A DNA stretch of 64,000 nt. It comes from Sedimentitalea nanhaiensis DSM 24252 (GTDB lineage: Bacteria > Pseudomonadota > Alphaproteobacteria > Rhodobacterales > Rhodobacteraceae). The notes under the pieces are model-generated. The model had not been told where the DNA came from, did no database searches, and saw nothing but the letters and a program-made list of their open reading frames with translations. The position numbers and the translations under genes are program-made. The stretch is taken from positions 3,118,868-3,182,867 of the forward strand of contig NZ_KI421509.1 in NCBI RefSeq assembly GCF_000473225.1. The letters are read 5' to 3'. This document shows, piece by piece, positions 1 to 64,000 of the stretch. How positions within the stretch are numbered: position 1 is the first letter of the stretch; each line of letters starts with the position of its first letter.

Positions 1-2201
1 AGCGGAAAGAACGACAGCTCGTCGCGCTCGAGATCGATACCCATCGGAACGGCGGGCTCTACCGAGGTGCGAAAGAACAGGGTGTCCGACAGGCCGCGCA
101 GCCCGGCCTGTGCAACGCGGTCGATGCCATTGTCCCCCGTCAGCACATGGGCCAGCACCAGTTCTTTTGTGGCGTCAATGGCAAAAGTGTCGGCGCTGTT
201 CTGCGAATGTGCCGGTCCGGGGTGGGCAGACAGCAAAGCCAGCGCCAGCACGGCGGACAGCCGACCCGGTATCAGCCGCCCCGACAGTGCCAGAGAGGCA
301 ATTACGTCCAACACCAGCAGCATGATCGCCAAGCTTAGCAGGATACCACCCAACGGTCGTTCCCGCTCGACCGAAAGGCCTTGAACCGGGATCCGGTCGG
401 GCCATAGCGCGGGGATCAGGTCGGCCTCATCCGTCAGGACATTGCGTGCCAGCCGCCGGTCTTCACTGGCGTACAGACCGGGGCGCAGGCCGGGTCCGAC
501 CGCTGCATCGACCAGGTCGGCACCGTCGACACCAGGCAATGCGCTTGCGTCCGACAGCGACCCGAAACCGTCCATCACCTGCATCGGAGTCCAGATCGTG
601 CCTGCCAGATCGCCGGCTTGCGGTGCCTTTGCGGTCGAGGACACCGCAAGCCGTTCCAGCATTTCGACAAACAGGCCCGACAGCGGCAGGCTGGACCATT
701 CGGCATTGGCCGTGACGTGAAACAGCACCACCTGTCCCCGACCGAGCGGTTTGCGCGTGACCAGGGGCGTGCCATCTGACAGTTCGGCGATCACGCGGTC
801 GGCCAGCGTTGGATCGGGCTGCGCCATCACCTGGGCGCTGACGGTCACATCGGCGGGCAAGGACAGTCCAAAAAACGGCGAACCCTCGGCAAAAGGGGCC
901 AGCGCCTTGGGTTCGCCCCAGCTCATCGCGCCGCCGACGCTGCGCCCCCCCGCGCGCAGGCGCACCGGCATCAGCGGATCCTCTGTATCGCGGCCGATGT
1001 CGCTGGCGGCCAGACGTGGCCCGGCAAAACGTAAGAGCATTCCGCCTAACTCGATCCATTCGACCAGCGCATTCTCTTCGGCGGTCGACAAGGTTGCCAC
1101 ATCGGCCAGTACGATCACGTCCGGATTGGCGGGAAGCAGGTCCAGCAATGCACCGTCCAGCAGTTCGGCAGTGGGCAGCAACGCCTGTTCAAGGTAATGC
1201 AGTGGCGACAGCAGCTCCAGCCCCTCGCGATCTTCGCGTCCGGCGATCAAAGCGATTTCGCGGCGGCGCAGGCTGTCATCGGTCAAGCTGAGCGCGCCAG
1301 CGGAATGCTGACCCTGAATCTCGAACCGTGTAATGCGGGCGCGCAGTTCGGATGGCAGCGAGAGTGTGGCTTGTGCAGTGCGCTGGCCGGCTGTGAAGCG
1401 GGCGGGAACCGATGCCAAAATCCGCATCGTGCCACCGGGGTCTCGTCCTTGCGCAAGAATGACGATTTCGCGCTCCGATCCCGGGGTCGACCGATACGCG
1501 GTCAATTGTACTGCGCCATCTTCAAACCGGGCGGGAGAGAGGCCCAGAACCGCGTTGCCGGTTTGAAACACCCGAACAGCACCGCGCGTTTCCAGCGTGG
1601 ATAGCAACGTGTCGCGCGCATCATACGCAAGTCCATCGCTGATCCAAAGGGTGTCAAAGCCGTGGTCGATGGTTTTCAAAGCCTCCAGCGTCACGTCGAT
1701 CTGCGCCCGTCCGGGTTGCCATGGTGCGGGCGTCAGCCCGGCCAATCGGCTGCGCCAGACATCCGAGGCCTGAAACACCGGCGTTTCGGGGTCGCTCAAC
1801 CGCAGAACCGATACGGGACGTCCGGCCCGGCCCGCTTCGGAGAGATGTTTCGCTACAAACTCTCTGGTGTCGGGCCAGCGTGTCGCCCCGGCCCAACTGG
1901 CATCCAGCAGGACCAACAGCGGCCCGGCGCCATCCTGCGCCTTTTGCGGGTTCAGAACCGGCCCTGCAAGCCCGACGATCACCGCTGCCGCCGCCAGCAT
2001 CCGCAGCAAGAGCAGCCACCATGGCGTGCGGTCGGATACGCTTTCGTCATCCTTTAGCCCCAGCAACAGGGCAACGCCGGGAAAACGCCTGCGAATTGGG
2101 GCAGGGGGAATGGCGCGCAGGATGAGCCACAGAATCGGCAGGGCCAGCAGGCCCAGCAACAGCCACGGCGACGCGAAACCGATACCGGCAAGAACGGTCA
2201 C
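1..2201 (-). CDS. DUF4159 domain-containing membrane protein with N-terminal BatA-type domain (partial, 3' end outside window)
   Basis: Third gene of a MoxR/DUF58/DUF4159 operon. The GTG start at 2201 overlaps the DUF58 stop (GTGA), and the frame is open to the window edge (733 codons seen). Residues 9-28 and about 57-77 are hydrophobic helices typical of the BatA/double-transmembrane N-terminus. The middle resembles the von Willebrand/GATase-like fold of this family. A third helix lies near 615-640, followed by a hydrophobic stretch, and the start of the DUF4159 domain is visible from about residue 667. The family is membrane-anchored and of unknown biochemical role. Its constant association with MoxR and DUF58 suggests chaperone-like assembly of an envelope complex (inference). 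The C-terminus is missing only because the window ends. Confidence 0.85.
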   Translation of the reverse strand, partial: MTVLAGIGFASPWLLLGLLALPILWLILRAIPPAPIRRRFPGVALLLGLKDDESVSDRTPWWLLLLRMLAAAAVIVGLAGPVLNPQKAQDGAGPLLVLLDASWAGATRWPDTREFVAKHLSEAGRAGRPVSVLRLSDPETPVFQASDVWRSRLAGLTPAPWQPGRAQIDVTLEALKTIDHGFDTLWISDGLAYDARDTLLSTLETRGAVRVFQTGNAVLGLSPARFEDGAVQLTAYRSTPGSEREIVILAQGRDPGGTMRILASVPARFTAGQRTAQATLSLPSELRARITRFEIQGQHSAGALSLTDDSLRRREIALIAGREDREGLELLSPLHYLEQALLPTAELLDGALLDLLPANPDVIVLADVATLSTAEENALVEWIELGGMLLRFAGPRLAASDIGRDTEDPLMPVRLRAGGRSVGGAMSWGEPKALAPFAEGSPFFGLSLPADVTVSAQVMAQPDPTLADRVIAELSDGTPLVTRKPLGRGQVVLFHVTANAEWSSLPLSGLFVEMLERLAVSSTAKAPQAGDLAGTIWTPMQVMDGFGSLSDASALPGVDGADLVDAAVGPGLRPGLYASEDRRLARNVLTDEADLIPALWPDRIPVQGLSVERERPLGGILLSLAIMLLVLDVIASLALSGRLIPGRLSAVLALALLSAHPGPAHSQNSADTFAIDATKELVLAHVLTGDNGIDRVAQAGLRGLSDTLFFRTSVEPAVPMGIDLERDELSFFP

Positions 2202-3073
2202 GACCGCCCCCGATCCAGCGCGCGATACAGCCACAACAGGGCCGGCTGGGCGCTTTGCGACGTATGATGCAGTCCCAGTTGCCAGCCGGTCAGACGGCAA
2301 AGATGGTCTAGCCGGTCCTTGCGTTCGGCCAGCCGGGTCAGATACCTGTCGCGCAGATCGCCCGCCTTGAGCGTCTCGTGCGACAGCGTGCCCCCGACGC
2401 TTTCGAATATGGTGCGACCGCGAAAGGGAAACTGTTCTTCGCTTGGATCGAGGATTTGCAGTAGGATTCCGCGTACGCCACGATCAGCGGCCTTGGTCAG
2501 GGCCAGTTCGACCTCTGCGATGTCACCCAGAAAATCGGACACGAACACCGCTCGTGCATGGGGGATCATCGCCCTGTGTTCGGGTGCGGCGTAATCCTGA
2601 TCCATGTCGACGGTCAGGGCCTCCGCCAGCCGCAGGATCTGGGCATTGCCGCGACGGGGCGGCAGGGCGGTACCGGTCAGCCCGACCCGTTCCCCGCCAC
2701 GCACCAGCAGGATCGCGATGGCCAGGCTCAGCAACCGGGCGCGATCGGCCTTGGTCGGCAAGCCATCCTGCGAGGCAAACCGCATCGAAGCGCCCTGATC
2801 TGTCCACAGCATCACCGACTGGGCGATCTGCCATTCGCGTTCGCGCACGAACTGCTGATCCCCCCGGGCCGAGCGGCGATGGTCGATCAACCGCTTGCTG
2901 TCGCCCGCCTGCGCCGGCCGGTACTGCCAGAAATCGTCCCCCAACCCGGCGCGTCTGCGCCCATGTTCCCCCAAAAGCACGGTACCGGCCAACTGTTCCG
3001 CCCGCGCCAGAAGCGGCGGCAGGCGGCTGGCTTCGGCCTCGGAGCGTTCGCGCAGGGTCGGGGTTGGTGTCAC
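2198..3073 (-). CDS. DUF58 domain-containing protein
   Basis: A 291-residue protein. It has the family hallmarks RRAGLGDDFWQYRPAQAGD at about 41-59 and a following IDHRRSAR stretch (usually IDWRASAR). The remainder is a von Willebrand-A-like domain, which begins at VMLWTDQGASM. The GTG start overlaps the upstream moxR stop (GTGA), and its own stop overlaps the next gene's GTG, so translation of all three genes is probably coupled. DUF58 proteins are found next to MoxR ATPases in many bacteria. Their molecular function is not established; a role as MoxR partner is inferred from context. Confidence 0.88.
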   Translation of the reverse strand: MTPTPTLRERSEAEASRLPPLLARAEQLAGTVLLGEHGRRRAGLGDDFWQYRPAQAGDSKRLIDHRRSARGDQQFVREREWQIAQSVMLWTDQGASMRFASQDGLPTKADRARLLSLAIAILLVRGGERVGLTGTALPPRRGNAQILRLAEALTVDMDQDYAAPEHRAMIPHARAVFVSDFLGDIAEVELALTKAADRGVRGILLQILDPSEEQFPFRGRTIFESVGGTLSHETLKAGDLRDRYLTRLAERKDRLDHLCRLTGWQLGLHHTSQSAQPALLWLYRALDRGRS

Positions 3074-4077
3074 GCGGCCGCCTCGGTGCGACTCAGGCCG
3101 GTGGCGGTGGTTTCGATCAGATCGGCCAGATTGTCACCACGTGCACGGGCAGCGAAGTTCAACGCCATGCGGTGGCTCAGCACCGGCCGGGCCATGTCGA
3201 TCACGTCTTCGGCATTGGGAACCAGTCGGCCCTGCAACAAGGCGCGGGCACGCACCGTCAACATCAGCGCCTGTGCCGCGCGCGGTCCAGGACCCCATGC
3301 GACTGTTTCGCGAACCCGGTCCGACGCTTCGGATTCTTCGGGGCGGAAGGCGCGCACCAGATCCAGAATCATCTCGACCACCGACTCGCCCACCGGCATG
3401 CGCCGCAGCAGGGTCTGGGCGGCCAGCAATTCATCGCGGCTGAACACCCGGGGGGACTGGTCCTCGTGGACGCCGGTGGTGGCGATCAGGATGTCACGCT
3501 CGGTGTCGCGGTCCGGATAGTCGACGTCGATCTGTACCAGGAACCGGTCCAGCTGGGCCTCGGGCAGGGGATAGGTTCCTTCCTGTTCGATCGGGTTCTG
3601 GGTGGCCAGCACATGAAACAGATCGCCCAATGGCCGGTCTTCGCCCGCGACCGTAACGGTGCGTTCCTGCATCGCTTGCAACAGGGCCGACTGGGTGCGC
3701 GGGCTGGCGCGGTTGATTTCATCCGCCATCAACAGCTGGCAAAAGATCGGTCCGGGTACAAATCGAAAGGCGCGGGTGCCGTCGGCCGCGGTGTCCAGCA
3801 CTTCGGAGCCCAGAATGTCGGCGGGCATCAGGTCGGGGGTGAACTGGATGCGATTGCCATCCAGTCCCATCACCGTCGAAAGGGTTTCGATCAGCCGGGT
3901 CTTGCCTAATCCAGGCAGGCCGATCAGCAACCCGTGCCCGCCGCACAGCAGGGCCGTCAAAGTCAGGTCGACGACGCGGGTCTGGCCGATGAACCGGCGG
4001 GTGATCGACGCGCGGGCCAGCGCCAACTTGTCTGCGAGCGCCTCAATCTCGGCGACCAGATCGGCAGGATCGGACAT
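3070..4077 (-). CDS. MoxR-family AAA+ ATPase
   Basis: A 335-residue AAA+ ATPase. Visible motifs are Walker A GLPGLGKT (53-60), Walker B LLMADE (115-120) followed by INRA, and sensor-1-like ATQNP. MoxR proteins act as chaperone-like ATPases that help assemble or activate specific complexes, usually with vWA/DUF58 partners, as here. ATG 4077 is chosen because AAGGAA lies 5-10 bases upstream and the protein then begins MSDPADL. An in-frame ATG farther upstream would overlap the promoter region and the divergent DUF1285 gene. It is first in a three-gene operon with DUF58 and DUF4159. Confidence 0.92.
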   Translation of the reverse strand: MSDPADLVAEIEALADKLALARASITRRFIGQTRVVDLTLTALLCGGHGLLIGLPGLGKTRLIETLSTVMGLDGNRIQFTPDLMPADILGSEVLDTAADGTRAFRFVPGPIFCQLLMADEINRASPRTQSALLQAMQERTVTVAGEDRPLGDLFHVLATQNPIEQEGTYPLPEAQLDRFLVQIDVDYPDRDTERDILIATTGVHEDQSPRVFSRDELLAAQTLLRRMPVGESVVEMILDLVRAFRPEESEASDRVRETVAWGPGPRAAQALMLTVRARALLQGRLVPNAEDVIDMARPVLSHRMALNFAARARGDNLADLIETTATGLSRTEAAA

Positions 4078-4145
4078 GACATTCCTTTCAAGGGGCTTAT
4101 ACTTCCAATGTAAGTGTATCGTGCGCAGAGGAAATGGCAAAAGCA

Positions 4146-4727
4146 ATGAGCGGACAAAAAGCTGTTACCCCATCGGCCGAGGGGATCGCCGCATCGGTAC
4201 GGGCAAGCAAGGGGCGTGGGCTACCACCGGTGCATCTGTGGAACCCGCCGTTCTGCGGCGATCTGGACATGCGCATTGCGCGGGATGGCACCTGGTTCTA
4301 TCTGGGAACACCTATTGGCCGGTTCGAACTGGTGCGGCTGTTCTCGTCGATCCTGAAGAAAGAGGATGGCAAGTATTTCCTGGTCACTCCGGTGGAAAAG
4401 GTCGGCATTACCGTGGATGATGCGCCGTTTGTGGCGGTCGATTTCGAATCTGAGGGCGAGGGACAGCGGCAGGTGCTGACTTTTACCACCCATGTCGGTG
4501 ACACGGCTGCGGCCGGGCCAGACCGCCCGATCCGCGTTGAAAGGGACCCCGAGACCGGCGAGCCGTCGCCCTATGTCCTGATCCGCGCCGAACTCGAGGC
4601 TCTGATCGACCGCAAAAGTTTTTATCGGCTGGTCGAATTGGGCGTGCATAAGGACGGCTGGTTTGGGGTGTGGTCGGGGGGGCAGTTCTTTGCGATAATC
4701 CCCTCGCATGATTTGGAAGAGACCTGA
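4146..4727 (+). CDS. DUF1285 domain-containing protein
   Basis: A 193-residue soluble protein matching the DUF1285 family throughout, including the segment [20 protein letters not shown] and the block [20 protein letters not shown]. Function is unknown; the fold of the family is described but no activity is assigned. An in-frame ATG at 4134 directly abuts the AGAGGAA sequence. ATG 4146 ([13 protein letters not shown]) has a more usable ribosome-site spacing and fits the family N-terminus as I recall it. It is divergent from moxR across about 68 bases, so both promoters lie in 4078-4145. No signal peptide or membrane segment. Confidence 0.85.
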
Positions 4728-4869
4728 GCCGGGCCCCGATCGGATTCTCAGCCAGGGTCGGATATCGCGGCAAACCGCGTCAATTTTCGGTATTGTCCGG
4801 ATTTCCTGACCTTGGCACCACTAGGTCCGGCGGGATAGAGTCGCCGACATATTTAAAGAGTGAGATATT

Positions 4870-5622
4870 ATGCCCAGATTTGCAGCCAACCTGTCTCTGC
4901 TGTTTACGGAATTGCCTTATCTGGATCGGTTCGACGCTGCGGCTCAGGCGGGGTTCGCGGCGGTCGAGATCTTGTTTCCCTATGATATCCCGGCCAAGGA
5001 GACGCAGCGCGCGTTGTTGCGCAACGGGTTGGACCTGGTGCTGATCAATGCGCCGCCGCCAAACTATACCGGCGGGACACCCGGGTATGGTGCGGTTCCG
5101 GGCGGTGAAGGACGGTTTCAGCACGATATCCGCCGGGTGCTGCGCTACGCCGAGCAGCTAAAGCCGATGCTGATCCACGTGATGGCCGGCTATACCAAGA
5201 ACGCCGAAGCCGAAGAGACCTTTGTGCGCAATCTAAAATGGGCGGCGGACTTGGAGCCGACCCAGGGGTTCACCATTGAGCCGCTCAATCCGGGCGATCA
5301 GCCTGGCTATTTCCTGGACGATTACGATTTGGCCGCAAAGATTCTGGATGCGGTGGACCGCCCCAATGTCGGCCTGCAATATGACAGTTATCATGCCCAT
5401 GTCATCCACGGTGACGCGGTCGAGGTTTGGCGCACATACGGTGCGCGATCGACGCATGTGCAAATCGGAAACCCGCCAAGCCGCAGCGAACCGGGGGCCG
5501 GGCCGGTTGATTTTGCGGCACTGTTTAGCGCTATCGACACCAGCGGGTATTCCGGCTGGGTCGGTGCGGAATACACGCCGACAACCAAACGCACCCAAGA
5601 CAGCCTGCATTGGATGGGGTAA
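4870..5622 (+). CDS. hyi: Hydroxypyruvate isomerase family TIM-barrel protein
   Basis: A 250-residue xylose-isomerase-like TIM barrel, collinear with E. coli Hyi. It begins with the same RFAANLSLLF-type strand and ends with WVGAEYTPTT. The two metal/catalytic glutamates are E137 (TIEPLN) and E234 (GAEYTP), with D172 and H196 in the expected places between them. Hyi interconverts hydroxypyruvate and tartronate semialdehyde; OtnI relatives act on 2-oxo-tetronate, and sequence alone does not separate these. No glyoxylate carboligase or tartronate semialdehyde reductase is adjacent, so the substrate stays open. It is monocistronic and convergent with rarD. Confidence 0.85.
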   Translation: MPRFAANLSLLFTELPYLDRFDAAAQAGFAAVEILFPYDIPAKETQRALLRNGLDLVLINAPPPNYTGGTPGYGAVPGGEGRFQHDIRRVLRYAEQLKPMLIHVMAGYTKNAEAEETFVRNLKWAADLEPTQGFTIEPLNPGDQPGYFLDDYDLAAKILDAVDRPNVGLQYDSYHAHVIHGDAVEVWRTYGARSTHVQIGNPPSRSEPGAGPVDFAALFSAIDTSGYSGWVGAEYTPTTKRTQDSLHWMG

Positions 5623-5789
5623 GCAACTACTGGGGCAGGAAATCGGCCCGATGTTGCATCCGCGATCAGGACTGACAGAGCTTGTCGGCACCTGCATGGG
5701 GTCCTGGAACAGTTGAGCCGTTGCATTTCCCGTTGTGCCGGTCGTGGCCGCGATACCATTGCGGTCGCGTGCGCGGCGAAGACTGACCT

Positions 5790-6710
5790 TTACAGGACCT
5801 TGGGCACCGGGACCTTGCGCCGCGTGCGGCGGCTTTGCTGGACCATTGATGCCGTGTAGATGATCAGCGAGAGCCAGATCATCGGAAAGGCAATCATCCG
5901 CGCGGGTCCGAACTCTTCGCCGAACACGAAGACAGCCGTAAGGAAGATCATGGTCGGGGCGATGTATTGCAGGAGCCCGATGGTCGACAGGCGCAGCAAT
6001 TTTGCACCGTTAGCATAGATCATCAGCGGTGCAGCGGTGACAAGGCCACACCCGAACAACAACCAACTGTCGGTGGCATTGCCGACCAACATGTGGTTCT
6101 GCCCGGTTGCAACCAGCCAGGCCACATAGGCCAGCGCCGGTGGCAACAGCAACAGCACCTCAAGCGTGAAACCCTGATTGGGGCCGATCGGAAGCCATTT
6201 TTTGAGAAATGCATAGCCTCCCCAGGTCAGCGTCAGGGCCACGGCGGCAACAGGTAGCTTGCCAGCCTGCCACGTCAGTACCGCCACCGCAGCGGCGGCC
6301 ACAACAATCGCGGCAATCTGTGCCGGGCTCAGCCGTTCGCGCAGCAGGACGGCACCAAGGAAAATGCTGAACAAGGGGTTGATGTAATAGCCCAGTGCCG
6401 CGTCCAGCGTATGCCCCGCAGCAATCGACCAGACATAGATTCCCCAGTTCAGTGAGATCAGCGTCGCGGTTACAATCGCCATGCCCAGCATCCGGGGCGA
6501 CGTCAGGGCGATCCTCAGATCCTGGGTGCGTCCGGTCAGCCACAGCACTGCCCCGGCGACGGGTACCGACCAGATCACCCGATGTGCGATGACCTCGCTT
6601 GGTGGAATATGCGCCAGTGCCTTCATATAAATCGGAAGAAAACCCCAAAGCACATAGGCTGTGACGGCAAAGGCAAAACCGCGTAGGCTGTCCTGGTTGG
6701 CGGCTGACAT
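5790..6710 (-). CDS. rarD: EamA/DMT-superfamily permease, RarD type
   Basis: A 306-residue integral membrane protein with about ten hydrophobic helices in the two-repeat EamA arrangement. It begins with the RarD signature AYVLWGFLPIYMKALAHI and the HRVIWS element. The conserved LNWGIYVWSI and GYYINPLFSIFLG segments are also present. RarD proteins are inner-membrane transporters, historically linked to chloramphenicol resistance, with substrates not firmly known. Length is normal and no residue looks odd. The C-terminus ends in a basic tail. It is followed by a 167-base convergent spacer from the hyi-like gene in which I see no further feature. Confidence 0.88.
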   Translation of the reverse strand: MSAANQDSLRGFAFAVTAYVLWGFLPIYMKALAHIPPSEVIAHRVIWSVPVAGAVLWLTGRTQDLRIALTSPRMLGMAIVTATLISLNWGIYVWSIAAGHTLDAALGYYINPLFSIFLGAVLLRERLSPAQIAAIVVAAAAVAVLTWQAGKLPVAAVALTLTWGGYAFLKKWLPIGPNQGFTLEVLLLLPPALAYVAWLVATGQNHMLVGNATDSWLLFGCGLVTAAPLMIYANGAKLLRLSTIGLLQYIAPTMIFLTAVFVFGEEFGPARMIAFPMIWLSLIIYTASMVQQSRRTRRKVPVPKVL

Positions 6711-6851
6711 GATGACCCTCGGAAAACTGCAAGGCGGGGATGGTCGCCTTCCGCATATTTGCCCTGTTAACCATCAAGCCGCTCCGGGTGCAATGCACGC
6801 TGTCGCGATGCAAGTTGCATCGCCTGGTCGCGGGCTGCGGTCGCAAGAGGG

Positions 6852-7169
6852 CTACATCAGTTCGTCTTCTACATCGGTTGCCGAGATGCCCAAGGCGTCC
6901 AGCCCGTTTTCCAGGTGGTCGGTCATGTGAGGCGTTCCCAGAATGTAGTCCGCGCAGGGGACCGAAGCTTCGGCCTTGGCTGTGGCGATGGCCTCGGCCA
7001 GATCGTCCACATCAAAGCTTTCGCGACCGACCCACATGATCGCGACCAGCTCGGCTTGTTCGTCCTCGCTGAGCCGGTCGATGAAGGCGCGCAATTCGCC
7101 CTCGGCCCGGTGTAATTCGCGCCCCATCAGAATGACCTGAGCCACCTTGCGCGGGGAAATTTCCAGCAT
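6852..7169 (-). CDS. DUF3775 domain-containing protein
   Basis: A small acidic soluble protein of 105 residues. It carries the DUF3775 pattern: an N-terminal MLEISPRKVAQVI, a central ELRAFIDRLSEDEQAELVAI, then WVGRESFDVDDLAEA. ATG 7169 is chosen because GGAGG lies seven bases upstream; the frame is open farther upstream but without a ribosome site. Function is unknown. It lies 114 bases downstream of rmuC on the same strand and upstream of rarD, separated from it by about 140 bases, so it may be cotranscribed with rmuC. Confidence 0.82.
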   Translation of the reverse strand: MLEISPRKVAQVILMGRELHRAEGELRAFIDRLSEDEQAELVAIMWVGRESFDVDDLAEAIATAKAEASVPCADYILGTPHMTDHLENGLDALGISATDVEDELM

Positions 7170-7283
7170 CCTTTGCCCTCCTGTTCGCATGCCTTGCACG
7201 GTAACAGATAACGGGTGCAGGGTCAGTGTCTTTGATCTTGCGCAATTCGGCACCTGCGGCATTGCGGATCGACGCCGAATGGC

Positions 7284-8513
7284 TCAGGCGTCGCGTTTGC
7301 CCAGGGCAACCACATTCCGGGCGTCGTCTTCCTGCAAGTCTTCGAAATCGAAATTGTCCAGCCGCAGTGCGCGCCGTCCGGCCTTGTCGGCGCTGACCTT
7401 GATTTCGGCGATGTCCTTGGCCGCCTGGCCGAAATGCCGGTCCAGGTTGACAACCCGATCACCGAGCCGGTCGACATCCTTGTGCAACAGGCCAAGTTCC
7501 TTACGGATCGCACCGGCCTGTTCGCGCATCCGGGCATCTTTCAGGATCGCGCGCATGGTGTTCAGCGTCGCCATGCAGGTGGTCGGGGATACGATCCAGA
7601 CCCTTGCCTCGAACCCGTCGCGGACAACCTCGGGGAAATTGGCGTGCAACTCGGCATAGACCGCTTCGGAGGGCAGGAACATCAGCGCCCCGTCGGCGGT
7701 TTCACCCTCGATGATATAGCGTTCGGAAATCGCCTTGATATGGGCGCGCACGGCCACGCGCATCATCCGCGATGCCTCGGTCACTTGCGATTGCGTCTCG
7801 GCCCGGCGCAGCGCCTCATAGGCCTCAAGCGGGAATTTGCTGTCGATGACGATGGGACCGGGCGGATTGGGCAGGCGGATCAGGCAATCGGCGCGTTTGC
7901 CGTTGGAAAGCGTCGCCTGCAGCTGATAGCTGTCCTTGGGCAGCGCCTTGGACACGATATCGTTCAGCTGGATTTCGCCAAAGGCCCCGCGCGTCTGCTT
8001 GTTGCTCAGGATATCTTGCAAACTCAGCACGTCGCCCGAAAGCTTGGTGATATTGTCCTGCGCCTTGTCGATGGTCGCCAGCCGCTCCTGCAACTGGGTC
8101 AGCGAGGTCGCGGTTTGCTTGCTGCTGCCGTGAAGGGTTTCCTTCATCCGCTCCTGCATTTCGGTCAGGGCACGGTTCTGGCGCATCATGTTGTCGGCCA
8201 GCCGGTCGTTCATCTGCTGCTGCACGTCGGCCAGGCGGGTTTCGACGGTCTGGACCAAATGGACCTGCGCATTGGCCTGGGCATCGGACACATGCTGCAA
8301 CCCGCCTCGCAGTTGCTCTTGCCCCATGCTCAGCTGCTGCAGGTTCTGGCCCAACAGCGACATCTGCCGCGCCAGGGGTTCCAGATTGCGGGCGGACCGC
8401 GCCGAAGCGCGCAACGACAGAACCAGCAGGGCCAGAACCAGCAGGATCAGCCCCGCCCCCAGCAGCACCATCGGATCGTCCAGCACAAAAGCGGTGTCGC
8501 CGATCTGTATCAT
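7284..8513 (-). CDS. rmuC: RmuC-family DNA recombination protein
   Basis: A 409-residue protein. A single N-terminal membrane helix (about 14-36) is followed by a long Gln/Leu-rich coiled-coil region (about 50-170) and then the RmuC nuclease-like domain, visible at [25 protein letters not shown] and [14 protein letters not shown]. RmuC is thought to limit recombination at inverted repeats and to cleave DNA near structured intermediates. The ATG overlaps the mutL stop (ATGA), so the two repair genes are translationally coupled. Confidence 0.9.
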
Positions 8514-10354
8514 GTGCGTCCGAACAGCCGTTCGATATCGGCCAGCTTCAATTCGACATAGGTTGGCCGCCCATGGTTGCACTGGCCGGAATGCGGCGTG
8601 GCCTCCATGTCGCGCAGCAGGGCGTTCATCTCTTCGGCGCGCATCCTGCGACCCGAACGGATCGAGCCGTGACAGGCAACGCGGGACAGGATCGCCTCGA
8701 TCCGGGCCTGCACGGTCTGGCTGCTGCCCAGATCCGCGAGTTCGTCCAGGATGTCGCGGATCATCGCCTGGGCATCGACCTCGCCCAGAATCGCCGGGGT
8801 TTCGCGCACCGCGATGGCCCCACCGCCAAAGGGTTCAATGGTCAGGCCCAGTCGGGTCAGGTCGCTGGCGATCTCCATCAACTGTGCCGCTTCACCGGCA
8901 GACAGCTCCACGATTTCGGGGATCAGCAATGCCTGTGCGGCCACCCCGTTTTCGGCCATCTGGCGTTTCAGCTTTTCATAAACCAGCCGTTCATGCGCCG
9001 CGTGCTGATCGACGATCACCATGCCGGTTGCGGTCTGTGCGATGATGTAATTCTCGTGGACCTGACCACGCGCGGCACCCAGAGGCAGGGTTTCGGGGGC
9101 AGGTTCATCCGATTGCGGATCTTGCGCCACCTCGACCACCCGCGCGCCAAAGCCCCCGTTGAATTCGGCAAAGCCGGGCGATTGCGCCACGTAGGACGTT
9201 GCGCGTGCGCCTGATGACGGGCGGTCCATCTGATAGACCCGCGCGCCGGTGGGTTCGGGCGTCATTGCGCCCAATGTCGCATTGGCCACGGTGCTGGAGG
9301 CGCGATGCCCGGCCTCGGCCAGGGCATGACGCAGGGCCGAAACGATCAGTCCCCGCGCAATGCCCGGATCGCGAAACCTAACCTCGGATTTGGCCGGATG
9401 CACGTTCACGTCCACCAGCGTGGGGTCACAATCCAGAAACAGCGCTGCCGCCGGGTGCCGGTCGCGGGACAGGAAATCGAAATAGGCTGCCCGCAGGGCC
9501 CCGCCCAACATCTTGTCACGCACGGGACGTCCGTTGACGAACAGATATTGCGCCACCGCCGCGCCCCGCGAATAGGTTGGAAGGGCGGCATAGCCAAACA
9601 GGCGAATACCGTCACGGGTGGCGTCGATGCGCAGTGCGTTATCGGCAAAGTCGCGACCCAGGATGCGCCCCAACCGCTTGTGCAGCGCATCGAACAGATC
9701 GCCGTTCTCCGGGTCCGAGCGAAACACAACGCGGCCTTCGCCACCGCCGCTGACATCGCGCAGAGTGAACCCGATGGCCGGCTCTGCCATGGCCAGCCGC
9801 TTGACCACATCGGTGATCGCCTGTGCTTCGGCGCGGTCGGTGCGCATGAATTTCAACCGTGCGGGCGTGGCATAGAACAAATCGCGCAGATCGACGACCG
9901 TTCCCGCGCTCAGCGCCGCCGGCTTGACAGGGCCGGTCTGTCCTGCGGCGACCCGGATGCTGGCAGCGTCAGCCCCGGCAACCCGGCTGGTGATGGTCAG
10001 CCGCCCGACAGCCCCCAGCGAGGGCAGGGCCTCGCCACGAAATCCAAAGGTGTGAATATTCAGCAGGTCCGAACCGTCGATTTTCGATGTCGCATGGCGT
10101 GACAAAGCCAGGGGGAGCTCATCGGCCGTGATTCCACAGCCGTCATCCGTGACCCGGATCAGTATCTTGCCGCCATCGGCGATGTCCACGCCGATGCGCG
10201 TTGCCCCGGCATCGATGGCGTTTTCCACCAGTTCCTTGACCGCCGAGGCGGGGCGTTCCACAACTTCGCCCGCCGCGATACGATTGATCGCGGCCTCGTC
10301 CAACTGGCGGATGATTGGGTGGTGTTCGCCGATATTGGGGTTTGCCTGTACCAT
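8510..10354 (-). CDS. mutL: DNA mismatch repair protein MutL
   Basis: A 614-residue MutL with the GHKL ATPase motifs in order: [17 protein letters not shown] and [14 protein letters not shown]. The C-terminal domain contains [12 protein letters not shown], which fits the metal-binding DQHA(X2)E(X4)E endonuclease motif, and ends near a conserved CNHGRPT. It is therefore the nicking-endonuclease type expected in bacteria without MutH. ATG 10354 gives the short family-like leader before [19 protein letters not shown]. The reading frame stays open upstream antisense to the oxoprolinase gene, but that extension has no MutL similarity. It is coupled to rmuC. Confidence 0.95.
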
Positions 10355-10477
10355 ACCGCAATACTTAGCATGTCCCGCACCGATTCTGCCACCCGATTGA
10401 TGCGCAACCAGACGCTGCCGATTGACATCCACGCCCTGCACCGCAAAGGCTTGCGTCGGACGCGGACGGAGGGTGCC

Positions 10478-13400
10478 ATGAGCGGACAGTGGGAATTCTG
10501 GATCGACCGGGGGGGCACATTTACCGATGTGGTCGCGCGCAAACCCGATGGCGCTCTGGTCACGCACAAGCTGTTGTCCGAGAACCCCGAGCGGTATGCC
10601 GACGCCGCTGTGCAGGGCATCCGCGAAGTCATGGGGGCAGGCAAAGGGTTTCCCGAGGGCGCTATCAACGCCGTCAAGATGGGCACGACGGTGGCGACCA
10701 ATGCGCTGCTGGAACGCAAGGGCGAACCGGTCCTGCTGCTGATTACCAAGGGTTTCCGGGACCTTTTGCAAATCGGCTATCAGACCCGCCCGCGGTTGTT
10801 CGACCTGCATATCGTCCGACCTGAACTGCTGTATCAGAGCGTGGTCGAAATGGACGAACGGCTGGATGCCGATGGCGGGGTCGTGCGCCCGCTGGACGAA
10901 AGTCTGGTTCGCGTGGCGTTGCAATCGGCTTTTGACAGCGGGTTGCGGGCGGTCGCCATTGTCGGGCTGCATGCCTATCTGAACCCGGTGCACGAACAGC
11001 GCGTCGCCCAAGTGGCGCGCGAGATCGGGTTCACCCAGATTTCTGCCAGTCACGAGGTCAGCAAACTGGCCAAACTGGTCGGGCGGGGCGACACCACCGT
11101 GGTCGACGCCTATTTGTCGCCGATTTTGCGGCGCTATGTCGACCAGGTTGCTGGTGCGCTCGATATGGGCCGGGCCTGCGATCGCCTGCTGTTCATGCAA
11201 TCCAGCGGCGGGCTGACCGATGCGCGGCTGTTTCAGGGCAAGGATGCAATCCTGTCCGGTCCCGCGGGCGGTATCGTCGGCATGGTCAAGACCGCCGAGG
11301 TTGCCGGACACAACCGGCTGATCGGCTTTGACATGGGCGGCACCTCGACCGATGTCAGTCACTATGCCGGCACGTACGAGCGCAGTTTTGAAACCGAGGT
11401 CGCGGGCGTGCGGATGCGCGCGCCGATGATGGATATCCACACCGTGGCCGCCGGGGGCGGATCGATCTGCCGGTTTGCCGAGGGACGGTTTCAGGTTGGC
11501 CCGCAAAGTGCGGGGGCCGATCCCGGCCCGGCCTGTTATCGCCGGGGCGGGCCGCTGACGGTGACGGATTGCAATGTCATGCTGGGCAAACTGAACCCCG
11601 ATCATTTCCCACATGTATTTGGCCCGAACGGAGATCAGCCGCTGGATGCCGAAACTGTGCGCGTCCGGTTTGCGGCACTTGCCCAAGAGGTTGCGCAGGA
11701 CACAGGGGAAGACCCTCGGGCACCCGAAGACATCGCCACCGGATTTCTGCAGATCGCCGTGGATAACATGGCCAATGCGATCAAGAAGATCAGTGTGCAG
11801 CGCGGGCATGACGTGACCGGCTACGCTTTGCAGTGCTTTGGCGGGGCGGGCGGACAACACGCCTGTCTCGTGGCGGATGCATTGGGCATGTCGCGGGTGT
11901 TCATCCACCCCTATGCCGGGGTGCTGTCGGCCTATGGCATGGGGCTGGCCGAGATCCGCGCGTTGCGCGAGGTCCAGGTGGATGCGCCGCTGCAAGACAC
12001 CGAGACCGCTGCCGCCGCATTGTCCGAGATTCAGCACGAGGCTGAGGACGAAGTGCGCGAACAGGGGGCCGCCCGGATCCAGTGCGTCCGCCGTGCGCAT
12101 CTGCGATATGACGGTTCGCATCAGGCGCTTGAAGTTCCGTTCGGGACCGGCGAACAGATGCAATCGGCGTTTGAGGCCGCACACAAAAACCGGTTTGGTT
12201 TTGTCTCGCCCGAGCGGGCGATCTTGTTTGAAATGGTTGCAGTCGAAGCGATTGGGGACACCGGCCAGACCCCCGGCGCGACTCCTTTCGGCGACGATCC
12301 CGCCCCGCGCGCCCAGATCGAGATGTACTGCGACGGCGAATGGCAGACGGTGCCGCTGTTTCGCCGCGAGGGTTTGCCACAGGACGCAGCCCTTGTCGGC
12401 CCGGCCATCATCGCCGAAGCCACCGGCACCAATGTGGTCGAACCCGGCTGGGCCGCGCGGCTGGACGATTTGGGCAACCTGATTCTGGAACGGACCCAGG
12501 TGAAAACCCGCAGGCTTGCCGCCGGGACCGAGGCCGACCCCGTACTGCTCGAGGTGATGGGAAATCTGTTCATGTCCGTTGCCGATCAGATGGGCGCGAC
12601 GCTGGCCAATACTTCGTGGTCTGTGAACATCAAGGAGCGGCTGGATTTTTCCTGTGCGATTTTTGATGTCAACGGCGACCTGGTGGCCAACGCCCCGCAT
12701 GTGCCGGTGCATCTGGGCAGCATGAGCGACAGCGTGAAAACCGTGATGCGCGAGAACGCGGGCGATATTCACGAGGGTGACGCCTTTATGCTGAATTCGC
12801 CCTATAACGGCGGCACCCATCTGCCTGATGTGACCGTGATCACGCCGGTGTTTGCCGATGGCAAGCCTGTGTTCTGGTTGGGCAGCCGGGGTCATCATGC
12901 GGATATCGGCGGGCGTACCCCCGGTAGCGCCCCACCCGATAGCACCCATATCGACCAAGAAGGCGTTCTGATCGACAACGTGCGTCTTGTCGCGCGCGGT
13001 GAGTTTCAGCAAGAAACGGCGGAACAGGTGCTGGGATCGGGCAAATATCCCTGTCGCAACATCCCGCAAAACATGGCCGATCTCAAGGCGCAGGTGGCGG
13101 CAAACGAAACCGGGCGACAGGCGTTGCTGCAGATCGCCGCGCATTATGGGCTTGATGTGGTCACGGCCTATATGGGCCATGTTCAGGACAATGCCGAAGA
13201 AAGTGTGCGCCGGGTCCTGGGGCAACTGCCCGGAGGCGAGTTCACCTATCCCATGGACCATGGTGCCGAGATCCGCGTCAGGGTCACCGTTGATCAAGAG
13301 GCGCGAGAGGCGGTGATCGATTTCACCGGCACCTCAGCCCAGCACCGCGGCAACTATAACGCGCCCTATGCGATTTGCCGGGCGGTTGTGCTGTACGTGT

Positions 13401-14053
13401 TCCGGACGCTGGTGGGCACCATCATTCCGCTGAACGAGGGCTGCCTGCATCCGCTGCGCATCATTGCGCCGCAGGGCACCATGCTGAACCCGGCCTATCC
13501 GGCGGCGGTGATTGCCGGCAATACCGAGGTCAGTCAGGCCATGTGCAACGCGCTGTACGGTGCACTGCATGTCATCGCGGGCAGTCAGGCGACGATGAAT
13601 AATTTTGTCTGGGGCAATGACGATTTCCAAAATTACGAAACCATCGCGGGGGGTACCGGGGCCGGGCCGGGGTTTGACGGGTGCGACGCAATCCAGACCC
13701 ACATGACCAACACACGCATGACTGACCCCGAAATTCTGGAAAAACGCTTTCCGGTGCGGCTTGATGAGTTCGGAATTCGTGCGGGCTCGGGAGGGGCCGG
13801 GCGTTGGCATGGGGGCAATGGGGCCACACGGATGATGCGGTTTCTTGCGCCTGTTACCGTTACCACCCTGTGTTCGCATCGCAAAATCCCTCCCTTTGGA
13901 GTCGATGGCGGTGCGCCGGGGGCGGTCGGAGTGAACTGGGCCGAGCTGCCTGATGGCACGCGCGTCGATCTGAAAGGCAACGACGAAATCGATCTGCCCG
14001 CCGGGGCAGTGTTCGGCATGTTCACCCCCGGTGGCGGTGGCTGGGGCGCCTGA
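10478..14053 (+). CDS. Fused hydantoinase A/B, ATP-dependent 5-oxoprolinase type
   Basis: A 1191-residue fusion of HyuA (about 4-690) and HyuB (about 700-1185) domains, the layout of ATP-hydrolysing 5-oxoprolinase (OPLAH/OXP1). The N-terminus [19 protein letters not shown] is the typical acetate-kinase-like nucleotide-site start. The HyuA core includes [11 protein letters not shown], and the HyuB part includes [16 protein letters not shown] and RGHHADIGG. The likely reaction is opening of 5-oxo-L-proline to glutamate with ATP; hydantoin substrates cannot be excluded. ATG 10478 follows GGAGG with good spacing. It is divergent from mutL and is not next to gamma-glutamyl-cycle genes, although gshB lies elsewhere in the window. 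Confidence 0.9.
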
Positions 14054-14112
14054 CCGCCGGCGATTGTGCTATACATTGGCAAGCCAACCGGATAGGAGCC
14101 GGCGCTTGAGCC

Positions 14113-16173
14113 ATGCGCGCGGCCGAACGCGCCAACAAAACAAGGGCGCCGAACTTGAAACAGACACTTGCAGATGCGCTGAGCCAGCAGGGCTATGATA
14201 CCCTGACACAGGTCCAGCAGGCCGTGACCGACCCCGAACTGGGACATTCGGACCTGCTGGTCTCGGCCCAGACCGGATCGGGCAAGACTGTCGGTTTCGG
14301 ACTGGCCATCGCGCCAACCATCCTGGGCGAGGGCGATCATTTCGCCGCTGCCGCCGCTCCGCTTGCGCTGGTCATCGCCCCGACCCGTGAATTGGCGCTG
14401 CAGGTCAAGCGCGAACTTTCCTGGTTATTTGGCAAGGCGGGCGCGCATCTGGCCTCGTGCGTTGGCGGCATGGACATGCGCGACGAACGCCGGGCATTGG
14501 CGCGCGGCGCGCATATCGTGGTGGCGACGCCGGGGCGGCTGCGCGATCACATCATGCGCGGTTCTATCGATATGTCGGTTCTGCGGGCCATCGTGCTGGA
14601 CGAGGCCGACGAGATGCTGGACCTAGGCTTTCAGGAGGATCTGGAATTCATCCTGGCCGAGGCACCAGAAACCCGCCGCACCCTGATGTTTTCAGCTACG
14701 GTGCCGCGTGGCATCGCCAATCTGGCTGGTAAATACCAGACCGATGCCAAACGCATCACCACCGCCGCCGAGAACCGCCAGCACAGCGATATCGAATATC
14801 GCGCCCTTTCGGTTGCCGCGCGCGATACGGAAAACGCCATTATCAACGTATTGCGGTTTTACGAAGCGCCCAACGCATTGGTTTTCGCCAACACCCGCGC
14901 CATGGTGAACCGGCTGACCACGCGGCTGTCAAATCGCGGCTTTTCGGTTGTGGCCCTGTCCGGCGAGTTGTCGCAGGCTGAGCGCACGCACGCCCTGCAG
15001 GCGATGCGGGATGGCCGTGCGCGGGTCTGTGTTGCCACCGATGTTGCCGCGCGGGGCATCGACCTGCCCAGTCTTGATCTGGTGGTGCATGCGGAACTGC
15101 CCACCAGTCATGAAACCCTGCTGCATCGGTCGGGTCGCACCGGGCGGGCCGGACGCAAGGGGGTGAGCGCACTGATCGTGCCGCCCGCCGCACGCAAGAA
15201 ATGCGAGCGCCTGTTGCGGTTTGCCAAACTGACGGCGGGTTGGGCCGAGGCCCCTTCGGCGGAGGAGGTGCGCGCACGCGATGGCGAAAGAATGCTGGCC
15301 GATCCGGTTTGGGCGCAGCCGGTCGAATTGTCGGATGCTGCACAGGCGCTGGTTGCGCAATTCAGTGCCGAACAGATCGCGGCAGCCTATGTGGCGCTGT
15401 ATGAAACCCGCCATTCCGCACCCGAAGAACTGTTGGCCCCCGGTCCGGTAGGCAAGCCCGAACCCCGCGCGGCCTTTGGCCCCAGCGTGTGGTTTTCAGT
15501 GTCTGGCGGCAAGAAGGCCGGGATTGAAACCCGCCGATTGCTGCCAATTCTGTGCAAGGCAGGTAATATCACCAAGGACGACATCGGCGCGATCCGGATC
15601 CAGTTCAACGAAAGCTATGTCGAAATTCGTCAGGCCAGTGCCGATGGATTTGCTGCGGCTCTTGGTCCGGACATGACGGTCGAGGACAATGCCAAGGTCA
15701 CCCGGCTGGACAAGGCCCCCGATCTGGGTGGCTCGTCGCGCCCAGGCAGCAAACCCTTTGCCGGTCAACCCAAACCGCATCGGGGACCCCGCCGGGTCGA
15801 ACCTGATACCGTGCCGGAACAGCCGGTACCCGAACCAGCGCCGGTCAAGGCAGCTGCCGCCGCACCGATCGACTGGAACGACGCCCCCGCAGCGCGGGTG
15901 AAAAAGCCGAAGCCGGGGGTGAAACCCAAGGGCACTGCCGCGAAATCCAAGCGGCCCAGGCAGGCTATTGCCGGTCGGCCCGAAGACACCAGCCAACCGT
16001 ATCAGCCGCGCGGCAGCGCCGTGGGCAAGCGCAAGCCAAAGACCACCGCACCAGGGCAGGCCCCCGCGGCGGGCAAACCCAACAGCAAGAAAAACAAGGC
16101 CCGCGCCGCTGCCGCGGCGTCAAAACCCCGAGGCGGAGAAAAGCCACCCAAACGGCACACGCCGAAATCGTGA
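14113..16173 (+). CDS. DEAD-box RNA helicase with DbpA-like RNA-binding domain
   Basis: A 686-residue helicase. Motifs are I AQTGSGKT (52-59), Ia PTRELALQV, Ib TPGR, II DEAD (163-166), III SAT (194-196) and VI HRSGRTGRAGR near 340. A DbpA/CsdA-type RNA-recognition domain follows at about 455-520 (FGPSVWFSVSGGKKAGIETR). The last 160 residues are a Lys/Pro/Ala-rich, probably disordered tail. This architecture fits ribosome assembly or mRNA remodelling helicases. The start is uncertain: ATG 14113 has only a distant GGAG, and TTG 14154 near the helicase domain is an alternative. It begins 59 bases after the oxoprolinase. Confidence 0.88.
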   Translation: MRAAERANKTRAPNLKQTLADALSQQGYDTLTQVQQAVTDPELGHSDLLVSAQTGSGKTVGFGLAIAPTILGEGDHFAAAAAPLALVIAPTRELALQVKRELSWLFGKAGAHLASCVGGMDMRDERRALARGAHIVVATPGRLRDHIMRGSIDMSVLRAIVLDEADEMLDLGFQEDLEFILAEAPETRRTLMFSATVPRGIANLAGKYQTDAKRITTAAENRQHSDIEYRALSVAARDTENAIINVLRFYEAPNALVFANTRAMVNRLTTRLSNRGFSVVALSGELSQAERTHALQAMRDGRARVCVATDVAARGIDLPSLDLVVHAELPTSHETLLHRSGRTGRAGRKGVSALIVPPAARKKCERLLRFAKLTAGWAEAPSAEEVRARDGERMLADPVWAQPVELSDAAQALVAQFSAEQIAAAYVALYETRHSAPEELLAPGPVGKPEPRAAFGPSVWFSVSGGKKAGIETRRLLPILCKAGNITKDDIGAIRIQFNESYVEIRQASADGFAAALGPDMTVEDNAKVTRLDKAPDLGGSSRPGSKPFAGQPKPHRGPRRVEPDTVPEQPVPEPAPVKAAAAAPIDWNDAPAARVKKPKPGVKPKGTAAKSKRPRQAIAGRPEDTSQPYQPRGSAVGKRKPKTTAPGQAPAAGKPNSKKNKARAAAAASKPRGGEKPPKRHTPKS

Positions 16174-16177
16174 TGGA

Positions 16178-17107
16178 TCAGCCCTGTTGCGGTGCCCCTG
16201 CGCGGGTGCGGCAAGGGCCGAACCGGGCTGCGACCGCCAGGATCAGCCCTGACATGGTTGCAATCATGCCCGCAGCGCTGACCGCGTCCTGACCGCCCAG
16301 CCACAGCGGTCCATACCCGGCCAGAACATACCCGCTGACCGCTGCGGTGACCGCAAAGATCACGCTCCATAGGACCTGATGTTCCAGCCGGTTGGTCATC
16401 AGCCGTGCCGCTGCGGGCGGGCAGATGAACATGGCTATCACGATGATCGATCCGACTGCGTCAAACGACGCCACCGCCGCAATCGCTGCCGTGACCACCA
16501 GCGCCAGTCCGAGAAGGTTGGTTCGAATGCCGAGGGTGCGCGCAAAGCCTTCGTCAAAGGTTGACAGCTTCAAGGGCCGCCAGAACACCACGGTAAACAG
16601 AACCACGGCTATCAGCGTCACGGCGATGCGAGGCAATTCCGGTGGCAAGCCGCGCAGTGCCTCGAGATCCAGCAGAGAGGCCCAGCCGGTGGCATCCAGC
16701 CAGATGAGGCTTTCCAGATTGCCGTACAGCGCGTGCTCTACGTCCAGATGTACGGTCGAGGTATCCGATTGCTCTAGCAACAGCACGCCCGCAGCGAACA
16801 TTGAGGTGAACACCACACCCATCGCCGCGCCGGGTTCGATCCGGCCCAGACGCCGGATGGCCTCGATCAGCATAACCGCCAGGACGGCGGCTCCGGCGGC
16901 GCCAGCCATCATCGGCCAGGTGGATATGACCCCGGTGACCAGAAAGGCGACCACGATGCCGGGCAGCACCACATGGCTGATCGCATCCCCGATCAGCGCC
17001 TGTCGCCGCAATACAAGAAAATTCCCGGGCAGCGCGCAGGCAACGGCCGCAAGCGTGCCAATCAGCAACGGGGACAACGACAGCGGAACGAACTCGGCAC
17101 CAGTCAT
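16178..17107 (-). CDS. Metal (Mn/Zn/Fe) ABC transporter permease, second subunit
   Basis: A 309-residue ABC-3 family permease with about eight hydrophobic helices. It contains the family segment RRQALIGDAISHVVLPGIVVAF and FDEGFARTLGIRT before the last helices. It is the last gene of a four-gene importer operon, and its ATG overlaps the upstream permease stop (ATGA). The two unequal permeases would form a heterodimeric channel, as in SitCD, TroCD or MntCD systems. It converges with the DEAD-box helicase gene across four bases. Confidence 0.9.
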   Translation of the reverse strand: MTGAEFVPLSLSPLLIGTLAAVACALPGNFLVLRRQALIGDAISHVVLPGIVVAFLVTGVISTWPMMAGAAGAAVLAVMLIEAIRRLGRIEPGAAMGVVFTSMFAAGVLLLEQSDTSTVHLDVEHALYGNLESLIWLDATGWASLLDLEALRGLPPELPRIAVTLIAVVLFTVVFWRPLKLSTFDEGFARTLGIRTNLLGLALVVTAAIAAVASFDAVGSIIVIAMFICPPAAARLMTNRLEHQVLWSVIFAVTAAVSGYVLAGYGPLWLGGQDAVSAAGMIATMSGLILAVAARFGPCRTRAGAPQQG

Positions 17108-18309
17108 GCGACCACTCCTTTCGGGCCACCGATGGCGCGGTCAAGCTCGGTGATCTGGTCGGGGGTTAGCACGGTTTCTATATCGCGAAGCCCGTCATAC
17201 AGCGCCGCTGCGGCTTCATAGTCCTGATCCGACCGGATCATCTGCCAGCGTCGTTCGTCCCGCAATGCCTTGGCGGCGCGGGCGCGTCCCTGATCGGTGG
17301 CCACACCGTCGGGACGCGCCAGCCCGGCGCGTTTCAACAGACGCAGGGTCAGCGGTTCATAGATCAGGTGGCCTTGGGCCAGTGCCAGCAATCCCTGACG
17401 CAGGTGCACCCGTTTCTGAAACCGCAAATGTCGCAACACGGCGGCCAGAACCCCACGCCCGGGCGCCAAAAGCAGCGACGCGGCAAACAACACAAAACTG
17501 ACCAGCACGATGATTGGCCCCGTTGGCAGGTTCGGGGCCGACGCAGAAATTGCCGCGCCGGCATAGCCGGACATTCCGCCCAACAGGCCTGCCAACAGCA
17601 CGACCCGGTCGCTGCGTTCGGTCCAGAACCGGGCAGTAACGGCGGGGATGATCAGCAGGGCCACGATCAGGATCAGCCCGACGATCTTCAGCCCGACAAC
17701 GGTGACCGCCATCACAAGCCCCATCATCGCCAGATCGATCCGATGCACCGGCAACCCGCGTGCCGCTGCATATTCGGGATCGAACGCCACCAGTGTCATC
17801 GGCCGACGCAGCACCAACAGCAGCGCCAAGGTCAACGCGCCGCCAAGTGTGATTACAATGGCGTCCGACCACAGCATTCCGGCGGTTGATCCCAGAAGGA
17901 AACTCTCGAGCCCCGCCTGCCGACCCGATCCCATGGTCTGAATCACCGTCAATAGCACGATGCCAAACCCGAAAAAGACGGACAGCACGGCCCCGATGGC
18001 GGCATCCTCGGCCAATCGGGTGTGGCGTACCAGCCAGCCGAGACACAACAAGCCGATCCAGGCAGAAATGGCCGATCCCGTCAGCAATCCCAACAGGTTG
18101 CGCCCATCCCCGCCCAGGGCGACCATCAGGATGAACGCCAGACATACGCCGGGCAAGGTTGCGTGGCTGATGGCATCGCTGACCAGAGCGCGTTTGCGTA
18201 GAAACAGAAAGGTGCCCGTGGCCCCGGCGGCAATGCCCAACAAGGTCGCACCAACGGCGACCAGGCTGGCGTTATAGCCTAGTTGCAACAGCAGCGCGTC
18301 GCGTATCAT
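17104..18309 (-). CDS. Metal ABC transporter permease with long cytoplasmic C-terminal extension
   Basis: A 401-residue ABC-3 permease. The first ~285 residues are the membrane domain, with RKRALVSDAISHATLPGVCLAF and FDPEYAAARGLPV. The last ~115 residues are soluble. They include FQKRVHLRQGLLALAQGHLIYE and a TLRLLKRAGLARPDGV stretch resembling the winged-helix tails reported for some TroC-type permeases; that match is from memory. ATG 18309 starts four bases after the ATPase stop. The extension may couple transport to metal or ATPase status (inference). Confidence 0.88.
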   Translation of the reverse strand: MIRDALLLQLGYNASLVAVGATLLGIAAGATGTFLFLRKRALVSDAISHATLPGVCLAFILMVALGGDGRNLLGLLTGSAISAWIGLLCLGWLVRHTRLAEDAAIGAVLSVFFGFGIVLLTVIQTMGSGRQAGLESFLLGSTAGMLWSDAIVITLGGALTLALLLVLRRPMTLVAFDPEYAAARGLPVHRIDLAMMGLVMAVTVVGLKIVGLILIVALLIIPAVTARFWTERSDRVVLLAGLLGGMSGYAGAAISASAPNLPTGPIIVLVSFVLFAASLLLAPGRGVLAAVLRHLRFQKRVHLRQGLLALAQGHLIYEPLTLRLLKRAGLARPDGVATDQGRARAAKALRDERRWQMIRSDQDYEAAAALYDGLRDIETVLTPDQITELDRAIGGPKGVVA

Positions 18310-18313
18310 TGCA

Positions 18314-19120
18314 TCACACCAGCGCGGCGGCCAATTGGTCCACCTGTGCCGTTGCCAACCGCCCGCCATAGGTGGCTTGCAGCGTTTCGGCGGTAAAGCA
18401 GGTGTCAACCGGACCTTCGGCGACCTTGCTGGTGTTGATCAGGAACACGTTGTCGAAATAGTCTCGCACGGTGGCCAGATCGTGATGCACGACGACAACG
18501 GTCTTGCCCTCGGCGCGCAGCGACTTCAGCACATTGATGATCGCCTTTTCCGTCGCGGCATCGACTCCGGCAAAGGGTTCGTCCAGCAGATACAGATCCG
18601 CATCCTGTGCCAGCGCCCGGGCAAGAAATACCCGTTGCTGCTGGCCGCCAGACAGTTGCCCGATCTGGCGTTCGGCGAAATCGGCCATGCCGACGCGTTC
18701 CAGGCAGTGTTTCGCGCGCAGCCGATGTGTGTTGCGGACGCGGCCCAGCAGGCCCAATTGGCGATAGAGGCCCATCAAAACCACGTCGATGACGCGGGTG
18801 GGAAAATCCCAGTCGATGCTGGCGCGCTGCGGCACATAGGCGATGCGAGCGCGTTGCCGCTCCAGCGGCGCACCAAATACCTGTATCTGCCCGGACAGCG
18901 GTTTGACGATTCCCAGCGCGGCCTTAAGCAGGGTGGACTTGCCCGCGCCGTTGGGGCCGATGATTGCGGTCATCTTGCCAGCCTCAACCGCCATATCCAC
19001 CGAAAAGACAGCGGGTTTCTGACCGTATGACACAGTCAGACCACGGATCGACAAGGGGCTTTCCATGGCCCTGGAAGGCTGCGGTGCCTTGCCGTCCAGA
19101 GTTGCAAGTTCAATCGTCAT
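18314..19120 (-). CDS. Metal ABC transporter ATP-binding protein
   Basis: A 268-residue ABC ATPase. Walker A is GPNGAGKST, the Q-loop lies in AYVPQRASIDWDFP, the signature is LSGGQQQR, Walker B/D-loop is LYLLDEPFAGVD, and the switch histidine is in VVHHDL. The WDFPTRVIDVVLMG segment is typical of the Mn/Zn/Fe (MntB/TroB/ZnuC) branch. It energises import by the adjacent permease pair. ATG 19120 begins one base past the TGA of the substrate-binding gene, indicating tight operon coupling. Confidence 0.92.
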   Translation of the reverse strand: MTIELATLDGKAPQPSRAMESPLSIRGLTVSYGQKPAVFSVDMAVEAGKMTAIIGPNGAGKSTLLKAALGIVKPLSGQIQVFGAPLERQRARIAYVPQRASIDWDFPTRVIDVVLMGLYRQLGLLGRVRNTHRLRAKHCLERVGMADFAERQIGQLSGGQQQRVFLARALAQDADLYLLDEPFAGVDAATEKAIINVLKSLRAEGKTVVVVHHDLATVRDYFDNVFLINTSKVAEGPVDTCFTAETLQATYGGRLATAQVDQLAAALV

Positions 19121-19121
19121 T

Positions 19122-20084
19122 TCAGGATCCCGCCAATAATTTTCCGGCCATGCCGCGCGCGGGAACATCTGCTCCCAGCGCTGCGGCAATCACGGTCACG
19201 TTGTGGTCGATCATTCCGAGATATGTGCCTTCATATGTGCCATCCGGACCCATTGCGTCGCTGTACAACTCGCCACCGATGCTGACGGTATGGCCCCTGG
19301 CCGCCGCGCCTTCTATCACCGCACGGATATTACGGTCCGACACCGAGCTTTCGACAAATACGGCGGTGATGCCACGCTCTACCAGCGTGTCGACCAGCGC
19401 CTTGATCCGGTTCAGCCCGGCCTCGCTTTCGGTCGAGATACCCTGAATGCCCAGAACTTCGATGCCGTAGGACACACCAAAATAGCCGAACGCGTCATGG
19501 GCGGTCAGCAATACCCGGTTCTCGGGCGGAATCAGCGCCATGCTGGCTTTGGCATAGTCAGACAGCCGGTCCAGGTCGGCCAGATGCACAGCGGCGTTGG
19601 CGGCAAACGTATCGGCGTTTTCGGGTTGGGTTTCGCTCAGGGCAATCTGCACCTGTTCGACGACTTTTTTCCAAAGCACCGGCGTCATCCAGACATGGGG
19701 GTCGAACTTGTCGGCATAGCTGTCGTGGCCGCGAAGCAGTTCATGTGGCAGACCGTCTGCCACCGCCACAACGTTGCGCTTGCGTCCAAGATCCTGAAAA
19801 AAATTTTCCATTTGCGCTTCGAGATACAGGCCGTGCCAGAGTACCAGATCGGCGCGAGTCATTGCGACGATATCGGTGCGTGTCTGCCGGTAGGAATGCG
19901 GATCGACTCCAGGACCCATTAAGGCCTTGACCTCGACCAGATCGCCGCCAACCTGCCGCGCCGCATCCGCGATCATGCCCGTCGTCGCCACCACTTTCAG
20001 TGGCTGTCCGGCAAGTGCTGGACCGGCAAAGGGCAGAACCAGTGCTGCGGCGAGGGCAAAAAGGGTTGTTCGGCGTGGAATCAT
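19122..20084 (-). CDS. Metal ABC transporter substrate-binding protein (TroA-like)
   Basis: A 320-residue periplasmic cluster A-I binding protein with a signal peptide (cleavage near ALA-G26). Probable metal ligands are H63 (DPHSYRQ), H130 (DPHVWM), H196 (TAHDAFGYF) and D276 (LYSDAMG). This His3-Asp set resembles TroA more than the His2-Glu-Asp set of PsaA/MntC proteins. The short loop lacks the His-rich stretch of ZnuA. Sequence alone leaves Mn, Zn or Fe open; the Mur-like operator upstream favours manganese. First gene of the importer operon. Confidence 0.9.
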   Translation of the reverse strand: MIPRRTTLFALAAALVLPFAGPALAGQPLKVVATTGMIADAARQVGGDLVEVKALMGPGVDPHSYRQTRTDIVAMTRADLVLWHGLYLEAQMENFFQDLGRKRNVVAVADGLPHELLRGHDSYADKFDPHVWMTPVLWKKVVEQVQIALSETQPENADTFAANAAVHLADLDRLSDYAKASMALIPPENRVLLTAHDAFGYFGVSYGIEVLGIQGISTESEAGLNRIKALVDTLVERGITAVFVESSVSDRNIRAVIEGAAARGHTVSIGGELYSDAMGPDGTYEGTYLGMIDHNVTVIAAALGADVPARGMAGKLLAGS

Positions 20085-20113
20085 TGGATCCGTCCAGTTT
20101 ATGTCTGTCCGAG

Positions 20114-20144
20114 AGTATATGAGAGTGGCTCGCAACCAAGTCAA
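20114..20144 (-). promoter_or_regulatory. Putative promoter of the metal ABC operon
   Basis: On the minus strand, TTGACT (20144-20139) and TATACT (20119-20114) are separated by 19 bases. This is slightly longer than ideal for sigma-70, and it would place the start of transcription about 23 bases before the first start codon. The -35 element directly abuts the Mur-like box. Confidence 0.45.
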
Positions 20145-20165
20145 TGCTATTGAGAATTATTCGCA
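20145..20165. promoter_or_regulatory. Mur/Fur-type operator upstream of the metal ABC operon
   Basis: A 21-base imperfect palindrome with outer half-sites TGC...GCA. On the minus strand it reads TGCGAATAAT, a central T, then CTCAATAGCA; 12 of the 20 non-central positions obey the dyad. The TGC-N-A...T-N-GCA frame resembles the manganese-responsive Mur boxes described for alphaproteobacterial sitABCD/mnt genes. It lies about 60 bases upstream of the substrate-binding gene and touches the predicted -35 element, a position suited to repression by metal-loaded Mur. The regulator gene is not in this window. Confidence 0.65.
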
Positions 20166-20235
20166 AGAGAAAAGCGAAACCCATCACTGGATCGGGTCAG
20201 TTACGTAACATCATGTTGAAAAAGTCGGACAGCGT

Positions 20236-20943
20236 TCAGTCTGCGATCGGCGCGTCGTGCTGTGGAAGGATCTGTTGGGCAATGCCTGCAAACAGCAGAT
20301 AGACACTGGTGATGACCAGTCCCCAATGGGCCCAGCTTTGTGGATGGAAATCCACCCACGCGGCCCAGCCGGCAAAGAAGGTCCAGGCCAGCGCCATCGG
20401 CAGAGTCACCTTGCGCCAACGTTCGGTGCGGACCGGATGCACGAATTTCAGTGGCAGGAACATGGTGATCGACAAAGCTGTAACCAAGGTCAGGGTGACC
20501 CAGAAATTCGGCTGCAGGGCAAAGACCACCAGTACGACCATGTTCCAACACCCGGGAAAGCCCGAGAACGAATTGTCCTTGGTCTTCATCCGCGTATCGC
20601 AAAAATACATCGCGCTGGCAAAAGTGATGACGATGATCGCGACCCATCCGGTCCAGCCGTCCATCAGGCCGGACTGGAAAAGCGCAAAGGCCGGGATGAA
20701 CACATAGGTCAGATAGTCGATAATCAGGTCCAACAGCACGCCGTCGAATTGCGGCGCATAGTGTTTGACATGGTATTTTCGGGCCAGCGGACCGTCGATG
20801 CCATCGACAAAGAATGCGACAACCAGCCAAAGAAACATCAGGCTCCACTTGGTTTCAGCCGCCGCCAACATGGCCAGCATGGCGAAAACGGCACCAGTGG
20901 CGGTGAACAGATGGACAAGCAGGGCGCTGAGACTTTTGGACAT
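20236..20943 (-). CDS. pcs: Phosphatidylcholine synthase
   Basis: A 235-residue membrane protein of the CDP-alcohol phosphatidyltransferase superfamily. It carries the PC-synthase form of the motif, DGIDGPLAR, followed by FDGVLLDLIIDY. Pcs condenses CDP-diacylglycerol with choline to give phosphatidylcholine and CMP in the inner membrane. About seven hydrophobic helices are visible. ATG 20943 is preceded by AGGGGG; the frame continues upstream without similarity. Pcs is common in Rhodobacterales and rhizobia. It lies 86 bases downstream of xerC and upstream of the metal operon promoter. Confidence 0.93.
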   Translation of the reverse strand: MSKSLSALLVHLFTATGAVFAMLAMLAAAETKWSLMFLWLVVAFFVDGIDGPLARKYHVKHYAPQFDGVLLDLIIDYLTYVFIPAFALFQSGLMDGWTGWVAIIVITFASAMYFCDTRMKTKDNSFSGFPGCWNMVVLVVFALQPNFWVTLTLVTALSITMFLPLKFVHPVRTERWRKVTLPMALAWTFFAGWAAWVDFHPQSWAHWGLVITSVYLLFAGIAQQILPQHDAPIAD

Positions 20944-21029
20944 GCCCCCTATTGCCGGATCAGTGCGTCCGATGCAAAGCAAAAGGCGGAAAATTGCGCA
21001 GGGCGGTGGATGGATTTTGCGACACGACC

Positions 21030-21950
21030 CTAGGCCTTGGGATGGGTGCGGTTGTAGACCTCCATCAGACGGGCCGTGTCCACGGCGGTATAGGCCTGAG
21101 TGGTGGACAGGGACGCATGGCCCAACAGTTCCTGTATCGAGCGCAGATCCCCCCCGGCAGCCAACAGATGGGTGGCAAAACTGTGCCGCATGGCGTGTGG
21201 TGTGGCGGTGGCGGGCAGGCCCAGTTGCATGCGTGCCCGCGCCATCACGCCCTGAATGATGCGCGGGTTCAGGGGGCCTCCGCGCACGCCGCGAAACAGG
21301 GGGGCGGCGGGTTCCTGGGGGTGTGGGCACAGCTGTAGATACGTGTTGACCGCGTCACGGGCGGCATCCAGCACCGGAACCACGCGTTCCTTGCCGCCCT
21401 TGCCGATAATGCGCAGCGTGGCAGGCAGGGGAGCATCGGCCCCTGTCAGCCCCAGTGCCTCGGATATTCTCAGGCCACATCCATACAGCAAGGTGACAAC
21501 GGCCACATCCCGCGTCGCGACCCAGCTGTCGGAAGATTGCAATTCGACGGTGTCGATCATCGCGCGGGCGGCGTCCTCGGCCAGCGGGCGGGGCAGCTTC
21601 TTGGTGAACTTGGGTGACCGGGTGGACAAAACGGCGGTGGCCTCGAACCCTTCGCGTTCGGCAAGCCAGCGATAGAAGCTTTTGACTGCCGACAGTTTGC
21701 GCGCCAGCGAGCGCGCACCGACGCCGCCGTTACGTGATTGGGCCATCCAGGCCCGCATGTCCGATATCGAGATCCGTTCCAGCGCGCCCAGGCCCTGCGG
21801 GCTGCCGTGGTGCAGAGTCATGAAGGCAAGAAATTCGCCGACATCGCCACGATAGGCCGTAATCGTGTTCTGCGATGCCCCCGACAAGGCGCTTTGGCCC
21901 TCAAGCCAATACTGCAGGGCGTCTCGGCATGCGGGGGAAATCAGTGTCAC
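21030..21950 (-). CDS. xerC: Tyrosine recombinase XerC
   Basis: A 306-residue tyrosine recombinase with a complete catalytic set: Arg in GCGLRISEALGL, Lys in IGKGGKER, HxxR in HAMRHSFATH, His in LLGHASLSTTQAY, and the nucleophile Tyr in the same segment. The N-terminal SAM-like core-binding domain is present. It pairs with XerD to resolve chromosome dimers at dif. It starts at GTG 21950, overlapping the DUF484 stop (GTGA). The DUF484-xerC pairing also occurs in other proteobacteria, which supports XerC over a phage integrase. Confidence 0.92.
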   Translation of the reverse strand: MTLISPACRDALQYWLEGQSALSGASQNTITAYRGDVGEFLAFMTLHHGSPQGLGALERISISDMRAWMAQSRNGGVGARSLARKLSAVKSFYRWLAEREGFEATAVLSTRSPKFTKKLPRPLAEDAARAMIDTVELQSSDSWVATRDVAVVTLLYGCGLRISEALGLTGADAPLPATLRIIGKGGKERVVPVLDAARDAVNTYLQLCPHPQEPAAPLFRGVRGGPLNPRIIQGVMARARMQLGLPATATPHAMRHSFATHLLAAGGDLRSIQELLGHASLSTTQAYTAVDTARLMEVYNRTHPKA

Positions 21951-22654
21951 GACAGCCAGTGGCGCATCGACCGTTCGAACACACCGCCGAAAAAGGCCAG
22001 CAGGTCGGTGCCGTGCTGCGGGTTGAACTGAGCCGGGTCTTTGGACCCCATGACCAGCAGGCCCGGCAGTCGCCCCGCCCCCAAGTCCAGTTTCAGACAG
22101 GCCTCGGACTGGATGTTCTCGGCCATGTCACCATACAACCGGTCGGGTACCATCTGCACCGGGCGCAGCGTAACCTGCCGTGGCGCGCCGCCGCGCAATT
22201 GGGTGATATAACTGTCGATAAAACCGGGTTCGACGACAGTCAGGATCTCGCCCATCCGGTCGATTGCCGGAGCCGTGTCATTCTGCGCGGATTCCAGCAC
22301 CAGCGTCACAGCGTCCACGCGCAGGATGTCAGCCACCTCGCCGCTGAGGTCGCGCAGCACTTCCTCGAACGTCATCGCTTCCAGCAGCCGCAGAATGGCG
22401 CGATGTACCTGATTGGTCCCGGCCAGGTTTTCATAGGCCGCCGCGATTACATTCCGGTGGGTGTCTTCCAATCGGTCCAGCCGCGATTCCAGCCGTTCCA
22501 TTGCGACGCCGCGCAGATCGACGATATTGCCGCCCATCAGACGCTCGTTCGCGGACACCAGCGCGCGCATCACGTCCTTGTCGTCCAGGATCGCGTCGGG
22601 TTCGGCGATGATCGCTTTGCGCAGGGTGTCTTCCAGTTTCGGGTCGCTGCTCAT
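21947..22654 (-). CDS. DUF484 family protein (GAF-like)
   Basis: A 235-residue soluble protein of the DUF484 family. An N-terminal helical part (DDKDVMRALVSANERL, about 23-38) and a coiled-coil-like segment lead into a GAF-like domain ending in LPGLLVMGSKDPAQFNPQHGTD. Function is unknown; it is repeatedly linked to xerC. ATG 22654 is chosen because GAGG lies five bases upstream. An alternative ATG at 22678 would add eight residues. Its stop overlaps the xerC GTG. Confidence 0.87.
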   Translation of the reverse strand: MSSDPKLEDTLRKAIIAEPDAILDDKDVMRALVSANERLMGGNIVDLRGVAMERLESRLDRLEDTHRNVIAAAYENLAGTNQVHRAILRLLEAMTFEEVLRDLSGEVADILRVDAVTLVLESAQNDTAPAIDRMGEILTVVEPGFIDSYITQLRGGAPRQVTLRPVQMVPDRLYGDMAENIQSEACLKLDLGAGRLPGLLVMGSKDPAQFNPQHGTDLLAFFGGVFERSMRHWLS

Positions 22655-22751
22655 CGGGGCCTCATGCTGTCGTGGCATGTCTATAACATGCCTGTTCTTG
22701 GTTTTGGGCTGAAACGTCAGCGGCAATGGTGAATTTTGTCTTAATTACAAC

Positions 22752-22776
22752 AGCCCGGCAGCAGGTCTGCCGGGCT
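22752..22776 (-). terminator. Rho-independent terminator candidate after the transaldolase-like gene
   Basis: A perfect 10-bp stem (AGCCCGGCAG with CTGCCGGGCT) and a five-base loop. On the minus strand it is followed by the moderately U-rich GTTGTAATTAA. It lies 35 bases after the fsa-like stop and just before the DUF484 gene. Confidence 0.65.
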
Positions 22777-22810
22777 CGGCGGCTCATTCGGCCACAGCGC
22801 AGTGCGCCCT

Positions 22811-23464
22811 TTACAGGATTTTCTGGCCGGTCTTGGCCCAATCGGCCATGAATGCATCCAGCCCTTTGTCGGTCAGCGGATGGTTGGCCAGCGCCTTGAT
22901 CACACCCGGAGGGGCCGTGATCACGTCCGCCCCGATGCGCGCGCTCTCGGTAACATGGTTCACGGTGCGAATCGAGGCGGCCAGGATCTGGGTGTCAAAA
23001 CCGTAGTTGTCGTAAATCGTGCGGATGTCCGCGATCAGATCCATGCCGTCCAGGTTGATATCGTCCAGTCGCCCGATGAACGGGCTGATAAAGGTTGCGC
23101 CGGCCTTGGCCGCCAGCAACGCCTGATTGGCCGAGAAACACAGGGTGACGTTGACCATGTGGCCTTCGCCGGACAGCACCTTACAGGTTTTCAGCCCGTC
23201 CCAGGTCAGCGGAACCTTGACCGCGATGTTGTCGGCGATCTGGGCCAGTTTGCGGCCCTCGGCGATCATGTCATCAGCGTTCAGCGCCACGACTTCGGCC
23301 GAAACCGGTCCGTCGACCAGATCGCAGATTTCCCTGGTAACCTCTAGAATGTCGCGACCGGATTTCAGAATCAGCGACGGGTTGGTGGTGACGCCATCCA
23401 CCATGCCCAGATCGTTCAGCTCGGCAATGGCGTCGATTTCGGCAGTGTCGACGAAGAATTTCAT
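22811..23464 (-). CDS. fsa: Transaldolase-like fructose-6-phosphate aldolase
   Basis: A 217-residue short transaldolase (TalC/FSA size class). It begins [13 protein letters not shown] and continues with [10 protein letters not shown]. The Schiff-base lysine is in [13 protein letters not shown], and a [23 protein letters not shown] block follows. It is either a transaldolase of the pentose phosphate pathway or fructose-6-phosphate aldolase; sequence does not decide. ATG 23464 has AAGGAAG about eight bases upstream. It is divergent from priA and ends at a clear hairpin. Confidence 0.88.
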
Positions 23465-23555
23465 GGGGCTTGCTTCCTTTGATGGGTTGGCCTTGGTTCG
23501 CGATGGCTTTACCCCAAGAGCCGTAATGCTGAAACCCCCCGGGAGGCAAGCGACA

Positions 23556-25751
23556 GTGAGCGAGCCGGAATTCTTTGACCAGGGCGCATTGGTCGCGGTT
23601 CTGACCACGCAGCCGCTGGATCGGACGCTGGATTATAAGGCGCCCGAAGGCGGCTGCTTGCGCGGGGCCTTTGTCGAGGTGCCGCTGGGGCCGCGCAAGG
23701 TGATCGGTGTGATCTGGGGAGCGGGCCAGGGCGATTTTGATCGCAGCAGGATCCGCTCGGTGATCCGGGTGCTGGATGTGGCTCCGATGCGTGACGAGAT
23801 GAAGAATTTTCTGACCCGTGCCGCCGAATACACCCTGACGCCGATGCCGGCGATGCTGCGTCTGGCGACGCGGGCGCCGGGGTTGGGCGATCCGCCTTCG
23901 ATGCGCAAGGTCTACAGGTTGGGGCAGCGCGAACCGGACCGGATGACCGATGCGCGCCGCCGGGTCCTGGATACATTGATCGAATATGGCGGGCTGGCCT
24001 TTACGCTCAAGGAACTGGCCGAGATGTCCGGGGTGACATCGTCTGTGATCAAGGGCCTGACCAAGCAGGGCGCGGTGGATGAGATTGACAGCCCGCGCGA
24101 CATGCCGCTGCCGCATCTGGATCCGGAACGACCCGGCAAGGAGCTGACCGGGGATCAGGCCGCGGCGGCGGACAGTCTGCGCACGGCGTTGCGCAGCGAC
24201 CGCTATGGGACGACATTGCTGCGCGGTGTCACCGGATCGGGCAAGACCGAAGTCTATCTCGAAGCGGTGGCGGAATGTCTGCGCATGGGGCGGCAGGCGC
24301 TGGTGCTGTTGCCAGAGATCGCCCTGACTGCCGAATTCCTGACCCGCGTCGATGCCCGGTTCGGGGCCCGCCCGGCCGAATGGCATTCGGGCGTCCCCAT
24401 GACCGAGCGCCGCCGGATCTGGAAGATGGTCGGGCAGGGCAACGCGCAACTGGTGGTTGGCGCGCGTTCGGCACTGTTTTTGCCGTTTCAGAACCTGGGC
24501 CTGATCATCGTCGATGAGGAACACGATACCAGCTACAAGCAGGAAGACGGCGTGCTGTACAACGCGCGGGACATGGCCGTTCTGCGCGCGGCGATCTGTG
24601 GCGCGCGGGTGGTCCTGGCCAGCGCCACACCCAGCCTGGAAAGCTGGGCCAATGCGCAGTCGGGCAAGTACGACATGGTGGAATTGAAGGCACGGTTTGG
24701 GGCAGCGGAGTTGCCGGATATGCGTGCCATCGACATGCGCGCCGAAAAGCTGAAGGCCGGGACATGGATTTCACCGACCCTGCGCGGGGCGGTGCAGGAC
24801 CGGCTGGCCAAGGGCGAACAGGCAATGTTGTTCATCAACCGGCGCGGCTATGCCCCGGTGACTCTGTGCCGGGCCTGCGGGCAGCAGATCGGCTGCGATC
24901 ACTGCGATGCGCGGATGGTCGAACACCGGTTTCTCAAGCGGTTGATGTGCCACCAATGCGGTGAAACCCGCCCTCTGCCCACCGTCTGCCCCTCGTGTGG
25001 GGCCGAGGATCGGCTGGCCCCGGTTGGCCCCGGTGTCGAGCGTTTGGCCGAAGAGGCGGCGGCGTTGTTTCCCGAGGCGCGGGTCGTGACGCTGAGTTCG
25101 GACCTGTTTGGAAGTGCACGGGCGCTGAAAGCGGAAATCGAACGAATCGCGGCGGGTGAGGCGGATATCATCATCGGCACCCAGCTGGTGGCCAAGGGGC
25201 ACAATTTCCCATATTTGACGCTTGTTGGGGTGATTGATGCAGATCTGGGCCTGCAAGGCTCGGACCTGCGTGCCGCAGAGCGCACCTTCCAGCTGATGCG
25301 GCAGGTGGCGGGGCGTGCCGGACGGGCCGAACGCCCCGGAACCGCCCTGTTGCAGACGTTTCAGCCCGAACATCCGGTGATCCGGGCGATTCTGGCGGGG
25401 GATGAGACCGGGTTCTGGCGCGCCGAGGCCGCAGAACGCGAGGTGGCCGGAGTGCCACCTTACGGGCGCATGGCCGGGATCATCCTGTCGGGAACGGATG
25501 TAGCGCAGGTGTTCGATCTGGGCAACGCGCTGGCCCGAAATGATGCCCCGCTGCGGCAGATCGGGGCACAGGTCTTTGGGCCTGCGCCCGCCCCGATCGC
25601 GCGGGTGCGGGGGCGCCACCGGGTGCGGTTGTTGGTTAAGGCGGCCAAGGGGGCCGCGCTGCAAGAGGCGCTTGCGCGCTGGATCGCACCTTTCCGTCTG
25701 AAGGGCGATCTGCGGCTCAGTGTAGATATCGACCCCCAGAGCTTTCTCTGA
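23556..25751 (+). CDS. priA: Primosomal replication protein N' (PriA helicase)
   Basis: A 731-residue PriA with the N-terminal DNA-binding domain, Walker [20 protein letters not shown] box in [11 protein letters not shown], and an eight-cysteine zinc region beginning [13 protein letters not shown] and continuing through [18 protein letters not shown]. It reloads the replicative helicase at stalled forks. The best start is GTG 23556, with GGGAGG nine bases upstream, giving the protein [15 protein letters not shown]. An in-frame ATG lies 30 bases earlier without a ribosome site. It converges with hemN across 16 bases. Confidence 0.95.
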
Positions 25752-25767
25752 ACAGGTCTGAGCGGAT

Positions 25768-27123
25768 TCAGATCGCCGAACTATGGCCCGCATTGCTCAG
25801 GTCATAGGCATCAAACGCCCGTGCAATGATCCGGGTCAGCGGGCGCGCGGCGGGCGGGATCATCAGGCCATCGCGGGTGATCGACAGAACGCCCGGAACT
25901 GCGCGGTCTACCGTGTCGAATATTTCACCCAGCTCGTGCTGCGTTATCGCGAACCGCGAGGTGATTTCGTCCCGATCGATATGAAAGTCGCACATCAACG
26001 CTTCGATCAACCGGGCACGCAGCTTGTCCTGCCCTTGAAATCTGTGGCCGCGCGAGGTCGAGAACCGGCCCTCGCGGATTTTGCCGGTATGGGCCGAGGT
26101 GGCCGCAGCGTTCTGGGCAAAGCCTTGTGGAAATCGTGAGATTGACGAGGCACCGACGCCGATCAGAACATCCGAGGTATCATCGGTATAGCCCTGAAAG
26201 TTACGTCGCAACCGCCCTGCCTTCTGCGCAAGGGTCAACCCATCCCGCTGGGTGGAGAAATGATCGATGCCGATCTCCGCGTACCCGTCCCACAGGAACA
26301 GTTTGCGTGCGGTTTCAAACAAGGCCAGCCGTTCCTGGGGCGTCGGCAGCGCGTCAGACGGAATCAATTGCTGCCGCTTGGCCATCCATGGCACATGTGC
26401 ATACCCGTACAGGGCGACACGGTCGGGGCTGAGCGACAGCAGTTTTTGCACGCTTTCCGTCATCCGCGCCTGGGTCTGATGCGGCAGCCCAAACAGGATA
26501 TCGGCGTTCAGGCTGACAATGCCGCGGTCACGGATCATCTCGACCGCATCGCGGGTGATGTCATAGCCCTGGATCCGCCCAATGGTCTGCTGGATTTCGT
26601 CATCGAAATCCTGCACTCCGATCGAGGCCCGGTTCAGCCCTGCCGCCGCCAGCGCGTCCAGCCTTGCGGCATCGATTTCGTTCGGGTCGATCTCGACCGA
26701 GAATTCGGCCTCCGGTCCCAGAGGTGCCACATCGAAAATCGCGCTGGACAGGTCCCGGATCATGTCCGGGTTCAACAGCGTCGGTGTACCGCCGCCCCAA
26801 TGCAGACGAGACAGGGTAACGCCGCGTGGCAGGTGCTGCTTCAGCAGGGCGAGCTCCGCCTTGAGCGTCTCGAGATAGGCCACCACCGGTGCGTCACTTT
26901 GTGTACCCTGGGTACGACAGGCACAGAACCAGCAGAGGCGCCGACAGAACGGCACATGCACATAGAGCGACACGGTGCCGTCTTCGGGGATCTGTTGGAT
27001 CCAGCCCGCATAGAGATCGGGCCCCACATCGTTGCTGAACTGAGGTGCGGTCGGGTAGCTCGTATAGCGGGGAACCTTGGCGTCAAAGAGTCCCAGCTTG
27101 GCCAATTGAGATTGTGTTACCAT
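25768..27123 (-). CDS. hemN: Oxygen-independent coproporphyrinogen III oxidase
   Basis: A 451-residue radical-SAM enzyme with the HemN cluster motif CRRLCWFCAC (CxxxCxxCxC), the preceding YVHVPF, and GGGTPTLL. It converts coproporphyrinogen III to protoporphyrinogen IX without oxygen, supplying heme for the cbb3 oxidase encoded nearby. ATG 27123 gives MVTQSQLAKLGLFDAKVPRYTSYPTA and lies at or within a base of the transcription start predicted from the FNR box and -10 element, so the mRNA may be leaderless. ATG 27156 would add eleven residues but lies upstream of that promoter. Divergent from fnrL. Confidence 0.93.
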   Translation of the reverse strand: MVTQSQLAKLGLFDAKVPRYTSYPTAPQFSNDVGPDLYAGWIQQIPEDGTVSLYVHVPFCRRLCWFCACRTQGTQSDAPVVAYLETLKAELALLKQHLPRGVTLSRLHWGGGTPTLLNPDMIRDLSSAIFDVAPLGPEAEFSVEIDPNEIDAARLDALAAAGLNRASIGVQDFDDEIQQTIGRIQGYDITRDAVEMIRDRGIVSLNADILFGLPHQTQARMTESVQKLLSLSPDRVALYGYAHVPWMAKRQQLIPSDALPTPQERLALFETARKLFLWDGYAEIGIDHFSTQRDGLTLAQKAGRLRRNFQGYTDDTSDVLIGVGASSISRFPQGFAQNAAATSAHTGKIREGRFSTSRGHRFQGQDKLRARLIEALMCDFHIDRDEITSRFAITQHELGEIFDTVDRAVPGVLSITRDGLMIPPAARPLTRIIARAFDAYDLSNAGHSSAI

Positions 27124-27129
27124 GTGCAT

Positions 27130-27135
27130 AATATA
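27130..27135 (-). promoter_or_regulatory. Putative -10 element of hemN
   Basis: TATATT on the minus strand (an overlapping TATTAT is one or two bases closer to the gene). Its distance from the FNR box centre is that of a class II FNR-activated promoter, and transcription would begin at about 27121-27124, at the hemN ATG. Confidence 0.55.
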
Positions 27136-27158
27136 GGCGGGGTCGAAATCGTACATCC

Positions 27159-27172
27159 TTGACCCAGATCAA
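27159..27172. promoter_or_regulatory. FNR box between hemN and fnrL
   Basis: TTGACCCAGATCAA matches the TTGAT-N4-ATCAA FNR consensus at 9 of 10 fixed positions. Its centre lies about 42 bases upstream of the predicted hemN start, the activating position. It also ends 11 bases before the fnrL start codon, where binding would more likely repress fnrL (inference). Confidence 0.85.
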
Positions 27173-27183
27173 GCGGGACTCAC

Positions 27184-27927
27184 ATGAACGTGCCAGGACA
27201 AGCCATATCACCCAGTTGCATGGACTGCCCAATTCGGCACCGTGCCGTCTGCGCACGCTGCGAAGCGGACGAGTTGGCTGCGCTGGAAAGCATCAAGTAT
27301 TACCGCAGCTTCGAGGCGGGTCAGACCATCATCTGGTCGGGCGACAAGATGGATTTTGTCGGCTCTGTGGTTTCGGGAATCGCAACCCTGACCCAGACCA
27401 TGGAGGATGGCCGCACCCAGATGGTCGGTCTGTTGCTGCCGTCGGACTTCGTTGGGCGACCCGGTCGGTCCGGGGCGGCCTATGACGTGGTGGCCACGAC
27501 AGACATCGTGATGTGCTGCTTTCGAAAGAATCCGTTTGAAAAAATGATGGCCGACACCCCGCACATCGCCCATCGTTTGCTGGAAATGACTCTGGACGAA
27601 CTGGATGCCGCGCGCGAGTGGATGCTGGTGCTGGGGCGCAAGACGGCGCGCGAAAAGATCGCCAGCCTGCTCAGCATCGTGGCGCGTCGAGACGCGTCGC
27701 TGCGCCCGACCGCAACCCACGGACCGATGGTATTCGACCTGCCACTGACCCGCGAGGCGATGGCGGACTATCTGGGGCTGACGCTGGAAACCGTCAGCCG
27801 AAAGATGTCGGCGTTAAAGCGGGATGGCGTGATCCAGCTGGAAGGGAAACGCCACGTGACGGTGCCCGATATGTCCCGACTGATGGAAGAGGCTGGCGAC
27901 GATGCGGATGGTGGCGTTTTCGCCTGA
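27184..27927 (+). CDS. fnrL: FNR-type oxygen-sensing transcription regulator FnrL
   Basis: A 247-residue Crp/Fnr protein. N-terminal cysteines C12, C15 and C23 plus C111 (or C112) in the effector domain match the 4Fe-4S ligand pattern of FnrL. C26 is an additional N-terminal cysteine. The HTH near the C-terminus (ADYLGLTLETVSRKMSALKR) carries E-x2-SR, the recognition residues for TTGAT half-sites. It activates genes for microaerobic life when the cluster is intact. Three matching FNR boxes flank hemN, uspA/ccoN and ccoG in this window. A box just upstream of its own start suggests autoregulation. Confidence 0.95.
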   Translation: MNVPGQAISPSCMDCPIRHRAVCARCEADELAALESIKYYRSFEAGQTIIWSGDKMDFVGSVVSGIATLTQTMEDGRTQMVGLLLPSDFVGRPGRSGAAYDVVATTDIVMCCFRKNPFEKMMADTPHIAHRLLEMTLDELDAAREWMLVLGRKTAREKIASLLSIVARRDASLRPTATHGPMVFDLPLTREAMADYLGLTLETVSRKMSALKRDGVIQLEGKRHVTVPDMSRLMEEAGDDADGGVFA

Positions 27928-28548
27928 TTGCATGCGTTGGCCATCAGCCAGTTTCCCGCCTTTTTTGGCGCTCCATCCGTACGGCAAGCTGAGGAGCGGA
28001 TTGACCGCCCGATCGTACAGAACCGGCAAATTCATGACCACGAGCGTTTCAGGCCGAACCCTGCGACCAACAGAGTAAACCCGCGCGCCGAGGCCTTCCT
28101 GGCCGCCGGTCCGGGCGGGCGCCCTTCGCGGACCGTGTTCTGGCGACAAGTACGGGGACGGGGCCGGAGGCCACCGCAGTGCGCCTATTGCCCGCGAGGT
28201 TGGCGTCAAGGTGGTGTTTGACGCAGCGCGCCAATGCGCGGGGGCGTTTGGGCCAATCGCTTGCGAAGCGCGTGAATGATGTCCATGAGCAGCTGCAAGA
28301 GCCTCGGCGGCCCGGCGAAGGGATCGACCATTCCCAATGACGCGGAGATCGCGTAACGGCTCGACGCGATTGCGTTTCCCGGCATGACCGCGAATTTCGG
28401 CGCGGCAAAATCGGCCTCGATTATCCCCCGCAGCCGAGATCTGCGGTCCCGGTTCATGGGCCTGCATCATTGCCGCAGCGAGCCTGCGGCTTGCATCCCT
28501 GCCCACGTGGTGTCAGCATTGAACTGGCAAAGCACAAGGGAGACTGCA
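27928..28548. other. 621-base region without a confident gene
   Basis: Between fnrL and the GlsB-like gene I see no frame with family similarity. The best candidate is a minus-strand frame 28457-28206 (83 residues, MNRDRRSRL to GALRQTPP) with moderately high GC3 but several rare codons (AGA, AGG, ATA) and only a weak AGG ribosome site. No tRNA, repeat array or insertion-sequence end was found. The promoter of the following small membrane-protein gene presumably lies at its right end. It could be decayed sequence. Confidence 0.4.
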
Positions 28549-28803
28549 ATGGAATTCAACAGCGTGATCGCCATGCTGCTGGTGGGTGCGATCGCCGGGT
28601 GGATCGCGGGCAAGTTAATGAAAGGCCGGGGATTTGGCCTGTTTGGCAACATCATCGTCGGCATCGTCGGCGCGTTCCTGGCCGGGGTGATTTTTCCGAC
28701 GCTTGGGTTCGCAGTTGGAGGTGGCGTGATCGCATCGATTTTTCACGCCACCATCGGATCGGTGATTCTGCTGTTCGTGATCGGGTTGGTCAGACGGGCC
28801 TGA
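28549..28803 (+). CDS. GlsB/YeaQ/YmgE family stress-response membrane protein
   Basis: An 84-residue protein made of three glycine-rich membrane helices: AMLLVGAIAGWIAGKLMKG, FGNIIVGIVGAFLAGVIFP, and a last helix ending VILLFVIGLVRRA. This is the transglycosylase-associated (GlsB/YeaQ) family. It is linked to general stress and envelope homeostasis but has no known enzymatic activity. ATG 28549 follows AGGGAG at good spacing. It lies between fnrL and uspA, where I do not expect it from the Rhodobacter arrangement I know, and it converges with uspA over a shared hairpin. Confidence 0.88.
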   Translation: MEFNSVIAMLLVGAIAGWIAGKLMKGRGFGLFGNIIVGIVGAFLAGVIFPTLGFAVGGGVIASIFHATIGSVILLFVIGLVRRA

Positions 28804-28823
28804 CAGCCGCTGGAATTTTGTAG

Positions 28824-28851
28824 AGACGCCCATCCGGCTGGCTGGGCGTCT
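28824..28851. terminator. Bidirectional hairpin between the GlsB-like gene and uspA
   Basis: A perfect 9-bp stem AGACGCCCA/TGGGCGTCT with a ten-base loop in the convergent spacer. GAATTTA follows on the plus strand and A/T-rich sequence on the minus strand. It could serve both genes. Confidence 0.6.
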
Positions 28852-28855
28852 GAAT

Positions 28856-29695
28856 TTACCGCGCCATGAACACCGGTACCGTGGCCTTTTCAAGCATATT
28901 GCGTGTGGCACCGCCCAGGATGGCTTCGCGGAATCGCGAATGGCCATAGGCTCCCATCACCAGCATGTCGGCGCTGGTGTCTGTCGCATGACGGTTCAGC
29001 ACATCCGAGACCCGGGTCATTGTCTTGCTCAGCACGTCGATCTCGCATGTCACCCCATGTCGTGACAGCATTTGCGACAACAGCCCGCCGGGGTCAGAGC
29101 GCTCTGGGCCGTGTGTGGGTGGGTCAATCACCACGATCCGCACCAGATCGGCGGCTTGCAGGAAAGGCAACGCCCGTCGAATGGCACTGAGCGCCTCCAC
29201 GCTTTCGTTCCAGGCTGCCAGGATCAGCTTTGGCTGTGTCACCGGCTTCTGATCGTCCGGCACCACCAGAACCGGCGCATGACCTTCAAAAAGCGCGGCC
29301 TCGACAATCGGTTCGACTTCGGCACCGTGGTTCTCGCCATACGGGCGGGGTAGCACCACCAGGTCTGAAAACCGCGCCCGGTGGGCCACGTGGCGTCCGA
29401 GGTCGGCAATCTGCGCGACACCGCTTTCGGCGGACCACCGCACGCCGGACTTGCTCAGCATGGCATTGGCATAGGTCAGGACATCTTCGGCTTCGGCGGT
29501 GGCGCGCGACAGTGTCTCTTGCAGGACCATCGCACTGGCCCCGGCATAATAGTACCCGGTCTGGGTTCGATCCACGCCTAGGCACAGGGCGTCGGCATGG
29601 GCATCTTGCGCTTCGGCCAAGGCGACAAGCTGGTTCAGCGGCGCATCGGCCAGTTTCGCATCAGTCAGAACGGTCAGCAAAGATTTGTAAGCCAT
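28856..29695 (-). CDS. uspA: Tandem-domain universal stress protein
   Basis: A 279-residue protein with two UspA-like alpha/beta domains (about 3-145 and 150-278). The second ends with the ATP-binding-type pattern LVMGAYGHSRFREAILGG followed by VPVFMAR. A usp gene between fnrL and ccoN is, to my knowledge, also found in Rhodobacter. It diverges from ccoN, and the single FNR box in the intergenic region is also properly placed for this gene, with TATCAT as the minus-strand -10. It is probably induced at low oxygen. Confidence 0.9.
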   Translation of the reverse strand: MAYKSLLTVLTDAKLADAPLNQLVALAEAQDAHADALCLGVDRTQTGYYYAGASAMVLQETLSRATAEAEDVLTYANAMLSKSGVRWSAESGVAQIADLGRHVAHRARFSDLVVLPRPYGENHGAEVEPIVEAALFEGHAPVLVVPDDQKPVTQPKLILAAWNESVEALSAIRRALPFLQAADLVRIVVIDPPTHGPERSDPGGLLSQMLSRHGVTCEIDVLSKTMTRVSDVLNRHATDTSADMLVMGAYGHSRFREAILGGATRNMLEKATVPVFMAR

Positions 29696-29751
29696 TTGTG
29701 TCTCGCGTTTTTTGTGTTCCCGGACTGTTCAAGCACCCGGATTGATGTACC

Positions 29752-29757
29752 ATGATA
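29752..29757 (-). promoter_or_regulatory. Putative -10 element of uspA
   Basis: TATCAT on the minus strand. A transcript would start near 29745-29746, placing the FNR box centre about 44 bases upstream. Confidence 0.45.
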
Positions 29758-29783
29758 CCTGTCACGGAATTGGAGCAGGTGTT

Positions 29784-29797
29784 TTGATGCAGATCAA
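29784..29797. promoter_or_regulatory. FNR box between uspA and ccoN
   Basis: TTGATGCAGATCAA is a perfect match to TTGAT-N4-ATCAA. It is 105 bases upstream of the ccoN start codon. At the standard -41.5 position, ccoN transcription would begin near 29832, giving a leader of about 70 bases. The same site can activate uspA in the other direction. Confidence 0.9.
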
Positions 29798-29901
29798 TGC
29801 GGATCGATACCGGGTTTTGCATGAAGCACGCAGACTTGGACGCCGGTGCAGCTGAAACGCCCCGCCGGGAATGACCTAAGGGACGCAAAGAGGGACGTAA
29901 A

Positions 29902-31509
29902 ATGTCAAACTACATCAAGCTTGTCGCGCTTGGTCTGGTCACGCTGGTTGCGATGATCGGAATCAACTATGCGCGCGATACGGCTTACATGGTCCACGCC
30001 ATCATTGTGATGTTCGTGGCCGGTGGGTTGTTTCTGTATACGGTGCGTCGCACCGAAGAACCCGCGCCGGCCGCGGCGCCACAAAACGAATACTTTGATT
30101 CCGTGGTGCGCGCCGGGGTGATCGCGACCGCCATGTGGGGTGTGGTCGGGTTCTTGGTCGGCACCTTTATCGCCTTCCAGTTGGCCTTTCCGCAGCTCAA
30201 TTTCGATTGGCTGAACGGATACGGCAATTTTGGTCGGCTGCGTCCCCTGCACACGTCGGCTGTGATCTTTGCATTTGGCGGCAATGCACTGATTGCAACG
30301 TCCTTTTTCGTGGTTCAGCGTACCAGCGCCGCGCGCCTCTGGGGCGGCAACCTGGCCTGGTTCGTGTTCTGGGGCTATCAGCTGTTCATCGTCCTGGCTG
30401 CGACCGGTTATCTGTTCGGCGCCACCCAATCGCGTGAATATGCCGAACCCGAGTGGCATGTGGATCTGTGGCTGACCATTGTCTGGCTGGCCTATCTGGC
30501 GATTTTCCTTGGTACGATCATCAAACGCAAAGAGCCGCATATCTATGTGGCCAACTGGTTCTATCTGGCCTTTATCGTCACTGTCGCGATGTTGCATGTG
30601 ATCAACAACCTGGCCGTGCCGGTCTCGTTCTGGGGCAGTCGATCGATTTCTGCCTTTTCCGGGGTGCAGGACGCCATGACCCAGTGGTGGTACGGACACA
30701 ACGCGGTCGGGTTCTTTCTGACGGCGGGCTTTTTGGGCATGATGTACTATTTCGTGCCCAAACAGGCCGAGCGTCCGGTGTATTCGTATAAGCTGTCGAT
30801 CATCCACTTCTGGGCGCTGATCTTCCTTTATATCTGGGCCGGTCCGCACCACTTGCATTATACAGCGCTTCCCGACTGGGCCGCGACTCTGGGTATGGTG
30901 ATGTCCATCGTGCTGTGGATGCCCAGCTGGGGCGGCATGATCAACGGGCTAATGACCCTGTCGGGTGCCTGGGACAAGCTGCGCACCGATCCGGTCATCC
31001 GCATGATGGTGATTTCCATCGGCTTTTACGGCATGTCCACTTTCGAAGGGCCGATGATGTCGATCCGCGCGGTCAACAGCCTCAGCCACTATACCGACTG
31101 GACCATCGGCCACGTCCATTCCGGAGCATTGGGCTGGAACGGGATGATCACCTTTGGCGCACTGTACTACCTTGTGCCGGTGTTGTGGAAGCGCGAGCGT
31201 CTGTATTCGCTGTCTCTGGTCAGCTGGCACTTCTGGCTCGCCACCATCGGCATTGTTCTCTACGCTGCCTCGATGTGGGTGACGGGTATCATGGAGGGCC
31301 TGATGTGGCGCGAAGTGGATGCCAATGGTTTCCTGGTGAATTCCTTCGCCGACACCGTGGCCGCCAAGTTCCCGATGTATGTGGTGCGCGGTCTGGGCGG
31401 GGTTCTGTTCCTCTCGGGTGCTGTCATCATGTGCTATAACCTGTGGATGACCGTAAAGCGTGCGCCGGCCAAGGAAGCCAGCCTCGCCCATGCAGTCCCG
31501 GCTGAATAA
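29902..31509 (+). CDS. ccoN: cbb3-type cytochrome c oxidase subunit I
   Basis: A 535-residue catalytic subunit with about twelve to fourteen membrane helices. Likely heme/copper ligands are H117 (RLRPLHTS), H266 ([10 protein letters not shown], CuB), H316-H317 (AGPHHLHY) and the H404/H406 pair ([12 protein letters not shown]). Loss of the usual Tyr-His crosslink at the CuB histidine is typical of cbb3 enzymes. It reduces oxygen to water with high affinity in the inner membrane. AGAGGGA lies six bases upstream of ATG. First gene of ccoNOQP, behind a perfect FNR box. Confidence 0.97.
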
Positions 31510-31522
31510 GGAGGGCGGAAAC

Positions 31523-32248
31523 ATGTCAATTCTGGACAAACACAAGGTCATCGAGACCAACGCCACCCTTCTTCTGGTGCTCAGCTTTCTGGTCGTAACG
31601 ATCGGGGGGCTGGTACAGATCACTCCGTTGTTCTGGCTGGAGAATACGATCGAAAAGGTCGACGGCATGCGTCCCTATTCGCCGTTGGAGTTGACCGGGC
31701 GCGAGATCTACGTGCGCGAGGGGTGCTATGTCTGCCACAGTCAGATGATCCGCCCGATGCGCGACGAGGTCGAACGCTACGGTCACTACAGCCTCGCGGC
31801 CGAGTCGATGTACGACCACCCGTTCCAGTGGGGATCAAAACGCACCGGGCCCGATCTGGCCCGGGTCGGTGGACGCTATTCCGACGACTGGCATCGCGAC
31901 CACCTGCGCAACCCGCAGGCGGTGGTTCCTGAATCGGTGATGCCGAAATACGGGTTTCTCGAACGCACGCTGATCGAACCGACCTATATCGAGGATCTGC
32001 TGGCCGCCCAGCGGATGGTTGGCGTGCCCTACACCGACGAAATGGTCGAGACCGCGGCGGCGGATTTCCGCGCTCAGGCAGACCCGGACAGCGACTATGA
32101 CGCGATGCTGGAGCGCTATCCCGGCGCGCAGGTGCGCAATTTCGACGGGCAGGCGGGGATCTCCGAGATGGACGCGATGATCGCCTATCTGCAGATGCTG
32201 GGTACGCTGGTCGATTTCTCGACCTTCACGCCCGATGCGAGCCGATAG
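31523..32248 (+). CDS. ccoO: cbb3-type cytochrome c oxidase monoheme subunit II
   Basis: A 241-residue protein with one N-terminal membrane anchor (about 15-35) and a single c-type heme site CYVCH (68-72) with downstream methionines for axial ligation (QMIRPMR). It passes electrons from CcoP to CcoN. ATG 31523 is preceded by AAGGAGG. The frame extends upstream into ccoN but that part has no similarity. It begins 13 bases after ccoN. Confidence 0.96.
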
Positions 32249-32257
32249 GAGGAACGG

Positions 32258-32467
32258 ATGGAAGAATATACTTTCCTGCGGCAGTTCGCGGACAGTTGGA
32301 TGCTGGTCCTTTTGTTCCTCTTTTTTATCGGGGTGGTGATCTGGGTGTTTCGTCCCAGCAGCAGAAAAACCTATCAGGACACGGCTAATATTCCGTTCCG
32401 TCACGAGGACAAACCTGCCCCGCAAGTCGGCGATATCACCGGAAAATCCAAGGAGGCGCGGTCATGA
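32258..32467 (+). CDS. ccoQ: cbb3-type cytochrome c oxidase subunit CcoQ
   Basis: A 69-residue protein with one membrane helix (about 13-32) and a charged cytoplasmic tail. It has the CcoQ/FixQ pattern with [19 protein letters not shown]. It stabilises the oxidase complex and carries no cofactor. It is preceded by AGGAAC, and its TGA overlaps the ccoP ATG (ATGA). Confidence 0.93.
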
Positions 32468-33342
32468 GCGGCAAGAAAAGCAACAAGACCAGCGAGCAGG
32501 GTCACGGCACGACCGGCCACCAATGGGATGGAATCGAAGAATGGGACAACCCGATGCCACGCTGGTGGCTCTGGACCTTCTATGCAACCATCGTGTGGGC
32601 CATCGGCTATGCCATCGCCTATCCGGCCTGGCCACTGATTAATAGTGCCACGGCGGGTATCCTGGGGTGGTCCTCGCGGGGCGAGCTGGCACAAGAGATT
32701 GTCGCCTTTGACGAGGTCAATGCGGCCATCAACGCCAGGCTGGAAACAACCGATCTGAACGCCATCAACGACGATCCTGAACTTTACGGGTATGCTGTGT
32801 CGGCAGGGGCTGCGGTCTATCGGACCTGGTGTGCGCAATGTCACGGAGCCGGTGCCTCGGGTGTTCAGGGGGCCGGGTATCCGAACCTGCTGGATGACGA
32901 CTGGCTGTGGGGCGGGGATGTAGACGCGATTTACACCACCGTCAGCCACGGCATTCGGAACGAAGATGACGACGATGCCCGATATTCAGAAATGCCGGCC
33001 TTCGGTGAGATTCTTGAACCCGAGGAAATCTCGCAGGTCGTCAACTTTGTGATGACGCTGTCGGGGTCGGAGCCCAAGGATCCGGATCAGGTCGAAGCTG
33101 GTGCGGTGGTGTTCGCGGATAATTGCGCGTCCTGCCACATGGAGGCAGGGACCGGTGATCGCGAACAGGGCGCACCCAATCTGACCGATGCGATTTGGCT
33201 ATATGGCGGTGACTACGACACCGTGGCTGAAACCGTCACCTACAGCCGCTTCGGCGTCATGCCGGCCTGGAGCGGCCGCTTGACTGACGCCCAGGTGCGC
33301 GCGGCGGCGATCTATGTGCATCAGCTTGGCGGCGGCGAGTAG
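32464..33342 (+). CDS. ccoP: cbb3-type cytochrome c oxidase diheme subunit III
   Basis: A 292-residue protein. A short cytoplasmic N-terminus with [15 protein letters not shown] leads into one membrane anchor (about 33-60). Two c-type heme sites follow, CAQCH (123-127) and CASCH (221-225). It accepts electrons from soluble cytochromes in the periplasm. The start overlaps ccoQ, and a hairpin 17 bases after the stop closes the operon. Confidence 0.96.
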
Positions 33343-33358
33343 TCGCATGCCAGACAGT

Positions 33359-33383
33359 TCCGGTCAGCCTTTGGCTGACCGGA
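33359..33383 (+). terminator. Hairpin after ccoNOQP
   Basis: A perfect 11-bp stem (TCCGGTCAGCC/GGCTGACCGGA) with a TTT loop, 17 bases past the ccoP stop. No U-run follows, so it may act as a 3' stabiliser or a weak terminator rather than a classical one. Confidence 0.55.
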
Positions 33384-33634
33384 CACCAGGCACCGGCTTT
33401 CCGATCTGTTCGCGCGTTTCCTGGAAAGTCGGTGCCTTTTTAAACGAATTACCGTTTCGTTGCTCGCCGCCCCACTGGCGAACATTTTGAGCGGTACAGG
33501 CGGTTTCAGTCTGTGCGCTAGCCTTTCGGTAACTCAGATCGCAACAAACTGATCGCAAACGAGGCAGATTTCACTTGCCTCACAGCGGTGCTCGTATATC
33601 GGGGTGGGCAGGTACAATCCAACATAGCAGGCGC

Positions 33635-34678
33635 ATGAGCATTCCCCAACCGAGCGATCCGCAAGAGCCTGGGACCACTTCGCCGCGCGAATGGGTTCAG
33701 GTCCTGTCAAAATACCGCGAGCCACAGCTGTGGCGCAGCCTGTTCGAACTGACGGTCAGTTTGGCGCCCTTTGTCCTGTTGTGGGCGTTGGCATGCTGGG
33801 CCCTGACGGTCAGCTATTGGCTGGCACTGGGGATCTCGGTGTTAAATGCCGGATTCCTCGTCCGCCTGTTTGCGATTCAGCACGATTGCGGTCACGGTGC
33901 GTTCTTCAACAACCGGCAGGTCAGCGATTGGGTCGGCCGGGTGCTGGGGGTTTTGACGCTCACGCCCTATGATGTGTGGCGGCGCACCCATTCGATGCAC
34001 CATTCCGCGGCTGGGAACCTGTCTCGTCGCGGCATTGGCGATGTGCACACGCTGACAGTGGATGAATACCGTGCGCTGTCGCCCCTGTGGCGGCTGCACT
34101 ACCGGGTCTATCGTCACCCGCTGACCCTGTTCGGGTTGGGACCGGGCTATATCTTTATTCTGCAGAATCGTCTGCCGATCGGCCTGATGACTGCTGGCTG
34201 GCGTTATTGGACCAGCGCCATGGGCACAAATCTCGCGATTGCCGGTGCCTTGGCGCTGATCCTGTATTTTGGCGGAGTCGCGCCGCTGTTGCTGGTGTTT
34301 CTGCCGACAACCGTGATTGCGGCGTCCATCGGAGTCTGGCTGTTCTTCATCCAGCACCAGTTTGAAGAAACCAGTTGGAACGACGAAGAGGACTGGCAAT
34401 TGCATGACGCGGCGCTGCACGGCAGTTCCTTTTACGATCTGCCCGCAGTGCTGCGCTGGTTCACGGCCAATATTGGCGTGCATCATGTCCACCATCTGTA
34501 CAGTCGCATCCCGTTTTATCGCTTGCCCGAGGTGTTGCGGGACCACAAGGTTTTGACCGGGATGAACCGGATGACGCTGGTGGAGAGCCTGGCGTGCAGT
34601 CGTCTTCACCTATGGGATGAGCGTCACAAGCGGCTGTTGTCCTTCCGTCAGGCCAACGCCCTTTACGGCGCGCCCTGA
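33635..34678 (+). CDS. Membrane fatty acid desaturase
   Basis: A 347-residue di-iron desaturase with the three histidine boxes HDCGH (83-87), HSMHH (119-123) and HHVHH (283-287), and hydrophobic helices between them. HQFEETSW near 241 is typical of the delta-12/omega-type bacterial branch. It introduces a double bond into membrane acyl chains using oxygen and reductant. ATG 33635 has a weak AGG site. It lies between ccoNOQP and ccoGHIS. No FNR box is visible upstream, so low-oxygen control is not evident. Confidence 0.9.
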   Translation: MSIPQPSDPQEPGTTSPREWVQVLSKYREPQLWRSLFELTVSLAPFVLLWALACWALTVSYWLALGISVLNAGFLVRLFAIQHDCGHGAFFNNRQVSDWVGRVLGVLTLTPYDVWRRTHSMHHSAAGNLSRRGIGDVHTLTVDEYRALSPLWRLHYRVYRHPLTLFGLGPGYIFILQNRLPIGLMTAGWRYWTSAMGTNLAIAGALALILYFGGVAPLLLVFLPTTVIAASIGVWLFFIQHQFEETSWNDEEDWQLHDAALHGSSFYDLPAVLRWFTANIGVHHVHHLYSRIPFYRLPEVLRDHKVLTGMNRMTLVESLACSRLHLWDERHKRLLSFRQANALYGAP

Positions 34679-34705
34679 CGGGGTAAGTGACGGGCCAGTG
34701 ACAGC

Positions 34706-34888
34706 CTAGCGACTGGCCGGGCGATCGGCATTGTCTTTCGGATCCTGTTTCCGATCCCGGCGCAGCCACCAATGGCCCTCGGGCAGCCAACGCCGTTCGC
34801 GGATCTGGGCTCCCGTTCCGGGCTGTGCTGGCATAGCGGTGTCGGTGCGGGTCGCGGTCATGAAGCTGCGAGCATAAATTCCCAGCAT
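34706..34888 (-). CDS. Small hypothetical protein
   Basis: A 60-residue frame (MLGIYARSFMTATRTD to NADRPASR) divergent from the LysR gene. ATG 34888 has AGGAG six bases upstream, a good ribosome site; another ATG two codons earlier touches that site. The protein is basic with a GHWWLRRDRK patch and has no signal peptide or membrane segment. I do not recognise a family. Its position opposite a LysR gene makes it a possible target. Confidence 0.45.
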   Translation of the reverse strand: MLGIYARSFMTATRTDTAMPAQPGTGAQIRERRWLPEGHWWLRRDRKQDPKDNADRPASR

Positions 34889-34989
34889 GGTCATCTCCTG
34901 TACTGGCTTGATGCGATGCGTTCATTGTTGACCAAACTGCTGATTCCTGCGACTCACTATGGCATGTAAAATGTAAGCTGGAGTTACAT

Positions 34990-35859
34990 ATGGATTGGCT
35001 GACGCTGCCACCGCTGGCCAGCTTGCGGGCCTTTGCCGCCTTTGCCGAGACCGGGTCGGTGGTCGCCGCCGGACAGGCGCTGAATATCAGCCATGCGGCG
35101 ATCAGCCAGCATTTGCGCGGGCTCGAGACCCGTCTGGGCACAACTCTTCTGGATCGCTCGGGCCGTGCGCTGGCCCTGACGGAGCAGGGCCAGCGATTGG
35201 CGGATGCGCTGGTCCTTGGGTTCAGCGCTATCGGCAATGCGGTTCAGGAGCTGTCGGCTGCCGACGAACAACGACCCCTGCACATCTCCACCACCCCCAC
35301 ATTCGCGGCCCTCTGGCTGATGCCGCGCCTGCCGGATTTCCGCGCGAAACACCCGGAAATTGACCTGATGCTGGACCCCAGCGCCCAACTGGCCGATCTG
35401 TTGCCGGGCGGTATTGACGTCGCGCTGCGCTATGGGGACGGGAATTGGTCCGGTCTTGTCGCAGAACGGTTGCTGGCCGCTCCGATGGTGATCGTGGCCG
35501 CGCCTTCGCTGCTGCATGGTCGCCGGGTCGACAGCCCCGACGATCTGGCCGAATTGCCCTGGCTTGAAGAATTGGGCACCACCGAATCGGGCCGCTGGCT
35601 GCGCGCCAACGGCGTTCATCGCGGCGTTGTCGGCGGACGCATTCAGGTGCCGGGCAACCTGCTGCTGGACGGCGCCCGCGACGGGCAGGGGGTTGCGGTG
35701 ATGGTGCGCCAGTTCGTCGAACCCGATCTGCGTGCCGGACGGTTGGTGGCTCTGTTCACAGAAGACAGCCCGGCGGGCTATCACATCGTTACACGCCCAG
35801 GGGTGATGCGGACTCCGGCGCGTGTCTTCTTGCGTTGGCTGCGGCATCAAAGAGGCTGA
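34990..35859 (+). CDS. LysR-family transcriptional regulator (GcvA-like)
   Basis: A 289-residue LysR regulator. The N-terminal winged HTH (about 8-65) includes AISQHLRGLETRLGTTLLDR, and a periplasmic-binding-like effector domain follows (about 92-285) with the IDVALRYGDG pattern of the GcvA subgroup. The inducer is unknown. Candidate targets are the divergent small gene and the upstream desaturase. It separates ccoNOQP/desaturase from ccoGHIS and may be followed by its own hairpin. Confidence 0.88.
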   Translation: MDWLTLPPLASLRAFAAFAETGSVVAAGQALNISHAAISQHLRGLETRLGTTLLDRSGRALALTEQGQRLADALVLGFSAIGNAVQELSAADEQRPLHISTTPTFAALWLMPRLPDFRAKHPEIDLMLDPSAQLADLLPGGIDVALRYGDGNWSGLVAERLLAAPMVIVAAPSLLHGRRVDSPDDLAELPWLEELGTTESGRWLRANGVHRGVVGGRIQVPGNLLLDGARDGQGVAVMVRQFVEPDLRAGRLVALFTEDSPAGYHIVTRPGVMRTPARVFLRWLRHQRG

Positions 35860-35868
35860 TCATGTCGC

Positions 35869-35893
35869 CGGGGCGCAACGATTTGTCGCCCCG
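35869..35893 (+). terminator. Weak hairpin downstream of the LysR gene
   Basis: A 7-bp perfect stem CGGGGCG/CGCCCCG with an 11-base loop, ten bases past the LysR stop. No U tract follows. Confidence 0.35.
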
Positions 35894-35966
35894 ACACACC
35901 CGTGGCGATGGGTGCGCTTCGGCTCTGGTTGGGATAAGCTGAAAACATTAGTGTCCGATACGCTTT

Positions 35967-35980
35967 TTGACCCATATCAA
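35967..35980. promoter_or_regulatory. FNR box upstream of ccoG
   Basis: TTGACCCATATCAA matches the FNR consensus at 9 of 10 fixed positions. The centre is 70 bases before the ccoG GTG. An activated start would be near 36015, leaving a leader of about 29 bases. Confidence 0.85.
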
Positions 35981-36043
35981 AGTTCGCATCTGATGCTTCT
36001 GTGACAACGTCATCTAAACAGAGACATTATTCGGAGTGATTCC

Positions 36044-37474
36044 GTGAGCAGCACCGAACCAGCATCCAGCCTTTACGCCGCGCGGGAGCCGATTTTTCCA
36101 AAGCGCGTCTCTGGTCCCTTTCGCAATCTGAAATGGATCATCCTGGCGGTTACGCTTGGTATCTACTATCTCACTCCGTGGATCCGCTGGGATCGCGGTC
36201 CCAGTCTGCCGGACCAGGCGGTGCTGCTGGACCTCGCAAATCGGCGTTTCTATTTCTTCTGGATCGAAATCTGGCCACACGAATTCTATTTCGTCGCCGG
36301 ATTGCTGATCATGGCTGGCCTGGGATTGTTCCTGTTCACCTCCGCCCTTGGGCGGGTCTGGTGCGGCTATGCCTGCCCCCAGACGGTCTGGACCGACCTA
36401 TTCATCCTGGTAGAGCGCTGGATCGAAGGCGACCGCAACGCGCGCCTGCGCCTGCACCGGCAAAAGAAGATGGACTTTCGCAAGCTTCGCCTGCGCCTGA
36501 CCAAATGGGTCGTCTGGTTGCTGATCGGATTGGCCACCGGCGGGGCTTGGGTGTTCTATTTCGCGGATGCACCGACCCTGTTGCGCGATCTCGTAATGCT
36601 GAATGCGCACCCGGTGGCCTATACCACCATCGCGGTCCTCACGATGACCACCTTTGTTTTTGGTGGGTTCATGCGCGAACAGATCTGCATCTATGCCTGC
36701 CCCTGGCCCCGTATCCAGGCCGCAATGATGGACGAGGACACGCTGGTGGTGGGCTACCGAGAATGGCGGGGCGAACCGCGCAAGCACTCCGAAGCGATCA
36801 AGGCGGGCGAACCGCAGGGCGACTGCATCGACTGCATGGCCTGCGTCAACGTTTGCCCGGTCGGAATCGATATCCGCGATGGCCAGCAACTGGAATGCAT
36901 CACCTGTGCGTTGTGTATCGACGCTTGCGACGACATCATGGCCAAGATCGGCAAGCCGCGCGGTTTGATCGACTATATGGCCCTGTCGGATGAAGGCCGC
37001 GAACGGTCGGGGAAGCCGCCCCGGAGTATCTGGAAACACATCCTGCGCCCGCGCACGATCATGTACACGGCGTTGTGGTCTCTGGTCGGATTTGGTTTGG
37101 TGTTTGCGCTGTTTATGCGTCAGGATATCGAGATGACGGTGGCACCGATCCGCAACCCGACCTTTGTCACGATGTCCGATGGCTCAATCCGTAACACCTA
37201 TGACGTTCGGCTGCTGAACAAGCTGGGCGAGCCGCGCCAGTTCCGGCTTTCGGTGCGTGGCGATCCGACCCTGCGCGTTCAGCTCGAGGGCACGCCGTAT
37301 GACTCGATCAAAGTGCCCGCCGACACCGCCACGTTGCAGCGCTTATACATCGTGTCGCCGGGCCGTTCGGCCCCGTCCATGGCCGCCAACACCGATGTTC
37401 GCATATGGGTCGAGGATCTGGGCAATGGCGACCGGGCCTACAAGGACACCACGTTCAACGGCAAAGGAAACTGA
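36044..37474 (+). CDS. ccoG: cbb3 oxidase maturation protein CcoG (RdxB/FixG), 4Fe-4S membrane protein
   Basis: A 476-residue membrane protein with about five helices. A CGYACPQTVW segment and a CIYACPWPR segment lie in the membrane part, and two 4Fe-4S ferredoxin clusters are visible (CIDCMACVNVCP and CITCALCIDACDD). A C-terminal Ig-like periplasmic domain follows. CcoG has been implicated in copper reduction for cbb3 assembly. The start is GTG 36044 with CGGAG upstream. First gene of ccoGHIS, behind an FNR box. Confidence 0.95.
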   Translation: MSSTEPASSLYAAREPIFPKRVSGPFRNLKWIILAVTLGIYYLTPWIRWDRGPSLPDQAVLLDLANRRFYFFWIEIWPHEFYFVAGLLIMAGLGLFLFTSALGRVWCGYACPQTVWTDLFILVERWIEGDRNARLRLHRQKKMDFRKLRLRLTKWVVWLLIGLATGGAWVFYFADAPTLLRDLVMLNAHPVAYTTIAVLTMTTFVFGGFMREQICIYACPWPRIQAAMMDEDTLVVGYREWRGEPRKHSEAIKAGEPQGDCIDCMACVNVCPVGIDIRDGQQLECITCALCIDACDDIMAKIGKPRGLIDYMALSDEGRERSGKPPRSIWKHILRPRTIMYTALWSLVGFGLVFALFMRQDIEMTVAPIRNPTFVTMSDGSIRNTYDVRLLNKLGEPRQFRLSVRGDPTLRVQLEGTPYDSIKVPADTATLQRLYIVSPGRSAPSMAANTDVRIWVEDLGNGDRAYKDTTFNGKGN

Positions 37475-37477
37475 ACC

Positions 37478-37936
37478 ATGGCACAGCGCGAGTTTACCGG
37501 TCGACACGCTGCCGCCTTGTTTATTGGGGCCTTCGGGGTGATCATCTCGGTCAATCTCGTGCTGGCCTACAGTGCTGTTCAGACGTTTCCCGGCCTCGAG
37601 GTCGAAAACTCGTATGTCGCCAGCCAGGAATTCAACACGCGCCTGCAGCAGCAACAGGCTCTGGGCTGGACGGTCTGGGCCGAAGCGCGCGACGGGCAGG
37701 TGATCCTGTCGATCACCGATCCAGACGGTGCCCCGGTCGAGGTGGCCAAGCTGTCGGCGGTTCTGGGGCGTGCAACCCAGGTGAAGGACGACATTTCGCC
37801 CGAGTTCGTCTTTGACGGCTCCGCCTATGTCGCTCCGGTTGATCTGGCGGCGGGGAACTGGAACATCCGCCTGGTGGCGCAGGCCGACGACGGCACCGAA
37901 TTCACCCAGCGCGTCGTTCTGCATGTCCGGGGCTAG
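37478..37936 (+). CDS. ccoH: cbb3 oxidase assembly protein CcoH (FixH)
   Basis: A 152-residue protein. Residues 6-33 form a membrane anchor beginning FTGRHAAALFIGAFGVIISV. The rest is a periplasmic beta domain of the FixH family, with NSYVASQEFN and WNIRLVAQ. It is required for stable cbb3 assembly and associates with the oxidase. It begins three bases after ccoG. Confidence 0.93.
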   Translation: MAQREFTGRHAAALFIGAFGVIISVNLVLAYSAVQTFPGLEVENSYVASQEFNTRLQQQQALGWTVWAEARDGQVILSITDPDGAPVEVAKLSAVLGRATQVKDDISPEFVFDGSAYVAPVDLAAGNWNIRLVAQADDGTEFTQRVVLHVRG

Positions 37937-37942
37937 GCGGAC

Positions 37943-40123
37943 ATGACCGCCGCGTTGCGCCCCCCGTCGGCTGCGGCCTGTCCGGGCTGTCTGGCCACAC
38001 CTGCCGAGGCGATCATCCCACCGCCCGAAACGGCCCGTATTGCGTTGTCCCTGCCAACGATCCACTGCCAGAACTGTATCTCGGCTGTGGAACGCGGGTT
38101 GAATGCGCATCCCGGCGTGGCCGACGCGCGGGTCAATCTGACGTTGAAACGGGCGCTGATCCAGGCCGACGATGGGGTGACGGCACGCGACCTGATCGCC
38201 GTGTTGGACGGGCTGGGCTATGAGGCGCACGAACTGGACCCGGGTGCGTTGCAGGCGACCCAGACCGACCGGGCCGGGCGGGACCTGCTGATCCGGCTGG
38301 CGGTGGCGGGGTTCGCTTCGATGAACGTGATGTTGCTGTCGGTCTCGGTCTGGTCCGGGGCGACGGATGCCACGCGTGACATGTTCCACTGGATCTCGGC
38401 GGCGATCACCCTGCCGGCCATCGCCTATTGTGCCCAACCGTTTTTCCGCAATGCCCGCAGCGCGCTGTCAGCGGGGCGGCTGAACATGGATGTGCCGATT
38501 GTGCTGGCCATCGTTCTGGCGCTGGCGACGTCGGTATGGGAAACGTCGCTGTCGGGTGAGCACGCCTATTTCGACGCGGCTCTGACCCTGACGTTTTTTC
38601 TGCTGGCCGGGCGCTATCTGGATTTTCGCACCCGCGCCATTGCCCGTTCCGCAGCCGAGGAATTGGCGGCGCTTGAAGTGCCGCGCGCCATTCGCTGCAC
38701 TGGCGATGACCAGCACGAGGTCGCTGTGTCCGAACTGACGGTTGGCGATCTGGTGCTGGTGCGCCCCGGTGGCCGGATGCCGGTGGACGGAGAGATCGTG
38801 ACCGGTCGGTCCGAACTGGACCGCTCCTTGCTGACGGGCGAAACCGTGCCGGTTTTTGCCGGACCGGGGCAGGCGGTCAGCGCGGGCGAGGTCAACCTGA
38901 CCGGCCCCCTGACCATTCGCGCCAGTGCCGTGGGACAGGACACCTCGCTGAATCGCATGGCCGATCTGGTTGCCATCGCGGAATCCGGGCGCTCGCGCTA
39001 TACGTCGCTGGCGGATGCGGCGGCAAAACTCTATGCTCCGGGCGTGCATATCCTGTCGGCGCTCAGCTTTGTCGGCTGGTATCTGTGGTCGGGTGATATG
39101 CGGGTGGCATTGAATATCGCGGCGGCGGTGCTGATCATCACCTGCCCCTGTGCGCTTGGGCTGGCGGTGCCTGCGGTGACCACTGCGGCCTCCGGCAGGC
39201 TGTTTCGGCGCGGTATGCTGATCAAACACGCCACCGCGCTGGAGCGGCTGGCGCAGGTGGACACGGTGATCTTCGACAAGACCGGCACGCTGACCACAGG
39301 TACGCCAGAGTTGACCAATCTTGACGGTTTCACCCAATCCGAACTGGCGATCGCATTGGCGTTGGCTCAAGGCTCGGCGCATCCGCTGTCGGTGTCGTTG
39401 ACCCGCGCTGTAAAGGCCGCCGGGGTAAAGGCCGCCGAAGTCAACGGTATCGTCGAGCGCCCGGGCTATGGAACCGAAGGGCGGTATTTGGGCCAGCTGG
39501 TGCGCTTGGGCCGCGCCGCCTGGGTCGGGGCGGAGCAGGGCAACCAGACTGCTGCCTGGCTCGCCGTGGGGGAGACGCGCGCGCGCGCCTTTCATTTTGC
39601 CGACAATCTGCGTCCGGGTGCGGCCGACTCTGTGGCTGCCCTGCGCGGCGCAGGCAAGGATGTGATGTTGATGTCAGGCGATAGCCCCGGTGCGGTTCAG
39701 GTGCTGGCGCAGCGGTTGGGGATTGACGACTGGCAGGCCGAAGCGCTGCCGCAGGACAAGGCCGCGCGCATCGCGGAGCTGAGCGCCCAGGGGTGCAAGG
39801 TGCTGATGGTTGGCGATGGGTTGAATGACACGGCAGCGTTGGCGGCGGCGCATGTTTCAATCTCGCCCGCGTCCGCGCTGGATGCGGCGCGGGTGGCGTC
39901 GGACATCGTTTTGCTGGGGATGGACCTGACCCCGATTGCCGAGGCCTGCGATACCGCCAAACGCGCCACCCGACGGATCCGTGAGAATTTCCGCATTGCC
40001 ACGGTTTACAATGTAATCGCGGTGCCGCTGGCGGTGGCCGGGCTGGCAACGCCGCTGATTGCGGCGCTGGCAATGTCGGCCAGTTCTATCACCGTTTCCC
40101 TGAACGCCCTGCGCCTGAGGTAA
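37943..40123 (+). CDS. ccoI: cbb3-linked copper P1B-type ATPase CcoI (FixI)
   Basis: A 726-residue heavy-metal P-type ATPase. An N-terminal CPGC is followed by an HMA domain with HCQNC. The membrane metal site is CPC in ITCPCALG, the phosphorylation site is DKTGTLTTG, the actuator TGE lies in SLLTGETVPV, and the hinge is GDGLNDTAAL. It moves copper across the inner membrane for insertion into CcoN rather than for detoxification (established for CcoI orthologues). The context with ccoGHS confirms this subgroup. Confidence 0.96.
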   Translation: MTAALRPPSAAACPGCLATPAEAIIPPPETARIALSLPTIHCQNCISAVERGLNAHPGVADARVNLTLKRALIQADDGVTARDLIAVLDGLGYEAHELDPGALQATQTDRAGRDLLIRLAVAGFASMNVMLLSVSVWSGATDATRDMFHWISAAITLPAIAYCAQPFFRNARSALSAGRLNMDVPIVLAIVLALATSVWETSLSGEHAYFDAALTLTFFLLAGRYLDFRTRAIARSAAEELAALEVPRAIRCTGDDQHEVAVSELTVGDLVLVRPGGRMPVDGEIVTGRSELDRSLLTGETVPVFAGPGQAVSAGEVNLTGPLTIRASAVGQDTSLNRMADLVAIAESGRSRYTSLADAAAKLYAPGVHILSALSFVGWYLWSGDMRVALNIAAAVLIITCPCALGLAVPAVTTAASGRLFRRGMLIKHATALERLAQVDTVIFDKTGTLTTGTPELTNLDGFTQSELAIALALAQGSAHPLSVSLTRAVKAAGVKAAEVNGIVERPGYGTEGRYLGQLVRLGRAAWVGAEQGNQTAAWLAVGETRARAFHFADNLRPGAADSVAALRGAGKDVMLMSGDSPGAVQVLAQRLGIDDWQAEALPQDKAARIAELSAQGCKVLMVGDGLNDTAALAAAHVSISPASALDAARVASDIVLLGMDLTPIAEACDTAKRATRRIRENFRIATVYNVIAVPLAVAGLATPLIAALAMSASSITVSLNALRLR

Positions 40124-40127
40124 ATGC

Positions 40128-40286
40128 ATGTCGGTGCTCGCCTATCTGATCCCGATTTCCCTGAGTCTGGGGGCCGTTGGCCTGTTGGCATTCGTCTATA
40201 CGGTTCGCAGCAATCAGTATGATGACCCCGAAGGCGACAGCCGCCGCATTCTGTCCGATGAGTGGGACGATCACCCAAAGCCGTAA
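40128..40286 (+). CDS. ccoS: cbb3-type oxidase assembly protein CcoS
   Basis: A 52-residue protein (MSVLAYLIPISLSLGAVGLL to EWDDHPKP). One membrane helix (about 4-26) is followed by VRSNQYDDPEGDSRRIL, the CcoS family pattern. It is needed for cofactor insertion into the cbb3 oxidase. It starts four bases after the ccoI stop and ends ccoGHIS before a strong hairpin. Confidence 0.93.
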   Translation: MSVLAYLIPISLSLGAVGLLAFVYTVRSNQYDDPEGDSRRILSDEWDDHPKP

Positions 40287-40293
40287 GGGTGGA

Positions 40294-40328
40294 ACGTTCG
40301 CCCGGGGCATCGAGCCCCGGTCGAACGT
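40294..40328 (+). terminator. Hairpin after ccoGHIS
   Basis: Arms ACGTTCG-C-CCGGGGC and GCCCCGG-T-CGAACGT form 14 base pairs with one C/T mismatch around a five-base ATCGA loop, eight bases past the ccoS stop. There is no U tract, but the predicted stability is high. Confidence 0.6.
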
Positions 40329-40467
40329 GCTGCCGCGGACGGTGGACGGGGTATCGTTCGATCCCGCGAGGTCGGTTTTGTGCGGATTTGGGTCGGATCG
40401 ATTTGGCGGATTTCGCAATGTGCGGGCATAAACCCAGTCAAACAGACTCAAGCCGGAGAATGGCCCC

Positions 40468-42957
40468 ATGAAAACCCACGTCAAAGCACTGGTTGTCGGC
40501 GGCGGTGCCGTCGGAACGTCGATTGCGTATCATCTGGCCAAGGCGGGCTGGGACGATGTCATGCTGTTGGAACGCGACGAGCTGACCAGCGGCAGCACAT
40601 GGCATGCGGCTGGGCTGTTGCCGCTGTTCAACATGTCTTTTGCCACGACCCATATCCACAAATACTCGGTTGATTTCTACAAGTCACTGGAAGCGGAAAC
40701 CGGTTTGAACGCCGGGTTCGCCGTGGTCGGCAACCTGCGTATGGCCCAGACCGATGCGCGCATGGACGAATACATGCTGTACGCATCCACCGCCGAGACT
40801 TGCGATGTGTCTTATGTATTCCTGACCCCGGATCAGATCAAAGAGCGTTGGCCGCTGATCCGCACCGAGGACCTGAAGGGCGCGCTGTATCATCACACCG
40901 ACGGTTATATTAACCCCGCCGATGTGACCATGGCGATGGCCAAGGGCGCGCGCCAGCGCGGCGTGATGATCGAACGCAAATGGCAGGCGGATGCGTTCAA
41001 CTGGACTGGCGAGGCCTGGGAGGTAACCGCCACCAAGATGGTCGAAAAGGGCGGCAATCTGGTGCCCAGCGACGAGCAGATCGTGATCACGGCGGAACAT
41101 GTGGTCACGGCATCCGGCAACCATGCGCAGCGCACCGCAAAGATGCTGGGCATCAAGATGCCCGCGATCCCGGTTGAGCACCAGTTTATCGTCATGGATC
41201 AGGACCCCGAGCTGGTGGAGTTCCGCAAGGATCATCCCGAGCACCCGGTGATCCGCGATGCCGATGCGCAATCTTATGTGCGCGAAGAGCGCGGTGGCTG
41301 GATCCTGGGCGTCTATGAAAAGAATGCCCCGGCGCGGTTCGAATATGGCGTGCCCGACAGTTTCCGTGCCGATCTGTTCCAGCTCGATCTGGAACGGATC
41401 GAGGAACAGTACATGGCGATGAACCATCGCATGCCAAGTGCCGAGAACTGTGGGTTGAAGGACGATTTCAACGGACCGATCTGCTATACGCCCGATGGCA
41501 ACCCGCTGGTCGGCCCGGCGCCGGGATTGCGCAACATGTGGCTGGCCGAAGGGTTTAGTTTCGGCATCACCGCCGCTGGCGGCACCGGATATTATCTGGC
41601 GCAGATGATGGTTCAGGGCGAGGCCGAGATCGATATGGCCAGCCTGGATCCCAAGCGGTACGGCGACTGGATGACGACCGAGTTCGCGGCGCGCAAGAAC
41701 GAAGAGTGCTATGACCACGTCTATATCCTGCACCATCCGGACGAAGAGCGCCCGGCCTGTCGGCCCCTGCGCACCGCGCCCGCCTACGATCGGCAAAAGG
41801 CGCTGGGGGCACAGTTCGGCTTTGTCAACGGTTGGGAGCGGCCCAACTACTACGCTCCAGCAGATTTCAACGACCATGACAGCCGCAGTTTCCGGCGCGG
41901 CGGGTGGTGGCAATATGCCCATGACGAAGCCAGGGCAGTCCGCGAGGGTGTTGGCCTGATCGACGCGACGGCCTTTACCAAACATGTCGTCAAAGGGCCG
42001 GGCGCGGTGCAGTTTCTGGATTGGTTCACCTGCAACAAGCTGCCCGCCGTGGGGCGGATAAACCTGACCTATGCCCTGACGGATCATGGCACCACACGCA
42101 CCGAATACACCATCGTGCGGCTGGGGCAGGACGAGTTTTACCTGGTCTCCGCCGGGGCGTGGACGGCTTACGATGCCGATTTCCTGCGCAAGGCGGCGGC
42201 GGACAAGGCGGGTGAGTTTGGCTATATCGAGATCCAGGATGTCACGACCCAATGGGGCGTCTTTGCCATTGCCGGACCGAAATCGCGCGATGTGCTGAAT
42301 GAGATCGTCAAGGATGCGGACCCGGCGACCGTTCTGGGCAACAAGCGCTTTCCCTGGCTGACCATACGCAACATCGAACTGGGCATGTGCCCGGTGCGCG
42401 CGATCCGGGTGGCGTATACCGGCGAGCTGGGCTGGGAGTTGCACCACCCGATCGAGATGCAGAACTATCTGTGGGATCAGCTGACGGCGGCGGGCGCCAA
42501 ACACGGCATGAAGCTGGTCGGCGCGCGGGCGCAGAACTGGCTGCGGCAGGAGAAATCCTATCGCGCCTTTGGCACCGAACTGGGCCGCGACGCCACACCG
42601 CTGGAGGCGGATCTGCCGCGATTTGTCGACCTGACCAAGGAGTTTAACGGCAAGGACGCGATGCAGGCTACGGGTATTCGCAGCACCTGTGTCACCTTGC
42701 TGATCGATGGGCCCGAAGACGCCGACCCCTGGGGCCGAGAGGCACTGTATCATGGCGATCGGCGCGTCGGGCGGTTGACGTCTGGCGGCTATTCCGTGCA
42801 TTTCGGCAAGAGCATCGGCATGGGGTATGTGCCCCCGGATCTGGCCGTGCCGGGCACCAGGCTGCAAGTGCGGATGCTGAACCAGCTGTGGGATGCCGAG
42901 ATCGTGCAGGACAGCCCTTATGATCCGAAAAACGAGGTGATCCGCAAGGATGGCTGA
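40468..42957 (+). CDS. FAD-dependent dimethylglycine/sarcosine dehydrogenase-like protein with GcvT domain
   Basis: An 829-residue four-domain protein. An N-terminal DAO-type FAD domain (VVGGGAVGTSIAYHLAKAGW, 9-28) carries the STWHAAGL segment, whose His46 matches the covalent flavin site of dimethylglycine dehydrogenase. An FAO_M linker, a GcvT aminomethyltransferase domain and a GcvT C-terminal barrel follow. It probably demethylates dimethylglycine or sarcosine, with formyl/methylene transfer to tetrahydrofolate. Related roseobacter paralogues differ in substrate, so this is not certain. No partner genes are adjacent. ATG 40468 has GGAGA upstream. Confidence 0.88.
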   Translation: MKTHVKALVVGGGAVGTSIAYHLAKAGWDDVMLLERDELTSGSTWHAAGLLPLFNMSFATTHIHKYSVDFYKSLEAETGLNAGFAVVGNLRMAQTDARMDEYMLYASTAETCDVSYVFLTPDQIKERWPLIRTEDLKGALYHHTDGYINPADVTMAMAKGARQRGVMIERKWQADAFNWTGEAWEVTATKMVEKGGNLVPSDEQIVITAEHVVTASGNHAQRTAKMLGIKMPAIPVEHQFIVMDQDPELVEFRKDHPEHPVIRDADAQSYVREERGGWILGVYEKNAPARFEYGVPDSFRADLFQLDLERIEEQYMAMNHRMPSAENCGLKDDFNGPICYTPDGNPLVGPAPGLRNMWLAEGFSFGITAAGGTGYYLAQMMVQGEAEIDMASLDPKRYGDWMTTEFAARKNEECYDHVYILHHPDEERPACRPLRTAPAYDRQKALGAQFGFVNGWERPNYYAPADFNDHDSRSFRRGGWWQYAHDEARAVREGVGLIDATAFTKHVVKGPGAVQFLDWFTCNKLPAVGRINLTYALTDHGTTRTEYTIVRLGQDEFYLVSAGAWTAYDADFLRKAAADKAGEFGYIEIQDVTTQWGVFAIAGPKSRDVLNEIVKDADPATVLGNKRFPWLTIRNIELGMCPVRAIRVAYTGELGWELHHPIEMQNYLWDQLTAAGAKHGMKLVGARAQNWLRQEKSYRAFGTELGRDATPLEADLPRFVDLTKEFNGKDAMQATGIRSTCVTLLIDGPEDADPWGREALYHGDRRVGRLTSGGYSVHFGKSIGMGYVPPDLAVPGTRLQVRMLNQLWDAEIVQDSPYDPKNEVIRKDG

Positions 42958-42959
42958 CC

Positions 42960-43188
42960 GTATGGCCGGGGATGTCTGAGCGCAGTACCAGGCGGTGATT
43001 GCTGAAATCACCGCTGACGTCGCGGCCAATCCATTCGGAACTGCGCCCTTGCGCGGTGACGAAGAGACCATTGACGACACCGTCGATGGTCTCTTCGGTG
43101 CAACTGTCGATGCTTCTTTCGACATTTGCGCGAACGCGGCTGTGGCTGAACCAATAAACAGAATCGGGACCGAGATGAGCGTTTTCAC
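42960..43188 (-). pseudogene. Possible frameshifted small secreted-protein remnant
   Basis: On the minus strand, GTG 43188 has AAGGGA six bases upstream and encodes a convincing signal peptide (VKTLISVPILFIGSATAAFA). Immediately after the Ala-x-Ala the same frame loses coding character (low GC3, Ser/Thr-rich). The frame one step away becomes coding-like and C-rich at third positions (NVERSIDSCTEETIDGVVN, then GLFVTAQGRSSEWIGRDVSG). A single-base indel near 43128 would join them. Neither frame stops before the dehydrogenase gene, so the 3' end is also missing or degenerate. I recognise no family. Confidence 0.3.
43061..43096. repeat. 36-base near-perfect inverted repeat
   Basis: Arms GAAGAGACCATTGACG (43061-43076) and CGTCGATGGTCTCTTC (43081-43096) are complementary at 15 of 16 positions around a four-base ACAC loop. 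In plus-strand RNA the one mismatch is a G-U wobble, giving a continuous 16-bp hairpin about 100 bases past the dehydrogenase stop. No clear U tract follows, although CTTCTTTC lies 15 bases on. Confidence 0.75.
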
Positions 43189-43331
43189 GACGCGTCCCTT
43201 CATGCATAGGTTTGGTTGGCTGCCGACGGGTATGATGCTGGATGCGAGACGCCTTGGGCCAGCGTCGCACGATGCAGCGCCCCGACCAAGCAGAGGCCAA
43301 GCCGCGTTTGGCCGAACCTGGAAACTTTCGC

Positions 43332-43360
43332 TTGCCCCCCGGCCAACGACCCCCTATAGA
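43332..43360 (+). promoter_or_regulatory. Sigma-70-like promoter upstream of rpmC
   Basis: TTGCCC (43332-43337) and TATAGA (43355-43360) are separated by 17 bases. Transcription would start near 43367, leaving a leader of about 110 bases before rpmC. This would drive the ribosomal block independently of the usual upstream S10 genes. Confidence 0.5.
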
Positions 43361-43478
43361 GCGGCATCTTGCATGTCTCCTGCCGATGGCGGGGGATTCG
43401 CTTGTCTATCATTCATCCACCAGGTCAAAGGTGACCCGCCCTCGGGGCCTTCTGGTGTTTTGAGAAAGGAACCGGGCG

Positions 43479-43688
43479 ATGAACGCCAAGGAATTGCACG
43501 ACAAGACACCGGACCAGCTTCGTGAGGAACTGGTCAACCTGAAGAAAGCCAGCTTCAACCTGCGCTTTCAGCAGGCCTCGGGTCAGCTGGAAAACACTGC
43601 CGGCATCAAGGCCGCCCGCCGCGACGCGGCGCGGGTCAAGACCATTCTGAACCAAAAGGCCGCCGCCGCGGCCGCTGACGCTGAATAA
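43479..43688 (+). CDS. rpmC: 50S ribosomal protein L29
   Basis: A 69-residue L29 with the helical hairpin [20 protein letters not shown] and the [17 protein letters not shown] core; an alanine-rich tail ends it. It binds 23S rRNA near the peptide exit. Normally rplP precedes it. Here the preceding gene is an unrelated dehydrogenase and the immediate upstream region carries its own promoter-like element, so it is the first gene of the block. Confidence 0.97.
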
Positions 43689-43701
43689 GGGAGCCTGACA
43701 G

Positions 43702-43932
43702 ATGCCCAAGCGAATTCTTTCCGGCACCGTGACCAGCGACGCCAACGCACAGACAGTGACCGTTTCCGTGGAACGCCGTTTCACGCACCCGGTTCTGAAA
43801 AAGACCATTCGTAAGTCCAAGAAGTACCGGGCGCACGATGAGAAGAACGCCTACAAGGTCGGCGACGCCGTCCGCATCATCGAATGCGCGCCGCGCTCGA
43901 AAACGAAACGCTGGGAGGTTCTGGAGGCGTAA
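43702..43932 (+). CDS. rpsQ: 30S ribosomal protein S17
   Basis: A 76-residue S17 ([20 protein letters not shown], then [15 protein letters not shown] and [15 protein letters not shown]). It is a primary 16S rRNA binder of OB-fold type. Cotranscribed after rpmC with a 13-base gap and GGGAGCC upstream. A 70-base spacer with a TGGGG/CCCCA hairpin separates it from rplN. Confidence 0.97.
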
Positions 43933-44002
43933 GCCGACAGACCTGACAGTTTAACGAAACCCTGGGGCAGACCATCAGTCCCCAAAGGTCGGGAGAAACC
44001 AC

Positions 44003-44371
44003 ATGATCCAGATGCAGACCAATCTGGATGTAGCTGACAACAGCGGCGCCCGCCGTGTTCAGTGCATCAAGGTCCTGGGTGGTTCCAAGCGTAAATACGC
44101 ATCCGTCGGCGACATCATTGTCGTCTCGGTCAAGGAAGCCATCCCACGCGGTCGCGTGAAAAAAGGCGACGTCCGCAAGGCAGTCGTCGTGCGCACCGCT
44201 AAGGAAGTCCGTCGCGAAGACGGCACCGCGATCCGTTTCGATCGCAACGCCGCTGTCATCCTGAACAACAACAACGAGCCCATTGGTACACGTATCTTTG
44301 GCCCGGTTGTTCGCGAGCTGCGCGCCAAGAACTTTATGAAAATCATCTCGCTCGCTCCGGAGGTGCTGTAA
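44003..44371 (+). CDS. rplN: 50S ribosomal protein L14
   Basis: A 122-residue L14, full length, beginning [20 protein letters not shown] and ending [11 protein letters not shown]. It sits at the subunit interface. It is preceded by GGGAGAAACC and a small hairpin in the leader that could tune expression within the block. rplX follows after two bases. Confidence 0.98.
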
Positions 44372-44373
44372 CC

Positions 44374-44685
44374 ATGGCTGCAAAACTCCGCAAAGGCGAC
44401 AAGGTCGTCGTGCTGGCCGGCAAGGACAAGGGCAAGGAAGGCACCATCGCCTCTGTTGATCCCAAAGCCGGAAAAGCCGTCGTCGATGGTGTGAACATCG
44501 CCATCCGCGCCACCCGTCAGAGCCAGAACAATCAGGGCGGTCGCATCCCCAAGGCGATGCCGATCCAGCTGAGCAATCTGGCGCTGCTGGATGCCAACGG
44601 CAAACCCACCCGCGTGGGTTTCAAGGTCGAAGGCGAGAAGAAAGTGCGCTTTGCCAAAACCACGGGGGACGTGATCGATGCTTGA
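44374..44685 (+). CDS. rplX: 50S ribosomal protein L24
   Basis: A 103-residue L24 with the N-terminal KOW motif ([19 protein letters not shown]) and a C-terminal domain with [17 protein letters not shown]. It initiates 50S assembly. Its end overlaps the rplE start by eight bases. Confidence 0.98.
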
Positions 44686-45241
44686 TACTGCGAACTACAC
44701 CCCGCGTCTGAAGACCGACTATGCAGAGCGCATCAAGGCGATTCTGAAAGAAGAGTTCGGGTACAAGAACGACATGCAGATCCCGCGTCTGGACAAGATT
44801 GTCCTGAACATCGGATGTGGTGCCGAAGCTGTTCGTGACAGCAAGAAAGCCAAGTCGGCGCAGCAGGACCTGACGACCATCGCCGGGCAACATGCCGTGA
44901 CCACGATCGCCAAGAAATCGATCGCCGGCTTTCGGGTCCGCGAAGAGATGCCTCTGGGGGCCAAGGTCACATTGCGCGGCGACCGGATGTATGAATTCCT
45001 TGATCGTCTGATCACCATTGCCATGCCCCGTATCCGCGACTTTCGCGGTGTGTCGGGCAAATCGTTCGATGGCCGCGGCAACTATGCCATGGGCCTGAAG
45101 GAGCACATCGTGTTCCCCGAGATCGATTTCGACAAGGTCGACGAAAACTGGGGGATGGACATCATCATCGCCACCACAGCGAGAACCGACGCTGAAGCCA
45201 AGGCGCTGTTGAAAGCATTCAACATGCCCTTCAATTCATAA
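44678..45241 (+). CDS. rplE: 50S ribosomal protein L5
   Basis: A 187-residue L5 with [24 protein letters not shown]-like [19 protein letters not shown] and the C-terminal [18 protein letters not shown]. It binds 5S rRNA. The ATG lies inside the end of rplX (eight-base overlap), indicating translational coupling. Confidence 0.98.
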
Positions 45242-45259
45242 GCGCGGGAAGGATTAGAC

Positions 45260-45565
45260 ATGGCTAAGAAAGCAATGATCGAACGCGAAAAGAAGCGGGA
45301 AGCGCTGGTGAAGAAATACGCCGCCAAGCGTGCCGAGCTGAAAGAGATCGCGAATGACGACACGAAGCCGATGGAAGAGCGTTTCAAAGCGCGTCTGAAA
45401 CTGGCGAAACTGCCGCGCAACAGCTCGGCAACGCGTCTGCACAACCGGTGCCAACTGACCGGTCGTCCGCATGCGTATTATCGTAAACTGAAAATTTCGC
45501 GGATCGCGCTGCGGGATCTTGGCTCTGCTGGCCAAATCCCCGGCATGGTGAAATCGAGCTGGTAA
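45260..45565 (+). CDS. rpsN: 30S ribosomal protein S14 (zinc-free long form)
   Basis: A 101-residue S14 with [20 protein letters not shown] near the C-terminus. It lacks the paired CxxC zinc motifs, so it is the C-minus long form, consistent with zinc-independent ribosomes. It is preceded by GGAAGG. It assembles late in the 30S head. Confidence 0.97.
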
Positions 45566-45578
45566 GGGAGAGACTGAT

Positions 45579-45971
45579 ATGAACGATCCTATCGCAGACA
45601 TGCTCACCCGGATCCGCAACTCGTCCCTGCGCGGCAAGTCCACTGTATTCACCCCGGCGTCCAAGCTGCGGGCCTGGGTTCTGGACGTGCTGGCGGACGA
45701 AGGCTATATCCGCGGCTACGAGAAAACCACCGGTGCCGACGGCCATCCGGCCATCGAGATCAGCCTCAAGTATTACGATGGCGAACCTGTCATTCGTGAA
45801 CTGAAACGGGTCAGCAAACCCGGTCGCCGCGTCTATATGGGCGTCAATGACATCCCCGTTGTCCGTCAGGGCCTGGGTGTGTCGATTGTCTCTACCCCCA
45901 AGGGTGTGATGTCGGATGCAGCCGCACGCAATGCCAATGTTGGCGGCGAAGTGCTTTGCACCGTATTCTAA
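45579..45971 (+). CDS. rpsH: 30S ribosomal protein S8
   Basis: A 130-residue S8 beginning [20 protein letters not shown] and ending GGEVLCTVF, with the conserved [20 protein letters not shown] loop. In many bacteria S8 represses the spc operon by binding mRNA near rplE; an equivalent site was not checked here. GGGAGAG precedes the start. Confidence 0.98.
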
Positions 45972-45981
45972 GGAGAGCCTG

Positions 45982-46515
45982 ATGTCTCGTATTGGTAAGA
46001 AACCGGTCGAGCTGCCCAGCGGCGTTACCGCCTCTGTGTCGGGTCAGACCATCGAAGTCAAAGGGCCGAAAGGCTCGCGCAGCTTTCATGCCACCGACGA
46101 TGTGACCTTTTCCATTGAGGATAACGTCATCACCATCTCGCCGCGCGGCAGCTCAAAGCGCGCGCGTCAGCAGTGGGGCATGTCGCGCACCATGGTTGCC
46201 AATCTGGTGACCGGTGTGACCACCGGCTTTAAGAAAGAGCTGGAGATCCAGGGTGTGGGTTATCGTGCGTCCATGCAGGGCAACACGCTGAAGCTGAACC
46301 TGGGCCTGTCCCATGACGTGGATTACACCGCACCGGAAGGTGTGACCGTAACCGCGCCCAAGCAGACCGAAATCATTGTGGAAGGCACTGACGAACAACT
46401 GGTCGGTCAGGTTGCCGCGAACATTCGCGCATGGCGCAAGCCCGAGCCCTATAAGGGCAAAGGCATCCGCTATAAGGGCGAGTTCATCTTCCGCAAAGAA
46501 GGCAAGAAGAAGTAA
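45982..46515 (+). CDS. rplF: 50S ribosomal protein L6
   Basis: A 177-residue L6 beginning [15 protein letters not shown] and ending with the typical [23 protein letters not shown] 45982 follows AAGGAGAG; upstream in-frame codons lie inside rpsH. It binds 23S rRNA helix 97 and contacts the sarcin-ricin loop region. Confidence 0.98.
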
Positions 46516-46526
46516 GGACCCAGGAT

Positions 46527-46886
46527 ATGGCAAACAGCAAAAGAACCCTGTTTCTGAAGCGCCGCCTGCGCGTTCGGAACAAGCTGCGCAAAGTCAACGC
46601 CGGACGTCCGCGTCTGTCGGTGCACCGCAGCAACAAGAACATCAGCGTCCAGCTGATCGACGATGTGAATGGCGTCACTCTGGCGGCCGCATCGACGTTG
46701 GAAAAAGATCTGGGCGTTGTCGGCAAGAACAACATCGAAGCTGCCACCAAGGTGGGCGCGGCGATTGCCGAGCGTGCCAAGAAGGCCGGTGTTGAAGAAG
46801 CCTATTTCGACCGTGGCGGTTTTCTGTTCCACGGCAAGGTCAAGGCATTGGCCGACGCCGCCCGCGAGGGTGGTCTGAAGATCTGA
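46527..46886 (+). CDS. rplR: 50S ribosomal protein L18
   Basis: A 119-residue L18 ([19 protein letters not shown], then [20 protein letters not shown]). It binds 5S rRNA with L5. After it comes an unusually long 104-base gap before rpsE, with a 7-bp stem at 46894-46917 (AGGCGGC/GCCGCCT). This could reduce or separate downstream expression. Confidence 0.97.
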
Positions 46887-46990
46887 GACTTGCAGGCGGC
46901 TCTTAACGGGGCCGCCTCGATGATCCGGGAGCCTTTGCGCTCACCTGGGTTGAGACAAAGGTGCCGGGCACCGCAAAACAGGAGGCCTGC

Positions 46991-47563
46991 ATGGCCAGAG
47001 AACCAAATCAACGTGGCGGTCGCCGCAATCAGCGCGACGAGACTCCGGAATTCGCAGATCGTCTGGTTGCGATCAACCGCGTTTCCAAAACCGTCAAGGG
47101 CGGTAAGCGTTTCGGCTTTGCCGCGCTGGTCGTCGTAGGCGACCAGAAAGGCCGTGTCGGCTTTGGCAAGGGCAAGGCGAAAGAGGTCCCCGAGGCCATT
47201 CGCAAGGCCACCGAGCAGGCCAAGCGCCAGATGATCCGCGTTCAACTGCGCGAAGGCCGCACCCTGCACCACGACATGGAAGGTCGTCACGGCGCCGGTC
47301 GGGTGGTGATGCGCACCGCGCCTGAAGGCACCGGGATCATCGCCGGTGGTCCGATGCGGGCCGTGTTCGAAATGCTGGGCATCAAGGACGTCGTGTCCAA
47401 GTCGATCGGCAGCCAGAACCCCTATAACATGATCCGTGCCACCATGGACGGGCTGCGCAAGGAATCCAGCCCCCGTTCGGTTGCACAGCGTCGTGGCAAA
47501 AAAGTGGCTGACATTCTGCCCAAGCGCGACGACGCGCCCGTGGCCGAAGCCGCCGAAGCGTAA
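46991..47563 (+). CDS. rpsE: 30S ribosomal protein S5
   Basis: A 190-residue S5 with the double-stranded RNA-binding N-domain ([20 protein letters not shown]) and the C-domain ([19 protein letters not shown]). An N-terminal Arg/Gln-rich extension and an Ala-rich tail are present. ATG 46991 follows CAGGAGGCC; ten more in-frame codons upstream lack a ribosome site. It takes part in decoding accuracy. Confidence 0.97.
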
Positions 47564-47575
47564 GGAGCCGGGAAC

Positions 47576-47764
47576 ATGGCAAAAACCATCGTCGTCAAGC
47601 AGATCGGTAGCCCGATCCGCCGCCCCGCCAAACAGCGTGCAACGCTGATCGGCCTGGGCCTGAACAAGATGCACAAGACCCGCGAGCTGGAAGACACCCC
47701 CAGCGTGCGCGGTATGGTCAACAGCATCTCGCATATGGTCGAGATCGTTGAAGAGCGCGACTGA
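47576..47764 (+). CDS. rpmD: 50S ribosomal protein L30
   Basis: A 62-residue L30 ([20 protein letters not shown], then [14 protein letters not shown]). It is last in the block: a strong terminator begins 29 bases after its stop, and the usual rplO and secY do not follow. Confidence 0.97.
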
Positions 47765-47792
47765 GCGCGCGATGCCCTGACCTGACAGAAAG

Positions 47793-47825
47793 AACGCCCC
47801 GGAGAGATCCGGGGCGTTTTATTTT
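47793..47825 (+). terminator. Rho-independent terminator of the ribosomal block
   Basis: An 11-bp perfect stem AACGCCCCGGA/TCCGGGGCGTT with a GAGA loop, continuing into TTATTTT. It is the clearest intrinsic terminator in the window and lies 29 bases after rpmD. Confidence 0.93.
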
Positions 47826-47964
47826 GTCCAACGTCCTGAACCATCGGATCTGCCAGGGTCCGCTTGGGGCCTCTTTTGACCTTGATTCAACAGGCGGATA
47901 CAACGGGTCACTAAAAATGCGTTCGACCGGCAGCAGGGGGGCTTGCCTGTCGAGAGGAGTGTGA

Positions 47965-48375
47965 ATGGACGACAATCCGGCCACCGGACAATGCCTTTGT
48001 GGCGCTGTGAAATTCCGCATATCGGGAGAGTTCGAGAGCTTTTTCCTGTGCCACTGCGCCCGCTGCCGCAAGGACAGCGGTTCGGCCCATTCGGCAAACC
48101 TGTTTTCGTCCACTGCCAGAATCACCTGGGTGTCAGGCGAGGAAAACATCAAGACGTTCCGGCTCTCCGGGTCACGCCACGTGAAGAGCTTTTGCTCCGA
48201 CTGCGGGTCCGCGCTGCCAGTTTCCCAGCCGGAGGTTGGTTTGCTTGTGGTGCCAGCAGGATCGCTTGACAGCCGGATCGACATACGGGCCAACGCGCAT
48301 ATCTGCTGTTCCAGTCGCGCGAACTGGGACAACGGCCTGGCCTTCATCGAAAGGATCGACGGGCTTCCCGGCTGA
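47965..48375 (+). CDS. GFA-family (glutathione-dependent formaldehyde-activating-like) zinc protein
   Basis: A 136-residue protein with the GFA cysteine pattern: CLCGAVKF, FLCHCARCRK and FCSDCGS, supplying two zinc sites. Members include formaldehyde-activating Gfa and centromere-like proteins, and most have no proven activity. GAGGAG precedes ATG 47965. It stands alone between the ribosomal terminator and the convergent VOC gene. A link to one-carbon metabolism of the upstream dehydrogenase is only a possibility. Confidence 0.87.
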   Translation: MDDNPATGQCLCGAVKFRISGEFESFFLCHCARCRKDSGSAHSANLFSSTARITWVSGEENIKTFRLSGSRHVKSFCSDCGSALPVSQPEVGLLVVPAGSLDSRIDIRANAHICCSSRANWDNGLAFIERIDGLPG

Positions 48376-48503
48376 ACGGTCGAGCCGATGATGCATCTCG
48401 AACAATCGCCCGACGACAAGAACGCGATCGTCGGCTTCGTCCGCATGCGCGGCCAGCAAAGATTCCAGGCATGCCCTTTTCGTTCAGCGGGTGTCTTGGC
48501 AGA

Positions 48504-48986
48504 TCAGGCCTCGGCCAGCAGCGCCTTTATGTCCAGCGGGGCGTTGCTCATGGCCAGATTGCCCTGCGCATCGCGGGGCCAGTCCGCATGGGGGCGGTCG
48601 CGGTAGAGTTCGACACCGTTCTGGTCGGGGTCGCGCAGATAGATCGCCTCGCTGACGCCATGATCGGCGGCACCGTCCAGTTGGATGCCCGCGTCCAGAA
48701 CCCGCTTTAGCACCGCAGCCAGCGCCGCGCGGTCGGGAAACAGGAAGGCGGTGTGATAGAGGCCGGTGTGTCCCGGCGGCGGCGGCGTGCGGCCAGCGCT
48801 TTCCCAGGTGTTCAGCCCGATGTGATGGTGATAGCCGCCGGCGCCCAGAAAGGCGGCCTGGGGACCGTATCTCTGGATGACCTCAAAGCCCAGAACACCG
48901 CCGTAAAAGGCAATGGCGCGGTCCAGGTCCGCGACCTTGAGGTGAACGTGGCCGATACGGGTTTCGGCAGGCAGAACAGGGGGCAT
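48504..48986 (-). CDS. VOC-family (glyoxalase/dioxygenase-like) protein
   Basis: A 160-residue protein of the vicinal-oxygen-chelate fold. IGHVHLKVADLDRAIAFYGG is the first betaalphabetabetabeta module, GYHHHIGLNTW and HTAFLFPDRAAL follow, and DPDQNGVELYRDRP closes the metal site. This is the catechol-2,3-dioxygenase-like group, with substrate unknown. ATG 48986 has AAGGA upstream; an in-frame extension to 49085 lacks support. It lies 99 bases downstream of trpS. Confidence 0.87.
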   Translation of the reverse strand: MPPVLPAETRIGHVHLKVADLDRAIAFYGGVLGFEVIQRYGPQAAFLGAGGYHHHIGLNTWESAGRTPPPPGHTGLYHTAFLFPDRAALAAVLKRVLDAGIQLDGAADHGVSEAIYLRDPDQNGVELYRDRPHADWPRDAQGNLAMSNAPLDIKALLAEA

Positions 48987-49085
48987 GGCAACATCCTTTC
49001 CCCGTCGATATGGGAGGAAACCGGCCCTCATGACAGCCCCGGCATCGCGCAACAGGCCTGCGCTGATGCACAGGGCGCGCGTCAA

Positions 49086-50111
49086 TCAGACCGTGGGGCC
49101 GACCATGCCGACAATGTCATAGGTCTTGCGCAGGATCGGCGCGGTGATCTCGCGGGCGCGCTGTGCGCCGGTGGTCAGGATACGGTCGATTTCGGCGGGA
49201 TCGTTCATCAACCGGGCCATTTCCTGCGAGATCGGCGACATGCGCGCCACCGCCAGATCGGCCAGCGCCGGTTTGAAGGTGCCGAACTGTTTGCCGCCAT
49301 AGGTTGCCAGCACCTCGGCTTCGGTACAATCGGCCAGCGCCGCGTAGATATTGACCAGATTGCGGGCCTCGGGGCGGTCCTTGAGCTCTTCGAAAGTGTC
49401 GGGCAGGGGCTCGGGGTCGGTCTTGGCCTTGCGGATTTTTTTGGCGATGGTGTCGGCGTCATCGGTCAGGTTGATGCGGCTCATGTCCGAGGGGTCGGAT
49501 TTGCTCATCTTTTTCAGCCCGTCGCGCAGGCTCATGACCCGGGTGGCGGTGCCTTCGATCACCGGTTCGGTCAGCGGAAAGAAGTCGACGCCGTAATCGT
49601 GGTTGAACTTGGTGGCGATGTCGCGGGTCAGTTCCAGGTGCTGTTTCTGATCCTCGCCCACCGGGACATGGGTGGCGTGATAGACCAGAATATCGGCGGC
49701 CATCAGCGACGGATAGGCATACAGGCCCAGGCTGGCCTTTTCGGCGTTTTTGCCGGCCTTGTCCTTGAACTGGGTCATGCGGTTCATCCACCCCATACGC
49801 GCGACACAGTTGAACACCCAGGCCAATTGCGCGTGCTCGGGCACCTGGCTTTGGTTGATCAGGACGGATTTCTGCGGGTCGATGCCGCTGGCGATGAACC
49901 CGGCGCAGAGCTCGCGGGTGCTGTGGCGCAGCGCCTGGGGGTCTTGCCAGACCGTGATCGCATGCAGGTCGACCATGCAATAGATCGATTCGACGCCCTG
50001 GTTCTGGGCATCGGCAAAGCGTTTGAGCGCCCCCAGGTAATTGCCCAGGTGCAGGTCGCCCGATGGCTGGATGCCCGAAAACACGCGGGGCGTGAAGGGG
50101 GTGGTGGACAT
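49086..50111 (-). CDS. trpS: Tryptophanyl-tRNA synthetase
   Basis: A 341-residue class I synthetase with the HIGH-equivalent GDLHLGN (16-22) after FSGIQPSG, and the KMSKS loop at [15 protein letters not shown]. It charges tRNA-Trp. ATG 50111 gives [13 protein letters not shown]. It is divergent from the rhomboid-like gene and downstream in the order glnD, murJ, trpS on the minus strand. Confidence 0.96.
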
Positions 50112-50211
50112 GGTGGCAACTCCCGGCTGGAAATATCGGTCCGCCTCGCTTACCCATGGGGCCAAGGGGCGTCAACAGGCACCGACACCAGGCCGCAAGG
50201 AGACCGGGCAG

Positions 50212-50898
50212 ATGAGCAATGAAGACAGCATTCCGGCGGTGAATCCGCTGCCGCCGGTGGTGGCGGCGCTATTTCTGATCATCATGGCCATCGAGGTGGT
50301 GTTTCAACTGGGCGCGCGCGGGATGATCGGCGGGCCGGTGGCGGTGGGCTGGCGGCTGGAGGCGATTCAGTCCTATGCGTTTTCATCGCAGATCTTTGAC
50401 TGGATGATCGAGACCAACCGCTGGCCGCTGGAGCATGTATTCCGGTTTGTCAGCTATCCGTTTGTGCATGCAACCTTTACCCATGCGCTGTTTGTCGGGG
50501 TGTTCCTGCTGGCGATGGGAAAGATGGTGGCCGAGGTATTTGGCAATCTGGCGTTTCTGTTGATCTTTGTGCTGTCGGGCATTGGCGGTGCCCTGGCCTA
50601 TGCGCTGGTTCTGAACGATCCGGTCCCGCTGATCGGGGGCTTTCCGCCCGTCTATGGGCTGATCGGGGCGTTTACCTATATGCTGTGGCGGTCGTTGTCG
50701 CGGGTGGGGGCGAACCAGTCGCGTGCCTTTACGCTGATCAGTTTCCTGATGGGGATCCAGCTGATCTTCGGGCTGCTGTTCGGGGCGGATAACGACTGGG
50801 TGGCGGACCTTGCGGGGTTTGTCACCGGGTTCGGTCTCTCATTCTTTGTCTCGCCCGGGGGCTGGGCGCGGATACGCGGGCGTATCCGGCACGATTGA
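50212..50898 (+). CDS. Rhomboid-like membrane protein lacking catalytic residues
   Basis: A 228-residue protein with about six membrane helices and rhomboid-like spacing. SYPFVHATFTHALFVGVFLL matches the TM2 region, a Gly-rich helix follows, and DWVADLAGFVTGFGLSFF matches the last helix. The catalytic GxSG serine is replaced (GGFPPVYG, 142-149) and the TM6 histidine is absent (VADLAG), as is the oxyanion Asn. It is therefore a pseudoprotease, perhaps binding membrane partners. AAGGAG precedes ATG 50212. It converges with murJ across seven bases. Confidence 0.75.
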   Translation: MSNEDSIPAVNPLPPVVAALFLIIMAIEVVFQLGARGMIGGPVAVGWRLEAIQSYAFSSQIFDWMIETNRWPLEHVFRFVSYPFVHATFTHALFVGVFLLAMGKMVAEVFGNLAFLLIFVLSGIGGALAYALVLNDPVPLIGGFPPVYGLIGAFTYMLWRSLSRVGANQSRAFTLISFLMGIQLIFGLLFGADNDWVADLAGFVTGFGLSFFVSPGGWARIRGRIRHD

Positions 50899-50905
50899 AC
50901 CGGGA

Positions 50906-52501
50906 TCAGCGGCGGCGGCGCGCGGCCCCCCGAAACTCGGTCAGGCGGAACGCGCCGATGATCTGTCCCGCGCCGAAATAGACCATGATGCCGACAGCGA
51001 CTAGGGCGGCCAGCGCCAGATACCGCCAGCCCGGCGTGATCAGTGCGGGGGCCAGCGCCCATGCGACGAGCCACAGGGTCGCGCCCATGATCGCGGACGC
51101 CGCACAGATGCGCCACAAGCGGGTGCGGAACCGGTCATCGAACCGCGCGACGATGCCCATGCCCGAGGTGCCGCGCGCCAGTTGCACCACCATGGTCCAG
51201 GCCGCGACGGTGGTGCCGATGGCGGCGCCTAAATAGCCAACCAGATAGGCCATAGTGACCGCAACGACGATATTGACGACCATTGAAACAACCGCAAAGC
51301 GGAACGGGGTTCGGGTATCTTCGCGGGCAAAATACAGCGGTTGCAGCACTTTTTGCAGCACAAAGGCAGGCAGACCCAGCCCGTAGATGGCCACCGCAAG
51401 CGCCGTTGCGGCGCTGTCTGTGGCGTCAAACGCGCCGCGTTGAAACAGCACCGAGATCAACGGCAGCGGGATGACCACCAGCGCCACGGCCGACGGGACG
51501 GTCAGCGCCAGCGAGACCTCGCCCGCGCGGCTGAGCGCATGACGCGCGCCGTCGTCGTCTCGCGCGGCCAGGCGGCGCGACAGATCCGGCAGCAGGACCA
51601 CTCCCACCGCGATGCCGACCACGCCCAGGGGCAGTTGATAAAGCCGGTCGGCATAGGACAGCCAGGCGATGGCACCGTCATAGAAGCTGGCGACCTGACG
51701 CCCCACCAGCAGGTTGATCTGTACCACGCCGCCCGCCAGCATCGCGGGCAGCGCGATCATCGCGAGACGTTTCAGATCCGGGGTCAGGCGCGGCGATTGC
51801 AGGCGGATGCGATACCCCGAACGGGCGGCGGCGGCCCACAACAGGGCCAGTTGGGCCACCCCTGCGATCAGCACGCCCCAGACCAGAACGGTGCCATGAT
51901 GCAGCCCGGTGCGGGCCGCGCCGCTGCCGGTCTCGACCTGCATCATCCCGCCCAGGACACCGGATTCCGCCAGCAGCATCGCGCCGATCAGAATGATATT
52001 GAGCAACACCGGTGCGGCGGCGGCGGCGGCAAAGCGCCCGGTGGCGTTCAGCACGCCGGACAGCAGTGCGGCCAGTGAAATGAACAGGATATAGGGAAAG
52101 GCGATACGGCCGAAGAAGACCGCCAGATCGAACCGCGCGTCGCCGACAAATCCGCTGGCCATCGCCAGCACCAGCCACGGCATGAACACCTGCGCCACCA
52201 GGGTGAACCCGATCAGCAGGGTTCCCAGCGCGGCAAAGGCGTCGTTGGCAAATTTCTCCGGCGCGTCGGCGGTTTCCAGTTTCTTGGAAAACAACGGGAT
52301 GAAGGCGGTGTTGAACGCGCCCTCGGCAAAGAAGCGGCGAAACATGTTGGGCAGGCTGAAGGCGATCAGAAACGCTTCGGCCACCGGCCCGGTGCCCAGC
52401 CAGCCGGCAATCAGGATGTCGCGCACAAAGCCCAGCACCCGGCTGAGCAGGGTCCAGACCCCGACGGTGAGAAAGCCGGACATCAACCGGATCGGTTTCA
52501 T
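50906..52501 (-). CDS. murJ: Lipid II flippase MurJ
   Basis: A 531-residue MATE/MOP-superfamily protein with about 14 helices. The N-terminus SGFLTVGVWTLLSRVLGFVR, LPNMFRRFFAEGAFNTAFIP and REDTRTPFRFAVVSM are typical of MurJ. It flips lipid II across the inner membrane for peptidoglycan synthesis. It ends in a basic tail. It lies 173 bases downstream of glnD on the same strand; I see nothing in that gap. Confidence 0.96.
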   Translation of the reverse strand: MKPIRLMSGFLTVGVWTLLSRVLGFVRDILIAGWLGTGPVAEAFLIAFSLPNMFRRFFAEGAFNTAFIPLFSKKLETADAPEKFANDAFAALGTLLIGFTLVAQVFMPWLVLAMASGFVGDARFDLAVFFGRIAFPYILFISLAALLSGVLNATGRFAAAAAAPVLLNIILIGAMLLAESGVLGGMMQVETGSGAARTGLHHGTVLVWGVLIAGVAQLALLWAAAARSGYRIRLQSPRLTPDLKRLAMIALPAMLAGGVVQINLLVGRQVASFYDGAIAWLSYADRLYQLPLGVVGIAVGVVLLPDLSRRLAARDDDGARHALSRAGEVSLALTVPSAVALVVIPLPLISVLFQRGAFDATDSAATALAVAIYGLGLPAFVLQKVLQPLYFAREDTRTPFRFAVVSMVVNIVVAVTMAYLVGYLGAAIGTTVAAWTMVVQLARGTSGMGIVARFDDRFRTRLWRICAASAIMGATLWLVAWALAPALITPGWRYLALAALVAVGIMVYFGAGQIIGAFRLTEFRGAARRRR

Positions 52502-52674
52502 GCGCCTGCCGCGAAATTTGGGACGGTCACGATTGGCCGGGCCTTATGCTGGGAATGCTGCGGCACGCTTAGCGGGTTCGCGCATCCGTGGAAAGGGACA
52601 TGAGGCCCTGCACCGCACAGTGTGTCCGCCGCGCGATAGGTCCGGAGAGGGGTGCAGAGCCATCGCGCGGGGGC

Positions 52675-55512
52675 TCAGGGTTTTGGCCCCTCGGCGCGCT
52701 GAGCGCCTTCGTCGATGGCCGTGCGCAGCTTGGTTTCGAGAGAACGTTGTTTGGATTCGGCGTGGTATTTCAACCCGAACATGTCCTTGACGTAAAAGGT
52801 ATCGACCACCTGTTCGCCATAGGTCGCGATCACGGCATTGGCGATATAGACATTTGCCGCCGCAAGGGTGCGCGCCAGATCGTACAGCAGGCCGGGGCGG
52901 TCGCGGGTGTCGACCTCGATGATCGTGTAGATTTCCGATCCTTCATTGTCAAAGCTGATATGGGTCGGGACGTTGAACGCCTTTTCGCGTTTCTTGATCT
53001 TGTCCCGGCTGATCAGGGCGTCGCGGGCGATCACCTCGCCATTGAGCGTCTTGTGGATCATCTTGGTCAGGCGGGGCAGGCGGTCGGCCTCGTAGGGGTG
53101 GCCTTCGCTGTCCTGGATCCAGAAGGCATCGGTCACATAACCATCCTTGGTCGTATAGCTGCGCGCATCGACCACATTGGCCCCGACCAGCGCCAGCGCC
53201 CCGGCAAGGCGGGCAAAGATGCCCGGATGGTCGGCCATCACGAAACAGGCGCGGGTGGCGTCGCGGTCTTCGTCCGGGTGCATGCGGACGATGATATCGC
53301 CGGCCCGTTCGGGGTCTTCGATTTCGCGCAGCATATGGGCAAAATCGATATGGGCGGTGACGTGCAGGCCCTGCCAATAGGGCGGATAGTGGCGTGCGGT
53401 TTCGGTTTTGAGCGCGGATTTGGGCCAGTCGGGCAAGGCGTCGCGCAGGGTCTTTTTGGCTTCGGCACCGCGATTTTCGCGGTTGAGAACCTCCATCCCG
53501 TCATCCAGCGCCCGTCGCGTCTGGCGATAGAGCGCGCGCAGCAGGGCGGCCTTCCAGTTGTTCCAGACATTGGGGCCGACGCCGCGAATATCGCAGACCG
53601 TCATCACCGTCAGCAGATCCAGGCGCTTGACCGTTTTCACCGCCTTGGCGAAATCGCGCACCGTGCGCGGGTCGGCAATGTCGCGTTTCTGCGCCATATC
53701 CGACATCAGCAGGTGATAGCGCACCAGCCATTCGGCGGTTTCGGAATCGGCTTTGGACAAGCCCAGCCGGGGGGCGACTTTGCGGGTGATCTGGGCCCCC
53801 AGGATCGAGTGATCTTCGGGGCGGCCCTTGCCGATGTCGTGCAGCAGCAGGGCGACATACAGAATCCGGCGGTTGATGCCCCGCTCAAGGATGGCCGATG
53901 CAACGGGCAGCTCCTCGATCAGCTCGCCCTTTTCGATCTGCGCCAGGGTGGCGATGCACTGGATCGTATGCTCGTCCACCGTATAGCTGTGGTACATGTT
54001 GAACTGCATCATCGCCACGATGGGTTCGAATTCGGGAACAAAGGCGGCCAGCACCCCCAGCTCGTTCATCCGGCGCAGGGCGCGTTCCGGGTTGCCGTGT
54101 TTCAGCAGCAACCCCAGAAACAGCTTCTGTGCCTCGCGGCTGTTGCGCAGGGCATCGTCGATCAGGTGCAGATTGGCGGTCACCAGCCGCATTGCGTCGG
54201 GATGGATCAGCATTCCCGTGCGCAGGCCTTCGTCGAACAGCTGTAACAGATTCAGACCGTCCTGCAGAAAATCGGCCGGATCCTTGATGCCAACACGATT
54301 GTTGATCACCACATAGCCGGGGCGCACCTTGCGGCGGCGGCGAAAGATACGTTCCAGCAGCGGTTCGGATTTCAGGTGATCCGCTTCCAGCTTGGTCAGG
54401 AAAATGCGGGTCAGGTCGCCAACGGCGGTGGCCTGGCGGAAATAGTCCTGCATGAAGATCTCGACGCCGCGCCGCCCGGCCAGATCGCGATAGCCCATGC
54501 GGTCGGCAACCTCGACCTGCATGTCAAAGGTCAGCTGTTCGGTTGCCCGCTTGGTGATCAGGTGCAGATGCGAGCGGACGGCCCACAGGAAATCCTCGGC
54601 GGTGACAAATTTGGCGAATTCTTCCGGGCGAAACACCCCCAGCGGGACGAGTTCCGCGGCGGTCTGGACGCCATGGATGTATTTCGCGATCCAGAACAGG
54701 GATTGCAGATCGCGCAGCCCGCCTTTGCCTTCCTTGACGTTGGGCTCGACCATATAGCGTTGGCCCTGTTTCAGGTGCCGGGCGTCGCGCTCGTCAAGCT
54801 TGGCCTCGATGAAATCGCGCCCGGTGCCCGAGAACAGATCGGATTTCAGCCGCGCGTCCAGCTTTTCGGCCAGCGGGGCATGGCCGGTCAGAAAACGGTG
54901 TTCCAGCATCGCCGTGCGGATGGTGAAATCTTCTCTGCCCAGGCGGATGCAGTCCTTGATCGTCCGGCTGGAGTGCCCGACCTTCAGTTTGAGATCCCAC
55001 AGCATATACAGCATCGATTCGATGACGCTTTCGGCCCAAGGGGTGATCTTGTAGGGCGTCAGAAACAGCAGATCGACATCCGAAAACGGGGCCATTTCGC
55101 CCCGGCCATAGCCGCCCACGGCGATGACGGCGATATGTTCGCCGGCGGTCGGGTTGGGGCGCGGGTGCAGCCGGGTGCTGGCGACCTGCAGGGCCGTCAT
55201 GACCAGCCCGTCGGTCAGATAGGTATAGGAGCGCGTCAAAGGGCGCGCGGCAAACGGATCTTCGGCAAAGGCGGCGGCGATGGCGCTGCGCCCGGCCTTC
55301 TGCACGTCCAGCAGGATGTCCACCACCGCAGCGCGCAGGTGCTGGTTGTCCGGCGCGACCGTGGCGGCCTCGGAGATACGCGCCTGGACGGCATCGGCGT
55401 CAAAGATCGCTGTCTGCTCGCAGATCAACGGACCCGGCGCGATGGGCCGGAACCGATCCGTGCCATCCGGATCAGAAACCGGCGCCGCTGAAGCTTGTTG
55501 GGGCAGGGTCAA
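52675..55512 (-). CDS. glnD: Bifunctional PII uridylyltransferase/uridylyl-removing enzyme
   Basis: A 945-residue GlnD. The nucleotidyltransferase domain contains GGYGRGEMAPFSDVDLLF (133-150, with D145 and D147). An HD hydrolase domain carries LLLHDIGKGRPEDHS, and two C-terminal ACT domains sense glutamine (starting ACFVMADHPGIFARL and IIEVDTRDRPGLLYDLA). It modifies PII in nitrogen control. The start is uncertain: TTG 55512 has AGGTGG upstream but lies 41 bases inside the preceding lipoprotein gene. TTG 55428 is the next option. Confidence 0.94.
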   Translation of the reverse strand: MTLPQQASAAPVSDPDGTDRFRPIAPGPLICEQTAIFDADAVQARISEAATVAPDNQHLRAAVVDILLDVQKAGRSAIAAAFAEDPFAARPLTRSYTYLTDGLVMTALQVASTRLHPRPNPTAGEHIAVIAVGGYGRGEMAPFSDVDLLFLTPYKITPWAESVIESMLYMLWDLKLKVGHSSRTIKDCIRLGREDFTIRTAMLEHRFLTGHAPLAEKLDARLKSDLFSGTGRDFIEAKLDERDARHLKQGQRYMVEPNVKEGKGGLRDLQSLFWIAKYIHGVQTAAELVPLGVFRPEEFAKFVTAEDFLWAVRSHLHLITKRATEQLTFDMQVEVADRMGYRDLAGRRGVEIFMQDYFRQATAVGDLTRIFLTKLEADHLKSEPLLERIFRRRRKVRPGYVVINNRVGIKDPADFLQDGLNLLQLFDEGLRTGMLIHPDAMRLVTANLHLIDDALRNSREAQKLFLGLLLKHGNPERALRRMNELGVLAAFVPEFEPIVAMMQFNMYHSYTVDEHTIQCIATLAQIEKGELIEELPVASAILERGINRRILYVALLLHDIGKGRPEDHSILGAQITRKVAPRLGLSKADSETAEWLVRYHLLMSDMAQKRDIADPRTVRDFAKAVKTVKRLDLLTVMTVCDIRGVGPNVWNNWKAALLRALYRQTRRALDDGMEVLNRENRGAEAKKTLRDALPDWPKSALKTETARHYPPYWQGLHVTAHIDFAHMLREIEDPERAGDIIVRMHPDEDRDATRACFVMADHPGIFARLAGALALVGANVVDARSYTTKDGYVTDAFWIQDSEGHPYEADRLPRLTKMIHKTLNGEVIARDALISRDKIKKREKAFNVPTHISFDNEGSEIYTIIEVDTRDRPGLLYDLARTLAAANVYIANAVIATYGEQVVDTFYVKDMFGLKYHAESKQRSLETKLRTAIDEGAQRAEGPKP

Positions 55513-56647
55513 TCACAACCACCTGTTTGTTCTGGATCGTGGCCACGGCCAACCCCCGTTGATTGGTGCCGTCCGGGCGCAGCCGGAAGATGCCGTTAAC
55601 GCCCTGAAATCCCGCACCCTGTGTCAGGGCCGCGCCGGTCAGCGCATCGGATTTGCCGGCCCCGACCAGCGCACCGATGGCGGCAATCCCGTCATAGGCC
55701 AGCCCCCCGATCGGATGCGGAGCGGCGCCGTAGGCGGCGGAGTAGCGGGACACGAACTGTTGCGACCTGGAGGGATCAGGCAGAGCGAACCAGCCGCCTT
55801 GCGCGCCGGGCAAAGCCAGAGTCTGGGATGGAATATCCCAGCGGGTCAGGCCGATATACTGGGTCGTGGCTGGCGAGACGCCCGATTCGGGCAGCAATTG
55901 GGTGAAAAGCGGCAGCGCACCGGCGGTGGTCGAGGTCAGGAAAATCGAATCGGCGCCGGAACTTTCGACTGCGCTCTTGATGCGCGGAACGGCACCGATG
56001 ACCGCCTGTTGCGACAGATCGTAGGCGACGGTGCCTGCCAATCGTGCCGAACTTCCGCTGATCGCACGCTGAATGGCGGCGGCCCCCAACTGTCCGGACA
56101 GGTCCGTGCCATGCACCAGAACGATGCTCCGCTTGCCCTGGCGGGCGGCGAACTGGGTCAGCCGCTCGGCAGAGTTGTCAAAGGTCGGCCCGAGCACAAA
56201 GACGTTGCCGCCGGCAATCGAGGCGTTGTTGGAAAACGACAGCACATTGACGTTCTGGCCGCGCACCGCCAGCCCGACCGCATTGGCGGATTCGGCATAG
56301 ACCGGTCCCAGAATGATCCGGGCCCCATCGTTCACCGCCTGTGTCGCCTGCGCGGCTGCGGTGGAGGCGTTGCCGCCGGTATCATAGACCCGCAGGTCGA
56401 TCTGTACGGTGCCGCCCAGATCGGCGATGGCGAGGCGCGCCGCGTTCTCGAGGCTTTGCGCCAGCACCGAATCGCCGGACTGGGCCGAACTGCGCGGCAC
56501 CAACAGCGCCACGGGCACCGGGGCGTTGGTGTTGATCGTCGGCCCCCCCCCGCCGGGCAGGGTATCGCAGGCGGACAGGACCAACAGCGACACAAGCGCC
56601 ATGAAATACAGGGCCACCTTGCGGGGCGTGGAAAAAACGGCAAACAT
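55472..56647 (-). CDS. Penicillin-binding protein activator (LpoA-like lipoprotein)
   Basis: A 391-residue lipoprotein. The signal peptide ends in the lipobox LSAC (Cys27). The rest is a type I periplasmic-binding fold (PVPVALLVPRSSAQSGDSVL, then ARIILGPVYAESANAV) like LpoA and amino-acid-binding proteins. In Enterobacteria LpoA activates PBP1a from the outer membrane. Here that role is inferred from fold and from its place next to rsmI/yraN, a neighbourhood shared with E. coli. It is divergent from rsmI; its 3' end overlaps the likely glnD start. Confidence 0.85.
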   Translation of the reverse strand: MFAVFSTPRKVALYFMALVSLLVLSACDTLPGGGGPTINTNAPVPVALLVPRSSAQSGDSVLAQSLENAARLAIADLGGTVQIDLRVYDTGGNASTAAAQATQAVNDGARIILGPVYAESANAVGLAVRGQNVNVLSFSNNASIAGGNVFVLGPTFDNSAERLTQFAARQGKRSIVLVHGTDLSGQLGAAAIQRAISGSSARLAGTVAYDLSQQAVIGAVPRIKSAVESSGADSIFLTSTTAGALPLFTQLLPESGVSPATTQYIGLTRWDIPSQTLALPGAQGGWFALPDPSRSQQFVSRYSAAYGAAPHPIGGLAYDGIAAIGALVGAGKSDALTGAALTQGAGFQGVNGIFRLRPDGTNQRGLAVATIQNKQVVVIDPAPTSFSGAGF

Positions 56648-56732
56648 GAGATGGCAGCTCCCTTTTCCGGCGGCTTGGTGCCGCTGCTTTGTCGATCCGG
56701 GATAATAAACGTCAGCAAGGGCGGGTCCAGCG

Positions 56733-57590
56733 TTGAATCATCAAAAGGTCAGATTGGCCCCCGGGCTATATTTTGTCGCGACTCCGATCGGCACGGCGCG
56801 CGACATCACTTTGCGGGCGCTGGATGTGTTGGCCTCGGCGGATGTGATCGCCGCCGAAGACACCCGCAGCCTGCGTCACCTGATGGACATACACGGCGTC
56901 CCGCTGGAGGGACGGCCGTTGCTGTCCTATCACGATCACAGTGGCCAGGGCGCGCGTACACGGCTTTTGGCAGCGCTGGAGCAGGGCCAATCGGTGGCTT
57001 ACGCGTCCGAGGCGGGAATGCCGCTGATCGCCGATCCGGGGTACGACCTGAGCCGGGATGCCAGTGCGGCGGGCCATCTCGTGACCGCCGCGCCCGGCGC
57101 TTCGGCGGTGTTGACGGCGCTGACGCTGGCCGGGTTGCCGACGGATGCGTTTTTCTTTGCCGGGTTCCTGCCCAATGCCACCGCGGCCCGCAAGGCGCGG
57201 CTGGAGGTGCTGAGAGAGGTCCCCGGTACGCTGGTATTCTACGAATCACCGAAACGGGTTGCGGCCAGCCTGTCGGACATGGTGCAGGTTCTGGGCGGCG
57301 ACCGTCCTGCCGCGCTGTGCCGGGAGCTGACGAAGAAATTCGAGGAGATCCGGCGCGGCACTCTGGCCAGCCTGACCGAGGAGCTGACCGACGGCAAGGT
57401 GCGGGGCGAGATCGTTCTGGTGGTGGATCGTGCCGGTTCGGTGGTTGTTAAGGATTCGGACATAGAACAGGATCTGAGGGCCGCGCTGGTGGATCATTCG
57501 GTACGCGATGCCGCCGATATGGTGTCGGGTATTCACGGCATTCCCAGGCGCAAGGCCTATCAGATGGCGCTGAACCTGACCAGGGAGTGA
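56733..57590 (+). CDS. rsmI: 16S rRNA (cytidine-2'-O-)-methyltransferase RsmI
   Basis: A 285-residue tetrapyrrole-methylase-fold enzyme with LYFVATPIGTARDITLRAL, AAEDTRSLRHLM, SDAG-like YASEAGMPLIADPG and LVFYESPKR. It methylates C1402 of 16S rRNA using S-adenosylmethionine. The SDAG motif is SEAG here. It appears to start at TTG 56733 (MNHQKVRLAPG); no ATG is near. It overlaps nothing upstream and is followed one base later by yraN. Confidence 0.94.
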   Translation: MNHQKVRLAPGLYFVATPIGTARDITLRALDVLASADVIAAEDTRSLRHLMDIHGVPLEGRPLLSYHDHSGQGARTRLLAALEQGQSVAYASEAGMPLIADPGYDLSRDASAAGHLVTAAPGASAVLTALTLAGLPTDAFFFAGFLPNATAARKARLEVLREVPGTLVFYESPKRVAASLSDMVQVLGGDRPAALCRELTKKFEEIRRGTLASLTEELTDGKVRGEIVLVVDRAGSVVVKDSDIEQDLRAALVDHSVRDAADMVSGIHGIPRRKAYQMALNLTRE

Positions 57591-57591
57591 C

Positions 57592-57963
57592 ATGGCCGAT
57601 TCGACAAGCCGGGGACAGATGGCCCATTACGGGGGCGCGGCGGCGGAATTGCAGATCGCGCAGGATTATGAACGGCGCGGTCATGTTGTGGCCTGCCGCC
57701 GCTGGCGGGGTGCGGGCGGTGAGATCGACCTGATCGTGCGGGATGGCGGCGAGGTCGTCTTTGTCGAAGTCAAGAAAAGCCACACCCGTGACGCCGCGGC
57801 GGAGCGGCTCGGCCGCCGGCAGATGGCGCGGATCTATGCCTCGGCGCTAGATTTCCTGGAGAGCGAGCCGATGGGGCAGTTGACCCCGATGCGGTTCGAC
57901 GTGGCGCTGGTGGATGCCAGCGGTGCGTTTGAAATCATCGAAAACGCATTTGGCCACGGCTGA
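57592..57963 (+). CDS. yraN: YraN family (UPF0102) nuclease-like protein
   Basis: A 123-residue protein with the restriction-endonuclease-like core GGEIDLIVRDGGEVVFVEVK (E, D...EVK pattern) characteristic of UPF0102. Activity is not established. It starts one base after the rsmI TGA with GGGAG upstream, matching the conserved rsmI-yraN pairing. Confidence 0.92.
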   Translation: MADSTSRGQMAHYGGAAAELQIAQDYERRGHVVACRRWRGAGGEIDLIVRDGGEVVFVEVKKSHTRDAAAERLGRRQMARIYASALDFLESEPMGQLTPMRFDVALVDASGAFEIIENAFGHG

Positions 57964-58024
57964 TCGGGATTGAACCCTGTGACCGGCTGCGCCATGTACG
58001 AGGGGCAGAACAGGAGCCTGTGCC

Positions 58025-58960
58025 ATGAAGATCGCCTTTCAGATGGACCCGATCGGGGACGTGGATATCGACGCCGACAGCAGTTTCCGGCTGGCTGAAG
58101 AAGCACAGGCGCGCGGGCACGAGCTGTTTTTCTACGGCCCGGACCGGCTGGCCTATCAGGAGGGCCGGATCACCGCGCGCGGACAGGATATGACGGTGCA
58201 GCGGATCGCGGGCAACCCGGCGATTCTGGGCGCGCCGCGCGAGGTCGATCTGGCCGAGTTCGATGTGGTCTGGCTGCGCCAGGACCCGCCGTTCGACATG
58301 CATTACATCACCTCGACCCATCTGCTGGATCGGCTGAAGGCCACGACCATGGTGGTGAACGACCCGTTCTGGGTGCGCAATTACCCCGAAAAGCTGCTGG
58401 TGCTGGATTTTCCGGACCTGACACCGCCGACCACGGTGGCGCGCGATCTGGACACGATCAAGGCGTTCAAGGCCAAACATGGCGACATCATCCTGAAGCC
58501 GTTGTATGGCAATGGCGGTGCCGGGGTGTTCCGGCTGGACGCCAACGACCGCAATCTGACGTCTCTGCACGAGCTGTTCACCGGCTTTTCGCGCGAGCCG
58601 CTGATCGTGCAGAAATTCCTGCCCGATGTCAGCAATGGCGACAAGCGGGTGATCCTGGTGGATGGCGACGCGACCGGTGCGATCAACCGGGTGCCGGCGG
58701 CGGGGGAAACCCGTTCGAACATGCATGTGGGCGGACGGCCGGAAAAGATTGCGCTGTCGGAGCGCGACCGCGAGATCTGCGCCCGGATCGGGCCGCTGTT
58801 GCGCGAAAAGGGCCAGATTTTTGTCGGCATCGACGTGATTGGCGACTATCTGACGGAAATCAATGTCACCTCGCCCACCGGCATACAGGAACTGGAACGG
58901 TTTGACGGGATCAATGTGGCCGAAAAGATCTGGCAGGCGATCGAGGCGAAACGGGGCTGA
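58025..58960 (+). CDS. gshB: Glutathione synthetase
   Basis: A 311-residue ATP-grasp ligase. The N-terminal domain is [20 protein letters not shown], the ATP-grasp part includes [17 protein letters not shown], and the metal site is [13 protein letters not shown]. It joins gamma-glutamylcysteine and glycine. AGGAG precedes ATG 58025. It follows yraN by 61 bases, probably in the same operon, and converges with comM across three bases. Confidence 0.96.
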
Positions 58961-58963
58961 CGG

Positions 58964-60472
58964 TCACGCGGCGTTGGTCAACCGAAAGCTCAGCGCTTCG
59001 GCCACATGCGGGCGGCGCACGTCGCCCGAGTGATCCAGATCGGCAATGGTGCGCGCGACGCGCAGAACCCGGTGATAGCCGCGCGCCGACAGGCCGAACC
59101 GTTCGGCGGCGCGGATCAGCAGATCGCGCCCGTCCGCATCGGGGGTGGCGATGTCTTCGAGCTTTGCACCTTCGGCATCGGCATTCTGGCGCAGCCCGGC
59201 GGCACCATCGAACCGGTCCGCCTGTACCTGCCGCGCGGCGGCGACACGCGCGGCGACCGTTGCCGAACTGTCTCCGGCGGGGGGGAGATCGAGATCGGTG
59301 AAGGCCACGGGCGGGACTTCGAGGCGCAGGTCGAACCGGTCCATCAGCGGGCCGGATATGCGTCCCATGTAATCCTGGCCACAGGCCGGAACCCGGGCAC
59401 AGGCACGCGCCGGGTCGGTGAGATCGCCGCATTTACACGGGTTAGCCGCCGCCACCAGCATGAATTTGCAGGGGTATTTCACATGGGCATTGGCGCGGGC
59501 GACCATGATTTCGCCGGTCTCGATCGGTTGGCGCAGGGTTTCCAGGACGGCGCGGCTGAATTCGGGGAATTCGTCCATGAACAGCACGCCGTTGTGCGCC
59601 AGGCTGATTTCGCCAGGCTTGGCGTTGCGCCCGCCGCCGACGATTGCGGCCATTGAAGCGGTGTGGTGTGGTTCGCGGAACGGGCGGGCGCGGTTGATGC
59701 CGCCTTCGTCGAGCAGGCCGCACAGGGACTGTATCATCGAGGTTTCCAGCGCCTCGGGTGCCGTCAAAGGCGGCAGAATACCGGGGATGCGGGCGGCCAG
59801 CATGGATTTGCCGGATCCCGGCGCGCCGACCAGCATCAGGTGATGACGCCCGGCGGCGGCGATTTCAAGGGCGCGCTTGGCGCGTTCCTGACCCTTGACG
59901 TCCCGCAGGTCGCGGTCCAGCGGCGGTGATTTGACCTCGCCCGGTTCAGCCGGGACAATCGGACACTGGCCGGTGAAATGGCGCACCACGTCGGCCAGGC
60001 TGGGCGCGCCGATGACCTGGGCGGCCCCGACCCAGGCGGCCTCGGCCCCCGAGGCCTGCGGGCAGAGCAGGCCGCATTCGGCTTCGGCGGCGGCCATCGC
60101 GGCGGGCAAAGCCCCCAGCACCGGTATCAGCGAGCCATCCAGCGATAATTCCCCCAGCGCCACAACGCCTTCGGTGGCATCGGCGGGCACGATGTCGAGC
60201 GCCGCCAGCAGGGCCAGCGCGATGGGCAGATCGAAATGGCTGCCTTCCTTGGGCAGATCCGCGGGCGACAGGTTGATGGTGATGCGTTTGGATGGCAGGG
60301 CGATGGCCATCGAAGCAAGTGCCGCGCGCACCCGGTCGCGGGCTTCGGAAACCGCCTTGTCGGGCAATCCGACCACGGAAAAGGCAGGCAATCCGGGGCT
60401 GACCGCGCATTGCACCTCGACCAGGCGGGCATCGACCCCCTGGAATGCAACCGTATAGGCCCGTGCGACCAT
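58964..60472 (-). CDS. comM: YifB/ComM family Mg-chelatase-like AAA ATPase
   Basis: A 502-residue protein. An N-terminal Lon-like domain (VVGLPDKAVSEARDRVRAAL) precedes the AAA+ domain with Walker A VGAPGSGKSMLA and the Walker B-containing HNGVLFMDEFPEF. A four-cysteine segment (NPCKCG, ARACARVPACG) follows. ComM homologues drive branch migration during natural transformation. ATG 60472 with GGGGG upstream is preferred over TTG 60484. Confidence 0.92.
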   Translation of the reverse strand: MVARAYTVAFQGVDARLVEVQCAVSPGLPAFSVVGLPDKAVSEARDRVRAALASMAIALPSKRITINLSPADLPKEGSHFDLPIALALLAALDIVPADATEGVVALGELSLDGSLIPVLGALPAAMAAAEAECGLLCPQASGAEAAWVGAAQVIGAPSLADVVRHFTGQCPIVPAEPGEVKSPPLDRDLRDVKGQERAKRALEIAAAGRHHLMLVGAPGSGKSMLAARIPGILPPLTAPEALETSMIQSLCGLLDEGGINRARPFREPHHTASMAAIVGGGRNAKPGEISLAHNGVLFMDEFPEFSRAVLETLRQPIETGEIMVARANAHVKYPCKFMLVAAANPCKCGDLTDPARACARVPACGQDYMGRISGPLMDRFDLRLEVPPVAFTDLDLPPAGDSSATVAARVAAARQVQADRFDGAAGLRQNADAEGAKLEDIATPDADGRDLLIRAAERFGLSARGYHRVLRVARTIADLDHSGDVRRPHVAEALSFRLTNAA

Positions 60473-60547
60473 CTGAACCCCCAACCCGGTAAACGACCGG
60501 TTAACCGCTAACGGATGCGGGGTTTAGGAATGGTTAACGATGCCCCG

Positions 60548-61234
60548 CTAGACAAAATCCGGCCAAGGCGCTTTTGGCAGGTCCAGCGCATAGGGTTCGG
60601 GGTCATAGCGAACCTGTTTTGCGGCCCGACGCCAGTCGCGCACGGCGGCATCGCCCAGCAGGGCGGCGCAATAGGCCTGCGCCGCATCGCTGACGGGCAG
60701 GCCGTAGCCGACGATGCGGGCGGCGACGGGGGTGTAGAACACATCGGCCAGCGAATAATCCCCCATCAGCCAGCCTGTGTCGCTGCCAGACACAGCACGG
60801 GCATGGGCCCAGAGGGTTTCAATACGGCCAAGGTCATCCAGCACTGGCTGACGTGGATCGAACCGGCAATAGCAGTGCTGAAACTGCATCGGGCAGTCAG
60901 TGCGCAGGGCGGTGAATCCGGCGGTCATCTCGGCACAGAGCCAGCGGGCGGTGGCGCGGGCGGCGGTATCCTTTGGCCACAGACCGGCGTCGGGGTGACG
61001 CTCGGCCAGGGTTTCGGCGATGGCGAGGCTTTCGCCGATCACCGTGCCCTCGGGCGTGCGGATGGCGGGCACCAGCCGGGCCGGCGCGAGGGCGGCCATG
61101 TCCTGCGCCATGGTGCCGGTGTAAAGGCCGACCATGTGGGTGCGGCAGGGGATGTTGAATTTCTCGAACATGAGCCAGCCGCGCAGCGACCAGCTGGAAT
61201 ACATCCGGTCGCCAATAAAAAGATCGTATGTCAT
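60548..61234 (-). CDS. Glutathione S-transferase family protein
   Basis: A 228-residue GST. The thioredoxin-like N-domain contains SSWSLRGWLMFEKFNIPC, VPAIRTPEGTVIGESLAIAE is the glutathione-binding loop, and an all-helical C-domain with GDYSLADVFYTPVAARI follows. The catalytic residue is probably a Ser near position 13-14. Substrate is unknown. A 75-base spacer containing short inverted AACCGGTTAACC-like stretches separates it from comM. Confidence 0.85.
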   Translation of the reverse strand: MTYDLFIGDRMYSSWSLRGWLMFEKFNIPCRTHMVGLYTGTMAQDMAALAPARLVPAIRTPEGTVIGESLAIAETLAERHPDAGLWPKDTAARATARWLCAEMTAGFTALRTDCPMQFQHCYCRFDPRQPVLDDLGRIETLWAHARAVSGSDTGWLMGDYSLADVFYTPVAARIVGYGLPVSDAAQAYCAALLGDAAVRDWRRAAKQVRYDPEPYALDLPKAPWPDFV

Positions 61235-61293
61235 GCGGGCAGATTAGGCGGGCTGCGGCGCCCCGGTAAATCGACGATTTGTGCGCCGCATCA

Positions 61294-61872
61294 TCACGGC
61301 AGATGATTGATGCGCCCGAGCTGCCAGCCGGTTTCCGACCGTGTCAGGCTGGTTACGGACAGATTGTCGATCTTGTGGGCGATGATGTCGCTGGCCGGTT
61401 GGCCAAGGGCGCGCTGCACCTGCGTCAGGATCACGCCGATATGCGCGACGGCGATGATCTGCTGACCCGGGTGTGCGGCGCAAAGGGCATCGACGCGGGC
61501 ATTGACGCGGGCGGCGGCGGCGTTCCAGCTTTCGCCGTTGGGCGGGGCGATGTCGCCGGGGGTTTCCCAATAGGCCCGGCTGAGGTCGGGGTGCGATTGG
61601 GCCACGTCGGAGAAATGCCTGCCATCCCAGTCGCCGAAATCGAACTCGCGCAGATGCGGATCGTCGGGCAGGCGGGCACGCCCCATTGCCACCGCATCCG
61701 CCGTGGCCGAGGCACGGCACAGGTCGGAGGACACCAGCACCGCGGTGGACGGCAGATGAGCGTGCAGGCGGGCGATCCGGGCGGTGTCGGACAGATCCGC
61801 CGGAACATCGCGCCAGCCGACAAAGGTTTTTTCGTGTGTCGGCCCGTGGCGGACCCAATGGAACGTTGTCAT
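61294..61872 (-). CDS. Histidine phosphatase family protein (possible alpha-ribazole phosphatase)
   Basis: A 192-residue phosphoglycerate-mutase-fold phosphatase with the RHG motif WVRHGPTHEKTF and the second catalytic pair in LREFDFGDWDG and AVAHIGVI. Translational coupling to cobU (ATGA overlap) suggests a role as CobC, which dephosphorylates alpha-ribazole phosphate or cobalamin phosphate. This is context-based; many family members have other substrates. Confidence 0.85.
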   Translation of the reverse strand: MTTFHWVRHGPTHEKTFVGWRDVPADLSDTARIARLHAHLPSTAVLVSSDLCRASATADAVAMGRARLPDDPHLREFDFGDWDGRHFSDVAQSHPDLSRAYWETPGDIAPPNGESWNAAAARVNARVDALCAAHPGQQIIAVAHIGVILTQVQRALGQPASDIIAHKIDNLSVTSLTRSETGWQLGRINHLP

Positions 61873-62390
61873 TGCAGTTTCCCTTTCAGGGCCAGCGGCA
61901 GGCCCGCGGTGACCTGCACCACCCGGTCGGCAAGGGTCGCGAGGGCGATGTTCAGCCGTCCCTGCGCCTCGCGAAACTGGCGCGCCAGCGCATTGTCCGG
62001 GACGACGCCCTGTCCGACCTCGTTTGTCACCACGATCACCTGGGCCTGGCAGGCATCGAGCGCGGACAGGAACCCGGCCTGTGCTGTGCCAATATCGGTT
62101 TCGGCCATCATCTGGTTACTCAGCCACATGGTGGCGCAATCCAGCAGACAGACCTGTTGGCCGGTCAGCCCCTGCAGCGCCGGGGCCAGATCCAGCGGGG
62201 CCTCGACCGTGGTCCAGCCCGCGCCGCGCCGAGCGATATGGCGGTCGATCTTGTGGCGCATTTCGGCGTCATATGCCTGTGCCGTGGCCAGATAGACCCG
62301 TGCCTTGCCCGAGTGCACGGCGAGGGATTCGGCAAAATCTGACTTGCCCGAGGCCGCGCCGCCGAGAACCAGGGTGACTGCTGGGTGCAC
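61869..62390 (-). CDS. cobU: Adenosylcobinamide kinase / adenosylcobinamide-phosphate guanylyltransferase
   Basis: A 173-residue CobU/CobP with Walker A LGGAASGKSDFAE, YLATAQAYDAEMRHKIDRHI carrying the guanylylated histidine region, and VVTNEVGQGVVPDN near the end. It phosphorylates and guanylylates adenosylcobinamide during nucleotide-loop assembly of B12. The start is GTG 62390 with AAGGTAAC upstream. It is divergent from rpoH2; a phosphatase gene follows by overlap. Confidence 0.94.
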   Translation of the reverse strand: MHPAVTLVLGGAASGKSDFAESLAVHSGKARVYLATAQAYDAEMRHKIDRHIARRGAGWTTVEAPLDLAPALQGLTGQQVCLLDCATMWLSNQMMAETDIGTAQAGFLSALDACQAQVIVVTNEVGQGVVPDNALARQFREAQGRLNIALATLADRVVQVTAGLPLALKGKLQ

Positions 62391-62408
62391 GTATATGTTA
62401 CCTTTGGT

Positions 62409-62437
62409 TGATCCAAACTCCGCTACCCTGCGTAATC
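62409..62437 (+). promoter_or_regulatory. RpoE (group IV sigma)-like promoter of rpoH2
   Basis: TGATCC (62409-62414), then 18 bases, then TAATC (62433-62437). The -35 hexamer and the 18-base spacing match the Rhodobacter sphaeroides RpoE consensus (TGATCC-N18-TAAGA, from memory) with a 3/5 match at -10. The predicted leader is about 50 bases. RpoE control of rpoH2 is described in that species. Confidence 0.55.
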
Positions 62438-62493
62438 GTCACATAAAGGCAAGACAAGCCGCAGATACCGTTCACTGACCTTGGAGGTGAAAC

Positions 62494-63372
62494 ATGGCGT
62501 TGGATGCACCGACCGGAGACTCGATGTCGCGACGGGCGATGAAGGCCGAATTTCTGGATGCGGAGACCGAGCGAAGGCTGGCCTGTGCATGGCGCGATCA
62601 TCGGGACGAGGCGGCGCTGCACCGGTTGATCAACGCCTATATGCGTCTGGGGATTTCGATGGCCAGCAAATTCCGCCGCTATGGTGCGCCGATGAGCGAT
62701 CTGATCCAGGAGGCCGGGCTGGGGCTGATGAAGGCTGCGGACAAGTTCGATCCGGACCGGGGGGTGCGGTTTTCGACCTATGCGGTCTGGTGGATCAAGG
62801 CGTCGATCCAGGACTACGTGATGCGCAACTGGTCTATGGTGCGCACCGGATCGACCAGCAGCCAGAAATCGTTGTTCTTCAACATGCGGCGGGTGCAGGC
62901 ACGTCTGGAACGCGAGGCGGCTGCGCAGGGTGAAAAGCTGGACAGGCACCAGTTGCGGCAATTGATCTCGTCGGAGATCGGCGTGCCGTTGCGCGATGTC
63001 GAGATGATGGAGGGGCGATTGTCCGGGTCGGATTTTTCGCTGAACGCAACCCAGTCCACCGAAGACGAAGGCCGTGAGTGGATCGACGCATTGGAAGATG
63101 ATCGTGCGCAGGCCGCAGAAGTGGTCGAGGAGCGGCATGACCGGCGACAGGTGCGTGAATGGCTGTTGGCAGCGATGCAGACCCTGACCGAGCGCGAGCG
63201 GCTGATCGTGCGCGAGCGCAAGCTGCGCGAAAAGCCACGGACGCTGGCCAGCCTGGGGGACGATCTGGGCCTGTCCAAGGAGCGGGTGCGCCAGCTTGAG
63301 GTCGTGGCGTTCCAGAAGATGCGAAAGAACCTTGAATCCCAATCGTGTGAGGTGCAACAGTTTCTCGCATGA
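62494..63372 (+). CDS. rpoH: RNA polymerase sigma-32 factor, RpoH2 type
   Basis: A 292-residue group III sigma factor. Region 2 is visible in LIQEAGLGLMKAADKFDPDR and RFSTYAVWWIKASIQDYVMR, the RpoH box is QKSLFFNMRR, and region 4 ends with LSKERVRQLEVVAFQKMRK. In Rhodobacterales the second RpoH serves oxidative/singlet-oxygen stress more than heat. An excellent GGAGGTGA site precedes ATG. Its stop overlaps the following ChaN-family ATG (ATGA). Confidence 0.93.
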   Translation: MALDAPTGDSMSRRAMKAEFLDAETERRLACAWRDHRDEAALHRLINAYMRLGISMASKFRRYGAPMSDLIQEAGLGLMKAADKFDPDRGVRFSTYAVWWIKASIQDYVMRNWSMVRTGSTSSQKSLFFNMRRVQARLEREAAAQGEKLDRHQLRQLISSEIGVPLRDVEMMEGRLSGSDFSLNATQSTEDEGREWIDALEDDRAQAAEVVEERHDRRQVREWLLAAMQTLTERERLIVRERKLREKPRTLASLGDDLGLSKERVRQLEVVAFQKMRKNLESQSCEVQQFLA

Positions 63373-64000
63373 GACTGACATATCTTCTGATTTGCGCATC
63401 CGTTGCGCTGTGGGCCGCCCCGATCAGGGCGGCTTCTTTGCAGCCGGATCTGATGCCCCGGGCCGCGGCAGCAGAGGTTGTGATCCTGGGCGAGATGCAT
63501 GACAATCCCGCCCATCACGAGATCCAGGCCCGGATCGTTGCGGAATTGATGCCCAAGGCCGTTGTCTGGGAAATGCTGACCGCAAAAGAGGCAGGCCTGG
63601 TCAACGCGACGCTGATCCGCGACCCGGAAAAGCTGGAACAGGTGCTGCAATGGGCCGACTCCCGTTGGCCTGACTTTTCGATGTACCTGCCGATTTTTCA
63701 GGCCGCCCCCGACGCGCGGCTTTACGGTGGCGAGGTGCCCAGGCAGGCGGCGCGGGCGGCGATGCAGGCCGGTCCGGCCGTGGCGTTTGGCGCGGATGCG
63801 GCGCGGTACGGGCTGAATATCGGTCTGCCGCCGGAGCAGCAGGCCGCGCGCGAACTGTTGCAGATGCAGGCCCATTGCGGAGCGATGCCGCAGGATCGCC
63901 TGGCCGCAATGGTCGGTATTCAGCGGCTGCGCGATGCGGTTCTGGCGCGCGAGGCATTGCGCGCATTGAAGGAAACCGGCGGGCCGGTAGCGGTGATTAC
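63369..64000 (+). CDS. ChaN-family (heme/iron-linked) exported protein, partial
   Basis: Open from ATG 63369 to the window edge (about 210 residues). A signal peptide (MRLTYLLICASVALWAAP to RAAS) precedes the ChaN domain, with VVILGEMHDNPAHHEIQARI and VVWEMLTAKEA. ChaN homologues bind heme or are iron-regulated lipoproteins. Here the cysteine at position 9 is not in a proper lipobox, so it may be periplasmic. It is translationally coupled to rpoH2. The C-terminus is missing because the window ends. Confidence 0.82.
   Translation, partial: MRLTYLLICASVALWAAPIRAASLQPDLMPRAAAAEVVILGEMHDNPAHHEIQARIVAELMPKAVVWEMLTAKEAGLVNATLIRDPEKLEQVLQWADSRWPDFSMYLPIFQAAPDARLYGGEVPRQAARAAMQAGPAVAFGADAARYGLNIGLPPEQQAARELLQMQAHCGAMPQDRLAAMVGIQRLRDAVLAREALRALKETGGPVAVI

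Follow-up and report, generated by a model that had tools for sequence, protein, structure and literature searches.

A conserved rhomboid-family protein without catalytic residues between trpS and murJ in the Rhodobacteraceae: a possible membrane-protein adaptor

Rhomboid pseudoproteases are represented mainly by eukaryotic examples, the iRhoms and the Derlins. iRhoms carry sizeable extra domains, a yeast Derlin requires the WR motif, and Derlins use a cytosolic SHP box to bring in their ATPase (PMC12615303). Bacterial rhomboids serve quality control, acting on orphan membrane proteins (PMC7232013), and even without catalytic activity YqgP of B. subtilis delivers MgtE to FtsH, a behavior that the authors of that work liken to that of Derlins (PMC7231995). 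This adaptor role of YqgP requires an unobstructed active site, and the same paper treats the origin of rhomboid pseudoproteases from proteases as an open question (PMC7231995). The catalytic residues are present in all mycobacterial rhomboids, according to Kateete 2010 (PMC2989971). Judged by title and abstract, none of the matches listed describes a bacterial rhomboid subfamily without the catalytic dyad (subscription literature lay outside the scope of the search), and among the matches listed for the Rhodobacteraceae the word "rhomboid" is not mentioned.

The window analyzed here, a stretch of 64,000 nucleotides from Sedimentitalea nanhaiensis DSM 24252, contains a gene for such a protein (Table 1). 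An earlier note, made from the letters of this DNA alone, had proposed that its product has a rhomboid fold, with structure prediction as a check, and the analysis agrees with that proposal. The protein matches the Pfam Rhomboid family at 71.4 bits, against a curated cut-off of 22.6. An AlphaFold2 model made from an 81-row alignment (mean pLDDT 82.2, pTM 0.76) finds its best structure matches in the crystal structures of GlpG (VIA, Z 19.5 over 190 residues; GlpG entries, Z 17-19.5), followed by iRhom1 (Z 18.2) and the human Derlin complex (Z 10.4). By sequence only, the matches among solved structures are iRhom1, iRhom2, and then H. influenzae GlpG, all of them weak (E 0.0045-0.02). The superfamily motifs, WR after TM1 and GxxxG in TM6, are also present: Arg48 and Gly206 are found in 137/137 orthologue rows and Gly202 in 126/137. 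The protein falls below both the GlpG and the rhombosortase cut-offs of NCBIfam. It belongs to the rhomboid superfamily but, by the residues that define them, not to the rhomboid proteases.

Table 1. Features of the pseudo-rhomboid gene and its neighbors, in window coordinates
Feature	Coordinates	Strand	Basis
Rhomboid pseudoprotease gene, 228 aa	50212..50898	+	ORF (ATG at 50212; stop 50896-50898); Pfam PF01694, E 1.2e-19; predicted model and fold match
Ribosome-binding site AAGGAG	50197..50202	+	Sequence reading
W47-R48 codons, WR motif after TM1 (loop L1)	50350..50355	+	Arg48 in 137/137, Trp47 in 130/133 rows
TM2 segment H86-V95; His pair kept here, Val95 replaces oxyanion Asn	50467..50496	+	Asn95 in 0/137 pseudo vs 27/27 active-type rows
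TM4 segment G142-G149 (GGFPPVYG); Phe144 for catalytic Ser, Pro145 for Gly	50635..50658	+	137-row alignment
TM6 segment W196-F203 (WVADLAGF); Asp199 for catalytic His	50797..50820	+	D/E at 199 in 131/137, His in 0
C-terminal tail PGGWARIRGRIRHD, predicted cytoplasmic basic helix	50854..50895	+	Tail comparison and low-confidence model helix
trpS, divergent neighbor	49086..50111	-	TIGR00233; divergent upstream in 111/112 orthologue loci
Likely trpS promoter (TTGACG, 17 bp, TAAGCG)	50147..50175	-	Consensus of 25/112 loci; promoter call by eye
murJ, convergent neighbor	50906..52501	-	TIGR01695; convergent downstream in 104/112 orthologue loci

The residues needed for rhomboid catalysis are replaced, as the earlier note had read from the TM4 segment, TM6, and the oxyanion position: the nucleophilic Ser by Phe144, the His by Asp199, and the oxyanion Asn by Val95. 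In GlpG numbering, Phe144 is the equivalent of Ser201, Pro145 of Gly202, Asp199 of His254, Val95 of Asn154, and Tyr148 of Tyr205. The same note had suggested checking whether the loss is uniform among orthologues. These were drawn from 60 relatives, 80 named genome records, and weak-scoring genomes of larger samples, giving 137 rows, 135 of them distinct (there are two pairs of identical sequence); from an earlier set of 113 rows, L032 (an active paralogue above the score cut-off) and L029 (an in-frame TGA) were removed, and L205 repeats L041. Across these rows the dyad loss is old and nearly uniform. Ser stands at position 144 in one row, His at 199 and Asn at 95 in none, and Ser and His occur together in 0/137. 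What replaces them is conserved: position 144 is F in 92 rows, Y in 33, M in 4, G in 3, W in 2, and T, D, or S in one each (aromatic in 127/137), Pro145 is found in 128/137, and position 199 is D in 110 rows, E in 21, R in 3, and A, S, or C in one each (acidic in 131/137). Glu28 and Arg48 are invariant. In the active-type relatives of the same family, 8 encoded beside trpS and 19 elsewhere, His86, His91, Asn95, Ser144, Gly145, and His199 are all present in 27/27. The sole row with Ser144 (L203, from genome G597; GGSAASFG) has Cys199 and no oxyanion Asn95; its Ser looks like a secondary change, since this position is occupied by Gly, Tyr, or the like in those other members of the genus that were read. 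A search for other half-dyad intermediates among the weakest-scoring orthologues found none.

Could the protein still be a protease that uses another nucleophile or base? Two TM2 histidines, H86 and H91, do remain in the window protein, but across the rows H86 is kept in 106/137 and H91 in 68/137, and both Ser and Asn are gone, so that continued proteolysis by such a route is extremely improbable. A dyad located elsewhere in the protein was considered and rejected: a search of the window gene (L133) for another GxSG or AH motif found none, and conservation of the TM2 histidines is lacking. By alignment and predicted model, then, the window protein is almost certainly a rhomboid pseudoprotease.

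The gene is under purifying selection, with dN/dS values of 0.016-0.186 in 18 pairs (dS > 1 in three). Chance resemblance and a decaying gene were each rejected on the Pfam match, the fold, the uniformity, and dN/dS; the loss shared by 137 orthologue rows, together with these ratios, indicates more than chance or decay. A profile built from 29 orthologues matches 383 of 390 genomes of the order at E <= 6.5e-38, a count made by score with most sequences not read singly, and in a one-per-genus sample the pseudo gene is present in 32/37 family genomes. Outside the family the profile finds the pseudo type in 0/237 genomes. There, matches at E <= 1e-10 occur in 29/237 genomes, and the strongest of them (3.6e-19) is weaker than the window genome's own active paralogue; among the 13 of these matches that were read, Ser and His are kept in 13/13 (one, L176, has Ala for the Gly after Ser). 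The nearest named record is from Sedimentitalea arenosa, at 81% identity. Seven genomes of the order lie below the profile threshold. Three of them (G167, G198, and G283) have an active-type rhomboid beside trpS instead; three (G577, G641, and G598) have an unlinked active paralogue only; and the seventh, the 2.6 Mb genome G288, has a decayed pseudo-rhomboid remnant adjoining trpS (L179), while G570 and G645 of the same genus give profile scores like those of intact orthologues. Genome G033 also has no pseudo gene and is placed among pseudo-bearers in the TrpS tree, which argues that it lost the gene. Since the gene is missing or decayed in G288, G033, G577, G641, and G598, it is not essential everywhere. 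A literature search for a transposon-screen phenotype of the pseudo gene found none (supplements were outside its scope).

Two public records deserve separate mention. A contig titled Nocardioides marinus, an actinobacterium (L125, JAHVJD010000011.1), has a Rhodobacteraceae-type locus of trpS, pseudo-rhomboid, and murJ, with 65% identity at the protein level; a labelling error or contamination of the assembly is the probable cause. The other record (L243, CP038202.1) is Paracoccus ferrooxidans pFER4, a 1.46 Mb replicon classed as a plasmid, which carries trpS, the pseudo-rhomboid (GGYPAVYG, WIAEIAGF), murJ, and the PII uridylyltransferase gene side by side; its annotation calls the orthologue a rhomboid family intramembrane serine protease.

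The position described in the earlier note, between trpS and murJ, divergent from the former and convergent with the latter, holds for the window and for most of the 112 orthologue loci. The one exception to divergent trpS is L041. Other genes occupy the usual place of murJ in five loci (L009, L011, L012, L108, and L111), murJ is turned round in L089, the contig stops at L080, and the 1.1 kb read beyond L040 contains no murJ. In L009 and L012 the downstream gene resembles the phospholipase D superfamily by its motif. The intergenic region contains a strongly conserved promoter-like pair that is directed at trpS. A regulatory site for the pseudo gene was sought in this conserved block and rejected, as the block looks like the promoter and ribosome-binding site of trpS.

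Outside the family, murJ stands in tandem directly before trpS in 23/28 trpS loci, and a rhomboid lies within 1.5 kb of trpS in 0/28. Within the family, G012 and G021, the first branches of the TrpS tree, also have murJ-trpS without a rhomboid gene. These loci suggest that the rhomboid gene entered an older murJ-trpS pair. They also bear on the idea that the protein works with MurJ, the lipid II flippase, or regulates it, for which murJ as convergent neighbor in 104 of the loci might speak. Because murJ and trpS were neighbors before the rhomboid arrived, the link is not supported. Moreover, murJ is displaced or turned round in the six loci listed above, it is kept in 9/9 tested genomes without the pseudo gene, and the convergent genes form no operon and provide no co-transcription. 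A MurJ-specific role is thus very unlikely. The earlier note, pointing to pseudo-rhomboids that act as chaperones in other systems, had raised a regulatory role for an envelope protein; a chaperone-like or adaptor role is still the best reading, by analogy, and a role specific to MurJ is not supported.

Two genera, g110 and g121, offer a view of what may have preceded the pseudo gene. In all five genomes of g110 (G167, G283, G560, G561, and G562) and in three of the four of g121 (G198, G563, and G565; G564, 66% complete, gave no match), the rhomboid beside trpS is of the active type. All eight of these linked genes were read, have the full dyad, and are divergent from trpS, and murJ is convergent downstream in four of the loci (L159, L160, L191, and L192). 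Like the pseudo type, they share the address and the invariant Glu28 and Arg48 (8/8); unlike it, they have His86, His91, Asn95, Ser144, and His199 in 8/8 and no basic tail starting with PGG. The earlier note had set orthologues with a Ser/His dyad against its own reading, and genes with the full dyad do occur at the same address, while the window protein is still without one. Their dyad points to what the window protein was derived from and restores no activity to it.

The phylogenetic evidence leaves several histories standing. Pseudo rows form one clade (support 99 in a 49-row tree and 100/98 in a tree with 26 pseudo rows). The TrpS tree was made from 69 of 96 available rows, leaving out 12 named pseudo rows and all outgroup rows beyond the first 12. 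In this tree, the 50 rows left once g110 has split off, all pseudo-bearers among them, hold together at 99/98, and g121 groups with two pseudo rows, L027 and L137, at a weak support of 89/49. Because this placement is weak, the TrpS tree fits alike a single loss with an early g121, two losses, or a replacement in g121. In the rhomboid gene tree the linked active rows group with unlinked active paralogues (99/94) and not with the pseudo clade, and the AU test rejects neither pseudo plus linked (p 0.226) nor pseudo plus paralogue (p 0.225). The orthology of the linked active genes therefore rests on position. The most economical reading of these data, which do not prove it, is conversion from active to pseudo at a fixed address. 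In that case, an active rhomboid gene would have been inserted between the already adjacent murJ and trpS early in the history of the family. Ser, His, and the oxyanion Asn would have been lost, and a basic C-terminal tail acquired, in the ancestor shared by most of its members. The full scenario, a single conversion at the base of most Rhodobacteraceae with gain of the tail, followed by lineage-wide use as a dedicated Derlin-like adaptor while g110 and g121 keep the enzyme form, is rather doubtful as a whole.

The tail is a further mark of the pseudo type. It starts with PG in 129/137 rows and with PGG in 114/137, has a median length of 14 aa, and has a median net charge of +3. Among active-type rhomboids PG is found in 3/27 (3/8 linked, with PGG in 0/8; the 19 unlinked rows have neither); for some of the tails compared, the row had been trimmed 20-30 residues past the profile match. 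The AlphaFold model places a helix at 217-227 with low confidence, and with GlpG topology assumed, the tail would face the cytoplasm. The tail, PGGWARIRGRIRHD, shows no evident likeness to the Derlin SHP box; a different bacterial partner motif is still conceivable.

The retained fold and WR loop, the lost chemistry, the conserved replacements, and the new tail fit a client-binding adaptor or holdase. Membrane-protein clients would be recognized through the parts that are retained, namely the WR loop, the TM2-TM5 side, and the fold, and would be held uncut or passed to a partner on the cytoplasmic face. That partner would most plausibly be FtsH, proposed by analogy, or a different quality-control factor in contact with the new tail, and the protein would then be a functional bacterial counterpart of Derlin, or of YqgP in its adaptor role. 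Clients probably bind elsewhere than in the catalytic pocket, because a bulky aromatic replaces Ser, whereas YqgP needs an open site; this speaks against a close copy of YqgP. The mechanism itself, adaptor or holdase, is drawn from analogy and remains tentative, a little short of even odds. To the whole explanation, in which an inner-membrane rhomboid pseudoprotease with a gained tail binds clients and serves membrane-protein quality control as an adaptor, we assign a probability of roughly 0.42.

Two other functions have to be weighed against the adaptor. The protein might regulate the active rhomboids of the cell, by competing for substrates or by forming mixed complexes. GxSG and AH motifs are present in three more rhomboids of the S. 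nanhaiensis genome (L131, L132, and L134), and Drosophila iRhoms inhibit rhomboid signalling (PMC3149277). A further candidate rhomboid of this genome, L135, lies at the Pfam cut-off of 22.6 bits. The most similar unlinked active paralogue, however, is patchy, with a second match at E <= 0.001 in part of the sampled genomes, while the pseudo type is near universal, which makes such regulation improbable. Alternatively, the conserved acid at 199 and the aromatic at 144 might belong to a site rebuilt for a new activity other than proteolysis, for instance the handling of a lipid or ligand. The conservation of the replacements (D/E199, F/Y/W144, and Pro145) is what a rebuilt site would show, and not random change. 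But in genus g64 and some others, Gly, Met, Arg, Ala, Ser, or Cys has come to stand at positions 144 and 199; 11/137 rows depart at one or both while the gene stays, so that neither residue is strictly needed. In addition, no transporter fold match stands out (AmtB, Z about 4). A rebuilt site therefore has a similarly low likelihood.

The locus provides a bacterial pseudoprotease clade together with apparent active forms. Because these counterparts share its genomic address, the before and after forms can be compared, and could be swapped, in relatives that are genetically tractable and not pathogenic. The change from enzyme to non-enzyme, for which a few relatives keep a seemingly working protease at the same spot, is thus open to direct study. 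At least one public record annotates the pseudo-rhomboid as an active serine protease.

Compared with known systems, the protein is closest in structure to GlpG of E. coli and H. influenzae, with which it shares the six-helix rhomboid core (Z up to 19.5), the WR after TM1, and the GxxxG of TM6; unlike GlpG, it has no catalytic Ser, His, or oxyanion Asn. With the iRhoms (RHBDF1 and RHBDF2) it shares a rhomboid fold without a dyad (Z 18.2), and they are its best sequence matches among solved structures (E 0.0045). However, at 228 aa, with 14 residues before TM1 in the model (first helix at residue 15), then a short loop and the next helices from 42, it lacks both the long cytosolic N-terminus and the large TM1-TM2 domain of iRhoms. 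Derlins (Der1, Dfm1, and Derlin-1) likewise have a rhomboid fold without a dyad (Z 10.4 and 8.3) and a cytoplasmic tail as a possible partner site; the Derlin profile gave no Pfam match at E <= 1, where Rhomboid and one spurious family were the only matches and HMMER filters may drop very weak ones. By the features tested, the protein is neither an iRhom nor a Derlin and works, at most, like them. YqgP of B. subtilis is alike in being a rhomboid of a bacterium that can act as an adaptor without proteolysis (PMC7231995), the role that is proposed by analogy for the pseudo-rhomboid, and differs in keeping its dyad, in having an N-terminal metal-binding domain, and in needing an open active site.
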